Assembly (NCBI GenBank): GCA_019637435.1
Contig: JAHBVO010000002.1
Span: 372,001-436,000 of the forward strand
From: Candidatus Obscuribacterales bacterium
GTDB taxonomy: Bacteria; Cyanobacteriota; Vampirovibrionia; Obscuribacterales; Obscuribacteraceae
DNA: 64,000 nucleotides
Direction of reading: 5' to 3'
Shown one piece after another: positions 1 through 64,000 of the stretch. The position numbers and the translations under genes are program-made. How positions within the stretch are numbered: the stretch's first letter is position 1; the number at the start of each line of letters is the position of its first letter. A model generated the notes under the pieces. That model was not told the DNA's origin. It saw nothing but the letters and a program-made list of their open reading frames with translations, and did no database searches.

Positions 1-1
1 C

Positions 2-370
2 GATATAAGAAGAATGGTTTCGAAACTTACGGGGACGACCTTCCTCGAATCGAGTCGTGATTCATTGCGTATCACTATTCAGAACGCCAGTTCCGATCGA
101 ACTTTCGGCAGAAAGCTCGTGGCGTATTTGAAGAAGAAAGGTTATAAGCGACTCACAGTTAAACCGCTTGAAGGGAAGCTCAAAGAAGGTAAAGACATCT
201 CCCGAATTATCGCTCAGCGAGGCAATCCCGAGGATGCCGAGCTGGTTCGCGATGATCTCGATGACTGCGGCGATCTGGTCAACGCATCTGTCGGTGATAT
301 CGAAAGTTCAGTCACCGTGGTCGCCGGCGATGATCTTGTGGACCTCGTGAGCGGAAATAAGGATAAATAA
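2..370 (+). CDS. LytR-CpsA-Psr-type protein, C-terminal part (5' end outside window)
   Basis: The reading frame is open to the left edge of the window, so this is the 3' part of a longer gene; the ATG at 14 is probably internal. The visible 120 or so residues have the pattern of a LytR C-terminal domain: a beta strand reading RITIQNASS, a helix (GRKLVAYLKKKGY), a second strand, then an Ile-Ile-rich strand, an acidic helix with PEDAELV and a final VTVVAGDDL strand. In known proteins this domain follows the LCP phosphotransferase domain, which attaches glycopolymers to the cell wall. The catalytic part is not in the window, so the family assignment rests on the tail alone. Confidence 0.55.
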   Translation, partial: DIRRMVSKLTGTTFLESSRDSLRITIQNASSDRTFGRKLVAYLKKKGYKRLTVKPLEGKLKEGKDISRIIAQRGNPEDAELVRDDLDDCGDLVNASVGDIESSVTVVAGDDLVDLVSGNKDK

Positions 371-786
371 GGCTCTCTTGTCAGCCTCTGGAAAGCCACA
401 TTCGATGCGAATTTTCGCATTCTGTGTCTTGTAATAACTTCACAATTGTCATGAGAAGTTTATTTCCGTATATGCGTTGGTATGTTGTTTGTGTCCCTAT
501 CCAAGAGATTTTTCAACGGGGTGGCGGCAAGGTTTGTGAGCGTGCTCTTCCAAGAAGCGCATGACAAGCCGACTTTTGCTCCATTGTTGAACTATTGCTA
601 ACAGGAATTGTTCAGACAATATTATGTTTCACTTGGAAACAAGGCTATTCCCATACCATTACGGTTGTCGTACAGTATTGGAGTCGTCGGTGGTGACAAA
701 CCGATCTCGTTTGAGCTCTCACAGTTCGAGTCGGGTCACAAGGGCACTAGTTGGCGCAGGAAAGTAAAGAAAGGCAGGCAGGCATC
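371..786. other. 416-bp gene-poor stretch
   Basis: No convincing coding region is present; the only sizeable open frame (608-790) starts with TTG, has unremarkable composition and lacks a ribosome-binding site. A promoter-like pair lies near 446-474. If it is used, the next gene (787) would have a leader of about 300 nt. No strong hairpin or T-run is visible. Confidence 0.4.
446..474 (+). promoter_or_regulatory. Candidate sigma70-type promoter
   Basis: TTGTCA at 446-451 and TATATG at 469-474 are separated by exactly 17 bases. The -35 matches consensus at five of six positions, the -10 at four. It would drive the small gene at 787 through a long leader. Confidence 0.3.
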
Positions 787-1014
787 ATGATTCATTATGT
801 ATATTCAACCCGCGGTGGATACCTCTACATGGTTGGTCGTTACAACCAAGCTCCTAAACTCCAAAACCAAGACGAATTCGTTTTGACCGTTCCAGATAAG
901 ACGTCCCAAACCCAAATCGATTCGCTCGCGCATCGTCAATTCATGGATCACCTTCGCAAACCGCGCAAAGTAGTCCATGCGCGTCACGCGAAAAAAGAGC
1001 TCGCAACCGTATAG
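787..1014 (+). CDS. Small conserved-looking protein, unknown function (75 aa)
   Basis: Not recognised. The ATG at 787 is preferred over the earlier in-frame codon at 751 because a purine-rich AGGCAGG stretch lies just upstream and the protein then begins MIHYVYSTRGGYLYMVGRYN. The product is basic at its C terminus (KPRKVVHARHAKKE), is rich in aromatic residues near the N terminus and has no signal peptide or membrane segment, so a cytosolic protein is likely. It stands alone and is followed within 50 bp by a good terminator, which supports a monocistronic gene. Confidence 0.55.
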   Translation: MIHYVYSTRGGYLYMVGRYNQAPKLQNQDEFVLTVPDKTSQTQIDSLAHRQFMDHLRKPRKVVHARHAKKELATV

Positions 1015-1060
1015 TCGAGTCGCCGATTCGCCTTTCATCGGCGAGATATTAAGTTCTGTT

Positions 1061-1095
1061 AAGCCGTCGTCCAGAAAATTGGTCGGCGGCTTTTA
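1061..1095 (+). terminator. Rho-independent terminator of the small gene at 787
   Basis: The arms 1061-1072 and 1081-1092 pair over about 12 positions, with one G-U pair and one mismatch, round an 8-nt AT-rich loop. The 3' arm ends in TTTT followed by AGTTT. Confidence 0.7.
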
Positions 1096-1341
1096 GTTTC
1101 CGTGTGTCAACAGGTTTACCGACACGTGAAACCGACCGACAGATTTGTCGCCAATGAACGAACCGTTACCGCGATCACTTATATGGGCAGTTTATCTATA
1201 CTGCGGTGTACTTAGTAACATGGGCAAAATTGAGGCGTTATCAGCCATCTAGGTAATCGTAATCTGGCGGCGGCTTGGATTATGATTGGTAACAGAGGCG
1301 AAAGAGTCCCGAGCGTTTTTATTTGTTGAGGAAAAAGCCAT

Positions 1342-1866
1342 ATGCGACGTAGAAGAATTCGTTCTCAAGCGGGTTTCACGCTTATTGAACTGCTAGTTGT
1401 AGTCATTATCATCGGTATTCTCGCCGCGATTGCGCTCCCGAACTTCATCGGCGCGCAGGACAAGGCGCGCGAAGCTTCCGTGAAGGCGAACATGCGTACT
1501 TGTCAGATTGCTGCAGAGTCGTATGCGACTGACCACGCTGGAAACTATCCAACTATTGACCAAATCAAGCCGTACTATCCGGGAGGCGAAAGTACAGATA
1601 ATGGCAAGGCTGGCAATCCGTCAGTTAATCCGTTTAACAGTGCTGCCGAATGGCCTGTTCCGGGAGCTGTGTCTGACGTTCAAGCGACCAGGAACGTAGC
1701 ACCAGATACTCTTGGTGATCCAGGATCAATCGAATACAGTACGATTGCCAGTACGAGTGGAGGCTCTGGAGCGCCAACATCCTACGCCATTCGCGGCGCA
1801 GGCAAAAGTAAGAAGGCATTGGCAGGTTTGTCGAATGGGACCACTCTGGTGCTTTCAAACCAGTAA
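1342..1866 (+). CDS. Type IV pilin / pseudopilin-like protein
   Basis: The 174-residue product starts with a short Arg-rich leader (MRRRRIRSQAG) followed by the class III signal FTLIELLVVVIIIGILAAIALPNF. A prepilin peptidase would cut after Gly11, leaving an N-methylated Phe and Glu at mature position 5. After the hydrophobic helix comes a GspG/PilA-like helix (AREASVKANMRTCQIAAESYATD), a YPTIDQIKPYYPGG motif and a Ser/Gly-rich tail. It should be a major or minor subunit of a type IV pilus or type II secretion pseudopilus in the inner membrane and periplasm. GAGG lies 11 bases upstream of the ATG. The TPR-like gene directly downstream is probably cotranscribed; no assembly ATPase is nearby. 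Confidence 0.85.
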   Translation: MRRRRIRSQAGFTLIELLVVVIIIGILAAIALPNFIGAQDKAREASVKANMRTCQIAAESYATDHAGNYPTIDQIKPYYPGGESTDNGKAGNPSVNPFNSAAEWPVPGAVSDVQATRNVAPDTLGDPGSIEYSTIASTSGGSGAPTSYAIRGAGKSKKALAGLSNGTTLVLSNQ

Positions 1867-1919
1867 TTTCGCGGAATTTAGGAGAGGCATTGTAGATTGC
1901 CTCTTCGCCATTGGGATTG

Positions 1920-2642
1920 ATGAAAGGCACTTTGATCTTAACGCTAATGGCGTTTGCAATGGCCAGCTTTTGCCACCGAAAGCTCACCGACCATGTTCCC
2001 GTCGAAGTAAGGTCGGAGCAGCTCATACCAAGTGCGTCCGCACTTAAGTTGATCTCGGGTGGCTTCGAGCAAGTTCTTTGCGATTTTTATTGGCTAAAAT
2101 TTGTTGGTTATATCGGCGACACAACAAACTTGAATGTCCGAAGTGATTTGGCCTGTAACTACCTAGAGCTGATAACCAGTCTCGATCCCCACTTTACACA
2201 AGCGTATTGGTTTGCCTTGTTTACATTAAGTGCTGACCAAGGAAATCCTAGCCGAGCTGCGGACATTTTAGACTTTGGGACCAAGAACAATCCTGACAAT
2301 TGGATTTTTCCTTTTCTTGCTGGAATCAATCAGCATCTCTACAACGACGATGAGCTGAACGCAGCTAAGTTTTTCAGGATAGCTTCCTCGTATCCTGGAG
2401 CTCCAGAGTGGCTAAGTCCACATGCTGATATTCTGGAAGCAAGACTTCCTCGTCTCCTCAAGGAAGCATACAGTTGGTTAAACATCTACAGCACGGCATC
2501 GGATGAGCGGTTGAAGGTTCGGGCGAAGGAGAAATCAATTCTGCTCTGGTGGCGGGTACTAAAGAATTCTACGGCTGACGTTTACCGTAGTCGAGCGAGG
2601 CAAGTCTTGAAGGATCTTGGTGTTGATACAAACACACTTTAG
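1920..2642 (+). CDS. TPR-like protein with N-terminal membrane anchor
   Basis: The gene begins about 50 bp after the pilin-like gene on the same strand. The start is uncertain: TTG at 1911 or ATG at 1920, neither with a clear ribosome-binding site. The first 20 residues (KGTLILTLMAFAMASF) form a signal anchor. The body contains helical pairs typical of tetratricopeptide proteins: a YLELITSLDPHFTQAYWFALFTLSADQGN block, then ADILDFGTKNNPDNWIFPF, then a FRIASSYPGAP block. An early conserved-looking block reads GGFEQVLCDFYWLKFVGYIGD. No enzymatic motif is seen. Proximity to the pilin suggests an envelope role in pilus or secretion function, which is inference. Confidence 0.6.
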   Translation: MKGTLILTLMAFAMASFCHRKLTDHVPVEVRSEQLIPSASALKLISGGFEQVLCDFYWLKFVGYIGDTTNLNVRSDLACNYLELITSLDPHFTQAYWFALFTLSADQGNPSRAADILDFGTKNNPDNWIFPFLAGINQHLYNDDELNAAKFFRIASSYPGAPEWLSPHADILEARLPRLLKEAYSWLNIYSTASDERLKVRAKEKSILLWWRVLKNSTADVYRSRARQVLKDLGVDTNTL

Positions 2643-2687
2643 AGCTGGATTTAAACGTTTTTCGTTGCGGTATCACATATGCAGTGC

Positions 2688-3560
2688 CTATGGCTGGACC
2701 GACGGAGGGCTGGAGCCGTAGGGCTGGCGCCACGTACGCTTCACTTCGCTGTCCGAGGTTCCGAACTCCGGAGCGCTCGATCCGAACGGATTTCGCCAGG
2801 TTCTTTCCGTGGTGTTTGTATCGCGCCCAGTTTCTTGTCGTGAATCAAATCGCGAGCCCCAATCGAAACGAGAGAAATCGTAGTAATTTCTGCGACCGTC
2901 GTTGTTTCTGTAGCCGTAGTCGTAGTCTCTATAGACGTTACGCGGGAATTGCGGCGACGGAGTGTAATATTGACCTGGAACGAGTCTCGCGTACATGCTC
3001 ATGTTATCTAGAAAGTTGTCTGCGTCGCCGTTCGGTTCATCGCCGATCGCCAGATGACCGTCGCGATTGACCATTCGCAAATCGCGAACATTCGCCTCGC
3101 CGTTCTCATCAATCACCATTGCGGTATTGCCAGTGGTGCGGAAGACCACCAGACCGCCTTCTTCAGTTAGTCCAAGACGAACTTCACGTCCGTAGGAAAC
3201 CATTACATCATCGACTTCTTTGACTGCAGCTTGCAAGGTTTCTCTGTCTGACGAAAACGCCTTAACGACCTGCTGCAATGACTCCAGGTCGTCGTTCAAG
3301 ATTCCTTCTTGTATGGCGGTGGCGGCGAGCTTTTGCATCGTCGGCATGTCTTGCTTTTCAAGCCCGAAGCGAATGTTTTCGTCGTCAAAAATCATCATGT
3401 CCGGCAACACTTTGCCGGCGTTTTCATCATAGGGGTATCGTCTTTGCGACATCGAACTCGTATCTTGAGCGCTGAGGTCTACCTGGAAGTCCGGAGTAAT
3501 CCACTCACCGTGCCCGGTTTTGTTGTCGCCGCCTCTGGAATATTCAAATGTCTCGACCAT
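2688..3560 (-). CDS. Unknown acidic protein with C-terminal aromatic/Arg repeats
   Basis: Not recognised. The ATG at 3560 is chosen because AGAGG lies about 10 bases upstream; an open frame runs further up to 3629. The product begins MVETFE, the same six residues as the giant protein at 40867. It has no signal peptide. The middle is acidic, with short beta-rich stretches (GLVVFRTTGNTAMVIDENGE, DGHLAIGDEPNGD). The last third is rich in Tyr, Arg and Asn and ends in two copies of a motif close to TWR-x-P-(F/Y)-GSS-x-P. An upstream 16-bp element (3654-3669) is repeated before the next gene of this block. It is convergent with the TPR-like gene, 45 bp apart. Confidence 0.6.
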   Translation of the reverse strand: MVETFEYSRGGDNKTGHGEWITPDFQVDLSAQDTSSMSQRRYPYDENAGKVLPDMMIFDDENIRFGLEKQDMPTMQKLAATAIQEGILNDDLESLQQVVKAFSSDRETLQAAVKEVDDVMVSYGREVRLGLTEEGGLVVFRTTGNTAMVIDENGEANVRDLRMVNRDGHLAIGDEPNGDADNFLDNMSMYARLVPGQYYTPSPQFPRNVYRDYDYGYRNNDGRRNYYDFSRFDWGSRFDSRQETGRDTNTTERTWRNPFGSSAPEFGTSDSEVKRTWRQPYGSSPPSVQP

Positions 3561-3653
3561 GGTAATCGTGCCTCTTATAGAAACTGCAACCATGCAATCG
3601 CTTTCGGTTGCTTTTATCGTGGGACTCAACCCTCAAGCATCCTAATCAGAGAA

Positions 3654-3669
3654 TATGACAATTTTGAAC
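3654..3669 (-). repeat. 16-bp repeat TATGACAATTTTGAAC, copy 1
   Basis: This copy is identical to 4195-4210 and lies 94 bp upstream of the minus-strand start at 3560. Read on the minus strand it contains TTGTCA, a good -35 hexamer, but no matching -10 is obvious at 16-18 bp. It could be a promoter part or an operator. Confidence 0.5.
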
Positions 3670-3718
3670 CAGCCCTTCGGTGAGCATTGAATCGCTCGAA
3701 TCTCTTATGGTCGGAGTC

Positions 3719-4078
3719 CTAATAGGGACTTATCGGTTTGCGCTCGAATCCTCTTTCGCGCAAGGTGTCCGCCAGTGACTTTCCATCAAGTACGGTTCCG
3801 CCCTCGCTTATGCCGCCGTCGATTAGCACGCGTGACACCGACGCCGCCGCTCCGAAATTGGCCATGTCTGCCATTGCTTGCGGCGGAGCGGGAGAAGATA
3901 TTAATTCAAGGTCGGTCAAAAACTCACTACATGGTTCTTCGATTGTTCGCCAGTTGTGAACGCCTGCACCGATTGGTCCCTGCGTTTCAAAAAGCATCTC
4001 GTTTACTACCTGATACGATTGATTGTCAGACTCACCGGTTGGTTTCGTTGATTCATAAGCCTCATGTTGAGTTGGCAT
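3719..4078 (-). CDS. Small unknown soluble protein (119 aa)
   Basis: Not recognised. It starts MPTQHEAYESTKPTGESDNQ, which is hydrophilic and without a signal peptide. GAGGGA is placed 6-7 bases before the ATG. The second half has an alternating pattern (FGAAASVSRVLIDGGISEGGTVLDGKSLADTLRERGFERK), possibly a short alpha/beta unit. The leader contains a long inverted repeat (4109-4158) and a 16-bp element shared with the neighbouring gene. Its orphan status and the structured leader suggest a regulated accessory protein; nothing more can be said. Confidence 0.5.
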   Translation of the reverse strand: MPTQHEAYESTKPTGESDNQSYQVVNEMLFETQGPIGAGVHNWRTIEEPCSEFLTDLELISSPAPPQAMADMANFGAAASVSRVLIDGGISEGGTVLDGKSLADTLRERGFERKPISPY

Positions 4079-4108
4079 GGTTTATCCCTCGGAAGTGTGA
4101 GCATGCGA

Positions 4109-4158
4109 AGCTCCCAGCAGGCACCAAATGCGGTTTATAAGCCTACGCGCTGGGAGCT
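4109..4158 (-). promoter_or_regulatory. Long inverted repeat in the leader of the gene at 4078
   Basis: AGCTCCCAGC (4109-4118) pairs perfectly with GCTGGGAGCT (4149-4158). Inside it, AGGC (4119-4122) pairs with GCCT (4141-4144). On the minus strand the hairpin sits 30 bp before the start codon. On the plus strand it is followed by T6 (4162-4167), the form of an intrinsic terminator, although no plus-strand gene enters it. Confidence 0.6.
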
Positions 4159-4194
4159 GAATTTTTTGTGTGCTCAGTTAGCCTAAACGACGTC

Positions 4195-4210
4195 TATGAC
4201 AATTTTGAAC
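4195..4210 (-). repeat. 16-bp repeat TATGACAATTTTGAAC, copy 2
   Basis: Identical to 3654-3669, and 117 bp upstream of the start at 4078. The common position upstream of two adjacent minus-strand genes suggests a shared promoter part or binding site. Confidence 0.5.
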
Positions 4211-4222
4211 TAACGCGACGCT

Positions 4223-5266
4223 TCATTCACCGATATCGATTCCGGCGGCGCTGGTGAATTTCGTTTCGATTGCAGTGCTGGGAAGAGCTTTTTGCAAAGT
4301 CGCAACTCCCGCAGGTGTAATGTTCTTACAATTATGGATGCGCAGAGTCCGAAGGTTTTTCAGAGCCTTCAAATGTTCTAAACCGCTATCAGTGAAAATA
4401 TTCGAGTCAATTTCCAATTCGTGTATCGAAGTCATCTGACTCAGTTCTCTCAAACAGTCATCGGTCAAATCGCATCGCCGCATGTTCAATTTGTATAGGC
4501 GTTTGAGATTTTGCAGATTTCGCAGTTGTTTCGGCGTGACGTGCGCGATTTGTCCGACATCGAGAATCGTAAGTGCTGAAACTTTTCCGATGTCCTCGAA
4601 GGAATCTCCTGTGGTCGGACATCCCATCACGGAAAGAGTAACTAGATTTTGATTTTTGCAGATCGTCTTGATACCAATAGCGGTGAGATCCGTTTCACTG
4701 ATGTTCAGCCCGGTAAGCTTCGTAAGCTTCAATAACTCTTCCATATTCTCGTCTTTTATCGGATCGCGAGCCAACCCAAGGGTGCTTAGAGTCTCAATCT
4801 TGGCGATGTATGGCAGGCTGTCGCTTGTTAGATCTGTGCCTTCGATTGCTAAAAACGTCAGCGGAAGTTTTGTAATATGTCGAAGCCACTTATCTTTAGC
4901 ATCACAATCAACAAGCTGTAGCTTAGTCAAAGTTTTTGATCTACCGAACTGTTTAAAAGCCTCTTCGGAGAATGCGAAATTATTGTATTTGGCTTCGGTG
5001 CGATTCGGGTCGTGTTCGAAATCTGCTTTCGCTTGCTCGTCGCATTCGTTCTCTTTAGGGTAGAAAGTGTTGACCGGACTTGTCTCTACCCTGGTATCTC
5101 TGACTTCTTTGACATGCTGTTCGGATTGATCCAGCAACTGAAGGGTCGTGTATATCAGTGCCGCAAGAATCGCCAAGGCAATTCCTACGAGCACAACGAG
5201 ATCCATTCGCCCTTTGAGCTTCATTCGATTGAAACCAACACCACAGTCACAAGAGGAATGTACCAC
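4223..5266 (-). CDS. Membrane-anchored leucine-rich-repeat protein
   Basis: The frame starts at a GTG (5266); an ATG at 5224 (MKLKGRMDLVVLVG) is also possible and neither has a strong ribosome-binding site. A single membrane segment (LVVLVGIALAILAALIYTTL) is followed by about 60 polar residues. Then come roughly nine LRR units of 23-25 residues of the form L-x-x-L-x-L-x-x-C/N, for example LTGLNISETDLTAIGIKTI and LRTLRIHNCKNITPAGVATL. This resembles the cysteine-containing LRR class used for protein binding. No catalytic domain is attached. A surface or periplasmic binding protein fits best. The partner is unknown. Confidence 0.75.
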   Translation of the reverse strand: MVHSSCDCGVGFNRMKLKGRMDLVVLVGIALAILAALIYTTLQLLDQSEQHVKEVRDTRVETSPVNTFYPKENECDEQAKADFEHDPNRTEAKYNNFAFSEEAFKQFGRSKTLTKLQLVDCDAKDKWLRHITKLPLTFLAIEGTDLTSDSLPYIAKIETLSTLGLARDPIKDENMEELLKLTKLTGLNISETDLTAIGIKTICKNQNLVTLSVMGCPTTGDSFEDIGKVSALTILDVGQIAHVTPKQLRNLQNLKRLYKLNMRRCDLTDDCLRELSQMTSIHELEIDSNIFTDSGLEHLKALKNLRTLRIHNCKNITPAGVATLQKALPSTAIETKFTSAAGIDIGE

Positions 5267-5305
5267 GATTAATCGAGGACTCTCTTGGGTGTTGCGTTAT
5301 GCGAA

Positions 5306-6358
5306 TTATCGTCTATTGAATAGACGCGGAAATAGTCGCTGTCTGTGCTGTGTGTGATGATGTTGTTCTTGTTGCTGTGCTGTAGGTTTGGTTTGCTGCG
5401 GCGCTATTTCTGATAGTTTAGCCGCCAACTCGACCGCGCTGGACGCAGCGGTCATGTCTCCCGTTAGAGCGCTGCCATTCGATAAGTCGCTCGGAATCTG
5501 AATCTTGGACGCTTGATCTGATTGGTCAAGCCCGGAAGCTGCGTTAATCTTTTTCATCATCTCTAGTACCGTGCCCGCCTCAGGGTTCGGCGGACGCGCT
5601 TCGGATTTAGCCAATGGTGAAGCGGTCAGATGCTTATCCGCTGGAGCTTCCGGTGCTACGCTCTGTTTAGGCATGTCAGCAAGGATTTTATGTGCATCTC
5701 CTTGAGCGGCGGCGTTGCCTACAAAGCCGATCTTTCCGAACGAACTTGAAGGTGGTGGACCGCTCACAGGTTCTGGACTGGAGCCATCCGAAGGTGGCAT
5801 ATAAGGTTTCGAGAATGTGTCGTGACCTATAGGCATATGCTCCAACTGATTGAAAAAGCTCTGCTTAACGTGCTGAGGACCCGCGGCATTGATAGACGGT
5901 GGCGATGGCGCGGGAGCCGGTGACGGAGGCAATCCTGGTCTTGCTGGTGCCGATTGCGAATGAATATCGTGACCTATATGCTGATGATCAAGTTGACCGA
6001 CAACGCTCTGCGGGTCGAACCGAGGAGCCGCCGCGTCGAGCGACGGTGGCGATGGTGCAGGAGCCGGCCACGGCCACGACGCTCGTTCTGGTCTTGTTGG
6101 TGCCTCTGGTGCTGTGGCTGCCGGTCCACTCGCGCCAGGGGGTGAGTCTGATCGCGTTTCAGATCCCGAACCGTTCATGTCTATCTGTAGATTCGGCAGA
6201 TCCGCTGTGACACTGTTACTGTCGCGATTCATCGCCAGAGAACTGTCTTGACGACTAGTCATGTCGACGGCGGTACCGAAGGTGGTGCCACTATCCGACG
6301 AGGCGCGCGCAACGTCCGCATCGCCCGCAGCCGCCGCAGGTGAAACTTCTTTTGTCAT
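5306..6358 (-). CDS. Pro/Ala/Ser-rich low-complexity protein with an internal duplication
   Basis: Not recognised. GGGGAG lies 9 bases before the ATG, so translation is likely. The 350 residues have no signal peptide or membrane segment and are mostly disordered by composition. Two copies of a unit of about 40 residues (roughly residues 97-139 and 146-187) share PAPAPSPPS, a following Ala-rich stretch, a Gln-Leu-(D/E)-His motif and IGHD. The C terminus holds a short helical region (SAVELAAKLSEIAPQQ) and a Gln/His-rich tail ending in Arg residues. Such proteins often act as scaffolds, but no function can be assigned. Confidence 0.6.
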   Translation of the reverse strand: MTKEVSPAAAAGDADVARASSDSGTTFGTAVDMTSRQDSSLAMNRDSNSVTADLPNLQIDMNGSGSETRSDSPPGASGPAATAPEAPTRPERASWPWPAPAPSPPSLDAAAPRFDPQSVVGQLDHQHIGHDIHSQSAPARPGLPPSPAPAPSPPSINAAGPQHVKQSFFNQLEHMPIGHDTFSKPYMPPSDGSSPEPVSGPPPSSSFGKIGFVGNAAAQGDAHKILADMPKQSVAPEAPADKHLTASPLAKSEARPPNPEAGTVLEMMKKINAASGLDQSDQASKIQIPSDLSNGSALTGDMTAASSAVELAAKLSEIAPQQTKPTAQQQEQHHHTQHRQRLFPRLFNRR

Positions 6359-6576
6359 ATTAACTAACTCCCCAGCAAGTTATTCAGACGACGAAATATG
6401 AAATTGTTGGTAGTAAATTCTGTGATACTCAGCGATCACAATGTACCTGGAAGTTGTGAACTTTTGGTTGCTAATATCAGAACCCGCGAACTGAAACCCT
6501 CAACCGGCCAACCCGTTTGTTCGAACTCCCTAAACTCAATCCGGCAAGTCCTATGCGGATTTAAAATCCATCTCTG

Positions 6577-8184
6577 ATGGGTAGACATATTAATAAGGTA
6601 AAAACGCATCCGTCCGATACTATCTCTCATATGTCATTAGAGCATTATTCTGATCTTTTCAAGGCGTTCGCGTCAGACGGCTTCGTGAGTCGAAGCGGCC
6701 TTATGCGCATCTTCGAGGAGAGCGGGATTCTTGATGATGATCCGCGCGCAAAAAAAATAATTGCTGCGATCAACAAATCCGAGGACAAGATATCGGAAGA
6801 GGCTTTCCATGCGATAGTCGATCTCTCGCCGACGCTATTCGAGCAGGTTCTCGATGGAAGTCTCGTTATTCCGCATTTCAAAACTTTTTGCGCGGAACTT
6901 ACAACCATCTTTGACGAGATAAATGAAAACCGCGGAGGGACTCTACCTACATACATTCCGCAGTTGGAACGTGTTGATCCTGACAAATTTGGTTTCTCAA
7001 TCTGCACGGTTGACGGTCAACGTTTTTCGATTGGTGATAGTGATGAATATTTTTGCGTCCAATCATGTTCGAAACCGATAACATATTGTATTGCGCTTGA
7101 GGAAGTTGGTGAGAGCACTCTTCATCAGTATGTCGGGCGAGAGCCAAGCGGTAAGACTTTCAACGATCTTACTTTGAACTCGTGGGGGTTGCCTCATAAT
7201 CCAATGATCAATGCAGGTGCCATCATGTGTGGTGCCTTGATCAAACGCAAGAGTCCTTCTGATCGGTTTGACTTCGTGATGGAGAAGTGGAAGGAAGCTG
7301 CCGGTGGTGCCAAGATTGGTTTCAACAATGCGGTGTATCTGTCGGAGCGGCAAACCGCCGATCGCAACTTTGCTCTCGGGTATTTTATGCGCGAGAAAAA
7401 GGCATTCCCGCCGGATGTCGAGTTGCTTGATGTTCTTGAGTTTTACTTTCAATGCTGTTCTATCGACATAACGACTAAGGGGATGGCTACTATTGCAGCG
7501 ACGTTGGCGAACGGCGGCACTTGTCCATTGACGGGCGCTCAAGTCTTCAGACCGGACCATGTGAAGCATTGTTTGTCGCTCATGCTCTCCTGCGGTATGT
7601 ATGATTTCTCGGGCGAGTTCGCTTTTGTCGTCGGTGTGCCGGCAAAAAGTGGTGTGTCCGGTGCGGTATTGCTAGTGGTGCCGAACGTGTGTGGTATGGC
7701 TATCTGGTCGCCGCGACTGGACGAGCTGGGTAACAGCGTCCGCGGCGTCGAGTTTTGTAAGCGAATAGTCAGTAAGTTCAAGTTTCACGCATTTGACAGC
7801 ATGCTCGGATTGCGCGACAACAGAATCGACCCTCGCCGAGATCTTTACGAGGCTCGGTTGTCGGGAGCGTTCGCGTTTTGCTGGGCGGCAGCGCAGGGTG
7901 ACGTGGCTGAGATGCGTCGGCTGGTCGCGCGTGGCGTCAGTCCGACGGCTTCCGATTATGACGGCAGAACGGCTCTCCATCTAGCTGCAAGCGAGGCTCA
8001 GTTTGAAGCGTTGCGATACTTGTTGCAGCTGAGCAAAGATGTGAATCCGCTTGATAGATGGGGCAACACACCTTTGGACGACGCGATTCGTTGCGGACAC
8101 GCTACGATTGTTTCTCTTCTGAAAGAATATGGAGCGAAGAGCCAGAGCGAGTTGCCGAAAGATGCTGACGCTTCGAAGGTTTAA
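6577..8184 (+). CDS. glsA: Glutaminase with N-terminal EF-hand-like region and C-terminal ankyrin repeats
   Basis: This enzyme hydrolyses L-glutamine to glutamate and ammonia in the cytosol. The core (about residues 100-400) carries the beta-lactamase-like Ser-x-x-Lys dyad in QSCSKP (Ser163, Lys166), followed by YVGREPSGKTFNDL and PHNPMINAGAI, all hallmarks of the glutaminase family. The first 80 residues (LFKAFASDGFVSRSGLMRIFEESGI) resemble the helical EF-hand-like domain of animal GLS. About 65 C-terminal residues form two ankyrin repeats (DGRTALHLAASEAQFEALRYLL, GNTPLDDAIRCGHATIVSLL). E. coli GlsA enzymes lack both extensions, so this is the long, animal-like architecture. An alternative start is the ATG at 6631. 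Confidence 0.92.
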   Translation: MGRHINKVKTHPSDTISHMSLEHYSDLFKAFASDGFVSRSGLMRIFEESGILDDDPRAKKIIAAINKSEDKISEEAFHAIVDLSPTLFEQVLDGSLVIPHFKTFCAELTTIFDEINENRGGTLPTYIPQLERVDPDKFGFSICTVDGQRFSIGDSDEYFCVQSCSKPITYCIALEEVGESTLHQYVGREPSGKTFNDLTLNSWGLPHNPMINAGAIMCGALIKRKSPSDRFDFVMEKWKEAAGGAKIGFNNAVYLSERQTADRNFALGYFMREKKAFPPDVELLDVLEFYFQCCSIDITTKGMATIAATLANGGTCPLTGAQVFRPDHVKHCLSLMLSCGMYDFSGEFAFVVGVPAKSGVSGAVLLVVPNVCGMAIWSPRLDELGNSVRGVEFCKRIVSKFKFHAFDSMLGLRDNRIDPRRDLYEARLSGAFAFCWAAAQGDVAEMRRLVARGVSPTASDYDGRTALHLAASEAQFEALRYLLQLSKDVNPLDRWGNTPLDDAIRCGHATIVSLLKEYGAKSQSELPKDADASKV

Positions 8185-8236
8185 AGACTGAACCGCGCCG
8201 CGAGAAACGGTATGCTTTAGATGTTGGTTTTGCAAG

Positions 8237-9112
8237 GTGTCAAAAGTGAAATTTGGTGATTTTGAGCTATCGATAGTTCGTGAGTGCATGTTCGGCCTGG
8301 ATGGTGGCGCGATGTTCGGCGTTGTGCCGAAGACGCTTTGGAACAAGCTGCTGCCGGCCGATGATGAGAACCGCTGCCGTATGGCTTGCAATTTACTTTT
8401 GATTGAAACACCTGATGGGCGTGTGCTTGTGGAAACCGGCATGGGCGACCGCTGGACCGAGCAAGAGATGCAGCGCTACGGGCACGAACCACTTACGAAA
8501 ACGGAGCACATGCTGGCAGATGTTGGTTTGAAAAACGAGGATATTGACGCCGTAATTATCTCGCACCTTCACTTCGATCATGCTGGTGGTGCCGTGCGGA
8601 AGGTTGATGGCAAGCTGGTTCCGACCTTTCCAAATGCGAAGTATTACATTCAAAAAGGCGAGTGGGAGTTTTCATACAAAGCGAACGCGCGAGCGAAAGC
8701 AAGTTATCGTCCTGAGGACTATGAGCCGCTGGAAGCCGCTGGACAAGTGGTTCTCGTCGATGGTGATCACGAAGTCATGCCCGGCGTTTTCGTCAGAGTG
8801 ACAGGTGGACATACCAGTCACCACCAGGTTGTTTATTTCGAATCACAGGGTGAGAAGGGCGTTTATTTTGCCGATATAGTTCCTACGAAAAGCCATATCC
8901 AGCCCGCCTGGGTTATGGGATACGATCACTTCCCGCTGGCGTCCTGCGATATCAAATCGGATTGGCTGGGGCGCGCTGCTCGTGAGAACTGGCTTGTCGT
9001 ATTCGACCATGAGCCGGGCGTTCCCTGGGGACGGCTCTCGATTAATGAGAAGAAGCGGTTTGAGTTTCAAGCCTTGAGTGAAGACACGTTGAAACTACCG
9101 ATTGCACGCTGA
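8237..9112 (+). CDS. Metallo-beta-lactamase-fold hydrolase
   Basis: This 291-residue protein has the family's metal-binding motif HLHFDHAGG near residue 115. Further metal ligands are expected in TGGHTSHHQVVYF, the Asp of FADIVPT and the late FDHEPGVPWG. The strand order and spacing resemble the AHL-lactonase (AttM/AiiA)-like subgroup, in which a dinuclear zinc site opens a lactone. Substrate cannot be deduced, so glyoxalase-like or other esterase functions remain possible. The start codon is GTG (8237) without a clear ribosome-binding site. It follows the glutaminase gene by 52 bp and may be cotranscribed. A terminator follows at 9179. Confidence 0.85.
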   Translation: MSKVKFGDFELSIVRECMFGLDGGAMFGVVPKTLWNKLLPADDENRCRMACNLLLIETPDGRVLVETGMGDRWTEQEMQRYGHEPLTKTEHMLADVGLKNEDIDAVIISHLHFDHAGGAVRKVDGKLVPTFPNAKYYIQKGEWEFSYKANARAKASYRPEDYEPLEAAGQVVLVDGDHEVMPGVFVRVTGGHTSHHQVVYFESQGEKGVYFADIVPTKSHIQPAWVMGYDHFPLASCDIKSDWLGRAARENWLVVFDHEPGVPWGRLSINEKKRFEFQALSEDTLKLPIAR

Positions 9113-9178
9113 GCTAAATCTTACAAACTTCATACGATGGCTTCCTCTAATTTTCCGTGGTGTCAAGTAAACCATGTA

Positions 9179-9220
9179 AGCGCAAGGGCTCTTCCTGTCT
9201 ATCTCTTGCGCTCCCTTTTT
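9179..9220 (+). terminator. Rho-independent terminator after the MBL gene
   Basis: AGCGCAAG (9179-9186) pairs with CTTGCGCT (9205-9212) round an 18-nt loop, followed by CCC and T5. The long loop is the only weak point. Confidence 0.6.
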
Positions 9221-9282
9221 AAACTAAGCAGAGATCCGGCTCGGATGATAGGCTGAAAATGACCCCTCTGCGAGGAGCCGCG

Positions 9283-9888
9283 ATGTCTGACACGCCACCA
9301 TTTGCCCGTTCACCGATCGACTTCACAGATAAAGACAAAGTCAAGGTCGTACTGAAAGACCTGTCGAACGATGAGTTCCTGAGGTTGATGGAAGGGTCAT
9401 CGCCTGAGGAGCTGCAGCTGCTTCTGCAGACGGCGGAATCCCAATACCCCGCTGGGAAAACTTTCCACTTTGGTGGTTCTCAATCTCTGTTACAACTGGT
9501 TCCACGTCAGTTTCAGGGACTGTTCAGCGTCTCGCGGTATCAGGGACGTACCGCCATGGACGTGATTCGCTGGTGGGAGTCTCGCCGACTCGCCTACAAC
9601 GCGATTCTTGCTGTCATTGGCGTGTTCTCAATGGTGCTGTTTCACGCGCTTGGATTCGCCCCGTTTCACTCGCTGGTATTGCCGGCGATTGCATATGGCA
9701 TTATGGCTAACATCTGTTATACCGCCGGGTGGATGGCGGAAATCTACGCGCGTTTATTCTTTGGAGAGAAAACTGAAAATTTCGGTCCAAGCCTGTTTTT
9801 GCTCGGTTTAACCTTTTCGATGCTGTTGACTGCGCTTCCTTCGGTACTTGCCGTGATCGCTTTTGTGCTAAACCGCTTGGTCGGTTAG
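9283..9888 (+). CDS. Integral membrane protein of unknown function
   Basis: The ATG at 9283 is preferred because GAGGAG lies 5-6 bases upstream; the frame also contains an earlier ATG at 9259. The first 90 residues are soluble and hydrophilic (DLSNDEFLRLMEGSSPEELQLLLQ). They are followed by a W-W-E-S-R-R-L-A-Y-N motif at the start of the first of three membrane segments (AILAVIGVFSMVLFHALGF, LVLPAIAYGIMANICYTAGW, LFLLGLTFSMLLTALPSVLAVIAF). The WWESRRLxYN motif recurs in uncharacterised bacterial membrane proteins as far as I recall. No catalytic residues stand out. Confidence 0.65.
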   Translation: MSDTPPFARSPIDFTDKDKVKVVLKDLSNDEFLRLMEGSSPEELQLLLQTAESQYPAGKTFHFGGSQSLLQLVPRQFQGLFSVSRYQGRTAMDVIRWWESRRLAYNAILAVIGVFSMVLFHALGFAPFHSLVLPAIAYGIMANICYTAGWMAEIYARLFFGEKTENFGPSLFLLGLTFSMLLTALPSVLAVIAFVLNRLVG

Positions 9889-9941
9889 GCTGGCAATAGA
9901 ATAAAATAGAGCGGTACGGTAACTATCGAGATACTCGCCCA

Positions 9942-11351
9942 ATGGACGAAACGAACCAGCGTTTGGCTGACCGAATTCGCAATTTCATGCACATGCACCC
10001 GCAGCATCACAAGGAGGTCTCTGCGCCGCCGATGCCTTCGCCTCAGGAGCTGACTTTCACTCGAGGCGAGTTGGGTAAAACTCTTCACAGTATCAAGCGC
10101 AATCAGGAAGCTCTGCAAACTGCAGTGGCTAATGCGCGCGCGCGATCTGAGACTGCAAAGTTTCGGTTCACGAATCTTCAGAGGTTTGGTCGAGGTTCTC
10201 TTGCATACTCTTCTCTGCAAGAGGGGCTGCAGTACTTCATGCACGAGTTGGGTTATGTGGCTTACGTGCAATTGAAGGACAGCAAAGACTCGGTTGTCGT
10301 GCTTGCAGATCCAATCTGTGAGCCAGGTAAGCGACGAGAGTTTATCAACGCATTTTTGCAGAATAAAAACGATCCCGTCTTTCTGCATATCACTCATGAA
10401 ACCGGAGTCGTGCTCAATGAGCTAGGTTTTCGCGTAAATGAATTAGGCGTTGAAACCATAATTGATATTCAAGAATTTGATTTGGTTGGAAACAAAAAAC
10501 AGCAATTGCGCCAGGCTAGAAACAACGCCAAGAAAGACAATTTGGAAATTGTAGAGCTCGAAAAAATCGATAATGCGGCGTTGAAAGCCTTCAAAAAAAT
10601 CAGCGAAGACTGGATGGGCGGAAAGGTTGCTAACGATAGCGAGATGCGTTTCATAGTGCGTCCCATGCTGCTGGTCGACGAACTGGATGTCCGCAAATTC
10701 GTTGCAAAATTTCAGGGTGAAATAATTGCGTTCGTAATTTTTGATCCGATGTATCAAGATGGCGAGGTAATTGGATACATCGCTAATCATCTGCGTTCCA
10801 ATTTCAAGCGTTCCTATTCGATTGTGGATTGCATCATTCTCGATGCGATGGAAAAGTTCAAGGCAGAAGGTAAGCGCGAACTTTCACTTGGGCTCTCTCC
10901 GCTTGCCAAAGTCGATGACACAGGCGAGTTTAAACACAGTAAGTTGTTAACGGCGCACTTTCAATACGCGTTTGAGAAGGCGAACTATCTGTACAACTTC
11001 AAGAATCTCGCGCAGCACAAGCTGAAATATCGACCGGGCATGCGCGGTGCGCGCGAGGAGAAAGTTTATTGCGCGATGAAGACGCGCTTCTTCTTGATTC
11101 GATTGAACTCTGTCTATAAGGTCTTGGGATTGAAACCGTTGCCGCGTGCGATTGCGCGACACGTTGGCGCTCAAGTTGCTGAGTGGGTGAAAGGCAAGGT
11201 CAGGCGATGTTTCGATGCTGGAGAATGCAAAGTCCATTCACACCATGAGCATAAAGATTGCGAAGCGAAGTCGGAAGCCGATGATGTTGGTAGCCGCGCG
11301 CAGTCGAAGCTTCAAACCCGAGAGCGCGAATGTGAGAAAGGTAAGAGCTGA
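9942..11351 (+). CDS. DUF2156-like protein (GNAT fold, lysyl-phosphatidylglycerol synthase C-terminal type)
   Basis: The 469-residue soluble protein has the pattern of the DUF2156 / LPG-synthase catalytic fold, two tandem acetyltransferase-like halves. The first half contains GYVAYVQLKDSKDSVVVLADPIC. The second contains QLRQARNNAKKDNLEIVEL, VAKFQGEIIAFVIFDPMY and LSLGLSPLA. In MprF this module transfers an aminoacyl group from tRNA to lipid, but the membrane flippase is absent here, as in many stand-alone members. About 70 C-terminal residues are a charged, His/Glu/Lys-rich tail not expected for the family. The alpha/beta hydrolase gene starts 2 bp after its stop, so the two are probably coupled. 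Confidence 0.75.
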   Translation: MDETNQRLADRIRNFMHMHPQHHKEVSAPPMPSPQELTFTRGELGKTLHSIKRNQEALQTAVANARARSETAKFRFTNLQRFGRGSLAYSSLQEGLQYFMHELGYVAYVQLKDSKDSVVVLADPICEPGKRREFINAFLQNKNDPVFLHITHETGVVLNELGFRVNELGVETIIDIQEFDLVGNKKQQLRQARNNAKKDNLEIVELEKIDNAALKAFKKISEDWMGGKVANDSEMRFIVRPMLLVDELDVRKFVAKFQGEIIAFVIFDPMYQDGEVIGYIANHLRSNFKRSYSIVDCIILDAMEKFKAEGKRELSLGLSPLAKVDDTGEFKHSKLLTAHFQYAFEKANYLYNFKNLAQHKLKYRPGMRGAREEKVYCAMKTRFFLIRLNSVYKVLGLKPLPRAIARHVGAQVAEWVKGKVRRCFDAGECKVHSHHEHKDCEAKSEADDVGSRAQSKLQTRERECEKGKS

Positions 11352-11353
11352 AC

Positions 11354-12235
11354 GTGGGGACAATTCATACAACGGTTCGCGATAGCCTCTACGTCGATCT
11401 GTCCGATGGTAGAAGAATGGGCTTTGCGGAATACGGTCATCCTCGAGGCAATCCGATTTTATATTTTCATGGTGGCATGAGTTGTCGTCTCGACATAGCT
11501 TGGGCTGCTGATCAATTTGCATCTAAGGGGTTAAAGGTGATAGCCCCCGATCGTCCCGGAATCGGGCTTTCTGACCCGAGTTCGGAATGCAGTCTTCTTA
11601 ATTGGGTTGCGGACGTCGAAGAATTGATGGACGCGCTCAGGCTCGATGAGATTCCGTTGTTTGGATGGTCGCTTGGAACTCCCTACGTGTTCGCGTGCGC
11701 GCATTCTTTGCCGACGCGCTTTAGCAAAATTGCGAGTGTGGGCAGCTGCAGCACTTTTGATTCGCCGGAGTATGTTCAAGAATTCGGTCTGTTTCTCGAT
11801 CGGTTTCTAATCACATGCCCACCGAACTTTCGATGGCTCGCAAAAATGCTTTTGAGCGTTTCCACAAAAGCGCCTGCTCATATGATGAAGGGACTTCTGG
11901 AAAGTGAGGTTACGCGCTCGCCGTCTGATTTTGCAACGATACGCGCGCTTTCCATGCGCGAGGCGACTGATTTTATTTATGGTTCTGTCTATCAGGGACC
12001 AGATGGAGTCATCGATGATTATTGGGCTGTGCGTGAACCCTGGGGGTTTTCTCTCAGCGACATTGGTGTCGAGTTACTTTTGTATCATGGCGAAGAAGAT
12101 ATTATCGCTCCGATATCGGGCGCTACAAGATTGTCTGAGCTCATACCGGGAGCGCGCCTCACCACAATTCCGAGAGCCGGTCACTTCCTCCTCCATACAA
12201 AATTCGATCAGGTAATCGACTCGCTTGTGAAGTAG
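11354..12235 (+). CDS. Alpha/beta-hydrolase-fold enzyme
   Basis: The 293-residue protein shows the oxyanion-hole strand YFHGGMSCR, the strand VIAPDRPGIGLSD, the nucleophile elbow GWSLG (Ser near residue 110) and the C-terminal His in RAGHFLLH. The catalytic acid is probably the Asp in the HGEEDIIAP region. The family covers esterases, lipases and haloalkane- or peroxide-processing enzymes; the substrate is unknown. It starts with GTG only 2 bp after the DUF2156-like gene, an arrangement that favours translational coupling and suggests a joint role in lipid or ester metabolism. It is convergent with rlmN. Confidence 0.85.
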   Translation: MGTIHTTVRDSLYVDLSDGRRMGFAEYGHPRGNPILYFHGGMSCRLDIAWAADQFASKGLKVIAPDRPGIGLSDPSSECSLLNWVADVEELMDALRLDEIPLFGWSLGTPYVFACAHSLPTRFSKIASVGSCSTFDSPEYVQEFGLFLDRFLITCPPNFRWLAKMLLSVSTKAPAHMMKGLLESEVTRSPSDFATIRALSMREATDFIYGSVYQGPDGVIDDYWAVREPWGFSLSDIGVELLLYHGEEDIIAPISGATRLSELIPGARLTTIPRAGHFLLHTKFDQVIDSLVK

Positions 12236-12301
12236 TGCTTTGTGGTTTACGCAAGCGCCGTTTCAGTCGCACGAATTGACTAGCCTTGACGATGAGTCCC
12301 G

Positions 12302-13429
12302 TCAAGCGTTGCCGTCTTTGTAGGCATTGTGCAATTGCCCGCAGGCAGCGTCAATATCGGTGCCGCGCTCCAATCTGATGGTCACTGTTTTTCCGGATCG
12401 CTCCGCTAATTCTTTGAATCGAAGTTGAGCGTCGCGCGATGGACGACCATAATAAGCGGTGCCGTCTTCGGCGTAGGTCGGATTGTATGGTATCAAGTTG
12501 ATGTTGCAATGCAAATCGCGAACCAGGTCAGCAAGCTGCTTCGCCTGGTCTGGTCGATCGGTTACGTCTTTCAAAAGCACATACTCGATTGTCACGCGGC
12601 GACCGGTTGTATCAACATAATCGCGCAAAGCATCAATCAAATCCGGAATCGGCCACTTTTTTGTAATTGGTACCACTTCCTCTCGTGTCGCCTTGTCCGG
12701 CGCATGCAGAGAGAGTGCGAGCGTTACTGGAAGATTGACTTCTCTCAGACGCTCGATACCAGGGATGATACCAGAGGTGGAAACGGTAATGTGCCGTCCG
12801 CCGATTCCAACCGAGTTTATCATCGTGTTAATGGACTGAACTACGTTCTCCGTGTTTAGGAGCGGTTCGCCCTGACCCATGTAAACCAGGTTGGCTACTC
12901 GTTTTCCAGACTCGCGCTGGATTGATAAAACTTGATCGACGATTTCCTGCGAGCTTAAATTTCGCATGAAACCTAGATAGCCGGTCGCGCAGAATGTACA
13001 GCCTACAGCGCAGCCCACCTGACTGGATACGCAAGCGGAGAGGGTGTCGCGGTCCTGGAAGCACATGAGAACGGACTCGACGAGCTTTCCATCGGGCAGA
13101 CGAAACAGATATTTGCGCGTTCCATCTTTGCTGACTTTAAGCGTTGCGATTTCAAGAGCCGAGATGCATGCCACCTCTTTGAGTTTTTCGCGAAATTCCG
13201 CTGAGAGGTTTGTCATCTCATCGAACGATTTTGCCCACTTCGCGTAAATCCAACTATGAATCTGATCGGCCCGGAACGCTTTCTCTCCGAGCCCTTTGAC
13301 GAATTCCTTCATCTCATCGAGTGTGAGCCCCGACAGCGCAATTCGCCCGCTGCTGTCACGCAGCGGTTCTTTCGTTTTGCTTTCGGAGTCGTTCTGCTTG
13401 GTCAAATTCACTACCTGTCTCGGTTTCAA
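12302..13429 (-). CDS. rlmN: 23S rRNA / tRNA adenine-C2 methyltransferase RlmN
   Basis: A radical SAM enzyme that methylates A2503 of 23S rRNA and A37 of some tRNAs. The cluster motif CAVGCTFC (Cys140, 144, 147) binds the 4Fe-4S cluster. Other hallmarks are FRADQIHSWIYAKW near the N terminus, LVYMGQGEPLLN, LALSLHAPDK, EYVLLKDVTD and the C-terminal ERGTDIDAACGQL, which holds the second catalytic Cys. Length (about 375 residues) is normal. The frame opens with TTG at 13429, but a GTG a few codons in with AGG in front could be the real start, so the extreme N terminus is uncertain. It is divergent from secA. Confidence 0.95.
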   Translation of the reverse strand: MKPRQVVNLTKQNDSESKTKEPLRDSSGRIALSGLTLDEMKEFVKGLGEKAFRADQIHSWIYAKWAKSFDEMTNLSAEFREKLKEVACISALEIATLKVSKDGTRKYLFRLPDGKLVESVLMCFQDRDTLSACVSSQVGCAVGCTFCATGYLGFMRNLSSQEIVDQVLSIQRESGKRVANLVYMGQGEPLLNTENVVQSINTMINSVGIGGRHITVSTSGIIPGIERLREVNLPVTLALSLHAPDKATREEVVPITKKWPIPDLIDALRDYVDTTGRRVTIEYVLLKDVTDRPDQAKQLADLVRDLHCNINLIPYNPTYAEDGTAYYGRPSRDAQLRFKELAERSGKTVTIRLERGTDIDAACGQLHNAYKDGNA

Positions 13430-13769
13430 AGCCGATTCGTCGATCGGTTCGAGCGGTTTAGTCCGACAAAATTGGTTTAAACCCTGATTATTACCGTCTC
13501 ATGATAAGCCAACCTACTGACTTCAATCCATTTCTGTTGCGTAACTTTACCGACCAATCGGCGGGCGTGCACCCTGCATTCGCGACTGCACGTACCAAAA
13601 ACGCAATACCAGCAGCCCTCTATGCCATATGTAAGAAGAGCCAATGATAAAATTGGTCCTTTCTTTTCTGAATGTTTTTAGTGCCAAGGGCGCCCCAGCG
13701 GATTAATGCGCGCTAAGATACGGTTTTAGAGAAAAGTGCTTTAGGTTAGACCTTTGGGGGAACCATCGG
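13430..13769. other. Divergent intergenic region between rlmN and secA
   Basis: This 340-bp stretch must contain the promoters of both genes, but no unambiguous -35/-10 pair could be picked. A 48-codon open frame (13501-13647) lacks a ribosome-binding site and was not accepted as a gene. A weak hairpin CCAAT/ATTGG (about 13641-13656) precedes a T-rich tract. GGGGG 9 bases before the secA ATG is its ribosome-binding site. Confidence 0.4.
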
Positions 13770-16700
13770 ATGGATTGGGATGAGCGGGGAAGACAATGGC
13801 TTCGGGGTCTCTTTGGAGATACCAACGAGAAACGGCTGAAGCAACTGCAGCCCTTTCTTGAGCGCGCCAACATGTTGGAGCCCGAGATACAGCGGCTCTC
13901 AGAAGACGATCTGAAGCGCAAAACCGTTGAGTTCCGCACCAAGATTGACAATGCGATGCGTGACACACCGGACATCAAGCTGATTCCGGACGACGCTCCT
14001 AAAATGCCGGGTCATATCAGAACGAAAAAGGACGAAGTCCTCGGGCAGATTCTTGAAGAGATTATGCCAGAAGCATTTGCTGTGTGCCGCGCTGCATCGA
14101 TGAATGTACTGGGCATGCGCCACTTCGATGTGCAGTTGCTTGGCGGGGCTGCGCTGCACTTCAATAAGATTTCCGAGATGCGTACCGGAGAAGGTAAGAC
14201 GCTCGTCGCAACTCTTCCCGTTTATTTAAACGGTTTGACTGGCCGCGGCGTTCACGTCGTTACAGTCAATGACTACCTCGCTCGTCGTGACTCCGAGTGG
14301 ATGGGCTTGTTGTACCGGTATCTCGGACTGACTACCGGTCTTGTCTATTCGCACCAACCCGATTGGGAAAAGAAGGCGGCTTACGCAACTGATATCACAT
14401 ATGGTACCAACCACGAATTCGGTTTTGACTACCTGCGCGACAACATGCGCACCAGCCTTGAAGACCTTGTGCAGCGTCCCTATTACTTCGCGATAGTTGA
14501 TGAAGTCGATAACATCCTGATTGACGAAGCCAGAACGCCGCTCATCATCTCAGGTGCTCCGGCCGAGTCCTACACTGAGATTTATAAACGCATGGCGCAA
14601 CTCGCTCCGTTGATGGAGCGTGGTCGCGACAAGGATGATGAAGACTGCGACTACTTCGTGGACGAGAAGGCGAGGAACGTTCTTGTCACCGAGCGTGGTG
14701 TCATTAATGCTGAGAAACTGCTTGGTGTCAACGACCTCTGGGACATGCACTTCAACTTCCACCACTACCTCGTACAGGCTCTCAAAGCTAAGGAACTGTT
14801 CCAACTCGACAAAGAGTACGTCGTCGCGCCGAACGAAGAAGGACAAATGGAAGTCGTCATCGTTGACGAATTTACCGGTCGTATGATGCAGGGGCGTCGC
14901 TGGAGCGACGGTCTGCACCAGGCTGTCGAAGCGAAAGAAGGCGTCGCGATTCAAGAAGAGACGATGACATATGCGTCTATTACTTATCAAAACTTGTTCC
15001 GCTTATATCCGAAACTGGCAGGAATGACCGGTACGGCTATGACTGAAGCGGCGGAGTTCAACAAGATTTATAACCTTGATGTTGTTGCGATTCCGACGAA
15101 CAAGAACTCGATTCGGACAGACAAATCAGACGTTATCTACAAGACAGAGCGGCAGAAGTACTTCTCGTGCGTAGAAGAAATCGTCGAGATGCACGAACTC
15201 GGTCGTCCCGTCTTGGTTGGTACCGTCAGTATCGAGAAGTCTGAACTGATTGCGGACTTGCTCCGCACGCCACACAAGATGAGCGAATACCTCGTCTCTA
15301 AGATCACAAAGGCTGCCGATTACATCAAGAACCGCGACCTCAGCGGCGATGCAATTACCTCTTTGAAGAAGATCTTCGAGAGACCGGGCGCAGTCGACCC
15401 TGTCAAGCTTGAAGCCGCAATCAAGGAAATCGAGAAAGAGTTTCCGAAGAAGCATGAAGAGCTAATTGAACGCCTCTATTCAATCCATGTGACGGCCCAG
15501 GTTGTTGCTTCCATCAGAAAGGGAATTCCGTTCAACGTGCTCAACGCCAAGCTGCACGAGAAGGAAGCGATGATCGTTGCTCAGGCTGGTAGAAAGGGCG
15601 CTGTGACGGTCGCAACCAACATGGCAGGTCGTGGTACCGACATCCTTCTAGGTGGCAACCCCGAGTACCTGGCGAAGGAAGAGCTTAAAAAGCAAGGAAT
15701 GGATGACGTGGAGTCGCCTGAGTATCAGGTGAAGCTCAAGGAATTGACTAAGAAGTTCAAGGCCGAAATTACCGAGAAAGAGCATGACGAGGTCGTCGCG
15801 TTAGGTGGACTGCACATCCTCGGTACCGAGCGCCACGAGTCCCGTCGTATCGACAACCAGCTCCGCGGCCGCGCAGGCCGTCAGGGAGACCCTGGTTCCG
15901 CACGCTTCTTCCTGTCACTGGAAGATCAGCTGATGCGAATATTCGGCGGCGAAAAGATCGCGCAACTGATGGACTTCATCGGTGCTGATGAAGAAATGCC
16001 GATCGAGCATAAGATGGTGACCAACTCGATCGAAAAGGCGCAGAAGAAGGTCGAAGCGCACCACTTCGACATGCGCAAGCACGTGTTGCAATACGACGAT
16101 GTTTTAAACACCCAGCGCGAAGTTATCTATCGCGAACGTCGCCGCATCCTCGAACATGCCGACTTGCGTGAGAACGTTCTCGATATGCTTCACGAGCACC
16201 TTGACCTGGTTCTCTCCGCCAATCTCGATGCTGAGAGCCCTCCGGAAGTTTGGGAAGAGCAAGGTATGCCGGAATTGCTCATCGCGTTGGAAAACGATAT
16301 TCCGATGATGGGTTCGATCACAATGGCCGAACTCGGCGGACTTCACTATGAAGACTTGAGAAAGAAACTGCACGCAGCAATCGAACAAGCCTACGTAGTG
16401 CGTGAAGAAGAAGTCGGTAAAGAGACACTGCGTGAATTGGAACGTCAAGTTCTGCTTCGCACCATCGACACTAAGTGGGTCGACTATCTGCACAACATCG
16501 ACATTCTCAGAGAGGGCGTCGGGCTGCGCGGTTATGGTCAACGTGATCCGCTTCAGGAGTACAAGCGCGAAGCGTACGATATGTTCAATATGTTGTTGAG
16601 AAACATCCAGCAAGAATCGATTCAGCTCATCTTCCGCGCTCAACCGATGAATCGTCCCGAGCACGGAATGGGTGATATGAGCGATGAGCTCCCGCCGGAG

Positions 16701-17123
16701 CTGGTCCAATGGCTTGCTGAAAATCATATCGATTTGACTAATCTCTCACAGCTCGACACTGACGATCTCTCGCCGGCGTTGAAGGAAGCGATGGAGCTCG
16801 CGGCTCGTGGTGAAGACCCATCTCAGGCTCTACAAGTCCAGATCGAAGAGATCAAAGAGACGGAAACTTCTCACGAGATTCACGTCGAAGGCATCGTGGC
16901 TGGTATCGCTCCAACTCCGGATGATTTAGCCAAGGACATCGATCAGAACGTTCCTGCGAAATCTGGAGACGCGAAGAGCGAGGACAGGACGGACTCCGAC
17001 GCGGGCGACCAGAAGACTGACGTCCATGGTTCCAACAACGACCAGTCTGAAGCCAACGGAGCCAAGACGGATGACACCACCGATGGTGGTAGTGTCTCGG
17101 AGAAGGAATCCGTAGCGAAGTAG
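13770..17123 (+). CDS. secA: Preprotein translocase ATPase SecA, long form
   Basis: SecA drives protein export through SecYEG. Visible are Walker A MRTGEGKT (residues 137-144), the DEAD-type Walker B in FAIVDEVDNILIDEARTPLIISG, the preprotein cross-linking region, and the NBD2 motifs AGMTGTA, VATNMAGRGTDI and LRGRAGRQGDPG. At 1117 residues it is 200-300 longer than usual. A helical insertion of about 85 residues (roughly 498-583) splits NBD2 between IEKSELIADLLR and FNVLNAKLHEKEA, and the end is an acidic Asp/Ser/Asn-rich tail instead of the zinc-binding Cys motif. GGGGG precedes the ATG by 9 bases. tsaB follows after 10 bp. Confidence 0.97.
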   Translation: MDWDERGRQWLRGLFGDTNEKRLKQLQPFLERANMLEPEIQRLSEDDLKRKTVEFRTKIDNAMRDTPDIKLIPDDAPKMPGHIRTKKDEVLGQILEEIMPEAFAVCRAASMNVLGMRHFDVQLLGGAALHFNKISEMRTGEGKTLVATLPVYLNGLTGRGVHVVTVNDYLARRDSEWMGLLYRYLGLTTGLVYSHQPDWEKKAAYATDITYGTNHEFGFDYLRDNMRTSLEDLVQRPYYFAIVDEVDNILIDEARTPLIISGAPAESYTEIYKRMAQLAPLMERGRDKDDEDCDYFVDEKARNVLVTERGVINAEKLLGVNDLWDMHFNFHHYLVQALKAKELFQLDKEYVVAPNEEGQMEVVIVDEFTGRMMQGRRWSDGLHQAVEAKEGVAIQEETMTYASITYQNLFRLYPKLAGMTGTAMTEAAEFNKIYNLDVVAIPTNKNSIRTDKSDVIYKTERQKYFSCVEEIVEMHELGRPVLVGTVSIEKSELIADLLRTPHKMSEYLVSKITKAADYIKNRDLSGDAITSLKKIFERPGAVDPVKLEAAIKEIEKEFPKKHEELIERLYSIHVTAQVVASIRKGIPFNVLNAKLHEKEAMIVAQAGRKGAVTVATNMAGRGTDILLGGNPEYLAKEELKKQGMDDVESPEYQVKLKELTKKFKAEITEKEHDEVVALGGLHILGTERHESRRIDNQLRGRAGRQGDPGSARFFLSLEDQLMRIFGGEKIAQLMDFIGADEEMPIEHKMVTNSIEKAQKKVEAHHFDMRKHVLQYDDVLNTQREVIYRERRRILEHADLRENVLDMLHEHLDLVLSANLDAESPPEVWEEQGMPELLIALENDIPMMGSITMAELGGLHYEDLRKKLHAAIEQAYVVREEEVGKETLRELERQVLLRTIDTKWVDYLHNIDILREGVGLRGYGQRDPLQEYKREAYDMFNMLLRNIQQESIQLIFRAQPMNRPEHGMGDMSDELPPELVQWLAENHIDLTNLSQLDTDDLSPALKEAMELAARGEDPSQALQVQIEEIKETETSHEIHVEGIVAGIAPTPDDLAKDIDQNVPAKSGDAKSEDRTDSDAGDQKTDVHGSNNDQSEANGAKTDDTTDGGSVSEKESVAK

Positions 17124-17133
17124 CTGCAACGCC

Positions 17134-17883
17134 ATGAGAACTCTATCTTTCGATACCAGCAATCCGGTTTTGACGGCTGCACTGATGGAAGACGGCAAAA
17201 TCGTCTCGAGTCGGCGCGTAGTCCCGCCGGAATCCACCAGGCAAGAAGCAGTCAGTCAGCTTATGCCCACAATCGACGATATCACAGCGAAACAAAATTG
17301 GTCTCGCGATAGTATCGATTTGATTATTGTCGGAGTTGGTCCGGGTAGTTTTACCGGAATGAGAACTTGTGTGGTTACCGCTCGAACACTCGCTCAAGCG
17401 CTCGGTGTCGGCTTGATTGGCGTTGATTCACTGCGTTGCTACGCGTCGATGTTGCCGTTGCCCTCAACGATCGTTCTCTCCGGAGGGCGCGGGCATTACT
17501 TTATCGCTTCGTATTCTTCAGGGACCAGCGGAAAGGACCGCTGGAAGCCGGGCGACGCGAACATGAAAATCGATTCAGAACCGAGCTGTTTAGTAGGTGA
17601 TGATTTCTTGACGGCGGTGAAGCAGGCGCGGAGCTGTTTTGTAGAACCAAAAATCTTGGATGAAGTGCGTGCCCATAACTCCAATGCCGAAGCAATACCT
17701 GAAGAACTAAACCTGGCGGTAATTCAGGCGGAACTCGCGAACAGCGAATTTGGTTTGATTGACAAGGATCGTGACAAGTTGAAAACGATATATGCGTTCG
17801 ATAGAGTTGAGCCGTTATACTTGCGTGGTGCTTCAATTACGTTAAAACCAAACGCCGGTGAGCAAGCTGGACATAGGAATTAG
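17134..17883 (+). CDS. tsaB: tRNA threonylcarbamoyladenosine biosynthesis protein TsaB
   Basis: TsaB is the non-catalytic partner of TsaD in making t6A37 on ANN-decoding tRNAs. The N terminus has the ASKHA fold: LSFDTSNPVLTAALMEDG, then the family signature GVGPGSFTGMRTCVVTARTLAQALG (about residues 67-92). The length of 249 residues is usual. It lies 10 bp after secA and overlaps the next gene (rimI) by 26 bp, a typical tsaB-rimI pairing. The second half diverges from better-known TsaB proteins, as is common. Confidence 0.92.
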   Translation: MRTLSFDTSNPVLTAALMEDGKIVSSRRVVPPESTRQEAVSQLMPTIDDITAKQNWSRDSIDLIIVGVGPGSFTGMRTCVVTARTLAQALGVGLIGVDSLRCYASMLPLPSTIVLSGGRGHYFIASYSSGTSGKDRWKPGDANMKIDSEPSCLVGDDFLTAVKQARSCFVEPKILDEVRAHNSNAEAIPEELNLAVIQAELANSEFGLIDKDRDKLKTIYAFDRVEPLYLRGASITLKPNAGEQAGHRN

Positions 17884-18466
17884 AGCGCTTCAACTAAACG
17901 ACCTCGACGGCATCATGTCCATCGAGCCGGTGGTTTATGGTGCGCACCACTGGTCCAGGCAATCTTTTATAAATGAATTGACCAATCCCGCCGGAAGTTA
18001 CTTTGGCGCAATCAGTCCCGAAGACGGTTCCATAATCGGCTACTCCGGCTTCTGGCTCGTTCAAGATGAAGCACACGTGACGACCCTTGCCGTTCATCCG
18101 GACCATCGTCGTAAGAAAATAGGCGAGCGATTGCTCATCCAGATAATTATGGAAGCCCGCAAGTTGGGTGCAAATCGCCTGACCCTGGAAGTTCGTGCAT
18201 CGAACGAAGCGGCGCAGAACCTGTACTACAAATATAATTTCCGCCGCCTGGGAGTGCGCCCTCGTTACTATCAGGACAATAGCGAAGACGCTTTCATCTT
18301 ATGGACCGACCGTGTTGCTGAAATGAATTTTGCGAATATGTTTATCGAACGTCTCGAGGAGTTCAATTTGCCGACAGACGGCATACTCGAGCTGTTCCTC
18401 GGGCCGACCGCGTCGCCGACCTGGCGAGCTGAAGAAAGTATTATGCCGAGTCGGGCGACAGCCTAG
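17858..18466 (+). CDS. rimI: RimI-type N-acetyltransferase
   Basis: A GNAT enzyme predicted to acetylate the N-terminal Ala of ribosomal protein S18 or related targets. The acetyl-CoA-binding motif A reads VHPDHRRKKIGERLLIQIIMEA, preceded by VTTLA and followed by LEVRASNEAAQNLYYKYNFRRLGVRPRYYQDNSEDAF, the RimI signature region. It starts with GTG inside the 3' end of tsaB, so translation is probably coupled. The product carries about 45 extra C-terminal residues after the normal RimI end (MFIERLEEFNLPTDGILELF), without a recognised function. Confidence 0.9.
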   Translation: MSKLDIGIRALQLNDLDGIMSIEPVVYGAHHWSRQSFINELTNPAGSYFGAISPEDGSIIGYSGFWLVQDEAHVTTLAVHPDHRRKKIGERLLIQIIMEARKLGANRLTLEVRASNEAAQNLYYKYNFRRLGVRPRYYQDNSEDAFILWTDRVAEMNFANMFIERLEEFNLPTDGILELFLGPTASPTWRAEESIMPSRATA

Positions 18467-18584
18467 CGGCAAAAGTTTCTATGAACTGATTTCTATGCAG
18501 AATCTATCGCCTTGAAACTCAAAATCAGGCATAATTCTTTAGATCCTTTCCGTTGGACGAATTTCAGGTCTGACTCCAAAATTG

Positions 18585-19433
18585 ATGATGAGGTCCGAAA
18601 GCTTGCATCTGGTCGGTAGCGAAATCAGAAGACACCCTGGAGTTAAACGGAAGTCGCTGCTCGGGCAAATTGTGCTGGTGATGCTGGGAGTGCAGGTCGC
18701 ACTGTTCGGTTCGTTCACTTGCTTCGACTTGCCGACCGGCACCGGTAGCAATCTGGTCAAATACGCTCACCGCGAAACTAGAAATCTTGTTCTGATGACA
18801 CCCGCTCAAGTGCAGGATAAAGTCAGGCAATATGCACCAGCTATATTTGATGAGCCTCAGTCGGTCCGTTATTCGACATACGTTCCGCTTGCTCCCACTG
18901 CCATTCTGATTGGCTACGTTCTGGGACCGCGTCTCGCGCTATGGTCAATCGGGCTTTTTCTCGGTCTCGGCATTGCCGGTCCTCTGCTGGGAATCTACCC
19001 GCTCGCTTCTGGCGGCGGTGTCAATTACTACCTTGAGCCCGGCTTCGGCTATCTGCTCGGTATGTTCGGAGGGGCCGGTATGTGCGGCTGGATTACCAAT
19101 AAGCGCCGCACGTCTCTTACACAGATCGTCGGCGTAGCGGCTGGTATCATCGCTATCCATGCAGCCGGCTGCGCCTATTTGATTTGCTCGTATCTCTATT
19201 TCTACGTCTTCGAAGGCTCGAAAGCCTACCTCGAGTGGCAGCCCTGGATCTTCCAGTACATGAGGAATCTCAGCTGGTACGCCTTGCCGTACGACGCGGT
19301 CCTCGCGCTGGCTGCTGTGGGAATTGCCTTCCCGTTCCGCTGGCTGGTTAACACTCTGACGATAACCGATGCCGCTCCAACGCCAAAGAAAGTAAAATAC
19401 GATCGAAGGGCACTGGAAGAGTTGGCTCGGTAA
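18585..19433 (+). CDS. bioY: BioY-like biotin transporter, cyanobacterial type
   Basis: An integral membrane S component that binds biotin for ECF-type or solitary uptake. The family pattern is visible: PLAPTAILIGYVLGPRLALWSIGLFLGLGIAG, then ASGGG, then PGFGYLLGMFGGAGMCGW, followed by an IHAAGCAYLI helix. The GGGxxYxxxPxFGYLLG block is the form I know from cyanobacterial BioY. About six membrane segments are present. The N-terminal part with FTCFDLPTGTG and a periplasmic loop is longer than in short BioY proteins. The start is at ATG 18585 or 18588. No ECF ATPase genes are in the window. Confidence 0.75.
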   Translation: MMRSESLHLVGSEIRRHPGVKRKSLLGQIVLVMLGVQVALFGSFTCFDLPTGTGSNLVKYAHRETRNLVLMTPAQVQDKVRQYAPAIFDEPQSVRYSTYVPLAPTAILIGYVLGPRLALWSIGLFLGLGIAGPLLGIYPLASGGGVNYYLEPGFGYLLGMFGGAGMCGWITNKRRTSLTQIVGVAAGIIAIHAAGCAYLICSYLYFYVFEGSKAYLEWQPWIFQYMRNLSWYALPYDAVLALAAVGIAFPFRWLVNTLTITDAAPTPKKVKYDRRALEELAR

Positions 19434-19437
19434 TTAG

Positions 19438-20496
19438 ATGCGAAAACCAATTTTGATATCTCTTGGACTTGCGGCGCTTGGAGCCGGAGTGTATGCGTAT
19501 GCTTGCCGAGAAACGCGGCAATATCGACGCGAGTTTATTCGCGCCGGTAACCGAGCTTCTGAAGGGAAACAATTATCGCTTGACGGCAAAAACCGCCGTG
19601 CGCTCGGAATGCTAGAAGGCGCGCGTCATTCCGAAGCCTCCTCTCAAATTATTTCGTCGACTCGCGATATCGCGCCTGCGCCGGACGATGGCGTCAAACG
19701 ACTTCGCATCCTTCATATTTCGGATCTGCATCTTGCCCGCAATGAAGTGCAAAGCAAACTCGACTTCCTGGCTGAAGTCACAGATGACGAATACGATTTT
19801 GTCTTTTTGACGGGTGATATATTCCAGCATGATGAGTCGATAAAACATGCCAGACACCTGTTATCGCGCAAACCGCGCATCGGTGCCTATGCGGTTCTCG
19901 GCAATCACGACTATTATCGATATTCGATGTGGAACAAAATCGTCGGGCGAATTTTTCCAAGCATGCGGCATCCGGCGAAAATTACTCGCGATGTGAAACC
20001 GCTTGTGAGAGCTTTGAAGAACGTAGGCTACGATGTTTTGCTTAACGAGGCGCGTTATCTGGAAGACACCGAGATCTGCCTGGTTGGCGTTGATTGGCCT
20101 GGTATCAGAAAGAATAAACTGTTGGAGCTTGTTTCTCGCTCGCCTGGAGATTGGCTTGTGATAGCGCTATTCCATTTGCCGCGAGACCTGGAATTCTACA
20201 ATGACGCGGGTGTTCATTACGCTTTCGGTGGCCATACACACGGTGGCCAAATTCGCGTTCCAGGCTATGGACCGATTATCACGGATTCGGAACTTGCGCG
20301 CCATGAGGCCTCTGGTATCACATATAGAGGCAGGACTACTTTCCACATTTCTCGTGGTTTAGGCGCCGATCCAAGAACCAACTTCCGTTTATTCTGTCCG
20401 CCACAAGCAAGCGTCATCGAAATAGAGGTGCCCGCGAATTGCTCTCTCGCCAATCGCATGGACTTTTCGGTCATAGGCGCACCGGAAAGAGTTTGA
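19438..20496 (+). CDS. Membrane-anchored metallophosphoesterase (YkuE/YaeI-like)
   Basis: The N terminus (LISLGLAALGAGVYAYA) is a signal anchor. The calcineurin-like core then shows all metal motifs: ISDLHLARN, FLTGDIFQHDE, VLGNHDYY and FGGHTHGGQIRVPGYG, with a His in ALFHLPRD between them. The GHTHGGQIRxP form is typical of the YkuE/YaeI subgroup, of which YaeI acts on lipid A-related UDP-diacylglucosamine. Whether this protein has that substrate is not shown. It follows bioY after 4 bp and is probably cotranscribed. It is convergent with the secreted-protein gene at 20506. Confidence 0.9.
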   Translation: MRKPILISLGLAALGAGVYAYACRETRQYRREFIRAGNRASEGKQLSLDGKNRRALGMLEGARHSEASSQIISSTRDIAPAPDDGVKRLRILHISDLHLARNEVQSKLDFLAEVTDDEYDFVFLTGDIFQHDESIKHARHLLSRKPRIGAYAVLGNHDYYRYSMWNKIVGRIFPSMRHPAKITRDVKPLVRALKNVGYDVLLNEARYLEDTEICLVGVDWPGIRKNKLLELVSRSPGDWLVIALFHLPRDLEFYNDAGVHYAFGGHTHGGQIRVPGYGPIITDSELARHEASGITYRGRTTFHISRGLGADPRTNFRLFCPPQASVIEIEVPANCSLANRMDFSVIGAPERV

Positions 20497-20505
20497 GTCG
20501 CGCGC

Positions 20506-21810
20506 TCAATTAGTTTTTGATTGATCGGATATCCATTTGAGCACCGTTTGCAGTTTGGCGACTTCGAGTGTGATTTTTCCAGCTTCGTCACACACGCTCT
20601 TGCTGTCCGGCGCTGACTTGTCCAGATTTCCGTAGAGGTTCGCTATGCTCTCGTCAATCCGGTCAAGACTCTTTTGCCACTGGTCAGCGAGGACATCGCT
20701 GCCAATGTCTTTGCCGGCGGTGGCATCGAAGCTTCGTATTGCCGGGGCTGCGCTTCGAAGGGCGGTGGACATCGCTTCAATCGATGCCGCTCGTATAAGC
20801 AGCACTGCGTCTTTCGACTTGCCGAGATTGGGCTCCGTAGAGTTTCCTTGAGCCAAATCCGAGCTGGCATTGCCATTTGACGCCACCCTGACGTTGGCCT
20901 GGGACGAAGAAAAGTCGCGGTTCAATTGATCGCATTCGAGTTTGACTTGCTCGATTGTCGCTCTTACATCCAGTATTATTTCCGCGTTGAGCGGCACGTT
21001 GTTGTCGAAAGTTTCGAGTTTTCGTCTGAGCGATTCGCTCATGACTGCTGCGGATCCAATAGTCTTTGTTTCCGCGCACGCAAGTGTTGTTTCTTTGCCG
21101 AGAAAGAACATGCTATCGGTTATGTCTGCATTGCTAATCAATTTCTCCACGTGTACAAGAGAGTTCAATTCGTCTTGCTGGAAAATCAGCCACTCTATAG
21201 GCATCTTCGAGTCGCTGTCGACGGCAAGCCGTTGGTGTACGCGATTGTCATCGCCCACCAGTTCTAGTATGTAAACGGGTGGTAAACCTGGATATGCGCA
21301 AGGTTTTGGTGTCGCGAGAAGTTTCTCTCCGGCAGGGACTTTTGAAACTCCTTCCAGCAAGGAAGCCAGATCGGATTCGACTACGCTATATCCGTTGCTG
21401 GTCTTAAGAAGTTTAGATGTTGGTGCAAGGGAAACTGTGACACCGCCCATGAAACCACCGGCTTTCGCCTTGATTTTGCCGTCAGGTTGTCTCACCACTA
21501 CAGAGCCTGTTCGGTTGCCCGCTGCGAGCGCTTCGAATCTCATCAGATTTGGAGTTTTAAAATAGAAACGCCCCCGTTCTGTCACACCCTTTTTCTTGGA
21601 GTAGGTAGTCAGCGTCGATTCGTACCAGTAGCTGCGCATGGACTTGGCTTTCTCAATCAAAGTCTTGAGAAGGGCCGAGCCATCCAGGGGACCGAACTTT
21701 CCAATGACGATGCTTTCCGCGGTCTGTTTGTCAGAAGCCGCGAATGCGCCAGTGCCGCTGGAGATAATTGCTATCGCTAAAATAAAAGGACGAAAGCTGT
21801 TTTTATTCAT
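20506..21810 (-). CDS. Secreted LolA-fold-like protein
   Basis: A clear signal peptide (PFILAIAIISSGTGAFAA) opens a 434-residue protein. Residues 45-240 follow the DUF1571/LolA-like pattern: YWYESTLTTYSKKKGVTERGRFYFKTPNLMRFEA, a beta stretch with VVRQPDGKIKAKAGG, LEGVSKVPAG and a final PIEWLIFQQDELNSLVHVEKL strand. Such half-barrels bind lipids or lipoproteins in the periplasm. The C-terminal 190 residues are helical and coiled-coil-like (TIEQVKLECDQLNRDF, SLDRIDESIANLYGNLDKS), with no match I recognise. The assignment is by fold pattern only. Confidence 0.6.
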   Translation of the reverse strand: MNKNSFRPFILAIAIISSGTGAFAASDKQTAESIVIGKFGPLDGSALLKTLIEKAKSMRSYWYESTLTTYSKKKGVTERGRFYFKTPNLMRFEALAAGNRTGSVVVRQPDGKIKAKAGGFMGGVTVSLAPTSKLLKTSNGYSVVESDLASLLEGVSKVPAGEKLLATPKPCAYPGLPPVYILELVGDDNRVHQRLAVDSDSKMPIEWLIFQQDELNSLVHVEKLISNADITDSMFFLGKETTLACAETKTIGSAAVMSESLRRKLETFDNNVPLNAEIILDVRATIEQVKLECDQLNRDFSSSQANVRVASNGNASSDLAQGNSTEPNLGKSKDAVLLIRAASIEAMSTALRSAAPAIRSFDATAGKDIGSDVLADQWQKSLDRIDESIANLYGNLDKSAPDSKSVCDEAGKITLEVAKLQTVLKWISDQSKTN

Positions 21811-21889
21811 GATTCTGATTCACGCTTGCTACTCGATTAGCCTATTCGAAATTGAAACTGACGGCATCAATCGGGAGGAGGAGATCGCT

Positions 21890-21964
21890 ATGAGATCAGG
21901 CTTCAAACAGACCTGGGCGATCAGTCTTGTAGCTGATGTGGATCCGCGTGCGCTCAATGTATAA
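21890..21964 (+). CDS. Candidate 24-codon small ORF / leader peptide upstream of the caspase gene
   Basis: An exceptionally strong Shine-Dalgarno stretch (GGGAGGAGGAG, 21873-21883) lies 6 bases before ATG 21890, which opens a 24-residue frame ending in TAA at 21962-21964. The peptide (MRSGFKQTWAISLVADVDPR, then four more residues) has no membrane segment. The caspase-like gene starts 38 bp later with TTG. A small protein or a leader controlling the downstream gene would fit; chance is also possible. Confidence 0.4.
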   Translation: MRSGFKQTWAISLVADVDPRALNV

Positions 21965-22002
21965 CTTTCAAGTAGTGATTTTTCGCAGCGGAGACTGAGA
22001 CG

Positions 22003-23859
22003 TTGAACACTCGAAACCGACGCGCTGTCCGACTGGCTTTCATTCTATTCGTACTCGGTATTTTTCTCACTCAAAGTCAGCAGCTTGCTAGTGGCGTGGC
22101 TGTTGCAGAACCGGCGAAAAATAGCGGCAGCGAAGTGAATAGGCCGATCAAGGATAAGTGGGCCGTGGTGATCGGAGTGAGCAAATTCAAAGATTCATCG
22201 ATCAATCTTCGATTTGCGGCCAAGGACGCCAAAGATTTTGCTGAATATCTCACTACTGAAGGCAATTTCCAGAAAGACCATGTTCTGGTACTTACTGATG
22301 AAAACGCCACTAGAGAAAATATTCTGACGGCACTTGGTGACAAATGGTTGCCGCGACTAGCAAATCCGGATGACCTCGTTATGGTCTATGTCTCCAGTCA
22401 TGGAAGCCCGGCTGACCTCGATGTTGGCGGAATCAATTATATTGTGGTGCATGACACCAATATCGACTGTCTGTATGCCACAGCCATCCCACTTCAGTAT
22501 CTGATTGAAATCATAAGAACGCGTGTCCATTCGGACAGAGTAATAATGATTCTTGATACATGTCACAGCGGCGCGGCTCGGGTTGAATCGAAAGGTTTAA
22601 GCCGCATAAATAACGTGGATGCGCAAGCAATCGTCGCCGGAACCGGTCAAATGGTAATTGCTTCAAGTTCGCCAAGTCAGCGCTCTTGGGAAGGAAAAGA
22701 ATACAGCAATAGCGTTTTCACGCACCACCTTATCAACGCGCTCAAGAGCGGTGGCAGCAAAACGACTCTGGGGGCGGCTTTTGAAACAATGAAAGAAGGC
22801 GTTCAGGAGGAGGTTCTGCGCGACCGAGGTACTCTGCAAACCCCGGTCATCAAAAGTGCATGGAAAGGTGATGAACTGGCTGTTGCGACCTTGCCGACAA
22901 AAACGAGATCGGCAGCAGTTGATTGGCAGATTGAGCCACCACCAACGACAGCGACTACCATAACAGCCACTCCGAGCAAGGCTCCGGATCTGGTGGCACA
23001 CGCACAGGTCACGCCGGGTATGAGTGCTCCCACCAAAATCAATTCTAACGTCTTCGAAATAGAGGCACTACCTGCGATACCGCCTGTTACAGTGCTGGAT
23101 AATGGAAACATCTACAAAGTTTTCAATAAACCAACCCGACCAACGTTCTTTAGTCTCTCGTATCCTGCGCTGCTCACTTATATTTACACCTATCACTGGA
23201 ATGACGCGCGCGGATTCAGACCGGGTCAAATCGCTGTTCAGCATGAGGACGGCACGACCTATGGGCCCTGGAAGGCGACCGGTAAACCCGGTCAAGGTGG
23301 CGTTCCCAATGCATACTGGGAAAGTGAACCGTTGGTGCAGTTGAAAGCTGGTACTTACACCATTATTGACAGTAATCCGCCCTCTTGGTCGCAGAATGAA
23401 GGCACTCGCGGAGCGGGCTTTGCTCGCGTCCGTGTCGCGCCGCTGGTTGAGACGGTTGATTCCAACACCGGAAAATCTTTGAAGAGATCTCCCGAGATTA
23501 CGTTTTTCAAAAACGGCAATATCTACGCCGTCAATAATGGCGGTTCACAGCCGTCCTTCACAGTGAGAGTCCCGACTCTCGTAACCAAAGTAGGCAATTA
23601 CCATTGGAATTACGGACGCGGTGCCAGACCCGGCACGATTGCGCTCCGCCACGAGGATGGCACCACATACGGTCCCTGGCAGTCCAACGGTCGCTCCGGG
23701 CAAGGTGGCGCGCCGGAAGCCTACTGGGAGTGCTCTGTCGACACTGTGATCAAACCGGGAGTCTACCGCGTGGTTGATAGCGATCCGGCAACATGGTCAC
23801 AAAATGAATTGACCAACGGAGCGGGAATCTCTGAAATCACCGGAGTCTATCAAGAGTAG
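22003..23859 (+). CDS. Secreted caspase-like (C14) peptidase with two C-terminal beta modules
   Basis: After a signal peptide (LAFILFVLGIFLTQSQ) comes a peptidase C14 domain (about residues 50-290): AVVIGVSKFKDSSINLRFAAKDAKDFAEYL, the catalytic His133 in SSHGSP and Cys187 in LDTCHSGA. The aspartyl or basic specificity cannot be told. A Thr/Pro-rich linker leads to two homologous modules of about 115 residues (near 362-477 and 500-616), each with NGNIY, HEDGTTYGPW, GQGG-x-P-x-A-Y-W-E and WSQNE. The start is TTG, supported by GGAG 9 bases upstream. Orthocaspases are usually cytosolic, so the signal peptide is notable. Confidence 0.88.
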   Translation: MNTRNRRAVRLAFILFVLGIFLTQSQQLASGVAVAEPAKNSGSEVNRPIKDKWAVVIGVSKFKDSSINLRFAAKDAKDFAEYLTTEGNFQKDHVLVLTDENATRENILTALGDKWLPRLANPDDLVMVYVSSHGSPADLDVGGINYIVVHDTNIDCLYATAIPLQYLIEIIRTRVHSDRVIMILDTCHSGAARVESKGLSRINNVDAQAIVAGTGQMVIASSSPSQRSWEGKEYSNSVFTHHLINALKSGGSKTTLGAAFETMKEGVQEEVLRDRGTLQTPVIKSAWKGDELAVATLPTKTRSAAVDWQIEPPPTTATTITATPSKAPDLVAHAQVTPGMSAPTKINSNVFEIEALPAIPPVTVLDNGNIYKVFNKPTRPTFFSLSYPALLTYIYTYHWNDARGFRPGQIAVQHEDGTTYGPWKATGKPGQGGVPNAYWESEPLVQLKAGTYTIIDSNPPSWSQNEGTRGAGFARVRVAPLVETVDSNTGKSLKRSPEITFFKNGNIYAVNNGGSQPSFTVRVPTLVTKVGNYHWNYGRGARPGTIALRHEDGTTYGPWQSNGRSGQGGAPEAYWECSVDTVIKPGVYRVVDSDPATWSQNELTNGAGISEITGVYQE

Positions 23860-23890
23860 ATAAGTGAAAACGCTTGCCGCTGGCGCGTCT

Positions 23891-24439
23891 TCACCTATCG
23901 GTACCGTTTTCCTGCTGGCTTTCCAGGTAACGTTGCCATAGTTGCCAGGGGAGATGCGCTTCAATCTGGCGATAAACAGATGTGTACGGATTGCGCTCCA
24001 TGTGTACCGGCACCACTTTCGTACCTTCGAAAAATTTGCCGTTCAAAACCCCTTCTTTCAGAGTTCCGACAAATGAAACGCGTCTCGGCTTTTGTCCACC
24101 TTTGAGCCATTTGGATGGCGTCTCGAAGGTGAATTTCACGAGTTCGGTTTGAGGTGGGTCAGTGGTGATTAGGCGAAGGATAGCACCTGGACCGAAAGAG
24201 AGTTCTCCCCAGACGTTGGTCGGCTGACGCACGAGGGACATACGGATCTCCGGTCCCCGACCGGGAATTTGGTACTCGCCGGAAATGTCGGAGAGCATCC
24301 AGTAGATGATTATGGCGCCTAAGCCGAGCAGGACGAAAAATAGAACCATGTTACCTATCAAACCCGAGCCGCGACGCAGGTCGTCGTATTCGGCCAGGGG
24401 ATCTGGTGTCAGTGGTCGTGATCCACGAGAGCGCGTCAT
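23891..24439 (-). CDS. Single-pass membrane protein of unknown function
   Basis: A 40-residue charged N terminus (MTRSRGSRPLTPDPLAEYDD) precedes one membrane segment (MVLFFVLLGLGAIIIYWML). About 120 residues then read as a beta-rich extracytoplasmic domain (SGEYQIPGRGPEIRMSLVRQ, GELSFGPGAILRLITTD, RRVSFVGTLKEGVLNGKFFEG). The C terminus is helical (WQLWQRYLESQQE). It lies 5 bp downstream of the matrixin-like protease gene on the same strand, so the two are probably in one transcript. A role linked to that protease is possible. No family is recognised. Confidence 0.65.
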   Translation of the reverse strand: MTRSRGSRPLTPDPLAEYDDLRRGSGLIGNMVLFFVLLGLGAIIIYWMLSDISGEYQIPGRGPEIRMSLVRQPTNVWGELSFGPGAILRLITTDPPQTELVKFTFETPSKWLKGGQKPRRVSFVGTLKEGVLNGKFFEGTKVVPVHMERNPYTSVYRQIEAHLPWQLWQRYLESQQENGTDR

Positions 24440-24444
24440 GGTGA

Positions 24445-25416
24445 TTATGGTATTAAATCCGGTGTGCTCTTGTATAGATACCTGATGGTTGCAATGTCGC
24501 TGGCCGACAAAACGCCGTTGCCATAGTACATGCTCATGAGATCGCCGGGATTTTTGCTATGGCCGTCGATTCCGAGAGCGTGTCCCATCTCGTGACCGGC
24601 CGCGGCACGCATCTTTTCAATCGGCATTGATTGACCTTGCTTTTCGGTGCAGCGAAGCAGAACAACTACCGGTCTGAAGTTCGCTTTCTTTCCCTGAAGA
24701 ATGGCTTGATAAGGAAAGCAGTTTTTAGAGGTGTAACCTCTGATGTCACTCGCGAAGAGCCCAAGTCCCAGCTTATTTACGAAGTGGTGGACGAAGAACA
24801 CGTGGATGTCGGCTTCCATCGGATCATCGGTGAATTCGAAGGACAATAGACCTTCCTTTTCAAACCTTTTCCAATAGTTGATACCCTCGATCGCCGCTTG
24901 TCTGTGTTGTGGAATAAAACCTTCCGCTTGCGGAAGGCTCTGCAACTGTCCGTTTTGAAGCACCGTGGCAATGAAATCCGGCCACGTATTGACGGCGTCC
25001 ACGTTGACATATGGTGCGCCGAGCTGCGGATCAAGTATCTGGTCGATCGCCAGTCCGTTTGAAACCCAGACGTGGAGCGGCATCTGATCCGGAATCCAGC
25101 GAATCACTCCATGGGCACTCTTGAATTCCGGGTAAACTCCGGTTCCCGTCTGCATGGCGGCTGGCCGCTTTGCTCCGCCAGTTGATATCGGCGCATTTTG
25201 CCGGATAATTTGCTGCTGTTGTTGCGGACGCGTGCTCGCGCTTCCGAAACCTGTTACTGGTGGCAGGTTCGTATAGCGGTTCTTAAACTGCGCCTGGGTA
25301 GGGGCAATCGTTGCCAGAGCGACGGTTAACGCGAGGCATGCTACGGTTGCAAGTACGACAAGAGTGGTTAACGACGATCGCTTTGGGTTTGAATACTTGG
25401 CTTTTAAGCTGAACAC
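24445..25416 (-). CDS. Matrixin-like zinc metalloprotease, exported
   Basis: The GTG at 25416 is the likely start, with GGAAAG in front and an N terminus that gives a good signal peptide (LTTLVVLATVACLALTVALATIAPTQAQ). The catalytic motif is HEMGHALGIDGH (His275, Glu276, His279), with the third His one position later than in classical MMPs, a form I recall from cyanobacterial proteins. It is followed by a Met-turn-like DLMSMYYG. The middle includes WPDFIATVLQNGQLQSLPQ and an extended FEFTDDPMEADIHVFFVHH strand typical of the edge strand in metzincins. A secreted protease is indicated; substrate unknown. Confidence 0.82.
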   Translation of the reverse strand: MFSLKAKYSNPKRSSLTTLVVLATVACLALTVALATIAPTQAQFKNRYTNLPPVTGFGSASTRPQQQQQIIRQNAPISTGGAKRPAAMQTGTGVYPEFKSAHGVIRWIPDQMPLHVWVSNGLAIDQILDPQLGAPYVNVDAVNTWPDFIATVLQNGQLQSLPQAEGFIPQHRQAAIEGINYWKRFEKEGLLSFEFTDDPMEADIHVFFVHHFVNKLGLGLFASDIRGYTSKNCFPYQAILQGKKANFRPVVVLLRCTEKQGQSMPIEKMRAAAGHEMGHALGIDGHSKNPGDLMSMYYGNGVLSASDIATIRYLYKSTPDLIP

Positions 25417-25935
25417 GGTTATCTTTCCGCTCTGAATTGTTACAGACCCGTAACTAGATGATACAAGTATATGCCACAACTTGCTCAGTGAATGAGCGCG
25501 GCAGAAGCGCAAGGAAGTTTGTCCTGCGGAAACAATTACATGAGCTGGGCGTCATTAGTTAACAGTGCGCCAACCGGTTCAAAAGTCTGAAAACATAGAT
25601 GAGATCATGGTTTCCACGCATTGGCCGCAGCGCATTGTAAACGGTTTTGTTATACACAATTGTGAACGGAACCTTAAAACTCTACCCCAGTAGGCGTTTC
25701 ATGCGCTACAAATATGTCTACGACGCAGCCACTCAAGTGAGAGGTATCAGGGATGAAACCTGTCGGGGCAGTACCGACCCTGCGAACAATTTCTCGAAGA
25801 TGGACGATTCGCTAAATCCCCGACAAAGTTGGGGATTTTTGCATTAGTGCCCTTCCGCGCAGCATGCTAAATTTATGCGGTAAATGACGAGTCAGGCTCG
25901 TCTCCGTTGAAACTTAGCCTGTGGGTAACTTACTA
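25417..25935. other. 519-bp intergenic region with probable short RNA or glmU leader
   Basis: The region lies between a minus-strand gene and glmU, with no plus-strand gene feeding into it, yet it ends in a strong plus-strand terminator (25814-25840). A transcript must therefore start inside it, plausibly near TATACA at about 25651. Several small hairpins are visible (CAGG/CCTG near 25749-25762, CGAA/TTCG near 25795-25811). It does not match the conserved cores of SRP RNA, tmRNA, RNase P or the riboswitches I can recall. The 66-codon frame at 25647-25847 runs through the terminator and is unlikely to be coding. Confidence 0.45.
25814..25840 (+). terminator. Orphan Rho-independent terminator upstream of glmU
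   Basis: An 11-bp stem (25814-25824 with 25828-25838, one G-U pair), a 3-nt AAA loop and a run of five T (25836-25840). It is the cleanest terminator in the window, although no plus-strand gene precedes it. Confidence 0.85.
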
Positions 25936-27366
25936 ATGACTGCATCGAAAAGACCTTTAAGAGCCGTGATCTTGGCTGCCGGACAGGGCAAGCGCATGAA
26001 ATCGCGCAAGCCGAAGGTTTTGCATGACGTTTTAGGACTCTCGATTCTTTCTCGAGTCATCAAGGCCGTAATGGCTCTTGGCGTGGAGCATGTTCACATC
26101 GTAGTCGGGCACGAGTCAGAACAGATTAAGGACTACCTGGAAAAACATCACAGCACTGCCATTACCGAAGATTTTAAAACGATCTCACCTATCACAACTC
26201 ACCTGCAGGAGCCGCAGTTGGGGACCGGACATGCTCTCATGCAAGTGGCGCCGTATCTGAAAGATTTTAACGGCGACCTGCTAGTGACCGTGGGAGATGC
26301 TCCGCTGTTGACCGGTGAGACGCTCGCGCCTCTTCTGGAGACGCATGTTAAGGATAATGCTACGGTCACCATATTAAGTACCATTGTTCCTGATTCGAAA
26401 AACTACGGTCGTGTACTTCGTGATGAAAACTGCAGAGTCCGAGGCATTGTCGAAGACAAAGATGCCAGCGAGGAAGAGAAGAAAGTCAACGAAATCAACT
26501 CAGCGATTTACTGTTTCAAATGGCCCGATATAGAAGAAGGTCTGAAGGGTTTGAAAAACGACAACAAGCAAGGTGAATATTATCTCCCGGATCTGGCAGC
26601 CTGGGCGGTTTCCAAAGGGCTAATCCTTTCCGCATCAGTCGCAGAAGATTATCGAGAGGTTGCCGGGATTAACTCACGAGTTGAGCTCGCCGAAGCAATC
26701 AAGGATCTGCGCGATCTGACAGCCGAAAAGCTTGCGCTCGAAAGTGGCGTGACCATTGTCGATCCCGCATCCACATGGATATCACCTGAGGTCACGGTGG
26801 GTCAGGACTCAACGATTCTTCCGGGCACGCACTTGATGGGGAACATCAAGATTGGCTCGAATTGTGTAATTGGACCAAACACTGTTATGAAGGGTAATGT
26901 CGTTATCGGAGATAGAACCTCGGTGGTACTGTCTATGGTGCAGGACTCGAACATAGGCGAGGACTGCAAAGTCGGACCATTCTGTCACGTCCGAGAGGGC
27001 AATACCGTAGGCAACAACGTGAAGCTCGGAAATTTCGTAGAGATCAAGAAGAGTAACATCGGAAACAAAACCAATGTCGGTCATCTGAGTTACATCGGTG
27101 ATACCACTCTTGGTAGCAATGCCAATATAGGTGCAGGCACCATCACCGCAAACTACGATCACTTGACGAAGAAGAAACATAAAACTGCTATTGGTGACGG
27201 CGCTTCCACTGGCAGTAATTCAGTATTGGTCGCGCCAGTTTCAATCGGCGATAAGGCCGTAGTCGGAGCCGGAAGCGTGGTCACCAAGGACGTTCCATCA
27301 AGCGCTCTAGCCGTGGCGCGCTCCCAACAGAAGAACATTGATGGTTGGGCAGATCGCGAACGGTAA
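25936..27366 (+). CDS. glmU: Bifunctional GlmU: glucosamine-1-phosphate acetyltransferase / GlcNAc-1-P uridylyltransferase
   Basis: GlmU makes UDP-GlcNAc for peptidoglycan and lipopolysaccharide. The N-terminal uridylyltransferase shows LRAVILAAGQGKRMKSRKPKVLHDVLG, the LGTGHALMQ nucleotide site, VTVGDAPLLTGETL and INSAIYCF. The C-terminal left-handed beta helix has hexapeptide repeats ending in IGAGTITANYDHLTKKKHKTAIGDGA, with the catalytic-region motif NYDHLTK, then GAGSVVTKDVP. The total length is normal. The ATG at 25936 is preferred over the GTG at 25921, although neither has a strong ribosome-binding site. The upstream terminator suggests that expression may be attenuated. Confidence 0.96.
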   Translation: MTASKRPLRAVILAAGQGKRMKSRKPKVLHDVLGLSILSRVIKAVMALGVEHVHIVVGHESEQIKDYLEKHHSTAITEDFKTISPITTHLQEPQLGTGHALMQVAPYLKDFNGDLLVTVGDAPLLTGETLAPLLETHVKDNATVTILSTIVPDSKNYGRVLRDENCRVRGIVEDKDASEEEKKVNEINSAIYCFKWPDIEEGLKGLKNDNKQGEYYLPDLAAWAVSKGLILSASVAEDYREVAGINSRVELAEAIKDLRDLTAEKLALESGVTIVDPASTWISPEVTVGQDSTILPGTHLMGNIKIGSNCVIGPNTVMKGNVVIGDRTSVVLSMVQDSNIGEDCKVGPFCHVREGNTVGNNVKLGNFVEIKKSNIGNKTNVGHLSYIGDTTLGSNANIGAGTITANYDHLTKKKHKTAIGDGASTGSNSVLVAPVSIGDKAVVGAGSVVTKDVPSSALAVARSQQKNIDGWADRER

Positions 27367-27535
27367 GCGATAACTCTCATAGGTTCACAGTAAACGGCTG
27401 CCGATGAGCGGCTGGATAGAGCCGTGGAAAAACCTGGTGAAAACCCTGGGTTTCGTTCAGTGAGCCGTGGCTAGTCGACGTCAAGAACCGCTATTACGAT
27501 GTAATTAGCCTGTTCCTAACCGCGAGGGAGTTGCC

Positions 27536-28090
27536 GTGAACCCTTCTAAATTCGCTTGCCTTCTTTTGGCAATGCTCTTAACTGTTTTGAGTGCGTGTCC
27601 TTCGTATGCGCAAAAAGCAAGAAACGGAACCACTGCTGTCGGCTCTGCTTTTGTATCCAAGCCTCAGACCGGCTCCGGAGTAGTGAAAGGCGCCGGTATG
27701 GTCGCGCCGATTGAGCCGGCTGCTGGAACTACCACCGCTGCTGCTCCTGTTTTGCAAGGCGCCAGTTGCGGGACCATTGGTCCGGTTGGCACTGATGCAG
27801 TTGCGTCACCCGCGATAATCACGCCGATAAGCGCTGTTTCCCAACCACATCAGTTACCGCCTATTCCAACGCTTCTGTTTTTCACTCTCACTCTGACAGC
27901 GGCAGCCTGGGGGCTTCAAGATATCGCGAAAAAACGTCGAATCTCAATCATTAATGCAGGCGTTTTGGTCGGAGCTATAGTGCTCGCGCTCGGATTCACC
28001 TGGAACCTGTTTAACCAGGAGGAGGAGCACTACAGTCACTTTTCTCTGGGCATTGAAAGCGATGCAGACTTTCGCTTACGCCATTCATGA
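27536..28090 (+). CDS. Exported/membrane protein of unknown function
   Basis: GGGAG lies 5 bases before a GTG start. A signal peptide (ACLLLAMLLTVLSACPSYAQ) is followed by about 90 Ala/Gly/Pro/Thr-rich residues and then two membrane segments (PPIPTLLFFTLTLTAAAWGL and INAGVLVGAIVLALGFTWNLF). The C-terminal tail is acidic and hydrophilic. The stop overlaps the start of the next gene (ATGA), so the two are translationally coupled and probably act together in the membrane. No family is recognised. Confidence 0.65.
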   Translation: MNPSKFACLLLAMLLTVLSACPSYAQKARNGTTAVGSAFVSKPQTGSGVVKGAGMVAPIEPAAGTTTAAAPVLQGASCGTIGPVGTDAVASPAIITPISAVSQPHQLPPIPTLLFFTLTLTAAAWGLQDIAKKRRISIINAGVLVGAIVLALGFTWNLFNQEEEHYSHFSLGIESDADFRLRHS

Positions 28091-29151
28091 ATAGCGTCGA
28101 AGCCAAGCCGTATCCGTGGATACTACATCCGGTGCTCGATTTGGTCCTTGGATGTGGTGGCATTGTCTGGTTGCTTTTCGGAATCCACCTTTTCCTGCTG
28201 CCCGGTAACAGCCCTGATCTGGCAAAGCTAGCTGCCATCTCCGCCACGGGAGTGATTATATTTGCCGAGGCACATACCGCTGCAACGTTCGCTGTCGTCT
28301 ACCGAAACGAAGAAGTGTGCAGTCGATATCGGTTCTACACCGGATGGTTGGCGCAGATCTGCTTTGCCTTAGCGGTCGCAGGAATGATTCTTCCTTCGTT
28401 GACTCCCATTCTTATAAAAATCTACTTGCTAATGGTGCCGCATCATTTCCTCGCTCAAGCCTTCGGAGTAGCAATGCTTTATTGCATGAAGCGAGGCTAC
28501 AAAGTTGGTCGCTGGGAGCGAACAGCGCTCCTATATTTTGTTCGCAGCGTGACTGTTTACGCGACTATTCGCCAGCTCACGTATCGTGAGTGGAGCGGCG
28601 ACAGTTTTCTAGGAGTCGAGATACCTTTCTGGAAAGTGATACCAGATTTTGTAACAACCGCGTCCGAGCACTTTATGTTTTTCTCCGCGATAATCCTCTG
28701 CGGACTTGTCGTCGTTCGGTCCTTCCGAACGGGCGAGATTATGCCTTTCCCAGCCCAACTCGTATTGATCACTTGCGTGTCGGCATTCGTGATGGGACCG
28801 CAAGCAACCGGAATCTTTTGGCTGTATGTCAGCGCTTTCTTTCATGGAGCTCAATATCTGATGATAGTAATTGCGCAACGCATCAAGGATGCCGGGATGC
28901 CTGAAGGAATGTCGACTCATCAAATCTCGCGTCGATTACTCTCGCTTGCGGCGCTGCGATTTGTTTCTCTCATCGCGCTAATCACTTTTATCCTATACAA
29001 CGCTGTGCCGTTTGTTCTGCAGCATGTCGGCGTTGCATCGGTTGGAGCTGCTGCAGCCATTTTCACCACGGTCAACTTCTTTCACATCATCACGGATGGT
29101 GCCCTGTGGAAGTTACGCGACCCAAAACTCCGCGAGCAGTTGGTGGCATAA
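28087..29151 (+). CDS. Polytopic membrane protein with conserved histidines
   Basis: About eight to nine membrane helices over 354 residues. His residues lie in or next to helices at FAEAHTAATFAV, VPHHFLAQAFGV, SAFFHGAQYLM and NFFHIITDGALWKLRDPKLR. The last motif (H-x-x-x-D-G-x-x-W-K-x-R) resembles one seen in uncharacterised integral membrane proteins that recall di-iron membrane oxidases, as in carotene-cleaving Blh/Brp. That similarity is only suggestive. The gene overlaps the preceding small membrane gene by 4 bp. Confidence 0.65.
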   Translation: MNSVEAKPYPWILHPVLDLVLGCGGIVWLLFGIHLFLLPGNSPDLAKLAAISATGVIIFAEAHTAATFAVVYRNEEVCSRYRFYTGWLAQICFALAVAGMILPSLTPILIKIYLLMVPHHFLAQAFGVAMLYCMKRGYKVGRWERTALLYFVRSVTVYATIRQLTYREWSGDSFLGVEIPFWKVIPDFVTTASEHFMFFSAIILCGLVVVRSFRTGEIMPFPAQLVLITCVSAFVMGPQATGIFWLYVSAFFHGAQYLMIVIAQRIKDAGMPEGMSTHQISRRLLSLAALRFVSLIALITFILYNAVPFVLQHVGVASVGAAAAIFTTVNFFHIITDGALWKLRDPKLREQLVA

Positions 29152-29192
29152 AGGTGCCTTGCCTGGAAACAAAGTGGTGTTATGATGACACC

Positions 29193-29483
29193 ATGATTGA
29201 AACCACTCCGATGTTTTACACATATATTGTTCGGTGCAAGGACGGTACTTATTACACCGGTTGGACCAATGATCTGGAACAACGGATCGCCGCTCATAAT
29301 CAAGGAAAAGGTGCCAAGTATACGCGCAAGCGTGGTCCGGTCGAATTACTTGCGACCTGGATATCACCTTCTAAAAGTGAAGCGATGAAACTCGAGTATT
29401 CAATTAAACAAATGAGCCGCCACGAAAAGCAAATTCTGATAATGGAGCACATCACAGGATCCAGAAAGGCTGGAAACGGTTGA
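29193..29483 (+). CDS. GIY-YIG domain protein (UPF0213/YhbQ-like)
   Basis: A small nuclease-fold protein of about 96 residues. FYTYIVRCKDGTYYTGWTNDLEQRIAAHNQGKGAKYTRKRGPVELL contains the YIG-equivalent strands, the catalytic Arg in DLEQRI and the KYT-R motif of the YhbQ group. The late Glu in AMKLEYSIKQMSR completes the site. Family members are single-domain proteins with reported nuclease activity, but the cellular role is unclear. ATG 29193 is chosen over upstream in-frame codons because the extra N-terminal residues have no family similarity. It follows the membrane protein gene by 41 bp. Confidence 0.88.
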   Translation: MIETTPMFYTYIVRCKDGTYYTGWTNDLEQRIAAHNQGKGAKYTRKRGPVELLATWISPSKSEAMKLEYSIKQMSRHEKQILIMEHITGSRKAGNG

Positions 29484-29547
29484 CGCACATGTGCAAGATT
29501 CTACGTTCAGACTAAACGTGAACGCAGCTTGCGTTAGGTTCTACTCA

Positions 29548-29853
29548 CTAGCGTTCCAAATCCGGCAGCGTATCAGCATTAGGATCTAGATGTGAAAGAT
29601 AATCGAGGCGACGTCTTTCGGCTTCTGCGAAAGAATTCGATTCTATAGTTATGAATTTCACCAGATTCAGCGGTACCAGATTTTTTGAAAACTCGCTGTT
29701 AAACGGCTTGTCGCCTTCGCCATAGGATTCGATTTCTACATAATCATGGCCGATGCGGAGCACGCGGCCAGTCAGCGTCGTGCCATCGGAAAAATGCAGC
29801 CGCGCCCAGGAGCGTGAATCGCAAAGCTTCTCTAATCGGAGTTTAAGGTTCAT
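29548..29853 (-). CDS. Small protein with Sm-like beta barrel pattern
   Basis: The 101-residue protein has a strand pattern like Sm/LSm folds: WARLHFSDGTTLTGRVLRIGHDYVEIESYGE, then LVPLNLVKFITIES. The pattern 'phi-x-F-x-D-G-T-x-x-x-G-x-V-x-x-x-G-x-D-Y-V-x-I-E' is often seen in small RNA- or membrane-associated beta barrels. The C terminus is helical and charged (AEAERRRLDYLSHLDPNAD). There is no signal peptide. No nucleic-acid-binding residues can be proved, so the function is open. Downstream it is convergent with the GIY-YIG gene. Confidence 0.55.
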   Translation of the reverse strand: MNLKLRLEKLCDSRSWARLHFSDGTTLTGRVLRIGHDYVEIESYGEGDKPFNSEFSKNLVPLNLVKFITIESNSFAEAERRRLDYLSHLDPNADTLPDLER

Positions 29854-30306
29854 GACTGACCTCTCTGAGCCCCTTTCCTTATAAGCTCATAGTACCACCG
29901 TGTGTATATGTTTGGGGGGCAAACGGAATTGAGTCGTCATACTCTGCTTTTCCGGCTGTCGGATAATTTCGTTTTTCTATAGATTTGCAGTGTCTTAAAA
30001 TCGTCTCCGGATCTCGATATTCGAGATCTACCGCCACGATATGCGATGCAAACATCTCCTAAACTTTAGGAAGTCCAAAAGCTGCAACTGTAGAAGGGAA
30101 GAAGGGAAGCAACAGTTTTTCGTTAGATATCAAGACTTGTTGTTTTCGAACCAGAGACTAAACTGTTTGAGTGGGTCGAGCGCCTGAACCGCAGACACAG
30201 AGCCACTTTATATACATGTGCTAGTCCATCAATATAACGGTTCGCGAAACACCCAGTTTGCTATATGAAAGTCAACACTACCCTGTTACTAGAAAATGAG
30301 GACCGG
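29854..30306. other. 450-bp gene-poor region with a perfect 8-bp palindrome
   Basis: No convincing gene. A perfect inverted repeat GATCTCGA-TAT-TCGAGATC lies at 30010-30028. It is compact enough to be a regulator operator but has no T-run. A weaker AACTGT/ACAGTT pair near 30090-30120 is followed by T5. Confidence 0.4.
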
Positions 30307-30489
30307 ATGCAGGACGATACTTTGCCAGTCGCTTTGCAAAAACGAATTGACGAACTCAAAGAATTAGAATCGACTTATTGGGAAGACGAACTCTATTCTT
30401 ATGAAGCTCTAACAAACCCGACATACAGAACAGAATTAGAGCGTTGCTTCAACCTCGATCCGTTGGGTCCATTACCTCCGCGGCAATAA
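30307..30489 (+). CDS. Small acidic protein, possible gene (60 aa)
   Basis: ATG 30307 has GAGG 5 bases upstream, better than the earlier in-frame ATG at 30265. The product is acidic and helical (LQKRIDELKELESTYWEDELYSYEALTNPTY), without membrane or signal segments. The 3' end overlaps the 3' end of coaX on the other strand by 41 bp, which is unusual and lowers confidence. A structure-free, non-recognised protein; it may be a chance frame. Confidence 0.4.
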   Translation: MQDDTLPVALQKRIDELKELESTYWEDELYSYEALTNPTYRTELERCFNLDPLGPLPPRQ

Positions 30490-31228
30490 GATTGATCCCT
30501 TTCAAGGTCAAGTTCGAATCAAAGTAATCGACAGTTTCAGCAAGTGCATCGGAGAGGAAATTAGATAAACCTCCTGTTGCAACTACGACTGTTTTACCTT
30601 TGATTTCGCGCTTCGCTTCTGAGATCCATCGTTGTACGAAACCGACGTGAGCCAAAATCGTTCCGTTCATGATTGCCTCAGTGGTTGTGGTGGCAAGCGG
30701 ATTGAACTGGTTTTGAAAAACGTTCTCGACTTCGAGCAGTGGAAGCTGTTCTGTATTTGAATACAATGCTTTCAGGGTTTCTTTCAAACCCAACGTGATC
30801 ATTCCGCCTAGAAAACTTCCCGAGCTACTCACCGCAGTGAGAGTCGTTGCCGTGCCGAAATCCATGATGATTCCGGCGTCGGCAACGTCTTTCACATAGA
30901 GTTTTTTCATAGCTACACAATTGGCAAGTCTATCCAGACCGAGCGTCGGATAGAAATCACTGATGGCACGCTGTTCTTGAAGGGTAATCTCGGTCGTTGG
31001 AATTTCCGCTTGCTTGAGACGCGTGACCAGATCTTCGCGGGCAGACGGAACGACCGTGCTGATTGCCACCGTGGTGATGCCGTGTTCGCGATGTTTGCCA
31101 CCGATCGATAGGGCTGCGTCGGATGTTTCCTTGACACCGTGATACCACTTGGTTATGACCTCGCCATCTTCGAAGAGCGCACAAGCAATTGTTGAATTGC
31201 CTATATCGACTGCGATTCGTTTAACCAT
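30449..31228 (-). CDS. coaX: Type III pantothenate kinase CoaX
   Basis: CoaX phosphorylates pantothenate, the first step of coenzyme A synthesis. The ASKHA hallmarks are visible: AVDIGNSTIACALF (Asp8 as phosphate-binding acid), VVPSAREDLV, DRLANCVAM and IIMDFGTATTLTAV, followed by GGMITLGLKETLKAL. The length (259) is typical. AAAGGA lies upstream of the ATG. It is monocistronic on the minus strand, with about 100 bp between it and the amidase gene upstream. CoaX replaces the CoaA type in many phyla, including Cyanobacteria. Confidence 0.95.
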   Translation of the reverse strand: MVKRIAVDIGNSTIACALFEDGEVITKWYHGVKETSDAALSIGGKHREHGITTVAISTVVPSAREDLVTRLKQAEIPTTEITLQEQRAISDFYPTLGLDRLANCVAMKKLYVKDVADAGIIMDFGTATTLTAVSSSGSFLGGMITLGLKETLKALYSNTEQLPLLEVENVFQNQFNPLATTTTEAIMNGTILAHVGFVQRWISEAKREIKGKTVVVATGGLSNFLSDALAETVDYFDSNLTLKGINLIAAEVMDPTDRG

Positions 31229-31328
31229 GGTTGCGTGTTCCTTTCTGAACGCTTATCGGTATTTCAAACGATTGGATTGATACTGATACGATTGAAACTG
31301 TATTGAACTGAAATAGTGTGCGCCATAA

Positions 31329-33299
31329 CTAGTTCGCCGCGGACGGATTGAAATAGCGCTTCAACCCACCCACTAGTGATTGCGCAATTTTGTCTTGAAC
31401 TTCCGGTTTTATCAACTGACCGTATTCATCCGGGTGAATCATGAAACCAATTTCGACCAGTACTGACAGCTGATTTGATGGGCGCGTGAGCGCTAGATTC
31501 TGATAGCGTGAACCGATGTCAGGAAAACCGATATCGTGAACCAGCGCGTCTTTTAGAACTCTCGAAAGTTCCTGCGCTTGTGGGTGGTAGAAGTAAGCGG
31601 ATGAGCCATGTTCTTTCCAGGGATCTCGTCCTTCTGGAAGCGAGTTATTGTGTACTGAAAGGAGAACGTCCGCATTGTTGTTCCTCGCAATGTTGCAACG
31701 GTCGTACAGATCGAGATCGACGTCGGCGGTTCTCGTCATGATCACACGCGCCCCTTCTGCTTCCAAAATCTTTTTCAGTTTCAGACTTATGGCGAGGTTG
31801 AGTTGCGCCTCGGTAACTCCGGAGCAGCCGATGGAACCGGGGGCTGGACTACCGTGACCGGGGTCGACGCAGATTGTCAGTCCTGATAAAGCTCCGTTTC
31901 CTTTGCCGACATTCGGTGGATTTTTTAGATGAATAACAAGATTCGTGCCCTGATACGAGCCTGCAAAGCCCCACTGCTTGTTGCCCCGCACATTGACAGT
32001 CACCTCGTAAACATCGTCGGAGGCTTGTCTCCAGCTCACACCGTCGACCATTCCTGGCTCGTTTGCGTTGCGTGAAACGGTTCCTGACTGCGGCGCTTCA
32101 TCACCATCTTCGAATGCCGGCTTGTACTGCTGCGATGCGTAGTCGGTATCAGATGTGGCGCCATAAACTTTGACAACGAGACGATTTGGATTCAGTTTTT
32201 GCTCGATGTGAAAAGGGAGGCGCTGGTTGAGAGGGATTACCACTGCATCTCCGTATGTGCTACGCGAAATGTTCAGGGTGCTAACGAAACTTTTGGGAGG
32301 CGGACCTGATGTTCCCTGAGCGTTTTTTTCAAATGCCACGTCGGTTTGTTTAAGATAAACATGCTGATTAGGTCCGTATAAACAGCGAATGTTATCTCCC
32401 TGCCAGCCGTCGACAAGCAGGCGCACACCTTTGGGAAGCGGCGTCAGTCTTGCTTTATCGGGATTTACTCGAACGATGACGTCGTCTTTAGTTGTCTGGA
32501 CGATGTGCGGTTGGGTGAGAACTGTCACCGCCCCTGGTGCCACCGCGGAAATCGATTTGCCATCTTTCTTCAGAGTGAAACGAACTTTTGATGAATTAAA
32601 CTGATCGCCTGGCTGTATTTTATAGAACCCGACATAGAGGTCGTCGGCTCCCGCCGGCAGTGATTGAAATACTTTGCCGTACGCTATCGCGAGTCCATCG
32701 TTGACGTTCGGCGTGGCGGTCGGCGCACTCTGTTTCGAACCGTCTGATTTGGGTTTCGTCCCGGCTTTCTTTTGTCGCGCCTGTCTAACTTCGGGAGCGG
32801 AGCTGAGGGTGATGTCCTTGTTGTCGATTTTCACAGACATCGAGGCTCCTGGTGTACCGCGAACTTTCAATATCAGCAGGTCTCCGACCGATACGCCGGT
32901 GTCCGTTTTAGGCTCGATGGAATCTTCCGCTATCGCCATCTTGGATGGGCTTAGTGTCGCCGGCGGTATCGGACGAGTTATATGAATTACCTTTTCAGGT
33001 AGCGAATTATCTGCGGCTGAAACCGAAATTGTATTCGAGCCGGGTTTAAGTGGAACGACGTGAGCATAAAAGCCCTGAGCATTCTTGCGAACCGGTGCCC
33101 CGTTAATCAGTATCGGTTTATCTGGAGCGGCAGCACCGACAACGAAAGTCGACTTACCTGGAACTTTGCCACCATCTTTGGGGTGTGCGATATAGATTGA
33201 ATTCTTCTCCGGCGATTCAATTAGCTGGGCTGAACATGGAGGTGTGCAAATTGTCTGAGCAACCAGGGTCGCGGCTATACAAGCGGATTTGAGCCTCAT
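31329..33299 (-). CDS. N-acetylmuramoyl-L-alanine amidase (Amidase_3) with large N-terminal domains
   Basis: Cleaves the amide bond between MurNAc and the peptide in peptidoglycan. The C-terminal 190 residues hold the zinc motifs: ICVDPGHGSPAPG (His about 481), GVTEAQLN and LLSVHNNSLPEGR, with the catalytic Glu in LVEIGFMIHPDE. A signal peptide (CIAATLVAQTICTPPCSAQ) leads. Residues 30-470 contain several beta-rich segments, including a bacterial Ig-like first unit (PKDGGKVPGKSTFVVGAAAP) and an AMIN-like stretch (LPFHIEQKLNPNRLVVKVYGATSD). Its start overlaps the stop of the DUF547 gene (33296-33299). Confidence 0.9.
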   Translation of the reverse strand: MRLKSACIAATLVAQTICTPPCSAQLIESPEKNSIYIAHPKDGGKVPGKSTFVVGAAAPDKPILINGAPVRKNAQGFYAHVVPLKPGSNTISVSAADNSLPEKVIHITRPIPPATLSPSKMAIAEDSIEPKTDTGVSVGDLLILKVRGTPGASMSVKIDNKDITLSSAPEVRQARQKKAGTKPKSDGSKQSAPTATPNVNDGLAIAYGKVFQSLPAGADDLYVGFYKIQPGDQFNSSKVRFTLKKDGKSISAVAPGAVTVLTQPHIVQTTKDDVIVRVNPDKARLTPLPKGVRLLVDGWQGDNIRCLYGPNQHVYLKQTDVAFEKNAQGTSGPPPKSFVSTLNISRSTYGDAVVIPLNQRLPFHIEQKLNPNRLVVKVYGATSDTDYASQQYKPAFEDGDEAPQSGTVSRNANEPGMVDGVSWRQASDDVYEVTVNVRGNKQWGFAGSYQGTNLVIHLKNPPNVGKGNGALSGLTICVDPGHGSPAPGSIGCSGVTEAQLNLAISLKLKKILEAEGARVIMTRTADVDLDLYDRCNIARNNNADVLLSVHNNSLPEGRDPWKEHGSSAYFYHPQAQELSRVLKDALVHDIGFPDIGSRYQNLALTRPSNQLSVLVEIGFMIHPDEYGQLIKPEVQDKIAQSLVGGLKRYFNPSAAN

Positions 33300-34135
33300 T
33301 CCGTCTCCTTCGGTGAGAGGGCTGTGTCATTGAGTGTTGGGTCGATTCTTGAAAAATAGGTTTTAGTTATCATCAAATTCGTGAGATCCGGAACGTTCTT
33401 GCCGCTCATTCTCATGACCGCGAAGGTATGGGGGTCATACTTGGACCGGTTGAGTATCCGCTCGTATCGCTTGAGTAGCGGGGATAGCAAGTACTCCAAT
33501 CTTTCCTCATCGTAGTAGACATTGTGTTCGTTGTTCACAAATTTGTATGCCGCTAACTTCGCGTCAGCCTCAAGTGTTTCCGGCGTTATCGCGTGCGCCG
33601 TCAAAGGCGGATAGCCGACTGAACCTCGGGAGATCAGAAACACCGTACTGACTGGCAAGCGTTTGTCATCCATCTGATTTATCGCCTGGTCATAAACGCG
33701 TGAAACGGAAAGGGTTTCGCCGCCGATGATGTATGGTGTCTGGCTCCAGAACTGGGAAATCTGATCCGTTGATGTTATTGGATAGTGGTCGCAAATCAGT
33801 TTTAGAGTGAGAAGATTTTGGGCGTTGATCCAGAAGGACGCGCGTTCCTTCTCGCTGTTCAATTTGTCAGGTGCGATCGCCTCAATCGCTTCGACAGCCT
33901 TCTTGAGGTCCGGGTCGTCTTTCAATTTCGCGTAGTCAACGCGTCCGTCCTTCACGTATTTTTTCAGTAACTGGTCATATGTGGAAAAACGATAGGATTC
34001 CGGATGCTCGACATGCAGCATCAATGCGCGAGTATTTTCAGGAAGATGACGCACCGCGTACATGACCAGCAATAGCGCTCCGAGCGCGATGGCTGCAATC
34101 GGTAGAATTTTTGCGCCTTCGAGATTGGGAAGCAT
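33296..34135 (-). CDS. DUF547 family membrane-anchored protein
   Basis: A signal anchor (ILPIAAIALGALLLVMYAV) is followed by the DUF547 pattern: FDQLLKKYV-type start, FWINAQNLLTLKLICDHYPITS, YIIGGETLSVSRVYDQ, SRGSVGYPPLTAHA and YEEERLEYLLSPLLKRY-like end. The usual SCPPL triplet is here GYPPL, so the conserved Cys is missing. DUF547 proteins have no settled function. The stop codon overlaps the amidase start by 4 bp (ATGA), so the pair is translationally coupled and a joint role in the cell envelope is plausible. Confidence 0.82.
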   Translation of the reverse strand: MLPNLEGAKILPIAAIALGALLLVMYAVRHLPENTRALMLHVEHPESYRFSTYDQLLKKYVKDGRVDYAKLKDDPDLKKAVEAIEAIAPDKLNSEKERASFWINAQNLLTLKLICDHYPITSTDQISQFWSQTPYIIGGETLSVSRVYDQAINQMDDKRLPVSTVFLISRGSVGYPPLTAHAITPETLEADAKLAAYKFVNNEHNVYYDEERLEYLLSPLLKRYERILNRSKYDPHTFAVMRMSGKNVPDLTNLMITKTYFSRIDPTLNDTALSPKETE

Positions 34136-34522
34136 TTTTGTATTGCTCGTGTTGCGAGTGGTGTTGCTAGCTTTTGGTGTCGCAGAAACTCTATTAAAAG
34201 CTCATTTAATTGTATACCGTTGCGACACTTGCGGCTCGTCGATTGTTTCGGGTGTTCTGACGCTCCGGTTAAGTGCTTGCCGCTCTACCTTCGTTATAGA
34301 TGTAGGGCTGTTGAGGTTCCTTGTCCCACCGCTTTCATCGAGCAGGCATTGTGGGCTGTTTTTGGTGCTAAGAAGATAAAGAAATCGAGATGAGGACTGG
34401 GCTTGATGACCGCTATGGTTTCGCGCCGGCAGAGCTATTCTGAGACATACCGGGCGGCGAGCTCACAATAAGATTTACTTGAAACACTGAGTGAATCAAG
34501 TCCCGCAGGAGGAGATTCTAAA
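34136..34522. other. Divergent intergenic region, 387 bp
   Basis: Between the DUF547 gene (minus) and a small secreted-protein gene (plus). It should hold both promoters. An open frame of 105 codons (34062-34379) overlaps the DUF547 start and has shadow-like composition. Only the strong ribosome-binding site AGGAGGAG (about 34507-34514) for the downstream gene is clear. Confidence 0.35.
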
Positions 34523-34840
34523 ATGAGATATATGCCACTATTACTTTCAGCAGCCATGCTCCTGGGTCTCAGTGGTCCCGCATTAGCGGACTGGGATTAT
34601 GATGACTACAAGGATATGGTTCACGACCGCAACGAAGCCTATCGCAAAGCGGTCAAGCGACAGAACAAGTATTACCGAGAAGCCTATAAACACGGCTATG
34701 GGGTAAGAACCTTGCCCGGCTACTACGGTAGCTATTACAGCCAGCCGTATTACGGAAATCACTACTACAACAACGGCTACGGCTACGGTTACAACCGTGG
34801 CGGTGGGCTTGTAGGCGGAATTCTTAGAGCGATTTTCTAG
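34523..34840 (+). CDS. Small secreted Tyr/Gly-rich protein
   Basis: The strong ribosome-binding site AGGAGGAG precedes ATG 34523. A signal peptide (MPLLLSAAMLLGLSGPALA) leads to a 85-residue mature part with charged helical sequence (DYKDMVHDRNEAYRKAVKRQNKYYREAYKHGYG). It then becomes a Tyr/Gly/Asn-rich tail with YGSYYSQPYYGNHYYNNGYG and ends GGGLVGGILRAIF. Such tails often interact with surfaces or form fibrous layers. No family is recognised. It is followed after 88 bp by another very small membrane gene. Confidence 0.7.
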   Translation: MRYMPLLLSAAMLLGLSGPALADWDYDDYKDMVHDRNEAYRKAVKRQNKYYREAYKHGYGVRTLPGYYGSYYSQPYYGNHYYNNGYGYGYNRGGGLVGGILRAIF

Positions 34841-34928
34841 AAATCGCTCGACGGTGAAATTGCCGGCGCAGACCGTGTATACAAGCGGTTGTGCCGGTCT
34901 TAGTAAGGCGTTGGAAGAGAGGTTAATT

Positions 34929-35096
34929 ATGGTAATTGCGCTTGGACCGAGTATCTTATTGAGTGTTTTTCTCAGCGTGGTGCTCACACTGGTTTTAAAT
35001 GCCATTCTTGGGGTTATGCTGATGCCGTCTTTGGCCGTGGGTGTGCTTGTATTCCTCGGTGCATTAGCGCTGATCAGGATGTTTACGCCTCAGTGA
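34929..35096 (+). CDS. Very small hydrophobic membrane protein (55 aa)
   Basis: ATG 34929 has GAGAGG 6 bases upstream, better than upstream ATG 34854. Nearly all of it forms two membrane segments (LSVFLSVVLTLVLNAILGVML and LAVGVLVFLGALALIRMF). No charged cluster or family signature is seen, so it is a candidate small membrane protein only. Confidence 0.5.
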   Translation: MVIALGPSILLSVFLSVVLTLVLNAILGVMLMPSLAVGVLVFLGALALIRMFTPQ

Positions 35097-35200
35097 GCCC
35101 GCTGTTCGAGGCTGGCTCGGTGAGCACAGCACCACAGGCAGTGGCAGCAGTAATCTATTCGATTCGATAAGGTTGATTTCGAAGTAGAGTTTGCAGTAGT

Positions 35201-35233
35201 CAAAAGGGTTTCGGTCAAACCGAAACCCTTTTG
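35201..35233 (-). terminator. Terminator of the tRNA-Ala gene: perfect 15-bp inverted repeat
   Basis: CAAAAGGGTTTCGGT (35201-35215) and ACCGAAACCCTTTTG (35219-35233) pair perfectly round a 3-nt CAA loop. On the tRNA strand it begins 4 bases after the tRNA; the T-run lies inside the stem (CCCTTTTG). It could also work on the plus strand for the small gene at 34929. Confidence 0.75.
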
Positions 35234-35237
35234 GTAG

Positions 35238-35310
35238 TGGAGCGTAAGGGAGTCGAACCCTTGACCTCTTCAATGCCATTGAAGCGCGCTACCAACTGCG
35301 CTAACGCCCC
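35238..35310 (-). tRNA. tRNA-Ala, anticodon GGC
   Basis: The cloverleaf is complete on the minus strand: 7-bp acceptor with one G-U, D-arm with AGTTGGTAGCG, anticodon stem CTTCA/TGAAG enclosing loop ATGGCAT (anticodon GGC), T-arm with GGGTTCGACTCCC and discriminator A. The 3' CCA is not encoded. It reads GCC (and GCU by wobble). Length 73 nt. Confidence 0.95.
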
Positions 35311-35321
35311 GTGTGATAGTA

Positions 35322-35350
35322 CTTATACCAGGAATATATCCTCCGGGCAA
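35322..35350 (-). promoter_or_regulatory. Probable promoter of tRNA-Ala
   Basis: On the minus strand TTGCCC (35350-35345) and TATAAG (35327-35322) are 17 bases apart, with the tRNA starting about 12 bases downstream. Confidence 0.55.
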
Positions 35351-35428
35351 ACCTTTGCCGAGAAATCTTAAGCAACCGCGATGAGGAGCTTGCGATGACC
35401 CTGTGAGGACCCTGAAAACGTCGCCCAC

Positions 35429-36742
35429 TCAATTATTGCGAGATGAACCCTCGATTCGTACCGGAATTCCGCCAAGTTCGCCTATGGTGACCGGTAAACC
35501 TGTGTGTTCATCGGCCCCGACGCGGCGTTGCTCCTCCTCGACGTCAGCTTGTGATGGGATGCCGCCTCCGGAACAACCGCCGTTGCCTCCGTTTCCGCTC
35601 GATACGTTGCCGTTCCCGTCGCTCGCAACGTTCCCTTTCGAACCGTTCGAGCCACTATTAGCTAGCCCTGACTTAACTGGCTGATTCAGCGGATTGTTCG
35701 AGATCGCCGTAAGAACGGCTTCGCGGTTACCTGCCAGCTTACGGGTGAGCTGCATGCCGTGCTTGATTTCCAAGTACTGTTTAAGCTTCTCCTTGCCCCA
35801 GCGAGCTTTGCTCTTCAAGTTTAGGAAGAAGTATTTGTCCGGCGGCCAGAGGAATGATGTTTCGAAATAGCACCAGATCGTACAGCCCTGGCAAAAACTC
35901 CAGGCACCTTCCTGTTTCCGCCGCTCCTGCACATGATGCGAATGCCAGATTTCATCAAGGTTTGAGCGACCGTTCTCATGTTTAATTTTCAGGCGCTCAT
36001 CATGCATGTGATAACACGGGAGCAATAGATGATCGTCTGGTGATACCACAATCGTTGATGAAATCGCGCGGCATCTTGGTGCTTTTATCTGATTACCGCC
36101 GTCCAGGAAAAACTGTGTGAATGCCCAGTTTACGGTGACATTGTCGTACTTGGACAGGCGATGCAACTCGGCAATGCCGTCCTCTTTCAGGGTGTCGTTT
36201 CCAATGTAATCGAACACCGGACCGAGCAGAACGACGACGCCAAGCTCCTGGGCAAGCCCGATCACGTCCTCCATATGCCAGATCGATTCCGGTGTTGCAG
36301 TGGCGATAATCGACGGTTGCTCTCCTAAAGATTTTGCGATCTTAATGCTCTCAATCACTCGAGAGAAGCCATTGATGCCGCGTTCCTTCTTGTATGAATC
36401 AGGATCGATTGTCGATAATGAGAATTTTAAATCGTCTATAAGCCCGGCAAGTTCTTTTGCTTTGTTCGGATAGAGAGTGCCGGTGTTTGCGATGCTAGTA
36501 AAAAAGCCCATCTCCTTAGCAGCTCGCAAAACCTCCGGCAGTTTTTTATAAATCAGCGGTTCGCCGCCGGTGAAGTCAACAACTTTGACTCCAAGCCGTT
36601 TTAGCGCTGCCAGGTTTTCAATAATTACTTCCGCTGAAGTTTCCTTGATCGGAATGTTTTCCGGTTTCACTGGAATGTCGCAGTAGGTGCAGCGGGAGTT
36701 GCACTTATAAGTGAGATAGTAATTGGCAAGTAATGGTGGCAT
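35429..36742 (-). CDS. Radical SAM protein with Gly/Asn-rich C-terminal tail
   Basis: The N terminus carries the radical SAM motif CNSRCTYC (Cys14, 18, 21), then DFTGGEPLIYKKL and further SAM-binding segments (LKFSLSTIDPDSY, IIATATPESIWHM). An auxiliary cysteine set follows: RCRAI, LLLPCYHMH and FCQGCTIWCYFE, typical of SPASM/twitch-type proteins. The last 85 residues are unusual: a Gly/Ser/Asn-rich stretch (GSNGSKGNVASDGNGNVSSG) with one Cys, and a tail with HTGLPVTIGELGG. Substrate is unknown. It may modify a peptide or serve a cofactor or lipid pathway. Confidence 0.85.
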   Translation of the reverse strand: MPPLLANYYLTYKCNSRCTYCDIPVKPENIPIKETSAEVIIENLAALKRLGVKVVDFTGGEPLIYKKLPEVLRAAKEMGFFTSIANTGTLYPNKAKELAGLIDDLKFSLSTIDPDSYKKERGINGFSRVIESIKIAKSLGEQPSIIATATPESIWHMEDVIGLAQELGVVVLLGPVFDYIGNDTLKEDGIAELHRLSKYDNVTVNWAFTQFFLDGGNQIKAPRCRAISSTIVVSPDDHLLLPCYHMHDERLKIKHENGRSNLDEIWHSHHVQERRKQEGAWSFCQGCTIWCYFETSFLWPPDKYFFLNLKSKARWGKEKLKQYLEIKHGMQLTRKLAGNREAVLTAISNNPLNQPVKSGLANSGSNGSKGNVASDGNGNVSSGNGGNGGCSGGGIPSQADVEEEQRRVGADEHTGLPVTIGELGGIPVRIEGSSRNN

Positions 36743-36888
36743 CTTTCCTCAAATTGCCGCGGTCACTGAGAATGTGTTCATGTCAGGAACATTAGCTCTG
36801 GACCGCCGACAAACAAAATATACTAGCGCGAACGGAACATAACCCCATTAATTTGGATATGTATCGATTGCATTTGTCTGGAGCCTTC

Positions 36889-37443
36889 ATGAGACATCCA
36901 CGGATTCTGAATAGAGAAGATGCGGTTCTGCTCATCATCGACGTGCAGGAGGGGTTCCGAAAGGTCTTGCCAGATTTCACGGAACTTACAAAAAGCATCT
37001 CCATTTTAATAGATGCGATGAAAGTGCTTGACGTCCCAATTGTATTAACAGAGCAGTATCCGAAGGGGCTCGGGCATACAGTTGAAGAACTGACTCAACA
37101 CTTAGCACATTACGAGTACTTCGAGAAAAACTGTTTTAGCTCTGCCGCCATTCCGGATTTTATAACGTGGCTGAACAAGAGCGAAAAGCGTCAAGTGCTC
37201 CTGTGCGGCATCGAAACTCACGTGTGTGTAAATCAAACTGCACATGATCTTTTACATCAAGGATATGATGTCCACTTGATTACCGATGCCGTGGCAAGCC
37301 GCATCCCGTCTAACAAAGCGGTCGGTATACAAAAGATAGTTGGTTCCGGCGGAGTGCCTACCTCAGTGGAAATGGCGCTATTCGAGATGCTTGTAGAGGC
37401 GGGCTCTGAGCGCTTCAAGGCGATTTCAAGATTGGTGAAGTGA
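36889..37443 (+). CDS. Isochorismatase-like (YcaC-type) cysteine hydrolase
   Basis: ATG 36889 is supported by GGAG 6 bases upstream and by the family N terminus (RILNREDAVLLIIDVQEGF, Asp18 of the triad). The second block is VLTEQYPKGLGHTVEEL (Lys expected nearby) and the nucleophile is Cys in GIETHVCVNQTAHDLL. The VITDAVASR block also fits. The family comprises isochorismatases and nicotinamidases, but this short YcaC-like form is usually of unknown substrate. It is monocistronic, divergent from the radical SAM gene. Confidence 0.88.
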   Translation: MRHPRILNREDAVLLIIDVQEGFRKVLPDFTELTKSISILIDAMKVLDVPIVLTEQYPKGLGHTVEELTQHLAHYEYFEKNCFSSAAIPDFITWLNKSEKRQVLLCGIETHVCVNQTAHDLLHQGYDVHLITDAVASRIPSNKAVGIQKIVGSGGVPTSVEMALFEMLVEAGSERFKAISRLVK

Positions 37444-37549
37444 CATATTCGGTTGAGCGAATGTGAGATTTTTTTCTAAAGCAGATCGAGGCTGATTCTC
37501 GTAACTTTGTCAGTATGCGCAGATTGCGCAAGGTAACCCAGGAACAAAC

Positions 37550-39601
37550 ATGAAGTACACGACTGAGAAAAGGAATAAGTCAAGATTTCTCCTCCAGTCA
37601 CCGGCGCTTGCCGTGCTGGCTTTGATGGCTGCCAATTCCGCATTGGCTCAAACAAGCGGACCTGCGTCCAGCTCACCTCAGGCATTAACCTCGCCGACTC
37701 CGCAAACTAACGCGCCCCAGAGCAATCCGAGCAGGACTAACTCTCCGCAGGGGGCAGCGCCTCAAACCGGCGGACTTCGGACAAATTCACCTCAAATAAA
37801 TCCGGTGGAAACGAACGCTCCGCAGGGCGGTTCCGATGATTCGTCCGCCGGAATGAGTCGCCCGTTGAATCCTCCGGGAGAGGCATTGCCGGCGGACCTG
37901 ACCGGACCGATCGAGCAGCCGGCCGGTGACTCGACAGCTGTGCCTCCCGAACTCGTAGCTCCGCGAGCTGAAGGTTTATCGCCAGAAACTCGCAAACGTG
38001 ACTTCGAGTTGATTGACACGCAAGCCGCCGAGTTTAGACAGCGATTCTTGCAAGCAGAGGCGATCGAACTTCGCATTCCGATGCCGGACCAGATGATGTC
38101 GCTTGGCGGCAAGTTACCTCCCATTCGATTGGAAGCTCGATACACAAGACCGATCTCGTTAAACGACTGTGTCGATTATGCACTCGACCACAATTTGCCA
38201 ATTCGGATTCAGTACAACGAGCAAGACTCGCGCAGATGGCTCTACTACGGCTCTATGGGGCGGTTTCTGCCTGACATTTTTCTGAACTATCGTCAAGAAT
38301 ATCTCAGAGGCTCTCGCCTCGTCGGCGGTATCATTCCGGTCAACTTCAACACGCCTAACGTCACTACTCAGGCTGGTTTTAACTTCTACGGTTTTCGTGG
38401 TGGCGCGATCATGTTTGGTATGCTCGCTAACAAGCATTACTATCGCGCGGCCAAGCAACAGTTGTTCAGCACTACGAACGACGAGCTTCTCAATGTTACG
38501 CGCGGCTACTATGAAATGGTGCGCAACGAAGCGTTGCTTGAGATTCAGACGCGCGCAGTCGATGTATCCCAGGCGCAAGTCAATCTGAACCAGCAGCTTG
38601 AGCGTGCCGGGACCGGAACCCGCTTTCAGGTTTTGCAATCGGAAACGCAGCTTGCCCGCGACCAGCAATCTCTTCTTACACAAGAAGTGAGTTTGCGAAG
38701 GGCCGCTATTAACCTCGGCACTGTTCTTAACCTGGATACTGACGTTAACCTCTTGTCGGTTGAGAGTCAGGTGCGCAAAGTTCGTCTCATCGATCAGAAT
38801 GTTGATATCAATCGCCTTATCAACCTGGCTGTGCAAAACCGGCCGGAATTGAAACAGTTCGAGCACCTTCGCCTTGCTGCGAAGAGAAACATTCAGGTCG
38901 CTGCCGCGCCACTCTATCCGCAGCTCAATTTCTTCGGGAATGCCACCGGCAGTGGTGCGACGTTGGGCAAGAGCATTGTTTATACCCAACCCAGTTTCAA
39001 CACTGTTCCTCTGGTAGGGCAGCCTTTGAACAATCCGATTATTCGCACCGGAAACGGTCCGACGTTTGCCGTAGATAATTCCAGTCTCGGCTTTGGTCAG
39101 ACGCCCGGTTCGACTCTGGTGCTGCCCACCGGTTCGGAGTTTGTGCCGCCGACACCAACGAATCGCCAAGTCAGAGCATCGTACAACTTAGGCTTTCAGG
39201 TTGATTGGAACTTCGAGGGCGCAGGTACCGTTGCTGCAGCTAACATCCAATCCAGTCGCGCTCTTGCCCGCAGAGCTTTGCTCGAATCAAACCAGCAGTT
39301 AATGCTGGTGCTTCAGCAGGTCCGCGATTCGTATCTGACCAGTCAAACGGCAGAACGCCAGATTGAAGTTGCTACCAAGGAAGTCATCTCCGCCGCGGAG
39401 GAGCTTCGGTTGGCTCGCGTTCGTCTGGCTAACGGTGTGGGAACCAACATCGACGTGATCAACGGACAGCGCGATTTCACTTCGTCTCTAGTCAACAAGG
39501 CTGATGCAATCATCGCCTTCAATATCGCTCAAGCACAGTTGCTTCGAGATATTGGATTGATAGGAAGACAAACTCTTACATCAGGTCGCCTGGTTCGCTG
39601 A
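37550..39601 (+). CDS. TolC-like outer membrane channel protein
   Basis: A signal peptide (PALAVLALMAANSALAQ) is followed by about 100 residues rich in Thr, Asn, Pro, Gln with repeats of TN(A/S)PQ. The outer membrane efflux protein domain starts with ARYTRPISLNDCVDYALDHNLPIRIQ. Two long helical-barrel sections follow, containing ATRGYYEMVRNEALLEIQTRAVDVS-type and QLERAGTGTRFQVLQSETQLARDQQ patterns. The second section ends with LRLARVRLANGVGTNIDVINGQRDF. Its presence implies an outer membrane. No membrane-fusion or pump gene is next to it, so the partner system lies elsewhere. Confidence 0.9.
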   Translation: MKYTTEKRNKSRFLLQSPALAVLALMAANSALAQTSGPASSSPQALTSPTPQTNAPQSNPSRTNSPQGAAPQTGGLRTNSPQINPVETNAPQGGSDDSSAGMSRPLNPPGEALPADLTGPIEQPAGDSTAVPPELVAPRAEGLSPETRKRDFELIDTQAAEFRQRFLQAEAIELRIPMPDQMMSLGGKLPPIRLEARYTRPISLNDCVDYALDHNLPIRIQYNEQDSRRWLYYGSMGRFLPDIFLNYRQEYLRGSRLVGGIIPVNFNTPNVTTQAGFNFYGFRGGAIMFGMLANKHYYRAAKQQLFSTTNDELLNVTRGYYEMVRNEALLEIQTRAVDVSQAQVNLNQQLERAGTGTRFQVLQSETQLARDQQSLLTQEVSLRRAAINLGTVLNLDTDVNLLSVESQVRKVRLIDQNVDINRLINLAVQNRPELKQFEHLRLAAKRNIQVAAAPLYPQLNFFGNATGSGATLGKSIVYTQPSFNTVPLVGQPLNNPIIRTGNGPTFAVDNSSLGFGQTPGSTLVLPTGSEFVPPTPTNRQVRASYNLGFQVDWNFEGAGTVAAANIQSSRALARRALLESNQQLMLVLQQVRDSYLTSQTAERQIEVATKEVISAAEELRLARVRLANGVGTNIDVINGQRDFTSSLVNKADAIIAFNIAQAQLLRDIGLIGRQTLTSGRLVR

Positions 39602-39606
39602 GTAGA

Positions 39607-39627
39607 AACCTTTTGCTGATTAAGGTT
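39607..39627 (+). terminator. Weak terminator-like hairpin between convergent genes
   Basis: AACCTT and AAGGTT form a 6-bp stem with a 9-nt loop directly after the TolC-like gene, followed by CTTCT. The T-run is short, so this is tentative. Confidence 0.3.
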
Positions 39628-39648
39628 CTTCTAAACGGGTCAGAGCCG

Positions 39649-40356
39649 CTACTCCACAAAATAGATTTTGTTGGGTAACTTTTCGCAGTCCACAGAGTAG
39701 CCGCCGACGAGGTCTGAAACCTGGTCTCCGATGTTGACGACAATTTTGAAACCCATGTCTTCGATTTGCTTGCGCACCGCTGATTTTACTTCGATAGCAG
39801 AACGCTTATCGTCGTTGGGGCGCAAATATAAGCCATCGTATGCGATACCATTCCGCACCATGTTTCTGATAGTGGCGGCGCGAAGATTTTCAGGTCTGCC
39901 GGTCACGAAGAAAACAGCGAATCCGTTTTTCCTTGCCCAATCAAGGAAATCGGCGGTCGGTTTCAAGGACGGTGCCTTCGATTGTTCGACCCAGACCACG
40001 AATTTATCCCAGTCGAATTCTTTTGTTGTTTCAAAATAAGGGCGGTTGTCGAAGACGGTTTCGTCAATATCGGCAACAACAGCCATGTTGGTATCGCCAG
40101 GGTGCTCTTTGAGATATTTCTCGCAAGCCTTCTTTCCGTCGTCCACAGCTGTTGAGAACTCTTTCTTGTACTCTTCGGACTTCGCATAAGCGAGACCTTC
40201 GGCATTGCCTGTGCCGGGAGGTTGTTTTATCGCTGCTTCAAAATGACTGGCTGGAAGCGCAAAAACCGGACACGCCGACAAGGCGAGTCCGACGGATAAA
40301 GCAACAGCGAGACCAACAGACGCGTTCTTCGAAGAACGAACAAATTGATTTTTCAT
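39649..40356 (-). CDS. HAD-superfamily acid phosphatase, exported
   Basis: A signal peptide (VGLAVALSVGLALSACPVFA) is followed by the class B-type acid phosphatase fold (HAD, like lipoprotein e(P4)). Motif I is ADIDETVFDN (Asp96, Asp98), motif II is FFVTGRPENLR, and motif III and IV lie in VNIGDQVSDLVGG. It should be a periplasmic or lipoprotein phosphatase for nucleotides or phosphate esters. The Cys near residue 29 follows LSA (LSAC), so a lipobox is possible. The gene overlaps the small upstream gene by 4 bp and is probably coupled to it. Confidence 0.88.
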   Translation of the reverse strand: MKNQFVRSSKNASVGLAVALSVGLALSACPVFALPASHFEAAIKQPPGTGNAEGLAYAKSEEYKKEFSTAVDDGKKACEKYLKEHPGDTNMAVVADIDETVFDNRPYFETTKEFDWDKFVVWVEQSKAPSLKPTADFLDWARKNGFAVFFVTGRPENLRAATIRNMVRNGIAYDGLYLRPNDDKRSAIEVKSAVRKQIEDMGFKIVVNIGDQVSDLVGGYSVDCEKLPNKIYFVE

Positions 40357-40616
40357 GCACCCCTTCTTGAGACACCTTTCCCCTTGGAGTACGAATTAGC
40401 GCCGTAGCAGGTGCGCAGCGTGCTCGCCAGAGGCTTGACTTCGATTTCACCTACGGATTGGGTCGGGTCGGCTTCTTCATAACAGCCCCAGTAAGAGCTG
40501 GAAACCATCTTCTTCTTTTTATTGGGCGCGTCGGGCAAAAGCCTCTCTGGCATTGCGATTGCGAGCAGAAGGACTGTGGAAACGACGACCGCAACAATTA
40601 GAAAGCCAATATCCAT
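40353..40616 (-). CDS. Small single-pass membrane protein
   Basis: An N-terminal membrane helix (MDIGFLIVAVVVSTVLLLAIAM) is followed by a basic patch (PNKKKK), WGCYEEADPTQS and a second Cys in RTCYG. The stop overlaps the start of the acid phosphatase (ATGA), so the two genes are coupled. Not recognised; perhaps an inner-membrane partner. Confidence 0.6.
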   Translation of the reverse strand: MDIGFLIVAVVVSTVLLLAIAMPERLLPDAPNKKKKMVSSSYWGCYEEADPTQSVGEIEVKPLASTLRTCYGANSYSKGKGVSRRGA

Positions 40617-40754
40617 AGGTGCTCCAAATTATAGTCTTTCGATGTCCCGCGAGGGCGGCTCAAGTGAAGTCAAGCGCAGTTTATTATGTATTCGACCTCC
40701 TGTCTATGTGGAATCCACGAAGCGTCAAGCGTCAGGCGAAAATCCTTTGTGAAA

Positions 40755-40796
40755 CCGACTTTGCGTTCCCGACTTTGCGTGTCCGACCTTTGCTTC
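40755..40796 (+). repeat. Three tandem 14-bp direct repeats upstream of the giant gene
   Basis: CCGACTTTGCGTTC (40755-40768), CCGACTTTGCGTGT (40769-40782) and CCGACCTTTGCTTC (40783-40796) follow each other without gap. The third starts its TTTGC one base later. They end 5 bp before the shared TTGCTATAG element. Direct repeats at about one to one and a half helix turns are typical of response-regulator binding sites. Confidence 0.6.
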
Positions 40797-40801
40797 CATG
40801 G

Positions 40802-40819
40802 TTGCTATAGTTCTGTTAT
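40802..40819 (+). promoter_or_regulatory. Shared 18-bp element TTGCTATAGTTCTGTTAT, copy 1
   Basis: Exactly repeated at 44736 and, with one mismatch on the other strand, at 48539. It ends 47 bases before the start at 40867. The element contains TATAGT, a -10-like hexamer, and a second TTATA stretch, but no consensus -35 lies at 16-18 bp. It is a promoter part or operator. Confidence 0.7.
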
Positions 40820-40866
40820 AACTTCGTCGCATTATCATCCCGCTGACCTCCACGAGGACGATGGTG

Positions 40867-43800
40867 ATGGTAGAAACCTTCGAAGTAAACGATTCTGTGG
40901 GACCCCTGCAACAGCAGACTCCTGAAAGTGTCTGTTCCGACTTTCAGAATGCTGCCAGCTTTCGCTCTGTTTTCTCTGCCGAGAATAACCGGATTAACGC
41001 ATCTAGCTCCGACTCTTTACCAGCTCTTACTATCGAAACAGCCCAGCCTCTCCCGCCAGCGGAGCCATTCAATCCGGATCCGGAGGTTAGTCGGACTGTA
41101 CGAGGGCTCAAAGAGGCTGAGGAGCGCTCTGGGGAAAACGTCGCACGTGAGTTGCGCGACACCTTCTCAACGTTGAACAGGGAGCAGATCCAACAGGTGG
41201 AGGCGGCTTATCTGCAGCGGACCGGCAATGATCTTCGCGCCGACATAAGGCTTAATCCAGGGCTTTCGGATAGTGATAAAACGGTTCTCTCGATTTTGTT
41301 AACAGGTTCAGACGCACGAAGCGCGGCGGATACTCAAAAGCTTGCGCAGATAGCTATCGATGATCAGGACCTGAAGTCGTTAGGGGAGGTTACCCGCTCG
41401 CTAGATCCCGTTGAGCGGGCTGGTCTGCTTGAGGTTCTCGGTCCTAATAAGTTGTCTCAAGCTTTTGGCCGTGATGCGGACAGGGCACTGCAGGTGGTAT
41501 TGAATGGAAAGATTTCAACTGCACAGCTTGTGCGTGATAATACCAGTTGGCTTACGGGTGATAACGAGGAGGCTATCGAACTCGTATTAACTAACATGAC
41601 AGAAGTGGAGCGTCGCTCGTACGAGTCAGGAAAGGCTGTATTTCAAGCGTCCGGGTTGGAGGACCTATCATCGTCACAGTCTGCCGATCTTGCGTTTTAC
41701 AAAGACCTGAATGATGCTTTAGTAGGGGCGGGTCAACCAGACGAGGTTGCTGTCTGGGAGGGAAAGATTCTTGGAACAGAAAGATCAGAGAGCGATGTCA
41801 AATCTCTGTCTGAGCGATTCGAGGCCTCCGATACTCCTCGCGAGCTGTTAGAGAAACTGACTGCTGCCGTCGCTGAAGAGCCAGATCTGGGAGTACGCCT
41901 TGCCAATCCAGAAACCCGCGAGGATCGCGATGCCGCCTCGATACTTCGGCTATATTTTCCTCCTGAAGCAATGCCTCTGGAGCTTCAAGAACTTGGTGCA
42001 GGCTCATCGCTTTATAATGCGGCTGTTAAACCGATTCTGGAAAACGGAGCTGTTTCGCTCCAATTGCTTGCTATCCTTAATACTACAGGCAGTGCTGCCA
42101 TACTTGGTGATGTAGCAAATGCCAACGCGGACGAGCGTGGAGAATTGCTAGCGCCGGAACAGGCTGCGAGCATTCTTAGAAACTTCAGCGCCGCAGAGCA
42201 ACAGGTGATTTTAGATGTTGCTCGCCAGGGAGAAGTGAAACCAGCAAATGCGATCCGATTTGCGGTGGTCAACGACGACCTGGAGGCAATCAAGACAGTT
42301 CTCGGTGATCTTAGTAAAGAGGAACTTGCGGCTGCCCGAAGCGAATATGATACCAGATATGGTGATATGGATACGCAGATTCAGGGGCTGGCTTCTTCTC
42401 CGCAAGAAGAGATAGAAATCGCGCCCTTACTCACTCCTCCAGAAAGTCTGCGTGAGCGCTATAACTATGAGCGTGATGCGTACTACTCTTCAAATGAGGG
42501 ATTGGGAAGAACTATCGAAGAATTTTTCGGCGGTACGGTTGGTGTTTCCGATCAGGCGCACAATCTGGTTTCAGCTGCTGTTGAATCAAGCGTTCGCATT
42601 CCCGAATCTAGTTTCGATAGTTCCGGACTTGACCGGAGCTTTGGGTATGCTGACGATGCGCTTAGACTGTTTCAAGACGCTAAACAACACAACGCAGACT
42701 TACTGGCGGATGGTTTTATCGCTGCAGGTACGACGGCCAGCGCTATTTTGACAGTCGGAGCTGGCGCGCCGCTGGCAGCCTCAATTCTGGCTGGCGCTGG
42801 CGTCGGGGCTGCCACAAATGTGGCAGGACACCGCTTGTTTGAAGGTAACGACTTCGAGACAAATGAGATAGGTTCGCTTCTGATTAACGGCGCAGTGGCT
42901 GGTGGAACAGCCGCCATCGGCGGTGCGGAACTCGGTCTGTTTCAACACGGAGCAACCGGAGTGCAAAGAGCAGTTGCTGAGGGAGCTGCCGGCGCGCTAG
43001 GGAATGGCGCCTCCAGCCTGACGGAAGGCGTTGTGGAAGGTCAGGATTTGACTTCTGTTATTGAAAACACTTTTGCCTCATCGCTTGTCGGGTTTTTCGG
43101 TGGCAGTATCGCATCCGGTGCCATTGATTCTGGACGCCAGCTGTTTTCCGAGTCAAGGTTGCACGTAACTCTTGAGCCAACCGACGCCGGACCGGCATCT
43201 GTTGGAACTCGCAGCGCTGAAAACGCTCGGTTCGGTGCCCCGGATTCTACAAGCGAAGCTCGGCTTCGCGCAACGGAGTCTGCCTTTCCTGTGCGCTCAG
43301 AAGTGGAGCGGCAAATTTCTCGTCAGCTGGTCGAGAGGGAGTTGAAAAACGTCAAGGCCTCCGGTGATGCTGGTGATAGCGTGCTTGACCGACTCGATCA
43401 ATCCAATTTAAGTGAAAACCAGAAAGAGCGTGTTCTCATGGTTTTATCGGATGTGCGCGAACATTTCCTCAACTTCAGTGAATCCCCGGGTGGATTAACT
43501 GTCGATCCTGGTCAGGAGCTCAATTGGATTCACACCCAAGGTGAGATGGGACGGGTTCTCGATGCCGGGGTTCACAATAACCTCACCCCTGCCGACCTTG
43601 AGAAGAGTTTGATTGCCGCCATGCTCTCCGATTCTGACAAGCATCGATCCAATTTCTTCACGCACCATCTCGATGGTGCCCGAGCAGCTGAAGTTATTTT
43701 GCCTCGCTATGGTTTTGCTCCCGGGGATGTGCAAGACGTTGTGCAAGCTGTGGTGGAGCATCAGGTAGGCCCGCCCAAGTTCATGTCGCAAATGTATCAA

Positions 43801-44703
43801 ATTCGCATTGTCAGCTCCATCGATGCCGAGCGCGATGCGGAGCTGAAGGCGCTCAGATCTATTGATCCTGAAACTCGCACGGCGCATGAAGCGCAGCGGT
43901 TTAAACAATTGAACGATGAGGTCAATCAATGGACATCGAATAAGGCTGAGTATGAGGCTTTGCGACTTGAGCGCAATCGGTCTACCGCTGACGAGGAGCG
44001 CATGGCGTTTTTGAAAACCGAGATTGATTATGGAGCGCACCTCACACCGGATGAGAGAAAAGCTCTCGATAGCCTCACCCAGAAAATCGGAAATCCGCTG
44101 GGTAGTCGACTCGAGGAGACGGCAGATGGTCGAGGAAAACAGCTTGCATTGAGAGAGGATGAGAAAAACCTCCTTCGTCGCACCGGCAACGAGAGTTGGT
44201 TTGTTCCAAGTCAGGACTCCGCCGTATCGACGATTTCGCAGACTTTGATCGCAGGTGATACCATCGACAACTACTTCACTCCCGGTGGTTTTTCCAAAAT
44301 CGTTGGTCTGAGAGGTCCTGGATCCAACTTTTACGATCAAACCGTTTCTGAATCGCTTACCTCTGCGGTCACTTCAGGCGATGATGCTCTGAAACTATTG
44401 ACCCCGGAAAATCAGCTTCTCGCAATCGGCGCCGCTAGCAACAACGCTCAAGCTGTCGACCGAGTGATGAAATTGGTGGAGACCAAAATTCGAATGGATA
44501 AGGGAATCGGACCAGACGAGCCGCTTGCTGTTCCGTTCTGGAACAAGCCGCTCGAATATCCGGCACCGGCAACGGAGACCGACGATAGTCGTTACGCCAA
44601 GACTATTCGCTCCTATGTGGTCGAAGCTCTTCGCGCCGAGCAGCGGCTGGGACCGGCGACTCCGTTTTCACCTGCCGCTTTGCTCGTGTCCGTCAGTCAT
44701 TAG
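40867..44703 (+). CDS. Giant multidomain protein with Gly-rich hydrophobic core and degenerate HD-like region
   Basis: Start at ATG 40867, not 40861, because GAGG is then 9 bases upstream and the N terminus (MVETFE) matches the protein at 3560. The first 600 residues are helical, with short units that recall annexin-type repeats (TLNREQIQQVEAAYLQRTGNDL; LSKEELAAARSEYDTRYG) but lack the calcium motif GxGT. Residues about 612-760 are Gly/Ala-rich and hydrophobic. Residues about 890-980 look like an HD hydrolase (EMGRVLDAG, AAMLSDSDKH, FFTHHLDGARAAEVIL, VVEHQVGPP), with Ser-Asp in place of the His-Asp pair. No signal peptide is visible. Function unknown. Confidence 0.7.
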   Translation: MVETFEVNDSVGPLQQQTPESVCSDFQNAASFRSVFSAENNRINASSSDSLPALTIETAQPLPPAEPFNPDPEVSRTVRGLKEAEERSGENVARELRDTFSTLNREQIQQVEAAYLQRTGNDLRADIRLNPGLSDSDKTVLSILLTGSDARSAADTQKLAQIAIDDQDLKSLGEVTRSLDPVERAGLLEVLGPNKLSQAFGRDADRALQVVLNGKISTAQLVRDNTSWLTGDNEEAIELVLTNMTEVERRSYESGKAVFQASGLEDLSSSQSADLAFYKDLNDALVGAGQPDEVAVWEGKILGTERSESDVKSLSERFEASDTPRELLEKLTAAVAEEPDLGVRLANPETREDRDAASILRLYFPPEAMPLELQELGAGSSLYNAAVKPILENGAVSLQLLAILNTTGSAAILGDVANANADERGELLAPEQAASILRNFSAAEQQVILDVARQGEVKPANAIRFAVVNDDLEAIKTVLGDLSKEELAAARSEYDTRYGDMDTQIQGLASSPQEEIEIAPLLTPPESLRERYNYERDAYYSSNEGLGRTIEEFFGGTVGVSDQAHNLVSAAVESSVRIPESSFDSSGLDRSFGYADDALRLFQDAKQHNADLLADGFIAAGTTASAILTVGAGAPLAASILAGAGVGAATNVAGHRLFEGNDFETNEIGSLLINGAVAGGTAAIGGAELGLFQHGATGVQRAVAEGAAGALGNGASSLTEGVVEGQDLTSVIENTFASSLVGFFGGSIASGAIDSGRQLFSESRLHVTLEPTDAGPASVGTRSAENARFGAPDSTSEARLRATESAFPVRSEVERQISRQLVERELKNVKASGDAGDSVLDRLDQSNLSENQKERVLMVLSDVREHFLNFSESPGGLTVDPGQELNWIHTQGEMGRVLDAGVHNNLTPADLEKSLIAAMLSDSDKHRSNFFTHHLDGARAAEVILPRYGFAPGDVQDVVQAVVEHQVGPPKFMSQMYQIRIVSSIDAERDAELKALRSIDPETRTAHEAQRFKQLNDEVNQWTSNKAEYEALRLERNRSTADEERMAFLKTEIDYGAHLTPDERKALDSLTQKIGNPLGSRLEETADGRGKQLALREDEKNLLRRTGNESWFVPSQDSAVSTISQTLIAGDTIDNYFTPGGFSKIVGLRGPGSNFYDQTVSESLTSAVTSGDDALKLLTPENQLLAIGAASNNAQAVDRVMKLVETKIRMDKGIGPDEPLAVPFWNKPLEYPAPATETDDSRYAKTIRSYVVEALRAEQRLGPATPFSPAALLVSVSH

Positions 44704-44735
44704 GCTACAGAGACCAAACGGTTGCAAAAATAGTC

Positions 44736-44753
44736 TTGCTATAGTTCTGTTAT
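44736..44753 (+). promoter_or_regulatory. Shared 18-bp element TTGCTATAGTTCTGTTAT, copy 2
   Basis: Identical to 40802-40819. It ends 44 bases before the start at 44798. A further TTGC lies 14 bases upstream (44722). Position and orientation match copy 1. Confidence 0.7.
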
Positions 44754-44797
44754 CGAAAATCGCGATGATTCTCCTACCCCCGGTTGGAGAGCAAACG

Positions 44798-46282
44798 ATG
44801 TCGAATAACAGCACCCTGGAACTTAAGGATACTCGTGAGGTCCGCGCCACTAGTGAGAGCGCTCCCGTGCTACATGCCGCGGACTATCAGGTTGGCGCGG
44901 TTGCTCTCAACCAAATTTCCGAGCGGACCTCCAGTGTCGATTTGCCAGGGCTCACCATAACCGGTCTGGAGCAATCCAATAGCGCTGCGGTTTCCGACCG
45001 TAGCGTCGCCACCGAGCGCGCGACGGACCGCGCCTCCCACATCGGGGTGGAGCGAGGCAATTTGCTTCGCGCTGCTCAAGATCATCTTACGCCCGAACAA
45101 CTTGTTGCATTCAGCTCGGACATGAATCGTCTGGAACAGCGCCTGGGTGACCGTCCCGACGAAGTCGCCCAGACATACAAGCAAGTCGAGCGCCTACTGC
45201 AGGCTGGAGCCGGTGCAACGCTCGAGCAGGGGGCGCGCAACACTATAGCGCTCGAAGTAATGCATCAAGCCGCAGATCCGCGAAGCATTCAACAGGCTCT
45301 GCAGTCATGTCCGGTGGCGTCCCTGGAATCCCGCATCTACACTCGCCATCCGGCGTCAGCTGCTGAACTTGTGGCTGACGTTGCTACAGGCGGTGCCTAT
45401 CATGGACAGCAGATCGATCGCGACTCCGTTTCTTACTATCAGTACCCCGGTGCGCAGCCCGGCGACGATACCGTTCGGTCATATGCAAGTCAGGTTTTTC
45501 AGATAACCGCGGCAAATGTCTTCCAACAACTTGAATCCGGAACATCACCGACCACACGCCAATACATACTTACACCTCCGTCTCCAGGCAGTATCCGCCG
45601 CGAGCTTCTGGTCGACCGAGCAACCAATGCCGTAATTGCCGACCACCCAGGCATAACTCTAAATGACCGCGAGGGTCTTCGGCGATTGAACAACGCTATT
45701 GTTGGAGTCGATGAACCCGCTTTTGTAGTCACACTCGCTCAAAATCCGACCGAGCAAGACTTTCGCGCGTCACTGCAGCGGCTTGAAACCCAACAGAACT
45801 TTCCAGCTCTACTTGCGATCAGAGCTGACAGCGCGCTTGTGAATGGAACCCCCGGCAATGTACCGTATCACCTGCTCGCTCTTGAGCAAGGCTCAGATTC
45901 CGAGCACGTCTTCATTAACAATCAGGTGAAGGGGCGCGCCGGCGATTTTGAGACTACCGTAGGGAATGCCTTCAACGCGATGCGATTGAACGATGACGTG
46001 GTCGACAATAGCGCCTGGCGCAGAGCCGAGACCAACGCATTTCATTCGTTCATCACGATGGCGAAAGAGGGACAGCTCAATCCTGAGATGTTGAGAAATT
46101 TGCAAAATACTTTGTACGAGTTCAAGCCGGAACATATCCGCGCGATCGAAGCCACTTATGAACAGCAATTTGATGGAGACCTCCCTTCCCTCTTGAGCGA
46201 TGTTTTAAAAGTCAGCGATGAGCAGATGAAGCTACTCGGCTACGAACACAACTTCTTCAGCGGCTGGACTCATGTGGACTAA
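44798..46282 (+). CDS. Unknown protein with possible papain/C39-like Cys-His-Asn signature
   Basis: ATG 44798 has GGAG 8 bases upstream; a longer open frame reaches back into the preceding gene but is unlikely. The 494-residue product has no signal peptide. The middle shows SCPVASLESRIYTRHPASAA (Cys171) and, later, VPYHLLAL (His358) and VFINNQVKG (Asn374/375). These are arranged as in papain-like or C39 cysteine peptidases, where a Cys helix is followed by a His strand and an Asn-Gln turn. The C terminus (FKPEHIRAIEATYEQQFDGDL) resembles the annexin-like units of the preceding giant. Peptidase function is a hypothesis. The stop overlaps the kinase stop by 4 bp. Confidence 0.65.
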   Translation: MSNNSTLELKDTREVRATSESAPVLHAADYQVGAVALNQISERTSSVDLPGLTITGLEQSNSAAVSDRSVATERATDRASHIGVERGNLLRAAQDHLTPEQLVAFSSDMNRLEQRLGDRPDEVAQTYKQVERLLQAGAGATLEQGARNTIALEVMHQAADPRSIQQALQSCPVASLESRIYTRHPASAAELVADVATGGAYHGQQIDRDSVSYYQYPGAQPGDDTVRSYASQVFQITAANVFQQLESGTSPTTRQYILTPPSPGSIRRELLVDRATNAVIADHPGITLNDREGLRRLNNAIVGVDEPAFVVTLAQNPTEQDFRASLQRLETQQNFPALLAIRADSALVNGTPGNVPYHLLALEQGSDSEHVFINNQVKGRAGDFETTVGNAFNAMRLNDDVVDNSAWRRAETNAFHSFITMAKEGQLNPEMLRNLQNTLYEFKPEHIRAIEATYEQQFDGDLPSLLSDVLKVSDEQMKLLGYEHNFFSGWTHVD

Positions 46283-48093
46283 GCTTTCTCAAGACGAAAC
46301 CAGAACGTGCTGCCCTCGCCGACTATTGATGTTGCACCTATGGTGCCACCATGCTGGCTGACGATACCTTTGCAGATACTCAACCCTAAGCCTGCCCCCT
46401 TGTTGTTTTCGGAGTCCGAGGCATAGACCTGTTCGAACTTTTCGAAGAGCCTGTCAATCTTGTCCTCCGGAATTCCGCGACCCTGATCGGATACCCTCAA
46501 TTCAATCTCTGTTGGACCGACCGGCACCGCGGATAGTTTCACTGTGGTGCCCTTTGCGGAAAACTTGACTGCGTTGGAAGTTAGGTTGACGATGACCTGG
46601 ACGATTCTGCGTTTATCCGCTTTGATACTGAGTTTGCACGGCTCGCTCACGACCGAAACTCCACGGCTGCTCGCCCAGGAAACCGAAGAAAGTGCCTCCT
46701 CGAACAGTGTGTTGACGTCGATGGCTTCAATGTTCAAGGATAATTTGCCGGAACTCATTTTCTCAAGGTCGAGGAAATCATTCACCAGGTCGAGAACCTG
46801 ATTTGTGCTGCTTTGCGCTTTCGTAGCCATTTTTTGAGCGGTTCCTTCTAACGCTCCAAATGTGCCTCCCTCGATCATGTCGATGAATGCGGAAACCGCC
46901 GTCAGTGGACTGCGAATGTCGTGACTGATCATCTGGACCAGGTCTGCCTTCATTCGTTCGGCTTGTCGCTGTTCCGTCATATCGCGCGCGATGCAGAACA
47001 GGCTTTCCTCTTCGTCTGACCAGCGAACGGACCAGGTTGCTTCGCGAACTTTATTCTCGCCATTAATGTGGCTGAGGTCGAACTTGGCGGTTCCGGAATT
47101 TTTAATTACCTTTTCAAACTGCTCTCTTGCGTACTCGCGTTTTTGCGGGGCGACTTGCATCAGCAGGCTTCCACCGAGCAATTCGTCGGGATCGACTCCG
47201 AACAGACTGTATGCTGCCGAATTTATTTTTATAACCTTCAATTGCGGTGTGAGACTGCATATGGTGTCAGCTGCATTTTCAATTAAAGCCTGTTCTTTCT
47301 TTGCGGACTCCTTCAGTGCAGCGGCCATGACGTGAAAGACTTCGTCGAGCGGCGCGAGTTCATCGCCAGGGCTCAGCTGTGGGTTGAGTTCAACATCGCT
47401 TGCCAGGCGAGTCGCATTGTCTTTTAAGATATCCAGCCGTCTACCTATCGTTCTCACAAAGATCGAAACGAATGCAATCGAGACAACGACTGTCATGGTC
47501 AGCATCGCTCCTAGTACCAGTTCGATGGTCTTTCTTAATTTCACTTCCTGCTGCGAGTTGTCCTCGAAGCGCTTCCTTTCGAGTTCTCCAATTCGGAGCA
47601 GGTGAACGAAAGTCGGATCGAAAAAGATTGTCTGCATCGACACTTTGAACTGCTGGTTGCCCCTGGACACGCCGCCTTCAGCTTGTGCGCCATAGGATGA
47701 TTTGACCTCAAAAATTCCGGCTTGAAGGCTTTTGAATCTCTTCTTGACCTGTTTGACCCAGTGCCGCTGCTCTTGATCCTCGTGCAGAAGTTCCGCAAGA
47801 TCGTCTATCTCGCTAACGACCTTGTCATATTTATCGACAAGCTGGGGCATGTACCTTTCCCACTGCGGATTTTTGCTGTCCCCCGTCTGTTTGATTTCTA
47901 CGGCAAGTGCGTAGACGTGACTGATTACGTTATTAACTCCCTGATAAATCATGCGTGAATGCGCCGCCTTTTGATAGGCTGCCTCTGCTTGATTGAGCAG
48001 GTCGAACATGACGAGAATCGCACAGAGCGATATTAGCGCTGGCACAAGAACCACCGCTAATCCAAATTGTTTTATGCTCCAAACTTTTTTCAA
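46279..48093 (-). CDS. Membrane sensor histidine kinase with PAS domain
   Basis: Two membrane helices (LAVVLVPALISLCAILVMF and TMTVVVSIAFVSIFV) enclose a helical periplasmic sensor of about 160 residues. A HAMP-like linker, a PAS domain (about 270-375; ADTICSLTPQLKVIKINSAAYSLFG) and HisKA with SHDIRSPLTAV (His391) follow. The ATPase has NLTSNAVKFSA (N box), SDQGRGIPEDKI (G1) and GAGLGLSICK (G2). The start is TTG. The likely partner is the response regulator 470 bp away, transcribed divergently. Position beside the two large proteins suggests that they are targets or sensors. Confidence 0.92.
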   Translation of the reverse strand: MKKVWSIKQFGLAVVLVPALISLCAILVMFDLLNQAEAAYQKAAHSRMIYQGVNNVISHVYALAVEIKQTGDSKNPQWERYMPQLVDKYDKVVSEIDDLAELLHEDQEQRHWVKQVKKRFKSLQAGIFEVKSSYGAQAEGGVSRGNQQFKVSMQTIFFDPTFVHLLRIGELERKRFEDNSQQEVKLRKTIELVLGAMLTMTVVVSIAFVSIFVRTIGRRLDILKDNATRLASDVELNPQLSPGDELAPLDEVFHVMAAALKESAKKEQALIENAADTICSLTPQLKVIKINSAAYSLFGVDPDELLGGSLLMQVAPQKREYAREQFEKVIKNSGTAKFDLSHINGENKVREATWSVRWSDEEESLFCIARDMTEQRQAERMKADLVQMISHDIRSPLTAVSAFIDMIEGGTFGALEGTAQKMATKAQSSTNQVLDLVNDFLDLEKMSSGKLSLNIEAIDVNTLFEEALSSVSWASSRGVSVVSEPCKLSIKADKRRIVQVIVNLTSNAVKFSAKGTTVKLSAVPVGPTEIELRVSDQGRGIPEDKIDRLFEKFEQVYASDSENNKGAGLGLSICKGIVSQHGGTIGATSIVGEGSTFWFRLEKA

Positions 48094-48156
48094 TTAATTG
48101 CCGCAGGAAACTGCTTCGATTATTCCATGTTTTTTCAGGTCTGATTAGAAGAAAGA

Positions 48157-48190
48157 GGCGCTGACATTTGAGGGATGTTTTGCCAGCGCC
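48157..48190 (-). terminator. Terminator-like hairpin between the kinase and the small gene
   Basis: GGCGCTG (48157-48163) pairs with CAGCGCC (48184-48190), with a 20-nt loop. On the minus strand it is followed by TCTTTCTTCT. It probably ends the small gene at 48459. Confidence 0.5.
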
Positions 48191-48225
48191 CGATTGGTCT
48201 CTGCTCTTACGGTGGAAACTTCGAA

Positions 48226-48459
48226 CTATTTATGTTTAGGGCTCAAGGAGGTTTCGGGTAGGCTCTTTTCGTACTGAATCTCGACCCCTGGTAAGCTCGC
48301 GTTTTTCTCGACGGTGAGTTGCGACTGCATTTTTTTCATATGCTCGATGCACCGATCGTCCTTTTGCCATCCTTCCTTTTGCAGTGCTGTTTCGGACTGG
48401 TTGTTGGCTATATTTTCCTTTACGAGATCTGACTTTGCGATCTGGGTATAACGTTCCAT
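48226..48459 (-). CDS. Small charged protein beside the two-component genes (77 aa)
   Basis: ATG 48459 has GAGG about 10 bases upstream; TTG 48468 is an alternative. The hydrophilic product (MERYTQIAKSDLVKENIANN, then a Lys/Gln-rich helix with one Cys, ending SPKHK) has no membrane or signal segment. The 18-bp element, inverted, lies 79 bases upstream. It sits between the kinase and the response regulator, so it may be a co-regulated effector or modulator. Not recognised. Confidence 0.5.
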   Translation of the reverse strand: MERYTQIAKSDLVKENIANNQSETALQKEGWQKDDRCIEHMKKMQSQLTVEKNASLPGVEIQYEKSLPETSLSPKHK

Positions 48460-48538
48460 TTTCTTCAATCCTCATATGTTGTATCTTTGTTTTTGCTCTA
48501 GCCGGTGCGCTTCCGTGCTGCTATTCAACTGCATCGAT

Positions 48539-48556
48539 ATAACAGAACTATTGCAA
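48539..48556 (-). promoter_or_regulatory. Shared 18-bp element, copy 3 (inverted, one mismatch)
   Basis: Minus-strand reading TTGCAATAGTTCTGTTAT differs from copies 1 and 2 at one position. It faces the small gene at 48459 and ends 9 bases before the response regulator start on the other strand. A TTGACA lies 15 bases further upstream in minus orientation. Confidence 0.65.
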
Positions 48557-48564
48557 AAATCGAC

Positions 48565-49239
48565 ATGTCAAAAATCTTGTTCGTCGACGATGATGAAAAC
48601 CTGCTCGCAATGGTCGAGGCATTTTTCAAGACCGAAAAATATACGGTTGAGACCGCCAAGTGCGTCGAGGATGCCGAAGATATTCTTGCTGTTTCGAAGT
48701 TCGATATCATAGTTGTCGACTGGATGATGCCCGGAAAAAGCGGGCTGCAGCTTGTCCAACAGGTTCGCTCTCAGCGCGATCGAACACCGATTATTATGCT
48801 CACCGGGCAATCCGCAATGGATGACAAGGAAGCCGGTCTTGATGGTGGTGCTGATGATTATCTGACCAAGCCTTTCGCTATGCGCGAGCTTTCCGTCCGT
48901 GTTCGTGCCCTGCTCAGGCGTGCAGCGCCCGAAGTCTCTCAGGTCCTGATTGCCGGACAGATTAATCTCGATACCAAGACAAGGACCTGCACCGTAAATG
49001 GTGCGACCATATTCTTACTGCCGAAGGAATATTCGCTTCTTGAGTTTCTTATGAGACATCCGAATGAAACTTTTTCCAACGACGCGCTAATAGAGCGCGT
49101 CTGGAAGTCGGACACAGAGGCCACCGAAGCAGCGATTCGAACCTGCGTGATGCGACTCCGAAAAAAACTTGCCGAAGCTGGAGATGCAGAGAACAGAATT
49201 CAAACCGTTGCCCGAGTCGGCTATCGACTGGAGCCTTGA
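48565..49239 (+). CDS. OmpR/PhoB-type response regulator
   Basis: ATG 48565 is chosen because it starts the receiver domain directly: MSKILFVDDDENL (acidic pair), the phosphorylation Asp in VVDWMMPGKSG, Thr in IIMLTG and Lys in YLTKPFAMRELSVR. The DNA-binding winged helix (about residues 130-224) has LLPKEYSLLEFLMRHPNETFSNDALIERVW and IRTCVMRLRKKL, ending GYRLEP. Length (224) is normal. The start has no ribosome-binding site and the 18-bp element is only 9 bases upstream. It is the probable partner of the kinase at 46279 and may bind the shared element. Confidence 0.93.
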   Translation: MSKILFVDDDENLLAMVEAFFKTEKYTVETAKCVEDAEDILAVSKFDIIVVDWMMPGKSGLQLVQQVRSQRDRTPIIMLTGQSAMDDKEAGLDGGADDYLTKPFAMRELSVRVRALLRRAAPEVSQVLIAGQINLDTKTRTCTVNGATIFLLPKEYSLLEFLMRHPNETFSNDALIERVWKSDTEATEAAIRTCVMRLRKKLAEAGDAENRIQTVARVGYRLEP

Positions 49240-49281
49240 GACTTTGCGAGCACTCGGCGGCGGAGGACACACCAAAAAGTA

Positions 49282-49305
49282 AAAGAAGCGCCGAAGCGCT
49301 TCTTT
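49282..49305. terminator. Bidirectional terminator between convergent genes
   Basis: AAAGAAGCGC (49282-49291) and GCGCTTCTTT (49296-49305) form a perfect 10-bp stem with a CGAA tetraloop. A-rich and T-rich flanks on both sides allow it to stop the response-regulator gene and the small minus-strand gene. Confidence 0.85.
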
Positions 49306-49332
49306 CAGGAGGAATTAGGCCTCGTAAATGAG

Positions 49333-49536
49333 TTAGCTTCTCATTACTCGAGCCAAGTCTTCATACATTCCCGCTACTTGCGTAGTAATTTGCGAGGTAT
49401 GCGGATTCTCTTCCGAATACTTGGTGAACTCAGCTGCTTTGAGTTCGAAGATATTTACTAGGCGCTTTTGGAGCGCTTCGATGTGTTCGTTGCTGTTCAA
49501 GTAGACCGTCTTTTCTAGATGTGCGAGGGAAAGCAC
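49333..49536 (-). CDS. Small helical protein (67 aa), possible gene
   Basis: The frame starts with GTG at 49536, just after a GGGC-GCAA-GCCC hairpin, and no clear ribosome-binding site is present. The product is a charged amphipathic helix (NEHIEALQKRLVNIFELKAAEFTKY; THTSQ-like middle; AGMYEDLARVMRS). A convergent terminator follows, which supports transcription. Function unknown. Confidence 0.45.
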   Translation of the reverse strand: MLSLAHLEKTVYLNSNEHIEALQKRLVNIFELKAAEFTKYSEENPHTSQITTQVAGMYEDLARVMRS

Positions 49537-50078
49537 GGGCTTGCGCCCGCAGGAAGTAATAAAGAACTATCGAGAAGCTGAATTAATTCTGTCTCAAAAG
49601 GATGTCAAGCTCAATAGGCCAGAGCAAAAAATTTTGAGTTTTCGACAACTTTTAAGGTAAGCGAGTCAAGGCTTTCCGACGACTTTCGAGAAGGTGTATC
49701 CAATTGGATATCACTTTGGTGTGAAAAACGATCTCTATGGATCGTTTTAGATAATTCGTTGAGAAAATTGCGCTGTCGAGAGAACAAGATTTTTGAAACC
49801 GTCAATAAAAACCTTTCGCGACGATTGCGGAAACCTGCCTGGGCTGCAACTTGTATCGGGTCCTGGTTTAAAGCAGAATCGCTCTCGATGCATATGCAAT
49901 GGATTTAAATTGATTGGAACCATATCCGGTGCTGGCAGAAATTTGTCGTGCAGCTCCGGTGTCGCATCCGAAAACCAATGGGGCACAATAGAGAAGAGGC
50001 TCTCGTGAACGAGAACCTCTTCAAATTCATACTAGCCAACGCGACAAAATTCTAGAACTCTGTCAACGCTTAGCGTTC
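49537..50078. other. 542-bp gene-poor region
   Basis: Only overlapping frames on opposite strands (49611-49805, 49747-49986, 49793-50008) with no ribosome-binding sites. A hairpin at 49993-50022 close to the HU gene is listed separately. No other structure is seen. Confidence 0.4.
49993..50022 (-). terminator. Probable terminator of the HU gene
   Basis: GAAGAGG-x-TCTCG and CGAGA-x-CCTCTTC form a 12-bp stem with one mismatch and a TGAA loop. On the minus strand it is followed by the short T-poor TCTATTG, so efficiency is uncertain. Confidence 0.5.
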
Positions 50079-50429
50079 TTACTTGCGTTTCTTAGCAGCT
50101 TTTTTCTTGGATGCTTTGTTAGCACCAGGAGCTTGCCATGGCTTTTGACGGCCTTTGCCATTGACGATATCTTTGAGCTCTTGTCCAGCTCTGAACGCAG
50201 GCACTTTGCTCGCCGGAATTTTCAGCGGAGCGAGGGTGCGCGGATTGCGGCCAGTTCTAGCTTGACGCTTGCGTTGCTCGAAAGTACCGAAGCCTACCAG
50301 GGTTACCTTTTCTCCTTTTTGAACTGCACCAGTTACGGTGTGAAGGAGAGCGCTAAGAGTAGCGCTTACTTGGGTCTTTGGTTGACCCGTCATTTCTGCG
50401 ATCTCGCTGATCAGCTCAGCACGGTTCAT
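50079..50429 (-). CDS. hup: HU-family nucleoid DNA-binding protein with Lys-rich tail
   Basis: ATG 50429 has GGAGG 7 bases upstream, so the earlier ATG at 50489 is ignored. The HU fold is complete: MNRAELISEIAEMTG, LVGFGTFEQRKRQARTGRNPRT, PASKVPAFRAGQELKDIV. It dimerises and bends DNA. After the normal end at about residue 92 comes a 24-residue tail rich in Lys and Ala (ANKASKKKAAKKRK), which is absent from E. coli HU. Such tails occur in some actinobacterial and other HU proteins and add non-specific binding. Confidence 0.95.
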   Translation of the reverse strand: MNRAELISEIAEMTGQPKTQVSATLSALLHTVTGAVQKGEKVTLVGFGTFEQRKRQARTGRNPRTLAPLKIPASKVPAFRAGQELKDIVNGKGRQKPWQAPGANKASKKKAAKKRK

Positions 50430-50648
50430 ACTGTTTCCTCCAATATAAAATCCACAGAGTGGGTTTCCAGCGATGAATGCTACCACCACTAGTTGGAGGA
50501 AGCAATACTGTTGATGCGGATTCCGTGAAAATTTAGTTTGTCAGATATACGGAAAGCCACGATCATATAGGGGTTTCGATAATCGTTTGGTTGTCAGGTT
50601 ATGCGCTGACCTCAGTTGTCGCGCTAAAATTGAGAAAACGGAAAAACT

Positions 50649-52331
50649 ATGGAACGACTTTCCTGCTCGCATCAACCCACTTTTCGCCAACTCCTTACAA
50701 CCGAGGCGATGGCAGAAGCGCACCTTGTGTGGGGTGATGATTTTGTTGATCGACCAGTTCTTCAAGTAGTCACACAGCTGGATCCGCCTCCTTCTCCTGG
50801 CAGTCTGGTTTTAACTACCCAAGCCAATCTTGCTGCTCTGAGTGGTCCTCCTGTCGTGAAGGGATTCACTGGAGTTGTACTAATCACAGCTGTCGACGTC
50901 GAAAAAGAAAAACCGACCTCTGGTACTGGAAGTAGTGCCAAGCGCAATAATCTGGAATCGAGTGTAGCCGCGAAGCCCGTTGTTGCATCATATTTAGAAG
51001 ATCCCGATGTTGAAAAACTTCTGTCGGTTTGTCGTGAAAGTGATGTGCCGCTTTTTGTGTTGCGCGGATTCGGCGACCACATGCAGATTATCGAAGACAT
51101 CCGACTTGCGTTTATAAAGGAAACAAAAACGGCAAGTGCAAGAATGCAATCGATTCTGCTCAGTGTCGTTCTGGAAGAGGGTCTTGAAGGTCTGATCGAC
51201 CAGTTATCTATATGGTTGGATCGACCGGTTGCGATCGAGACTGCAGATTTCAAACTTCTCGCTGCCAGAGGAATGGGCTCCACGCCTGTCAGGCAGCAAA
51301 AACAGGTCACTGACGAAGCGCTGGATACCTTAAACAGTTTGCGAGAACAGACGGAACATCAAACTGTTTTCGATTCGTTCTTATATCCGCTAAAACTCGG
51401 TCGCCGTGTCAGTCTTCCTTTATTATATGCCGGTAGTACTATCGCCGGATATATCTCGGTCATGGTCAAACCGAGCGATAACGAGGAATGGTTGGTCTGG
51501 TATCTGCAACCTGCGGCTCTTGCGGCCATGGTAGATATCATTCACCGGCTTAAGGGAGACTTTGGCCTTTCCGTTGTCCAGAAAAACCTCTTAAAAGATT
51601 TGATCTCGGGAAGACGGCTTTCCGCCACAGACGTTGAGCGTCTGGAAACACATTTTGGTTTTGATCTGGCTGATGGATTTTTTGTTTTCGTGACGCAGGT
51701 AATTCTGGACGATGAAGATGAATCGCTTGAGCCGCGCTTTCCGGAGGAACCCTTTATCGGCGTAGAAGTTGAGGAGACTCGTGTCTACATCGTTCGATAT
51801 AGGGAAGACGATCCCGCCACATGGCAAGAAGAAGCTGCTGAATTGATTACCAAGATCAAGGAGATCAATGGTCCCTGTCGAGTTCAACTTGGCTCGGGCC
51901 GGCGCGTTTCATCGCTAATGGAATTACGCGAGGCTTATCGAGAGGCGCGTCAATCGCTAATCGTCGGATCGATGATGCACGGTGAGGGTGAGTTTCAAAT
52001 TCACTATGGCGAGCTAGGATTGAAGCGTCTTTTGTATCTCGTCATAGATCACCCGGAAGCCGATCGTTTCTACAAGGAGACACTCGCGCTTTTGGAAGCG
52101 TACGACGAAGAATGGGAGTCGGAACTCGTCGATACTCTCAAGGTTTACCTTGCTGAGGGGGCTAACTTGAATTCAGCTGCACGCGCGCTGTTTATTCACC
52201 GGCACACGCTTCGATATCGTCTGGAGCAAATAGCGGATATTTTGAAGGTGGATATAGATTCGCAAGAGGTTTTGCTAAACCTAAATATCGCATTTTTGAT
52301 TCGAGAGATGAAAGGACAATCGGAAAAGTAG
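50649..52331 (+). CDS. PucR/CdaR-type transcriptional regulator
   Basis: The 560-residue protein has an N-terminal PucR-type sensory domain (about residues 20-170; LTTQANLAAL, VLITAVDVEK, VPLFVLRGFGDHMQIIEDI), a GAF-like middle (SIWLDRPVAIETADFKLLAARG; GRRVSLPLLYAGSTIAGYISV) and a C-terminal helix-turn-helix of the PucR C-terminal type: VYLAEGANLNSAARALFIHRHTLRYRLEQIADIL. Members respond to purines or small metabolites and bind promoters of catabolic genes. The start at 50649 is not strongly supported by a ribosome-binding site. It stands alone; its targets are unknown. Confidence 0.88.
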   Translation: MERLSCSHQPTFRQLLTTEAMAEAHLVWGDDFVDRPVLQVVTQLDPPPSPGSLVLTTQANLAALSGPPVVKGFTGVVLITAVDVEKEKPTSGTGSSAKRNNLESSVAAKPVVASYLEDPDVEKLLSVCRESDVPLFVLRGFGDHMQIIEDIRLAFIKETKTASARMQSILLSVVLEEGLEGLIDQLSIWLDRPVAIETADFKLLAARGMGSTPVRQQKQVTDEALDTLNSLREQTEHQTVFDSFLYPLKLGRRVSLPLLYAGSTIAGYISVMVKPSDNEEWLVWYLQPAALAAMVDIIHRLKGDFGLSVVQKNLLKDLISGRRLSATDVERLETHFGFDLADGFFVFVTQVILDDEDESLEPRFPEEPFIGVEVEETRVYIVRYREDDPATWQEEAAELITKIKEINGPCRVQLGSGRRVSSLMELREAYREARQSLIVGSMMHGEGEFQIHYGELGLKRLLYLVIDHPEADRFYKETLALLEAYDEEWESELVDTLKVYLAEGANLNSAARALFIHRHTLRYRLEQIADILKVDIDSQEVLLNLNIAFLIREMKGQSEK

Positions 52332-52353
52332 TGATACCGAAGACGGTGCCCAC

Positions 52354-53046
52354 TCAAGAATATGCAACCACGAATCGAGTGCCTGTATCCATCTCATCCA
52401 TTACTTCGACCTTGTAGCCGCCCAAGATCTGGTTTAATTCCGAATTCTTGTAATAGCGCAGCATCATGCCTTTGCGATGTTTGTCCGTGTAGACATGAGT
52501 TTTATCAGCCAGCTCGAAATATTCACCTGGACCACCGCCTACTTTATCGAAGCATCCGATAAAAACTCCTCCTGGAGTGAGGATGTGCTTGAGCCGCTTC
52601 ATCGTGATTTCAGCAACGTCCATGGGGAAGTGCTCGAAAATCGAGTTCGCGACCACGGCATCGAAGGCACCATCAGGGTATGGCATATCAGCAATATCGC
52701 CGACGTCGAAGTGGATGTCGAGGTCTTCTCTGGTTGCCCATTCACGCGCGAGCTTGACTGCGTGCACTGAGATATCCAGACCGGTAACCTGGAAGCCCTG
52801 TCTGGCTAGATAAACTGAAAGCCAACCTGTGCCGCAGCCAAGATCGAGAATGTTTTTTGCCGATCGTTTTTTCAAGTTCTCCGGAATACTCGGCAGGTAT
52901 GACAGGTCGGGAAGCTGGGTGTAAGCCGACTTCACCGGAGCCCAGGCACGTTCCCAGAAATCGAGATTTTCTCTGTATACGTCGGAATTCAGGAGCTCTT
53001 CAAGGCGCTCCATCGCTGCCGGACTTAGTAGATCCTCATGTGACAT
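52354..53046 (-). CDS. SAM-dependent class I methyltransferase
   Basis: The Rossmann core has motif I ILDLGCGTGWLSVYLARQGF, the acidic end of strand 2 in VTGLDIS, then VGDIADMPYPDGAFDAVVANSIFEHF and LTPGGVFIGCF. The UbiE/methyltransf_11 class fits. The substrate is unknown. ATG 53046 is chosen, while a GTG at 53136 would add 30 non-conserved residues; neither start has a strong ribosome-binding site. N-terminal helices (AMERLEELLNSDVYRENLDFWERAW) precede the fold. Confidence 0.88.
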   Translation of the reverse strand: MSHEDLLSPAAMERLEELLNSDVYRENLDFWERAWAPVKSAYTQLPDLSYLPSIPENLKKRSAKNILDLGCGTGWLSVYLARQGFQVTGLDISVHAVKLAREWATREDLDIHFDVGDIADMPYPDGAFDAVVANSIFEHFPMDVAEITMKRLKHILTPGGVFIGCFDKVGGGPGEYFELADKTHVYTDKHRKGMMLRYYKNSELNQILGGYKVEVMDEMDTGTRFVVAYS

Positions 53047-53392
53047 TGGTTTTCTCGGGTTCGCTGTGCGTTGTTTGATGTTTTCCGGAACCGAATTGGT
53101 TGCCAGGGCTGCTATTTGAGTTTCCAATGGTAGCACGGGATAAATATCAGTCTAGATGCCGAGCGGCGCGCAATGCCGAGGTAGACAAGTAGTGAGAGCT
53201 CCAGTTTTACGCTCGACTTTCGTAACGCCCTGGCGTTGCGGCTTTCGAGGGTGTGTTCGAATCTGTGTCGGCATATGGCGCTCTTGACTTCGGGTAACAC
53301 ATTGTATACATCAGGTTAGATCTTAAGGTCGGGTGGTATCTACTCTTTAAGGCGGGAATCACTATCTCAGACAGGGGACCAGGTTTAGGCTG
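53047..53392. other. Divergent region between methyltransferase and GGDEF gene
   Basis: About 350 bp with no accepted gene if the methyltransferase starts at 53046. Only short shadow frames are present. A TTGTAT (about 53302) is a possible -35 for the downstream gene, with no clear -10. Confidence 0.3.
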
Positions 53393-56300
53393 ATGGCGGA
53401 GCCGAGCCGCATACAACTCCAGATGATGCTGGTGCAGCAGGCGGGTCCTGGTGCACTGCCTCTAAGCATCCTTCCACCGGCGAGCTTCTTGCCGTTCTTG
53501 CGGCAAGTGGAACTGCTGACCGTGGAAGAACGGCTTCGCCCGGTGCTTGTCTACTGGTCGAGGCAGAGCGCCGCGCGTCTGCTCCCCGCCGGGTCTCGCT
53601 TCCGTGAACTCATGCGGGACGCCTGTGTTTCTATCTTCTCTGAAGACCGGCTAGATCCGCCTGACGAATGGTGTTTTCTTATCGAGAGCCATGGTCTGTG
53701 CCTGGTCGTTTACGGGCAGCAAGCCCTTGAGTCACCAGATGGAGAAAAGTATCAGTGTACGGGTTCGATGGAGCCAGCGCTGGTTAAGCAAGCATTTGAC
53801 CGCCTTCTGCCCAAGTGGCAACAGCTCGATCTGAGTGAGAGCAACCGCCTTGAAGATGCTCGCGCGAATCTCGGACCATCGGGCAGTGCGCCTCCATACA
53901 TGCAGCGAATGCGTAGCGCCTGGCCCATCGTCAAAGCGCCTATTCAACAGGGGCTCATCCTCGATCCCTTGCACGGGGTCGGTGGTGGCGAGCCATTCGC
54001 GTCGGGACCTGCTATCCCTGACACATCGATTGGAAAAATTCAACCGATCGCGTTCGAGGGTGGTGGCGGGGGCAATACCAATCCCGGTCAAAACATAATC
54101 TTGCCGGTTTCTCCGATAATCTCGTCATCGTCGGTGATTGCTCCATCACAGCCATCGTTAGGCACGCCTGTTATGGACGCCCGTACTGCTGCTGCCGAAG
54201 CAAAGGGCGGAGCAGGTGCACCGCCTGTGCCACCACCGATCGTCGCTCTCGATCAGGGTGATGATGGAGCGCCGGCCCAAATTCCGATGTTGCTGGATGA
54301 AAACGACGGCGCCGGCGAGGAAGTTTTAGGCTTGATGCCGCCTGCTGCTCAGTCAATCATTTCAGAAATCATCGGACGCTTGAGACACCAGAGCGATTTA
54401 AGTTCGATTCTGCAATTCGCGATTGAAATGTTGGCGCTAAACACTCACGCGGACCGAGGTCTGATCTGGCGAATCGAAGGTGATCATCTCAAAGTTACTA
54501 ACGAGTTCTCCCTGAGCGGTCACAACTGTTTCCTTCAAAACCAACTCACATCACATGAATCGATGGCCGTGGTATTCGAGTTCCTCTCCCGTTTCCCCGA
54601 TGAAACAGGGGTAGGCGTCATCAGTATTCCCAATACCTCCCGTGATACCAACCTCCATAAAGTTTCGCCGACGCTATCTTCGCTTATCGAACTCGGTGGT
54701 GTGAAAGCGCGCCTTATGGCGCAGTTGCGCTCGCGGGGAACATTCTTCGGCTTCCTGGAACTGCAGCAGTGCAGCGGACCTCGCGAATGGAATCCGATTG
54801 ACGCCGTCGTTCTACAAAAGGTCGCGGAAGTTTTAGCCGTTGTTGTCCAACAAACTGCCGACCAATCGAAGATCGAGATGGACGCGCAGGAAATGAAGCT
54901 GATCAACGAGATCGCAAGTCTCTTCCGCGAGTCACGCGGTATGTCGACAAAAGATTCTCTCGTGAAGTCGGTTATGTTGGTGGCGAAACACATGGGTTTC
55001 ATCCACTCCGAAATCTATTTGTATAACAAAGAAGAAAGCGTACTGGAGCCGCAAACACGCGACTCGCAAGTTGATTCCGTCGACATCAGCGATAAGGACA
55101 ATCCGTTCGTTGAAGTATTTAACTCCGGTCGCGGAAAGATGATCAACATCGAGTACACGCGGCGAGCAGATCCGTTTTTCAAACATGATATGGCGCTCGT
55201 GCTTCCGCTCACATCGGAAGGTTCGCGGCTGGGTGTAATCGGCTTGTGGCAACGCTCTCAGGACCGACCGGAATTCCGACCGCAGGATAGAGAACTCGGT
55301 TTGACTATTGCCGGCCACTTGTCCAACGTTATCCGAGCGGACCAGGCGATTTTGCAGATCAGATCGGATCAGGCCAGAGCCGCACTAATCAACAGGGTTT
55401 CCAGCGAAATCAGAAATGCGTTGAAACGTGCCGACCAGATCATGGACACGTTAGTCGAAGCTTTGCATGAGTTCTTCGACCTCGAACTCTGTGTCGCCGC
55501 TCTCTATGATGTTAACGATGAAACCTTCGGCGCCTCGAAAGTGGCTGGTGAAGAAAGTCTGACTCATGACCATGGAAATAATAATGGTTCTGTTTCACCT
55601 CTTGAGAGTCGGGATGCTAAGCCGAAAAACCTTGGCGAACATCTTTTCGCCGCCTATAAGGATCGCTTGAAGGAAGGCGAAGCGATCTTCCTGTCTAGCG
55701 ATGAAATCATCGAGCAGTTAGATGGAGAATTTCCGGAATTTCATGGCGGTACGGCAACGATGGTGCCGCTGTTCTACGCCGGTAACTTCAAGGCGGCACT
55801 ATGCATGGTATCAAAGGAGCAACAAACACGACAGCTTCCTGAGAAGGACATGCATATGGTGCTGGACCTTGCGGATAGAGTAGCAGTTGTGATTTCGCAC
55901 GCTGAGCTCTTTGCGAAGGTCGAACTCGAATCTATTACCGATCCGATGACCGGGTTGTTTAACAGAAGACACTTCGAAGGACAGCTGAGCAAGGAAATTG
56001 ACCGTTATCAGCGGTTCGGCCACCCATTCTCGTTTATCATAATCGACCTTGACTATTTGAAAAAGATCAACGACACCCTCGGTCACGACTACGGGGACGC
56101 TGCCATCAAACATATCGGAAATGTGCTCAAGAAGAGCGTTCGCGATGTGGATACCGTTGCCAGGTTCGGTGGAGAAGAGTTTGTTGTGCTCCTGCCGGAG
56201 ACCGATTTGAAATGGGCTCGCATGGTCGCGGAGCGTATCTGTACGTCCATCCGGGAGAAGTCTGTCGAAGGGATTGGAACCGTCACCGCTTCGGTAGGTG

Positions 56301-57163
56301 TCGCCGTGTTCCCTCGCGATGCGGACGATAAAGAGAAGCTGTTCGAACTTGCCGACAAGGCGTTGTTCCTCGCCAAACACCGCGGACGAAATCAGGTCTG
56401 TACGGTTGCTGAGGATTTGATGCCGAGCGGCAGCGAAGTGGCAATATCCGAGGATATGAAACGAAAAGTGGATGCCGATCGCTACGAGGCTATCGCTGAA
56501 GCAGAGGCTGCGTCGGCACCGACAAAGGCGGAGGTCAAACTCAAACTCGATACCATTCCGGCATTCGATCTCGAGATGGTCGCTGACAAAGGTATTCTTG
56601 GAATTCTCGCCCAGATTATCAAAACGCTCGAAGAGAAGGATTCATACGGTCCGGACCGTTCTCCTCGCGTTTACAGCTATGCAAGCAAGATGGCTACATC
56701 GTTGCATTTGTCTAAGGAGCACGCTGAAATTGTGTCACTAGCTGCGGTGCTCAGCAATTTAGGTAAGATATCCATTCCCGAAGACATCCTCAAGAAGCCC
56801 GGCCCGCTGTCTGATTCTGAACTTGATGTTATCCATCAAACACCGACCGTCGGCGCAAAACTTCTCGAGCCGGCCAAACTTCTCTATCGCGTGTCTCAAA
56901 TCATCGAGGCGTGTCACGAACACTGGGATGGACAGGGCTATCCCAATGGTTTGCGCGGGCACGATATTCCAGTCGAAGCACAGATCGTTTCACTCGTAGA
57001 CTCATATGTTGCCATGACCAGCGACCGTCCATATCGCGGAGCCCTGTCGCATGATGAAACGGTTCGACAGATTCAAGCTGATTCCGGCAAGCGCTGGGAC
57101 GCACGCCTGGTCAAAATCTTCTTATCGATTTTACAGAAAGAGCAAAAGCAGACCGCTTCTTAG
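53393..57163 (+). CDS. Multi-GAF diguanylate cyclase with degenerate HD-GYP domain
   Basis: A cytosolic 1256-residue signalling protein. The N-terminal 180 residues look like a sensory domain, followed by a Pro/Gly-rich linker. Three GAF-like regions (about 333-495, 501-652, 663-837) precede GGDEF (about 855-1010). GGEEF (residues 926-930) is intact, with the inhibitory RxxD site (RDVD) five residues before it, so c-di-GMP synthesis and product inhibition are likely. The HD-GYP domain (about 1080-1250) keeps CHEHWDGQGYPNGL and RPYR, but the HD dyad is Ser-Asn (LSNLGKI), so hydrolysis is doubtful. The small gene at 57160 overlaps its end by 4 bp. Confidence 0.92.
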   Translation: MAEPSRIQLQMMLVQQAGPGALPLSILPPASFLPFLRQVELLTVEERLRPVLVYWSRQSAARLLPAGSRFRELMRDACVSIFSEDRLDPPDEWCFLIESHGLCLVVYGQQALESPDGEKYQCTGSMEPALVKQAFDRLLPKWQQLDLSESNRLEDARANLGPSGSAPPYMQRMRSAWPIVKAPIQQGLILDPLHGVGGGEPFASGPAIPDTSIGKIQPIAFEGGGGGNTNPGQNIILPVSPIISSSSVIAPSQPSLGTPVMDARTAAAEAKGGAGAPPVPPPIVALDQGDDGAPAQIPMLLDENDGAGEEVLGLMPPAAQSIISEIIGRLRHQSDLSSILQFAIEMLALNTHADRGLIWRIEGDHLKVTNEFSLSGHNCFLQNQLTSHESMAVVFEFLSRFPDETGVGVISIPNTSRDTNLHKVSPTLSSLIELGGVKARLMAQLRSRGTFFGFLELQQCSGPREWNPIDAVVLQKVAEVLAVVVQQTADQSKIEMDAQEMKLINEIASLFRESRGMSTKDSLVKSVMLVAKHMGFIHSEIYLYNKEESVLEPQTRDSQVDSVDISDKDNPFVEVFNSGRGKMINIEYTRRADPFFKHDMALVLPLTSEGSRLGVIGLWQRSQDRPEFRPQDRELGLTIAGHLSNVIRADQAILQIRSDQARAALINRVSSEIRNALKRADQIMDTLVEALHEFFDLELCVAALYDVNDETFGASKVAGEESLTHDHGNNNGSVSPLESRDAKPKNLGEHLFAAYKDRLKEGEAIFLSSDEIIEQLDGEFPEFHGGTATMVPLFYAGNFKAALCMVSKEQQTRQLPEKDMHMVLDLADRVAVVISHAELFAKVELESITDPMTGLFNRRHFEGQLSKEIDRYQRFGHPFSFIIIDLDYLKKINDTLGHDYGDAAIKHIGNVLKKSVRDVDTVARFGGEEFVVLLPETDLKWARMVAERICTSIREKSVEGIGTVTASVGVAVFPRDADDKEKLFELADKALFLAKHRGRNQVCTVAEDLMPSGSEVAISEDMKRKVDADRYEAIAEAEAASAPTKAEVKLKLDTIPAFDLEMVADKGILGILAQIIKTLEEKDSYGPDRSPRVYSYASKMATSLHLSKEHAEIVSLAAVLSNLGKISIPEDILKKPGPLSDSELDVIHQTPTVGAKLLEPAKLLYRVSQIIEACHEHWDGQGYPNGLRGHDIPVEAQIVSLVDSYVAMTSDRPYRGALSHDETVRQIQADSGKRWDARLVKIFLSILQKEQKQTAS

Positions 57164-57504
57164 TCTGGCTGCAGCTCAACGCGGTTTGAGCACCAGACTA
57201 TGGGATTCAGTTTCTTCGCCTTCTCGTCCGTGCTCGCCACGTTGATGCCCGTGAACGTAATTAATCCGATGCGACCAGTTTTGTCTCGTCCTACCGAAAT
57301 TTCCGGTAGTGCCGACGCCGCGTTCCATCTGCCGTTGTCGCGCTCCATCTGCTGCGCGACCTGCTCTAGTAAGGCCGGCTTTTGTGAATCCATTTGCCAT
57401 AAGGTTTCCAGAAAGGAGGTCAGACTCTCCTTCCCGTCAAGAACCTCAAAAGCCCTTCGCCTGATTTGCAGAGCGAGCTGTTCGACGTCTTCAATCAAAA
57501 CCAC
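57160..57504 (-). CDS. Small unknown protein, convergent with the GGDEF gene
   Basis: Not recognised. The 114-residue product starts MVLIEDVEQLALQIRRRAFE and has an N-terminal helical half (DSQKPALLEQVAQQMERDNGRW) and a beta-like second half (ISVGRDKTGRIGLITFTGINV). No signal or membrane segment. Its stop overlaps the GGDEF stop by 4 bp on the opposite strand. Possibly cytosolic. Confidence 0.6.
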   Translation of the reverse strand: MVLIEDVEQLALQIRRRAFEVLDGKESLTSFLETLWQMDSQKPALLEQVAQQMERDNGRWNAASALPEISVGRDKTGRIGLITFTGINVASTDEKAKKLNPIVWCSNRVELQPD

Positions 57505-57635
57505 GTCCTCGGATTTAGAGCTTGATTCTAGCCTGCCGGGTAAACAGTATCAATTGATTGCAAATTAGCGTTAAATGGTTCATGGCATTACGATTGTTAT
57601 TGTGAAACCGCCAGGCGCGAACTTACAGTATTGAA

Positions 57636-59573
57636 ATGACTGATTCTATCGAGCAAAAGGAAAAGATTTCTCTTCGTGTCACAGACGAGGTGGATTCGAC
57701 CGCGGCGGACGCTGTGGCAGACCTGTCGGGCGAGAAAGTTGTTAAGGACACCGAAGTGCCGGTTCCTCAGTTTCAAGATTCTGCTCCTCAAACACCTGCG
57801 CCGGTTGACGCTGCACCGGATTTTAGCGGTCGGTTCCAGGTTCTAAACCGCATTGGCGAAGGCGGTATGGGCGTAGTCTACAAGGTTTTTGACCCGGCGC
57901 TCGAAAAGGTTTTTGCAGTTAAGGTGCTCAAATCATTTCTTGCTGGTGACAAGCAAGCTCTGAAGAGATTCGAGAGAGAGGCTGATGCTGCGATTAGTTT
58001 GAACCATCATGGTCTGGTTTCAATCTATGAGCATGGCGTTACGGCTGATGGTACGCCGTTTCTCTTAATGGATTATGTTGACGGAGAAAATCTCGCCGAG
58101 GTGATTGCGCACGGCGGCAGGATTGAAACATCCCGTTGTCTCAGGCTATTTTCTCAAGTGATTGAGGCGCTGCAGCATGTTCATAGCGCGGGATTGATTC
58201 ACCGCGACATCAAGCCTCGAAACATAATTTTGTTTAAAACAGAAACAGGTGAAGAGGCGATCAAGCTGGTCGACTTTGGAATCGCTAAAGAATCTGTTCA
58301 TGCCGGTGATACTGCATCTGGTGTTACTCAGACCGGCGACTTTCTGGGCAGCCCCCTGTACATGAGTCCTGAACAGTGTCACGGCGCAGAGCTCGAGCAA
58401 CGTTCCGACATCTACTCGGCTGGTTGTGTGTTTTATGAAATGCTCACCGGTGCAACACCTTTTGCCAGTAACAATCCGGTAAAGATTGTCGTCGGTCACT
58501 TGAATGAAAAACCGACCGCACCTTCCACTCTGATGCCGGATAAGCCCGCGTTGTCGGAGGCGCTCGACAGAATAACTCTCAAATGTTTGGAGAAAAATCC
58601 CGACTATCGATACCACTCGGCGGCTGCACTGCTTCACGATTTGCGCCTGGTAGAGAGCAATCAAAATCCATTTAGAGAGCGAGCAAAGCAGGATCGCAAG
58701 TTACTTTTCGCGTTTTGCAGTTTAATGGGGTTGATGATGTGTGTCGTTGTTGGTGCCAGTTTCATTCCATTCGACACGGGCACCTTTACCGGCGCGATTC
58801 GCCCGCACGCCGTGCCAATATTCATAGTCAGCGTCCTTACGTTTTTGTCCTTAAGCAAGCTGATGACCGTTATGCGCACCCGGGGGCAAAAGCCCCAATC
58901 GCGTGCTGTAACAATGGTGCCGTGGACGGTATCATATCTGTCTATGCTGGGAGCCTATGTTATGCTTCCGAAGGTGCCGGATGAACCGTCGGCGGTGATT
59001 GCGTATGTATGCGCGTTTGCTCTCACCCTGGTTGGGATGTTCGGCGTTTTCTTCAGATATCTGTCGGCTCCGAAGGAGTCATTTCTAGCGCCTTTAGAGA
59101 ATGCCGGTCACCGTTCACCGACTGCTGATGAAAACCGACTGCTTCGACTGTTTAGAACATTTATCCTGCTCACTGCCGCGTTCATGGCTCTTTACTGCAA
59201 AGCTCCAACCACTGTCTGGTTGAGCAATATACTTCCTTTTGTTGGTCCGGCGCTGTTTTTGCTGGCAACTGCGGGCGTAGCATTTTCAGTGGCGCGAAAA
59301 TTCAGACGAAAGAAGGAACAGATCCGACCTGGCGATCGCTGGCTTTTGTTGGGCTGCGGCTCGTTTCTTGCTTACATCATTTCCGATCTTGGGCAGGTCG
59401 TCCTGGACACTTTGAAAAACAATTTTATGATTGCCCTGCCGCAGTATACGCCAATCTATAGCGCTGTTGTCACTTTGGAATTTGCGTCTATGATTCTAAC
59501 AGTTGCGTTTGCGATGGTCTTTCTCGCGCGTCGAAGCAGTGTCAGTCCGTTTGGAAAGTCTGATGGATGGTAG
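57636..59573 (+). CDS. Ser/Thr protein kinase with polytopic C-terminal membrane domain
   Basis: A Hanks-type kinase domain (about residues 64-335) has the glycine loop IGEGGMGVVYK, catalytic Lys in FAVKVLK, HRDIKPRN and DFG in LVDFGIAKE, then SPLYMSPEQ and SDIYSAGCVFYEMLTG. All catalytic residues are present. The 60-residue N-terminal extension is acidic. After the kinase domain, from about residue 357, seven or eight membrane helices follow, in contrast to the usual single-pass PASTA or TPR form. The sensor could respond to membrane state. The ATG has no strong ribosome-binding site. Confidence 0.93.
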   Translation: MTDSIEQKEKISLRVTDEVDSTAADAVADLSGEKVVKDTEVPVPQFQDSAPQTPAPVDAAPDFSGRFQVLNRIGEGGMGVVYKVFDPALEKVFAVKVLKSFLAGDKQALKRFEREADAAISLNHHGLVSIYEHGVTADGTPFLLMDYVDGENLAEVIAHGGRIETSRCLRLFSQVIEALQHVHSAGLIHRDIKPRNIILFKTETGEEAIKLVDFGIAKESVHAGDTASGVTQTGDFLGSPLYMSPEQCHGAELEQRSDIYSAGCVFYEMLTGATPFASNNPVKIVVGHLNEKPTAPSTLMPDKPALSEALDRITLKCLEKNPDYRYHSAAALLHDLRLVESNQNPFRERAKQDRKLLFAFCSLMGLMMCVVVGASFIPFDTGTFTGAIRPHAVPIFIVSVLTFLSLSKLMTVMRTRGQKPQSRAVTMVPWTVSYLSMLGAYVMLPKVPDEPSAVIAYVCAFALTLVGMFGVFFRYLSAPKESFLAPLENAGHRSPTADENRLLRLFRTFILLTAAFMALYCKAPTTVWLSNILPFVGPALFLLATAGVAFSVARKFRRKKEQIRPGDRWLLLGCGSFLAYIISDLGQVVLDTLKNNFMIALPQYTPIYSAVVTLEFASMILTVAFAMVFLARRSSVSPFGKSDGW

Positions 59574-59621
59574 TCTGTGACGAGCCGCTGGCTAGATAAT
59601 CGACTTACATCCTCGTAAGTT

Positions 59622-59840
59622 CTACTGTTCGCGAGATTCGGAATTGCTGCGATATGCGGTGCAGACGACCGCCGCGGGGCGTTCGGCCTTCAAACAATCG
59701 TTGTCGTTGTTGAACCGGCAATCGTCGCAAAGAAACTTGCCTTTCCCCTGGCTGGAGCCAGCCGCATAGAGCGAGATTGCGCTGGCGATCGCGACAGTCA
59801 GCAACAAGAAAACGACTTGCCAATCGGTGATCTGTTCCAT
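59622..59840 (-). CDS. Small Cys-rich single-pass membrane protein
   Basis: ATG 59840 is chosen because GAGGG lies 4-5 bases upstream; the frame also reaches 59879. One membrane helix (WQVVFLLLTVAIASAISLYAA) is followed by a soluble tail with four Cys in CDDCRFNNDNDCLKAERPAA and VCTAY. The C-x2-C-x7-C spacing could bind a metal or form disulfides. Not recognised. Confidence 0.6.
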   Translation of the reverse strand: MEQITDWQVVFLLLTVAIASAISLYAAGSSQGKGKFLCDDCRFNNDNDCLKAERPAAVVCTAYRSNSESREQ

Positions 59841-59961
59841 CTTCCCTCGGTGAGCCAGCTTTGTGACAGCGTTGTGCAATCGCCAATCGAGATGCCAAGC
59901 AACGCGCCTTCACGGTATGATTATCTGTTAATCGGCTCCGAGCACGAGCTCGCGGTCGGCG

Positions 59962-60957
59962 ATGTTTCTAATCAACGTGAGTATGATGCATTCTATCAAC
60001 GTAAGGTCTGGAATTTCCTTGTCACCTCAAGTTCTTGTGAGTCTTTTAATGGCGGTAACCGCCTATTCACCTGCATGCGCGCAAACTTCCAGACCGCCGT
60101 CAACGCCTGTGACGACCACGAAAACATCAGTCACCACAACTACTAAAACGTCCGTCAAATCCGAATCGACTGTTAAACCGGGTTCTACAGCGAAGAAAGG
60201 CGCAGCTGCGATAACGAAACCAGGCGAAAGTACCTTTAGGAACGCCATGGTACTTGACGATCCGACGGCGCCTCCCACCGGTAAGAAGGTTGACGTTTGG
60301 GAACTGAAACAAACCTCCGTTATGGCCGGTCCGATTACTTGCCTGATATCACCACAGGCGGTGCGACTCCGGGTAGAAAAACTTGGTATCACCTGGATGT
60401 TCAAAGGACCAAAGTGGGATGCCTATCTGTTTAATACAGAAACGAAGAATTATTGCAGCTTCCCTTATGCGGAATGGAAAGACAAAGCATTCTTTATGCC
60501 GAGCCAGAAAAGCGGTCGAGCCAAATCGGATATGGCCAACATGAAAGCTGAGAAGACCGGTAAGACAGTCAATATCTCAGGTTCAAAAGCTTTCGAGGTC
60601 GCTCTGATTCGCCAGAATGGCACTAAATACGGTGAACTGTGGATGGCTGAAGGTATCGTCGCTCCGAAGCAATTTTCAGAGGTGGTCGGAGGCATGGTCA
60701 TGGTTCCCATCAAAACTGGTGGAACGCCGTTGCGAGCCGCTGTATTTAAAGAACGCCAGGGAAAGCTAGTACAGGTTCTCGATACTACTATTGCCACCAA
60801 AAAATCTATCGACTCTTGTGTGTTCGAGCCCATGAAGGGCTACAACAAGGTCAAAGATGAGATGGCTCTGCTATTTGCCGAAAGCCCGGAAGGCTCAGCA
60901 GGCATGTTTGAAACGCAGAACGGAAAGTCGCCGTTGCGCGGACCCGGCGGACTTTAG
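59962..60957 (+). CDS. Secreted protein with Thr/Lys-rich linker
   Basis: An N-terminal hydrophobic segment (SPQVLVSLLMAVTAYSPACAQ) is a signal peptide. A Thr/Ser/Lys-rich linker (TTTKTSVTTTTKTSVKSEST) precedes about 240 residues with a beta pattern (MAGPITCLISPQAVRLRVEKLGITWMFKG, YLFNTETKNYCSFP, VNISGSKAFEVALIRQNG, ELWMAEGIVAPKQF, GGTPLRAAVFKERQGKLVQVLDT). The order of strands is like LolA/DUF-type outer membrane lipoprotein-sorting folds. No catalytic residues. The start is uncertain; a later ATG at 59983 is possible. Confidence 0.65.
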   Translation: MFLINVSMMHSINVRSGISLSPQVLVSLLMAVTAYSPACAQTSRPPSTPVTTTKTSVTTTTKTSVKSESTVKPGSTAKKGAAAITKPGESTFRNAMVLDDPTAPPTGKKVDVWELKQTSVMAGPITCLISPQAVRLRVEKLGITWMFKGPKWDAYLFNTETKNYCSFPYAEWKDKAFFMPSQKSGRAKSDMANMKAEKTGKTVNISGSKAFEVALIRQNGTKYGELWMAEGIVAPKQFSEVVGGMVMVPIKTGGTPLRAAVFKERQGKLVQVLDTTIATKKSIDSCVFEPMKGYNKVKDEMALLFAESPEGSAGMFETQNGKSPLRGPGGL

Positions 60958-61011
60958 TTTAAGATGTAAGAACGGTTCGCAACCGGCGTAAGACCGGCGA
61001 GTGCTGCGAGC

Positions 61012-62130
61012 TTATTGAGGGCTCGGACCGAATAGTTCAGGCGCGAACTGACGAACGCATGGAACGGTCACTGCTGCGGCAAATTTCTTCATCTCGGCAT
61101 TAGTCTCGACGTCCCGTCCGCGGCGTGCGACAACTCCGACTACTTTTCCTCGTACGTTCAGAACCGGACCACCGCTGTTTCCTACACCAACGGCTGCATC
61201 GACTTGCAGTGTCCTCGGCGTCACGCGGCTGACACGTCCATTGCTGAACGTCGGTGTGAAATACTGAGAGGAGTCCTGATCGATCTGATCCGACTCCAGT
61301 GGATAGCCGATGACCTGTACCTCTTGACCCTCTGTAGGTTCAATTGGGTCAAGTTCTAGCGCCGGAATTCTTGTGTTTTTTACGAACAGGAGGGCAAGGT
61401 CAGGCTCGTCGGGAGACTGCCCTGACATCCGGTAAAGATGCCCTTTTAGAGGCGTCTGAGTGGCAGAGCCTGGAGGATGTATAAAGTTTCCAACGTCGCT
61501 TTGGACACCAACTATGGTGGCGTATCTTTTGAACATGTTTCGAATCGGATCTGCGCGCTCAGATAAATAGGACTCATAGCAATCCCAGATGGCATCTACT
61601 GTTTGACCGTATGCGGTTTTTTCTCCGACGTTCATTCGCTTTGTCTGGGACCAGTTGACGATTGTCTGCAATTCACGATAGCGCCCGTCCGCGTCCCGAC
61701 CGCCTGCCGTTTGTTCTGCGTATAGGCGCATAGCTGCAAAAAAGCGCTCGCACTCTTTTATGTGCAAGTCGGCCTTATCGACAACGTGTCTGCTCGTCAG
61801 GAAATATGTACCATCGCTTTTAGCCGCTTTCACGGGAAATGCCGTCCCATAACTCATCACTCTCCAGCCCCGATACTGGGAGCTGGTAGTGTAGACCGGG
61901 AGATGGAACTTCGGTGACAAGTCGGAGAGCTGCGCAAATTGACCGTCTTTGAGCTTTAAAACTAAACCGACGTTTACTTGATAGACCTGGTTCTTTACTA
62001 TCTTGTCGACCTTTTCCCAGGACTCTACAGGTTTGCACGAAGCTGGCGATGCTGATGTCACGCAAACGAAAAACAGAGCCGCGGTTAGTGCCGCAAACGC
62101 CCGGATTGTTTTTTCTCTAGTTACCGCCAT
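61012..62130 (-). CDS. Exported trypsin-like (S1) serine protease
   Basis: ATG 62130 gives a good signal peptide (TIRAFAALTAALFFVCVTSASP); the frame continues to a TTG at 62178, inside the DUF4127 gene. The catalytic triad is His in LTSRHVVD, Asp in PDLALLFV and Ser in GVGNSGGPVLN. Between His and Asp there are about 120 residues, far more than the 30-50 of typical DegP-like proteases; the insert is helical (RFFAAMRLYAEQTA, DAIWDCYESYL). No PDZ domain. It may be a regulated periplasmic protease. Confidence 0.85.
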   Translation of the reverse strand: MAVTREKTIRAFAALTAALFFVCVTSASPASCKPVESWEKVDKIVKNQVYQVNVGLVLKLKDGQFAQLSDLSPKFHLPVYTTSSQYRGWRVMSYGTAFPVKAAKSDGTYFLTSRHVVDKADLHIKECERFFAAMRLYAEQTAGGRDADGRYRELQTIVNWSQTKRMNVGEKTAYGQTVDAIWDCYESYLSERADPIRNMFKRYATIVGVQSDVGNFIHPPGSATQTPLKGHLYRMSGQSPDEPDLALLFVKNTRIPALELDPIEPTEGQEVQVIGYPLESDQIDQDSSQYFTPTFSNGRVSRVTPRTLQVDAAVGVGNSGGPVLNVRGKVVGVVARRGRDVETNAEMKKFAAAVTVPCVRQFAPELFGPSPQ

Positions 62131-62146
62131 GCGCTTAATGCCTGGT

Positions 62147-63661
62147 CTAACGGTCTTCGAAACACACTTCGAGTTCAAACGTACGTTTCCATGGGAAGCT
62201 AACCCGCAGATTGCCTGGCTCGAACTTCATCGATTGCCCGATCTTTGCCAGATACGGACGAATCAATTGGGCAAGTTGGTCAATCGATGCATCTGCTGAT
62301 AGTTGAGGACGCACTCGGGTTTGATACGCCCAGTCGTCAGCAAGTCTAGTGAACATACAGCGATTGAAGGCCTTGTCCGTAAGCTCATTGCGACGCTGAG
62401 TCCTGATCGCAAACAACCTGGCCACACCCATACTCAGCGCTGAGCCAATGGTATTACCTGTGGTGTTCCATCCCGCGTAGCCTATGAGCTTGGCGATGAG
62501 GTCAGGTCGTTGAATCAGTTCTTCTGAAAGCAAGGGATCGGAACCGTTGGCATAAGCGACATCGCAAAGGATGCAGGGAGTAGTTGCTTTTTCAAGGATA
62601 GCAATTGTTTCCTTCACCTGCATTCTGGTGTCGATTTGGCGCAAATCGGGCTGACCAGGTAAGAGAATATGGTCGCCCTGCTGAACATCGGAACCGTGCA
62701 TCACGATGGTGATATCGATGGTATTGCCGCCATTCGACGAGCCGTCGAATTCGTTGACGAATTCGATGCCTGCTGCCTCGACCTGGGATTTGAGCGTTTC
62801 TCCGACGGTCTGACCTTCATACCGGCTGGGGCAGTTGGCTACTCCAGGCGGGCTGAATACCGGTTTTGCACGGATCTTCACGTTCATCGTTCTAAGCTGA
62901 TCGTTCAACCAGGACGAGAGCAAGGTGTCGATAACCTCATCGGCACCGGGATAGGAAAAGACCTTTTTCGTCAGACCTTGTTGTTGAACTTTCTGCACGA
63001 GTTTCTCGCGTTCCAAAACATTCAAGCCTTGGTTGCCGGAATCGTCTACACTGACAATTAAGCGGTCGATCAACTTATCGCCCACCATGTCGACTATTTC
63101 CTGATTTATCTGAAAGTTTCTAAAGCGAAGCTTGAGGTAGTCGTCGCGAATTTCGAGCGGGATTCTTCTCTCATATGAATCAAGCAGACCCTGATTGACC
63201 TTATTCGTTTTCGACATGCGGTACAGGACACCGGACCATTCGAAGATCTCTTTGCCGTAGCGAGCCCAGTATTGTTTTTCTTCGGTGTTGTCGTAATTGT
63301 CCGAGATTCGCATGATGCTTGTCTGCGCGAATATCTTCGGTTTGTCTTTGCCGCTTGGGCGCCATTTCTTGAGGCTGCCCAGGCGCTTCGCAATGGTTTT
63401 TGCCGGATCGTCGCATCTGCGCGACGTAATCAGCCCACCGTACAGAATACTGTCCAGCCCTATGATTACGACGTCTAATTGGTTTCGCTCGAGGGTCGTA
63501 TTGATCCAACCGATCAGGGAGTCAATCTGGGCGGCGTGAAACAGTGAGCCCATTAACGACCGCGGAGGCGCAATAATCTCGATGCCCGCCGCATTGGCAA
63601 TCATGGACGGAAAAACGTAAGTTACTGGTCTGTCATCGAGAGGTATTAGTAGTGCTTTCAT
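62147..63661 (-). CDS. DUF4127 family protein
   Basis: The 504-residue product starts MKALLIPLDDRPVTYVFPSM and contains the DUF4127 motifs IIAPPRSLMG, VIIGLDSILYGGLITSR, IMRISDNYDN, SVDDSGNQGLN, YPGADEV and GYAGWNTTGNTIGSALSMG. The family is found in Firmicutes and others without an assigned function; the many Asp and His residues suggest a metal-dependent hydrolase. No signal peptide. It lies 16 bp upstream of the protease start and probably shares a transcript with it. Confidence 0.9.
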   Translation of the reverse strand: MKALLIPLDDRPVTYVFPSMIANAAGIEIIAPPRSLMGSLFHAAQIDSLIGWINTTLERNQLDVVIIGLDSILYGGLITSRRCDDPAKTIAKRLGSLKKWRPSGKDKPKIFAQTSIMRISDNYDNTEEKQYWARYGKEIFEWSGVLYRMSKTNKVNQGLLDSYERRIPLEIRDDYLKLRFRNFQINQEIVDMVGDKLIDRLIVSVDDSGNQGLNVLEREKLVQKVQQQGLTKKVFSYPGADEVIDTLLSSWLNDQLRTMNVKIRAKPVFSPPGVANCPSRYEGQTVGETLKSQVEAAGIEFVNEFDGSSNGGNTIDITIVMHGSDVQQGDHILLPGQPDLRQIDTRMQVKETIAILEKATTPCILCDVAYANGSDPLLSEELIQRPDLIAKLIGYAGWNTTGNTIGSALSMGVARLFAIRTQRRNELTDKAFNRCMFTRLADDWAYQTRVRPQLSADASIDQLAQLIRPYLAKIGQSMKFEPGNLRVSFPWKRTFELEVCFEDR

Positions 63662-63704
63662 TCAGTTGATTCCGCTTGCCGCCAGGGTCTCCGTGCTCTC
63701 AAAT

Positions 63705-64000
63705 TTAAGGCTGTCCTGAACCGAGACTTGGTCCGCCCTGACGCATGATCATGGGCATAGCCGAGTCCGGTACGATGTTTACTCCGTGAATTTTGGTGTC
63801 CGCTGCTTGCGCCACCATTACGGCGTTCGCCGGTCCGGTTGCTGAGGCTGCCGCGCCGGACGATACTGTTTCCGCCAATTCCAGGTCGCTCATGTCGGGC
63901 TTGGACCACAGGGCCGCCTCAAAAAACAGGTATTGACCTATCAAATCGCCTTCGATGGGTGTTTCGATATATAGTTCGGCGACGCCGGATTCCGGTATCT
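63705..64000 (-). CDS. Unknown protein, C-terminal part (5' end outside window)
   Basis: The frame is open to the right edge and the apparent TTG start at 63944 is not needed, so this is a truncated gene. The visible residues begin IPESGVAELYIETPIEGDLI, continue GQYLFFEAALWSKPD, a Ser/Ala-rich stretch, and end NIVPDSAMPMIMRQGGPSLG plus four residues. Not recognised. It lies 44 bp upstream of the DUF4127 gene on the same strand. Confidence 0.5.
   Translation of the reverse strand, partial: IPESGVAELYIETPIEGDLIGQYLFFEAALWSKPDMSDLELAETVSSGAAASATGPANAVMVAQAADTKIHGVNIVPDSAMPMIMRQGGPSLGSGQP

Follow-up and report, generated by a model that had tools for sequence, protein, structure and literature searches.

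A four-way-junction RNA upstream of glmU that very probably represents a previously undescribed, Obscuribacterales-specific small RNA family

When an intrinsic terminator stands in front of an essential gene with no plus-strand gene before it, the question arises as to which transcript it ends. Such a terminator is found in the stretch of 64,000 nucleotides analysed here (the window), from a member of the Obscuribacterales, an order of non-photosynthetic bacteria related to cyanobacteria, mostly uncultured and little studied. On the plus strand, positions 25814-25840 hold the inverted repeat AAATCCCCGAC-AAA-GTTGGGGATTTTT, forming an 11-bp stem (25814-25839) with a 3-nt loop and a U-tract to 25840. 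The site occupies the gap between a divergent minus-strand gene for a matrixin-like metalloprotease (24445-25512; Peptidase_M10, 6.9e-07), the conserved upstream neighbour, and plus-strand glmU (25936-27366; NTP_transferase plus hexapeptide repeats; start at ATG 25936 or GTG 25921), the downstream neighbour at the ancestral locus. A caspase-like (Peptidase_C14) gene is found near the matrixin gene, at 22003-23859. The sequence-only reading of this locus had described the best terminator of the window in an intergenic region lacking any plus-strand gene. Its superlative has to be dropped, as, on hairpin energy alone, about 15 T-tailed hairpins elsewhere in the window outscore this one, and a simple terminator scanner omits the site because T's are absorbed in the stem. 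The setting itself is confirmed, in that stem and U-tract are present and a 66-aa ORF at 25647-25847 had no match in a Pfam search. Reading this ORF as protein-coding was rejected on that ground and because it crosses covarying helices: it runs through the RNA fold described below, copies of which differ in length by 1-3 nt. The 206 nt comprising the upstream region and the terminator (25640-25845) fold better than 200 of 200 shuffles (z -2.9).

When positions 25600-25925 were compared by blastn with 60 related genomes, 21 of them matched, and the part common to the matches was not the terminator, it was a core of about 70 nt. Alignment of 26 copies (MAFFT, alignment A1) yielded one single fold, a four-way junction, whose 61-nt core lies at 25724-25784 (+) of the window and scores 87.5 bits with covariance model R1 (G000:C2:397724-397796). 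Helix P1 (CGCAG/CUGCG) closes the junction of P2 (CUC/GAG), P3 (7 pairs, with the loop AGGGAU) and P4 (5 pairs, with the loop GGCAGYA). The covariation score of the 26 copies was 0.436, against 0.148 for shuffles and at most 0.10 for slid controls; with 99 copies it was 0.481, against 0.186 and at most 0.117, respectively. In the larger set, standard pairs fill 93.6% of the pair positions, 14 of 21 pairs show double-sided changes, and a mutual-information scan that ignored structure returned nine top column pairs, all of which are proposed pairs; these counts lean towards the model, since the 99-copy alignment (A2) was fitted to it, unlike the MAFFT alignment A1. The covariation among relatives that the sequence-only reading had suggested looking for is thus found, and the fold is conserved with covariation, as in autonomous structured small RNAs. 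Loops and P1 are almost invariant across paralogues, the AGGGAU loop being nearly so throughout the 99 copies. A P2-P4 tertiary contact (columns 11/21 with 49/53, and 13 with 54) was rejected, as parsimony counts only 4-9 independent changes.

Outside the core, conservation extends in both directions. Upstream, glmU-side copies share a box, AACGGAACCTTAA in the window (25665-25677, +), with the family consensus AACGAAAGGTTAA, from which the 46 glmU-side copies depart by a mean of 1.96 mismatches versus 4.87 in shuffles; in each of the 7 genomes searched, the exact consensus is present a single time, always at the RNA. A probable -10 element, TACAAAT, follows at 25707-25713 (+), proposed from its fixed distance to the box: where both AACGAAAGGTTAA and TACAAATA are present, 27-29 nt separate them, while the distance from the -10-like element to the core varies between 17 and 55 nt. 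Fixed spacing on one side and variable distance on the other would suit a promoter whose leader varies in length, and conservation points to box and -10-like element as the putative promoter of the RNA. A generic sigma-70 promoter scan over all copies gave no clear enrichment. Downstream, the core is followed by a conserved single-stranded tail, R-N-C-A-W-U-U (25785-25796, +), with C in 99% and A in 100% of 105 copies at tail positions 3 and 4, and then by a linker around GAAGATGGACGATTCGC (25797-25813, +), conserved only in four related genera (g1, g2, g6 and g8). A search of five genomes for the complement of the linker gave no further exact match, and an antisense target was rejected, the one-mismatch matches being chance-like. 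Finally, a terminator lies within 70 nt of P1 in 67 of 114 copies versus 20 of 342 shuffles (6%), starting 7-51 nt past P1; about 40% of the copies lack one by this strict rule, some of them visibly carrying one nonetheless. A hidden transcript of 150-200 nt had been postulated for this gap. The RNA is strongly upheld by conservation, covariation, the shared upstream box, the terminators behind most copies and the copies that lack a co-directional gene downstream; its size is not, since the product would be nearer 100-125 nt if TACAAAT is the promoter.

How far does this RNA extend beyond the window? The covariance model (73 positions) finds it in 51 of 53 Obscuribacterales genomes, with 1-6 copies each and about 113 places in total. 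In one of the two remaining genomes (G022) the contig ends just upstream of glmU, and in the other (G021) no glmU was found in the assembly. The same model gave zero matches in 187 other genomes sampled from the class and in 385 other genomes drawn across the phylum. Of the 61 stretches that a pattern scan found across 84,980 species genomes, most bear the name Obscuribacterales, Obscuribacter, Melainabacteria or Cyanobacteria in their titles and some are called simply 'bacterium'; those checked among stretches titled Actinobacteria, Chloroflexi or Proteobacteria match contigs of genomes from the window's own family (G005, G033 and G009). A pattern search of 2.9 million viral contigs gave no match, and a mobile or phage element was rejected as an explanation, given also that synteny is conserved at two loci and that only the copies in G033 and G024 look element-borne. 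The Rfam search that had been proposed assigns the RNA to no Rfam 15 family: at the gathering score the tRNA alone was matched in the window, nothing was matched in 25400-25960 at E<=10, and nothing was matched at E<=0.5 in six further loci with copies. The RNA is also absent from the literature, as searched among openly licensed PMC papers only. Taken at the level of sequence, the hidden transcript is very probably real and would belong to a previously undescribed small RNA family specific to the Obscuribacterales.

Two old paralogues exist, and the order's second family has both of them as well. Type A lies beside matrixin and glmU, and type B, which has an extra base in P4 and a different upstream box, CCCCACTGACA, lies about 100 nt 3' of a gene for a MerR-type regulator. 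Genera g7 and g12 carry a third form, which has C-G in P2 and GCGCAACACC in P4, and there are younger copies as well. Tandem duplications with copies 384-798 nt apart were seen at four loci (L128, L130, L144 and L203), and genes for ribosome hibernation factors lie near two copies (L147 and L178). Judged by gene calls from a simple longest-ORF script, 32 of 108 copies are followed by a gene on the opposite strand, usually behind a terminator. The RNA lies upstream of glmU in most genomes, though not in genus g24 and not at the other loci. In g24 it stays beside the matrixin gene, with glmU about 8 kb downstream where both share one contig and a convergent response-regulator gene in between; in the second family of the order, it lies about 25 nt before the glmU start with no terminator between.

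In about a dozen copies there is no terminator and an ORF with a ribosome-binding site begins 17-53 nt further on, and part of the family may thus act in cis. The genes concerned encode universal stress proteins (in g24), a DUF2383 protein and an M48 peptidase, and in G033 they form a block of uncharacterised small genes in which a PD-(D/E)XK nuclease and an HD protein are also encoded. At three of these leaders (L178, L186 and L199) a universal stress protein gene immediately follows the RNA core. The ribosome-binding sites of L186 and L199 complement the core strand GGUUCUCC, with which they are paired in the predicted minimum-energy fold, so these two leaders could possibly be translational switches, as far as modelled folds indicate; in the predicted structures of L126, L178 and L189 the core stays folded. 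Arrays of the RNA were also observed, with four copies at L243:4129-8304 (G033:C150) and two at L241:17829-18436 (G024:C7). Mostly divergent, each of these copies stands before a small ORF in the PD-(D/E)XK nuclease/HD block, perhaps a mobile element that uses the RNA as an mRNA leader.

The position upstream of glmU invites the reading, already raised from the sequence, that the terminator is conditional and belongs to the glmU leader, or more broadly that the core is a cis-acting aptamer or attenuator that senses a signal and thereby sets terminator formation or access to the ribosome-binding site of glmU and other genes. The place of glmU at the ancestral locus speaks for it, as do the second-family arrangement and the pairing predicted for the leaders L186 and L199. 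An attenuator, however, needs a terminator that is mutually exclusive with the core, and among the 67 copies concerned no excess of own-core pairing was found (-11.0 for the terminator arm with its own core, -10.8 ± 0.2 with other cores). The copies whose next gene is on the opposite strand, the separation from glmU in g24 and the leaders in which the core stays folded likewise count against it. A cis-acting role of the core is therefore unlikely as a general explanation, glmU attenuation was rejected as its main role, and a conditional glmU terminator is not supported family-wide; the RNA may still serve as a glmU leader in the second family, which has no terminator between the two. In a different reading, the RNA would silence mRNAs by base pairing, either through the AGGGAU loop, through CUCC of P2 acting against ribosome-binding sites, or through the linker GAAGAUGGACGAUU. 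Loop and tail are indeed mostly unpaired in the predicted transcripts, and the linker is fully conserved in the four genera mentioned above. Conservation nevertheless covers helix sequences and three separate loops rather than one seed, most genera lack the linker, whose complement gave no further exact matches, and the window copy has CUCC changed to CUCA, all of which makes base pairing an improbable main function.

Size and a stand-alone intergenic gene had also suggested an RNA resembling 6S RNA, which would regulate RNA polymerase. Such a function can be practically dismissed, because the RNA folds as a four-way junction instead of the long hairpin with its central bubble, no Rfam family matches the RNA, and 35 of the 53 genomes have weak full-length 6S candidates at loci other than this one. 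RF00013 (6S RNA) had no match at the glmU locus; the candidates include G000:C3:227192-227430 (L244), a weak full-length match of 28.8 bits, below the cut-off. Apparently, the 6S RNA of the order is divergent and unannotated. The new RNA shares with 6S RNA the stand-alone intergenic gene, and differs from it in fold and loci. It resembles orphan riboswitch candidates in its compact junction of several helices, its invariant loops and the few copies placed in mRNA leaders; unlike them, most copies have their own terminator and about 30% lack an adjoining co-directional gene. Parallels are also offered by the protein-titrating small RNAs of the CsrB/RsmY type, which likewise occur as several autonomous copies with differing promoters and terminators, carry a conserved GGA-bearing hairpin loop (here AGGGAU) and have their element also in the leaders of other mRNAs, although here each RNA has a single such loop, set within a defined four-way junction. 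A sponge for CsrA itself was rejected, since CsrA (PF02599) is present in only 2 of the 53 genomes, being absent from the genome of the window (G000), so that a different protein would be needed as partner.

The reading that best accommodates these comparisons is that of an autonomous small structured RNA with its own promoter, a four-way junction and an intrinsic terminator, which, judged by sequence, is likely to constitute a family specific to the Obscuribacterales. Comparison among genomes shows the RNA, its fold, the family, its range and its independence from glmU; expression and action in trans are presumed. Transcription would start from the RNA's own promoter just upstream (box at about -60, and TACAAATA), and the product of about 100-125 nt would fold into the four-way junction with its invariant loops and R-N-C-A tail before ending at the intrinsic terminator. 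That the loops are nearly invariant, and P1 and the R-N-C-A tail invariant, across paralogues with different promoters suggests that all copies bind the same partner, for which a protein is the simplest choice. The most likely mechanism, put forward tentatively, is that the core binds a dedicated protein, that autonomous copies with locus-specific promoters titrate it and so set the free amount, and that the minority of leader copies (before the genes for a universal stress protein, the DUF2383 protein and second-family glmU) would be targets of that protein. A more speculative and rather doubtful version takes a tRNA-like four-armed RNA as the core of a ribonucleoprotein regulator, whose copies would titrate or guide the protein and whose element would have been adopted as a leader by a mobile element and by stress genes. 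The resemblance to tRNA-like structures consists of the four arms, the 5-bp stem and 7-nt loop of P4, which recall a T-arm, the invariant R-N-C-A after P1, and the occurrence of U54 (P4 loop) only with A13 (P2 loop), a correlation that rests on few events. Unlike those structures, the RNA has a P1 of 5-6 bp, no variable loop and no T-loop sequence (P4 loop GGCAGYA), and ARAGORN called only a tRNA-Ala in the window and not the RNA core.

With regard to annotation in general, the locus is a reminder that an orphan terminator before an essential gene need not mean attenuation of that gene. The covariance model and the 99 aligned copies make the RNA annotatable and testable. Retained in nearly every genome of the order, represented by two old paralogues and marked by near-invariant loops, this RNA is probably important to these bacteria.
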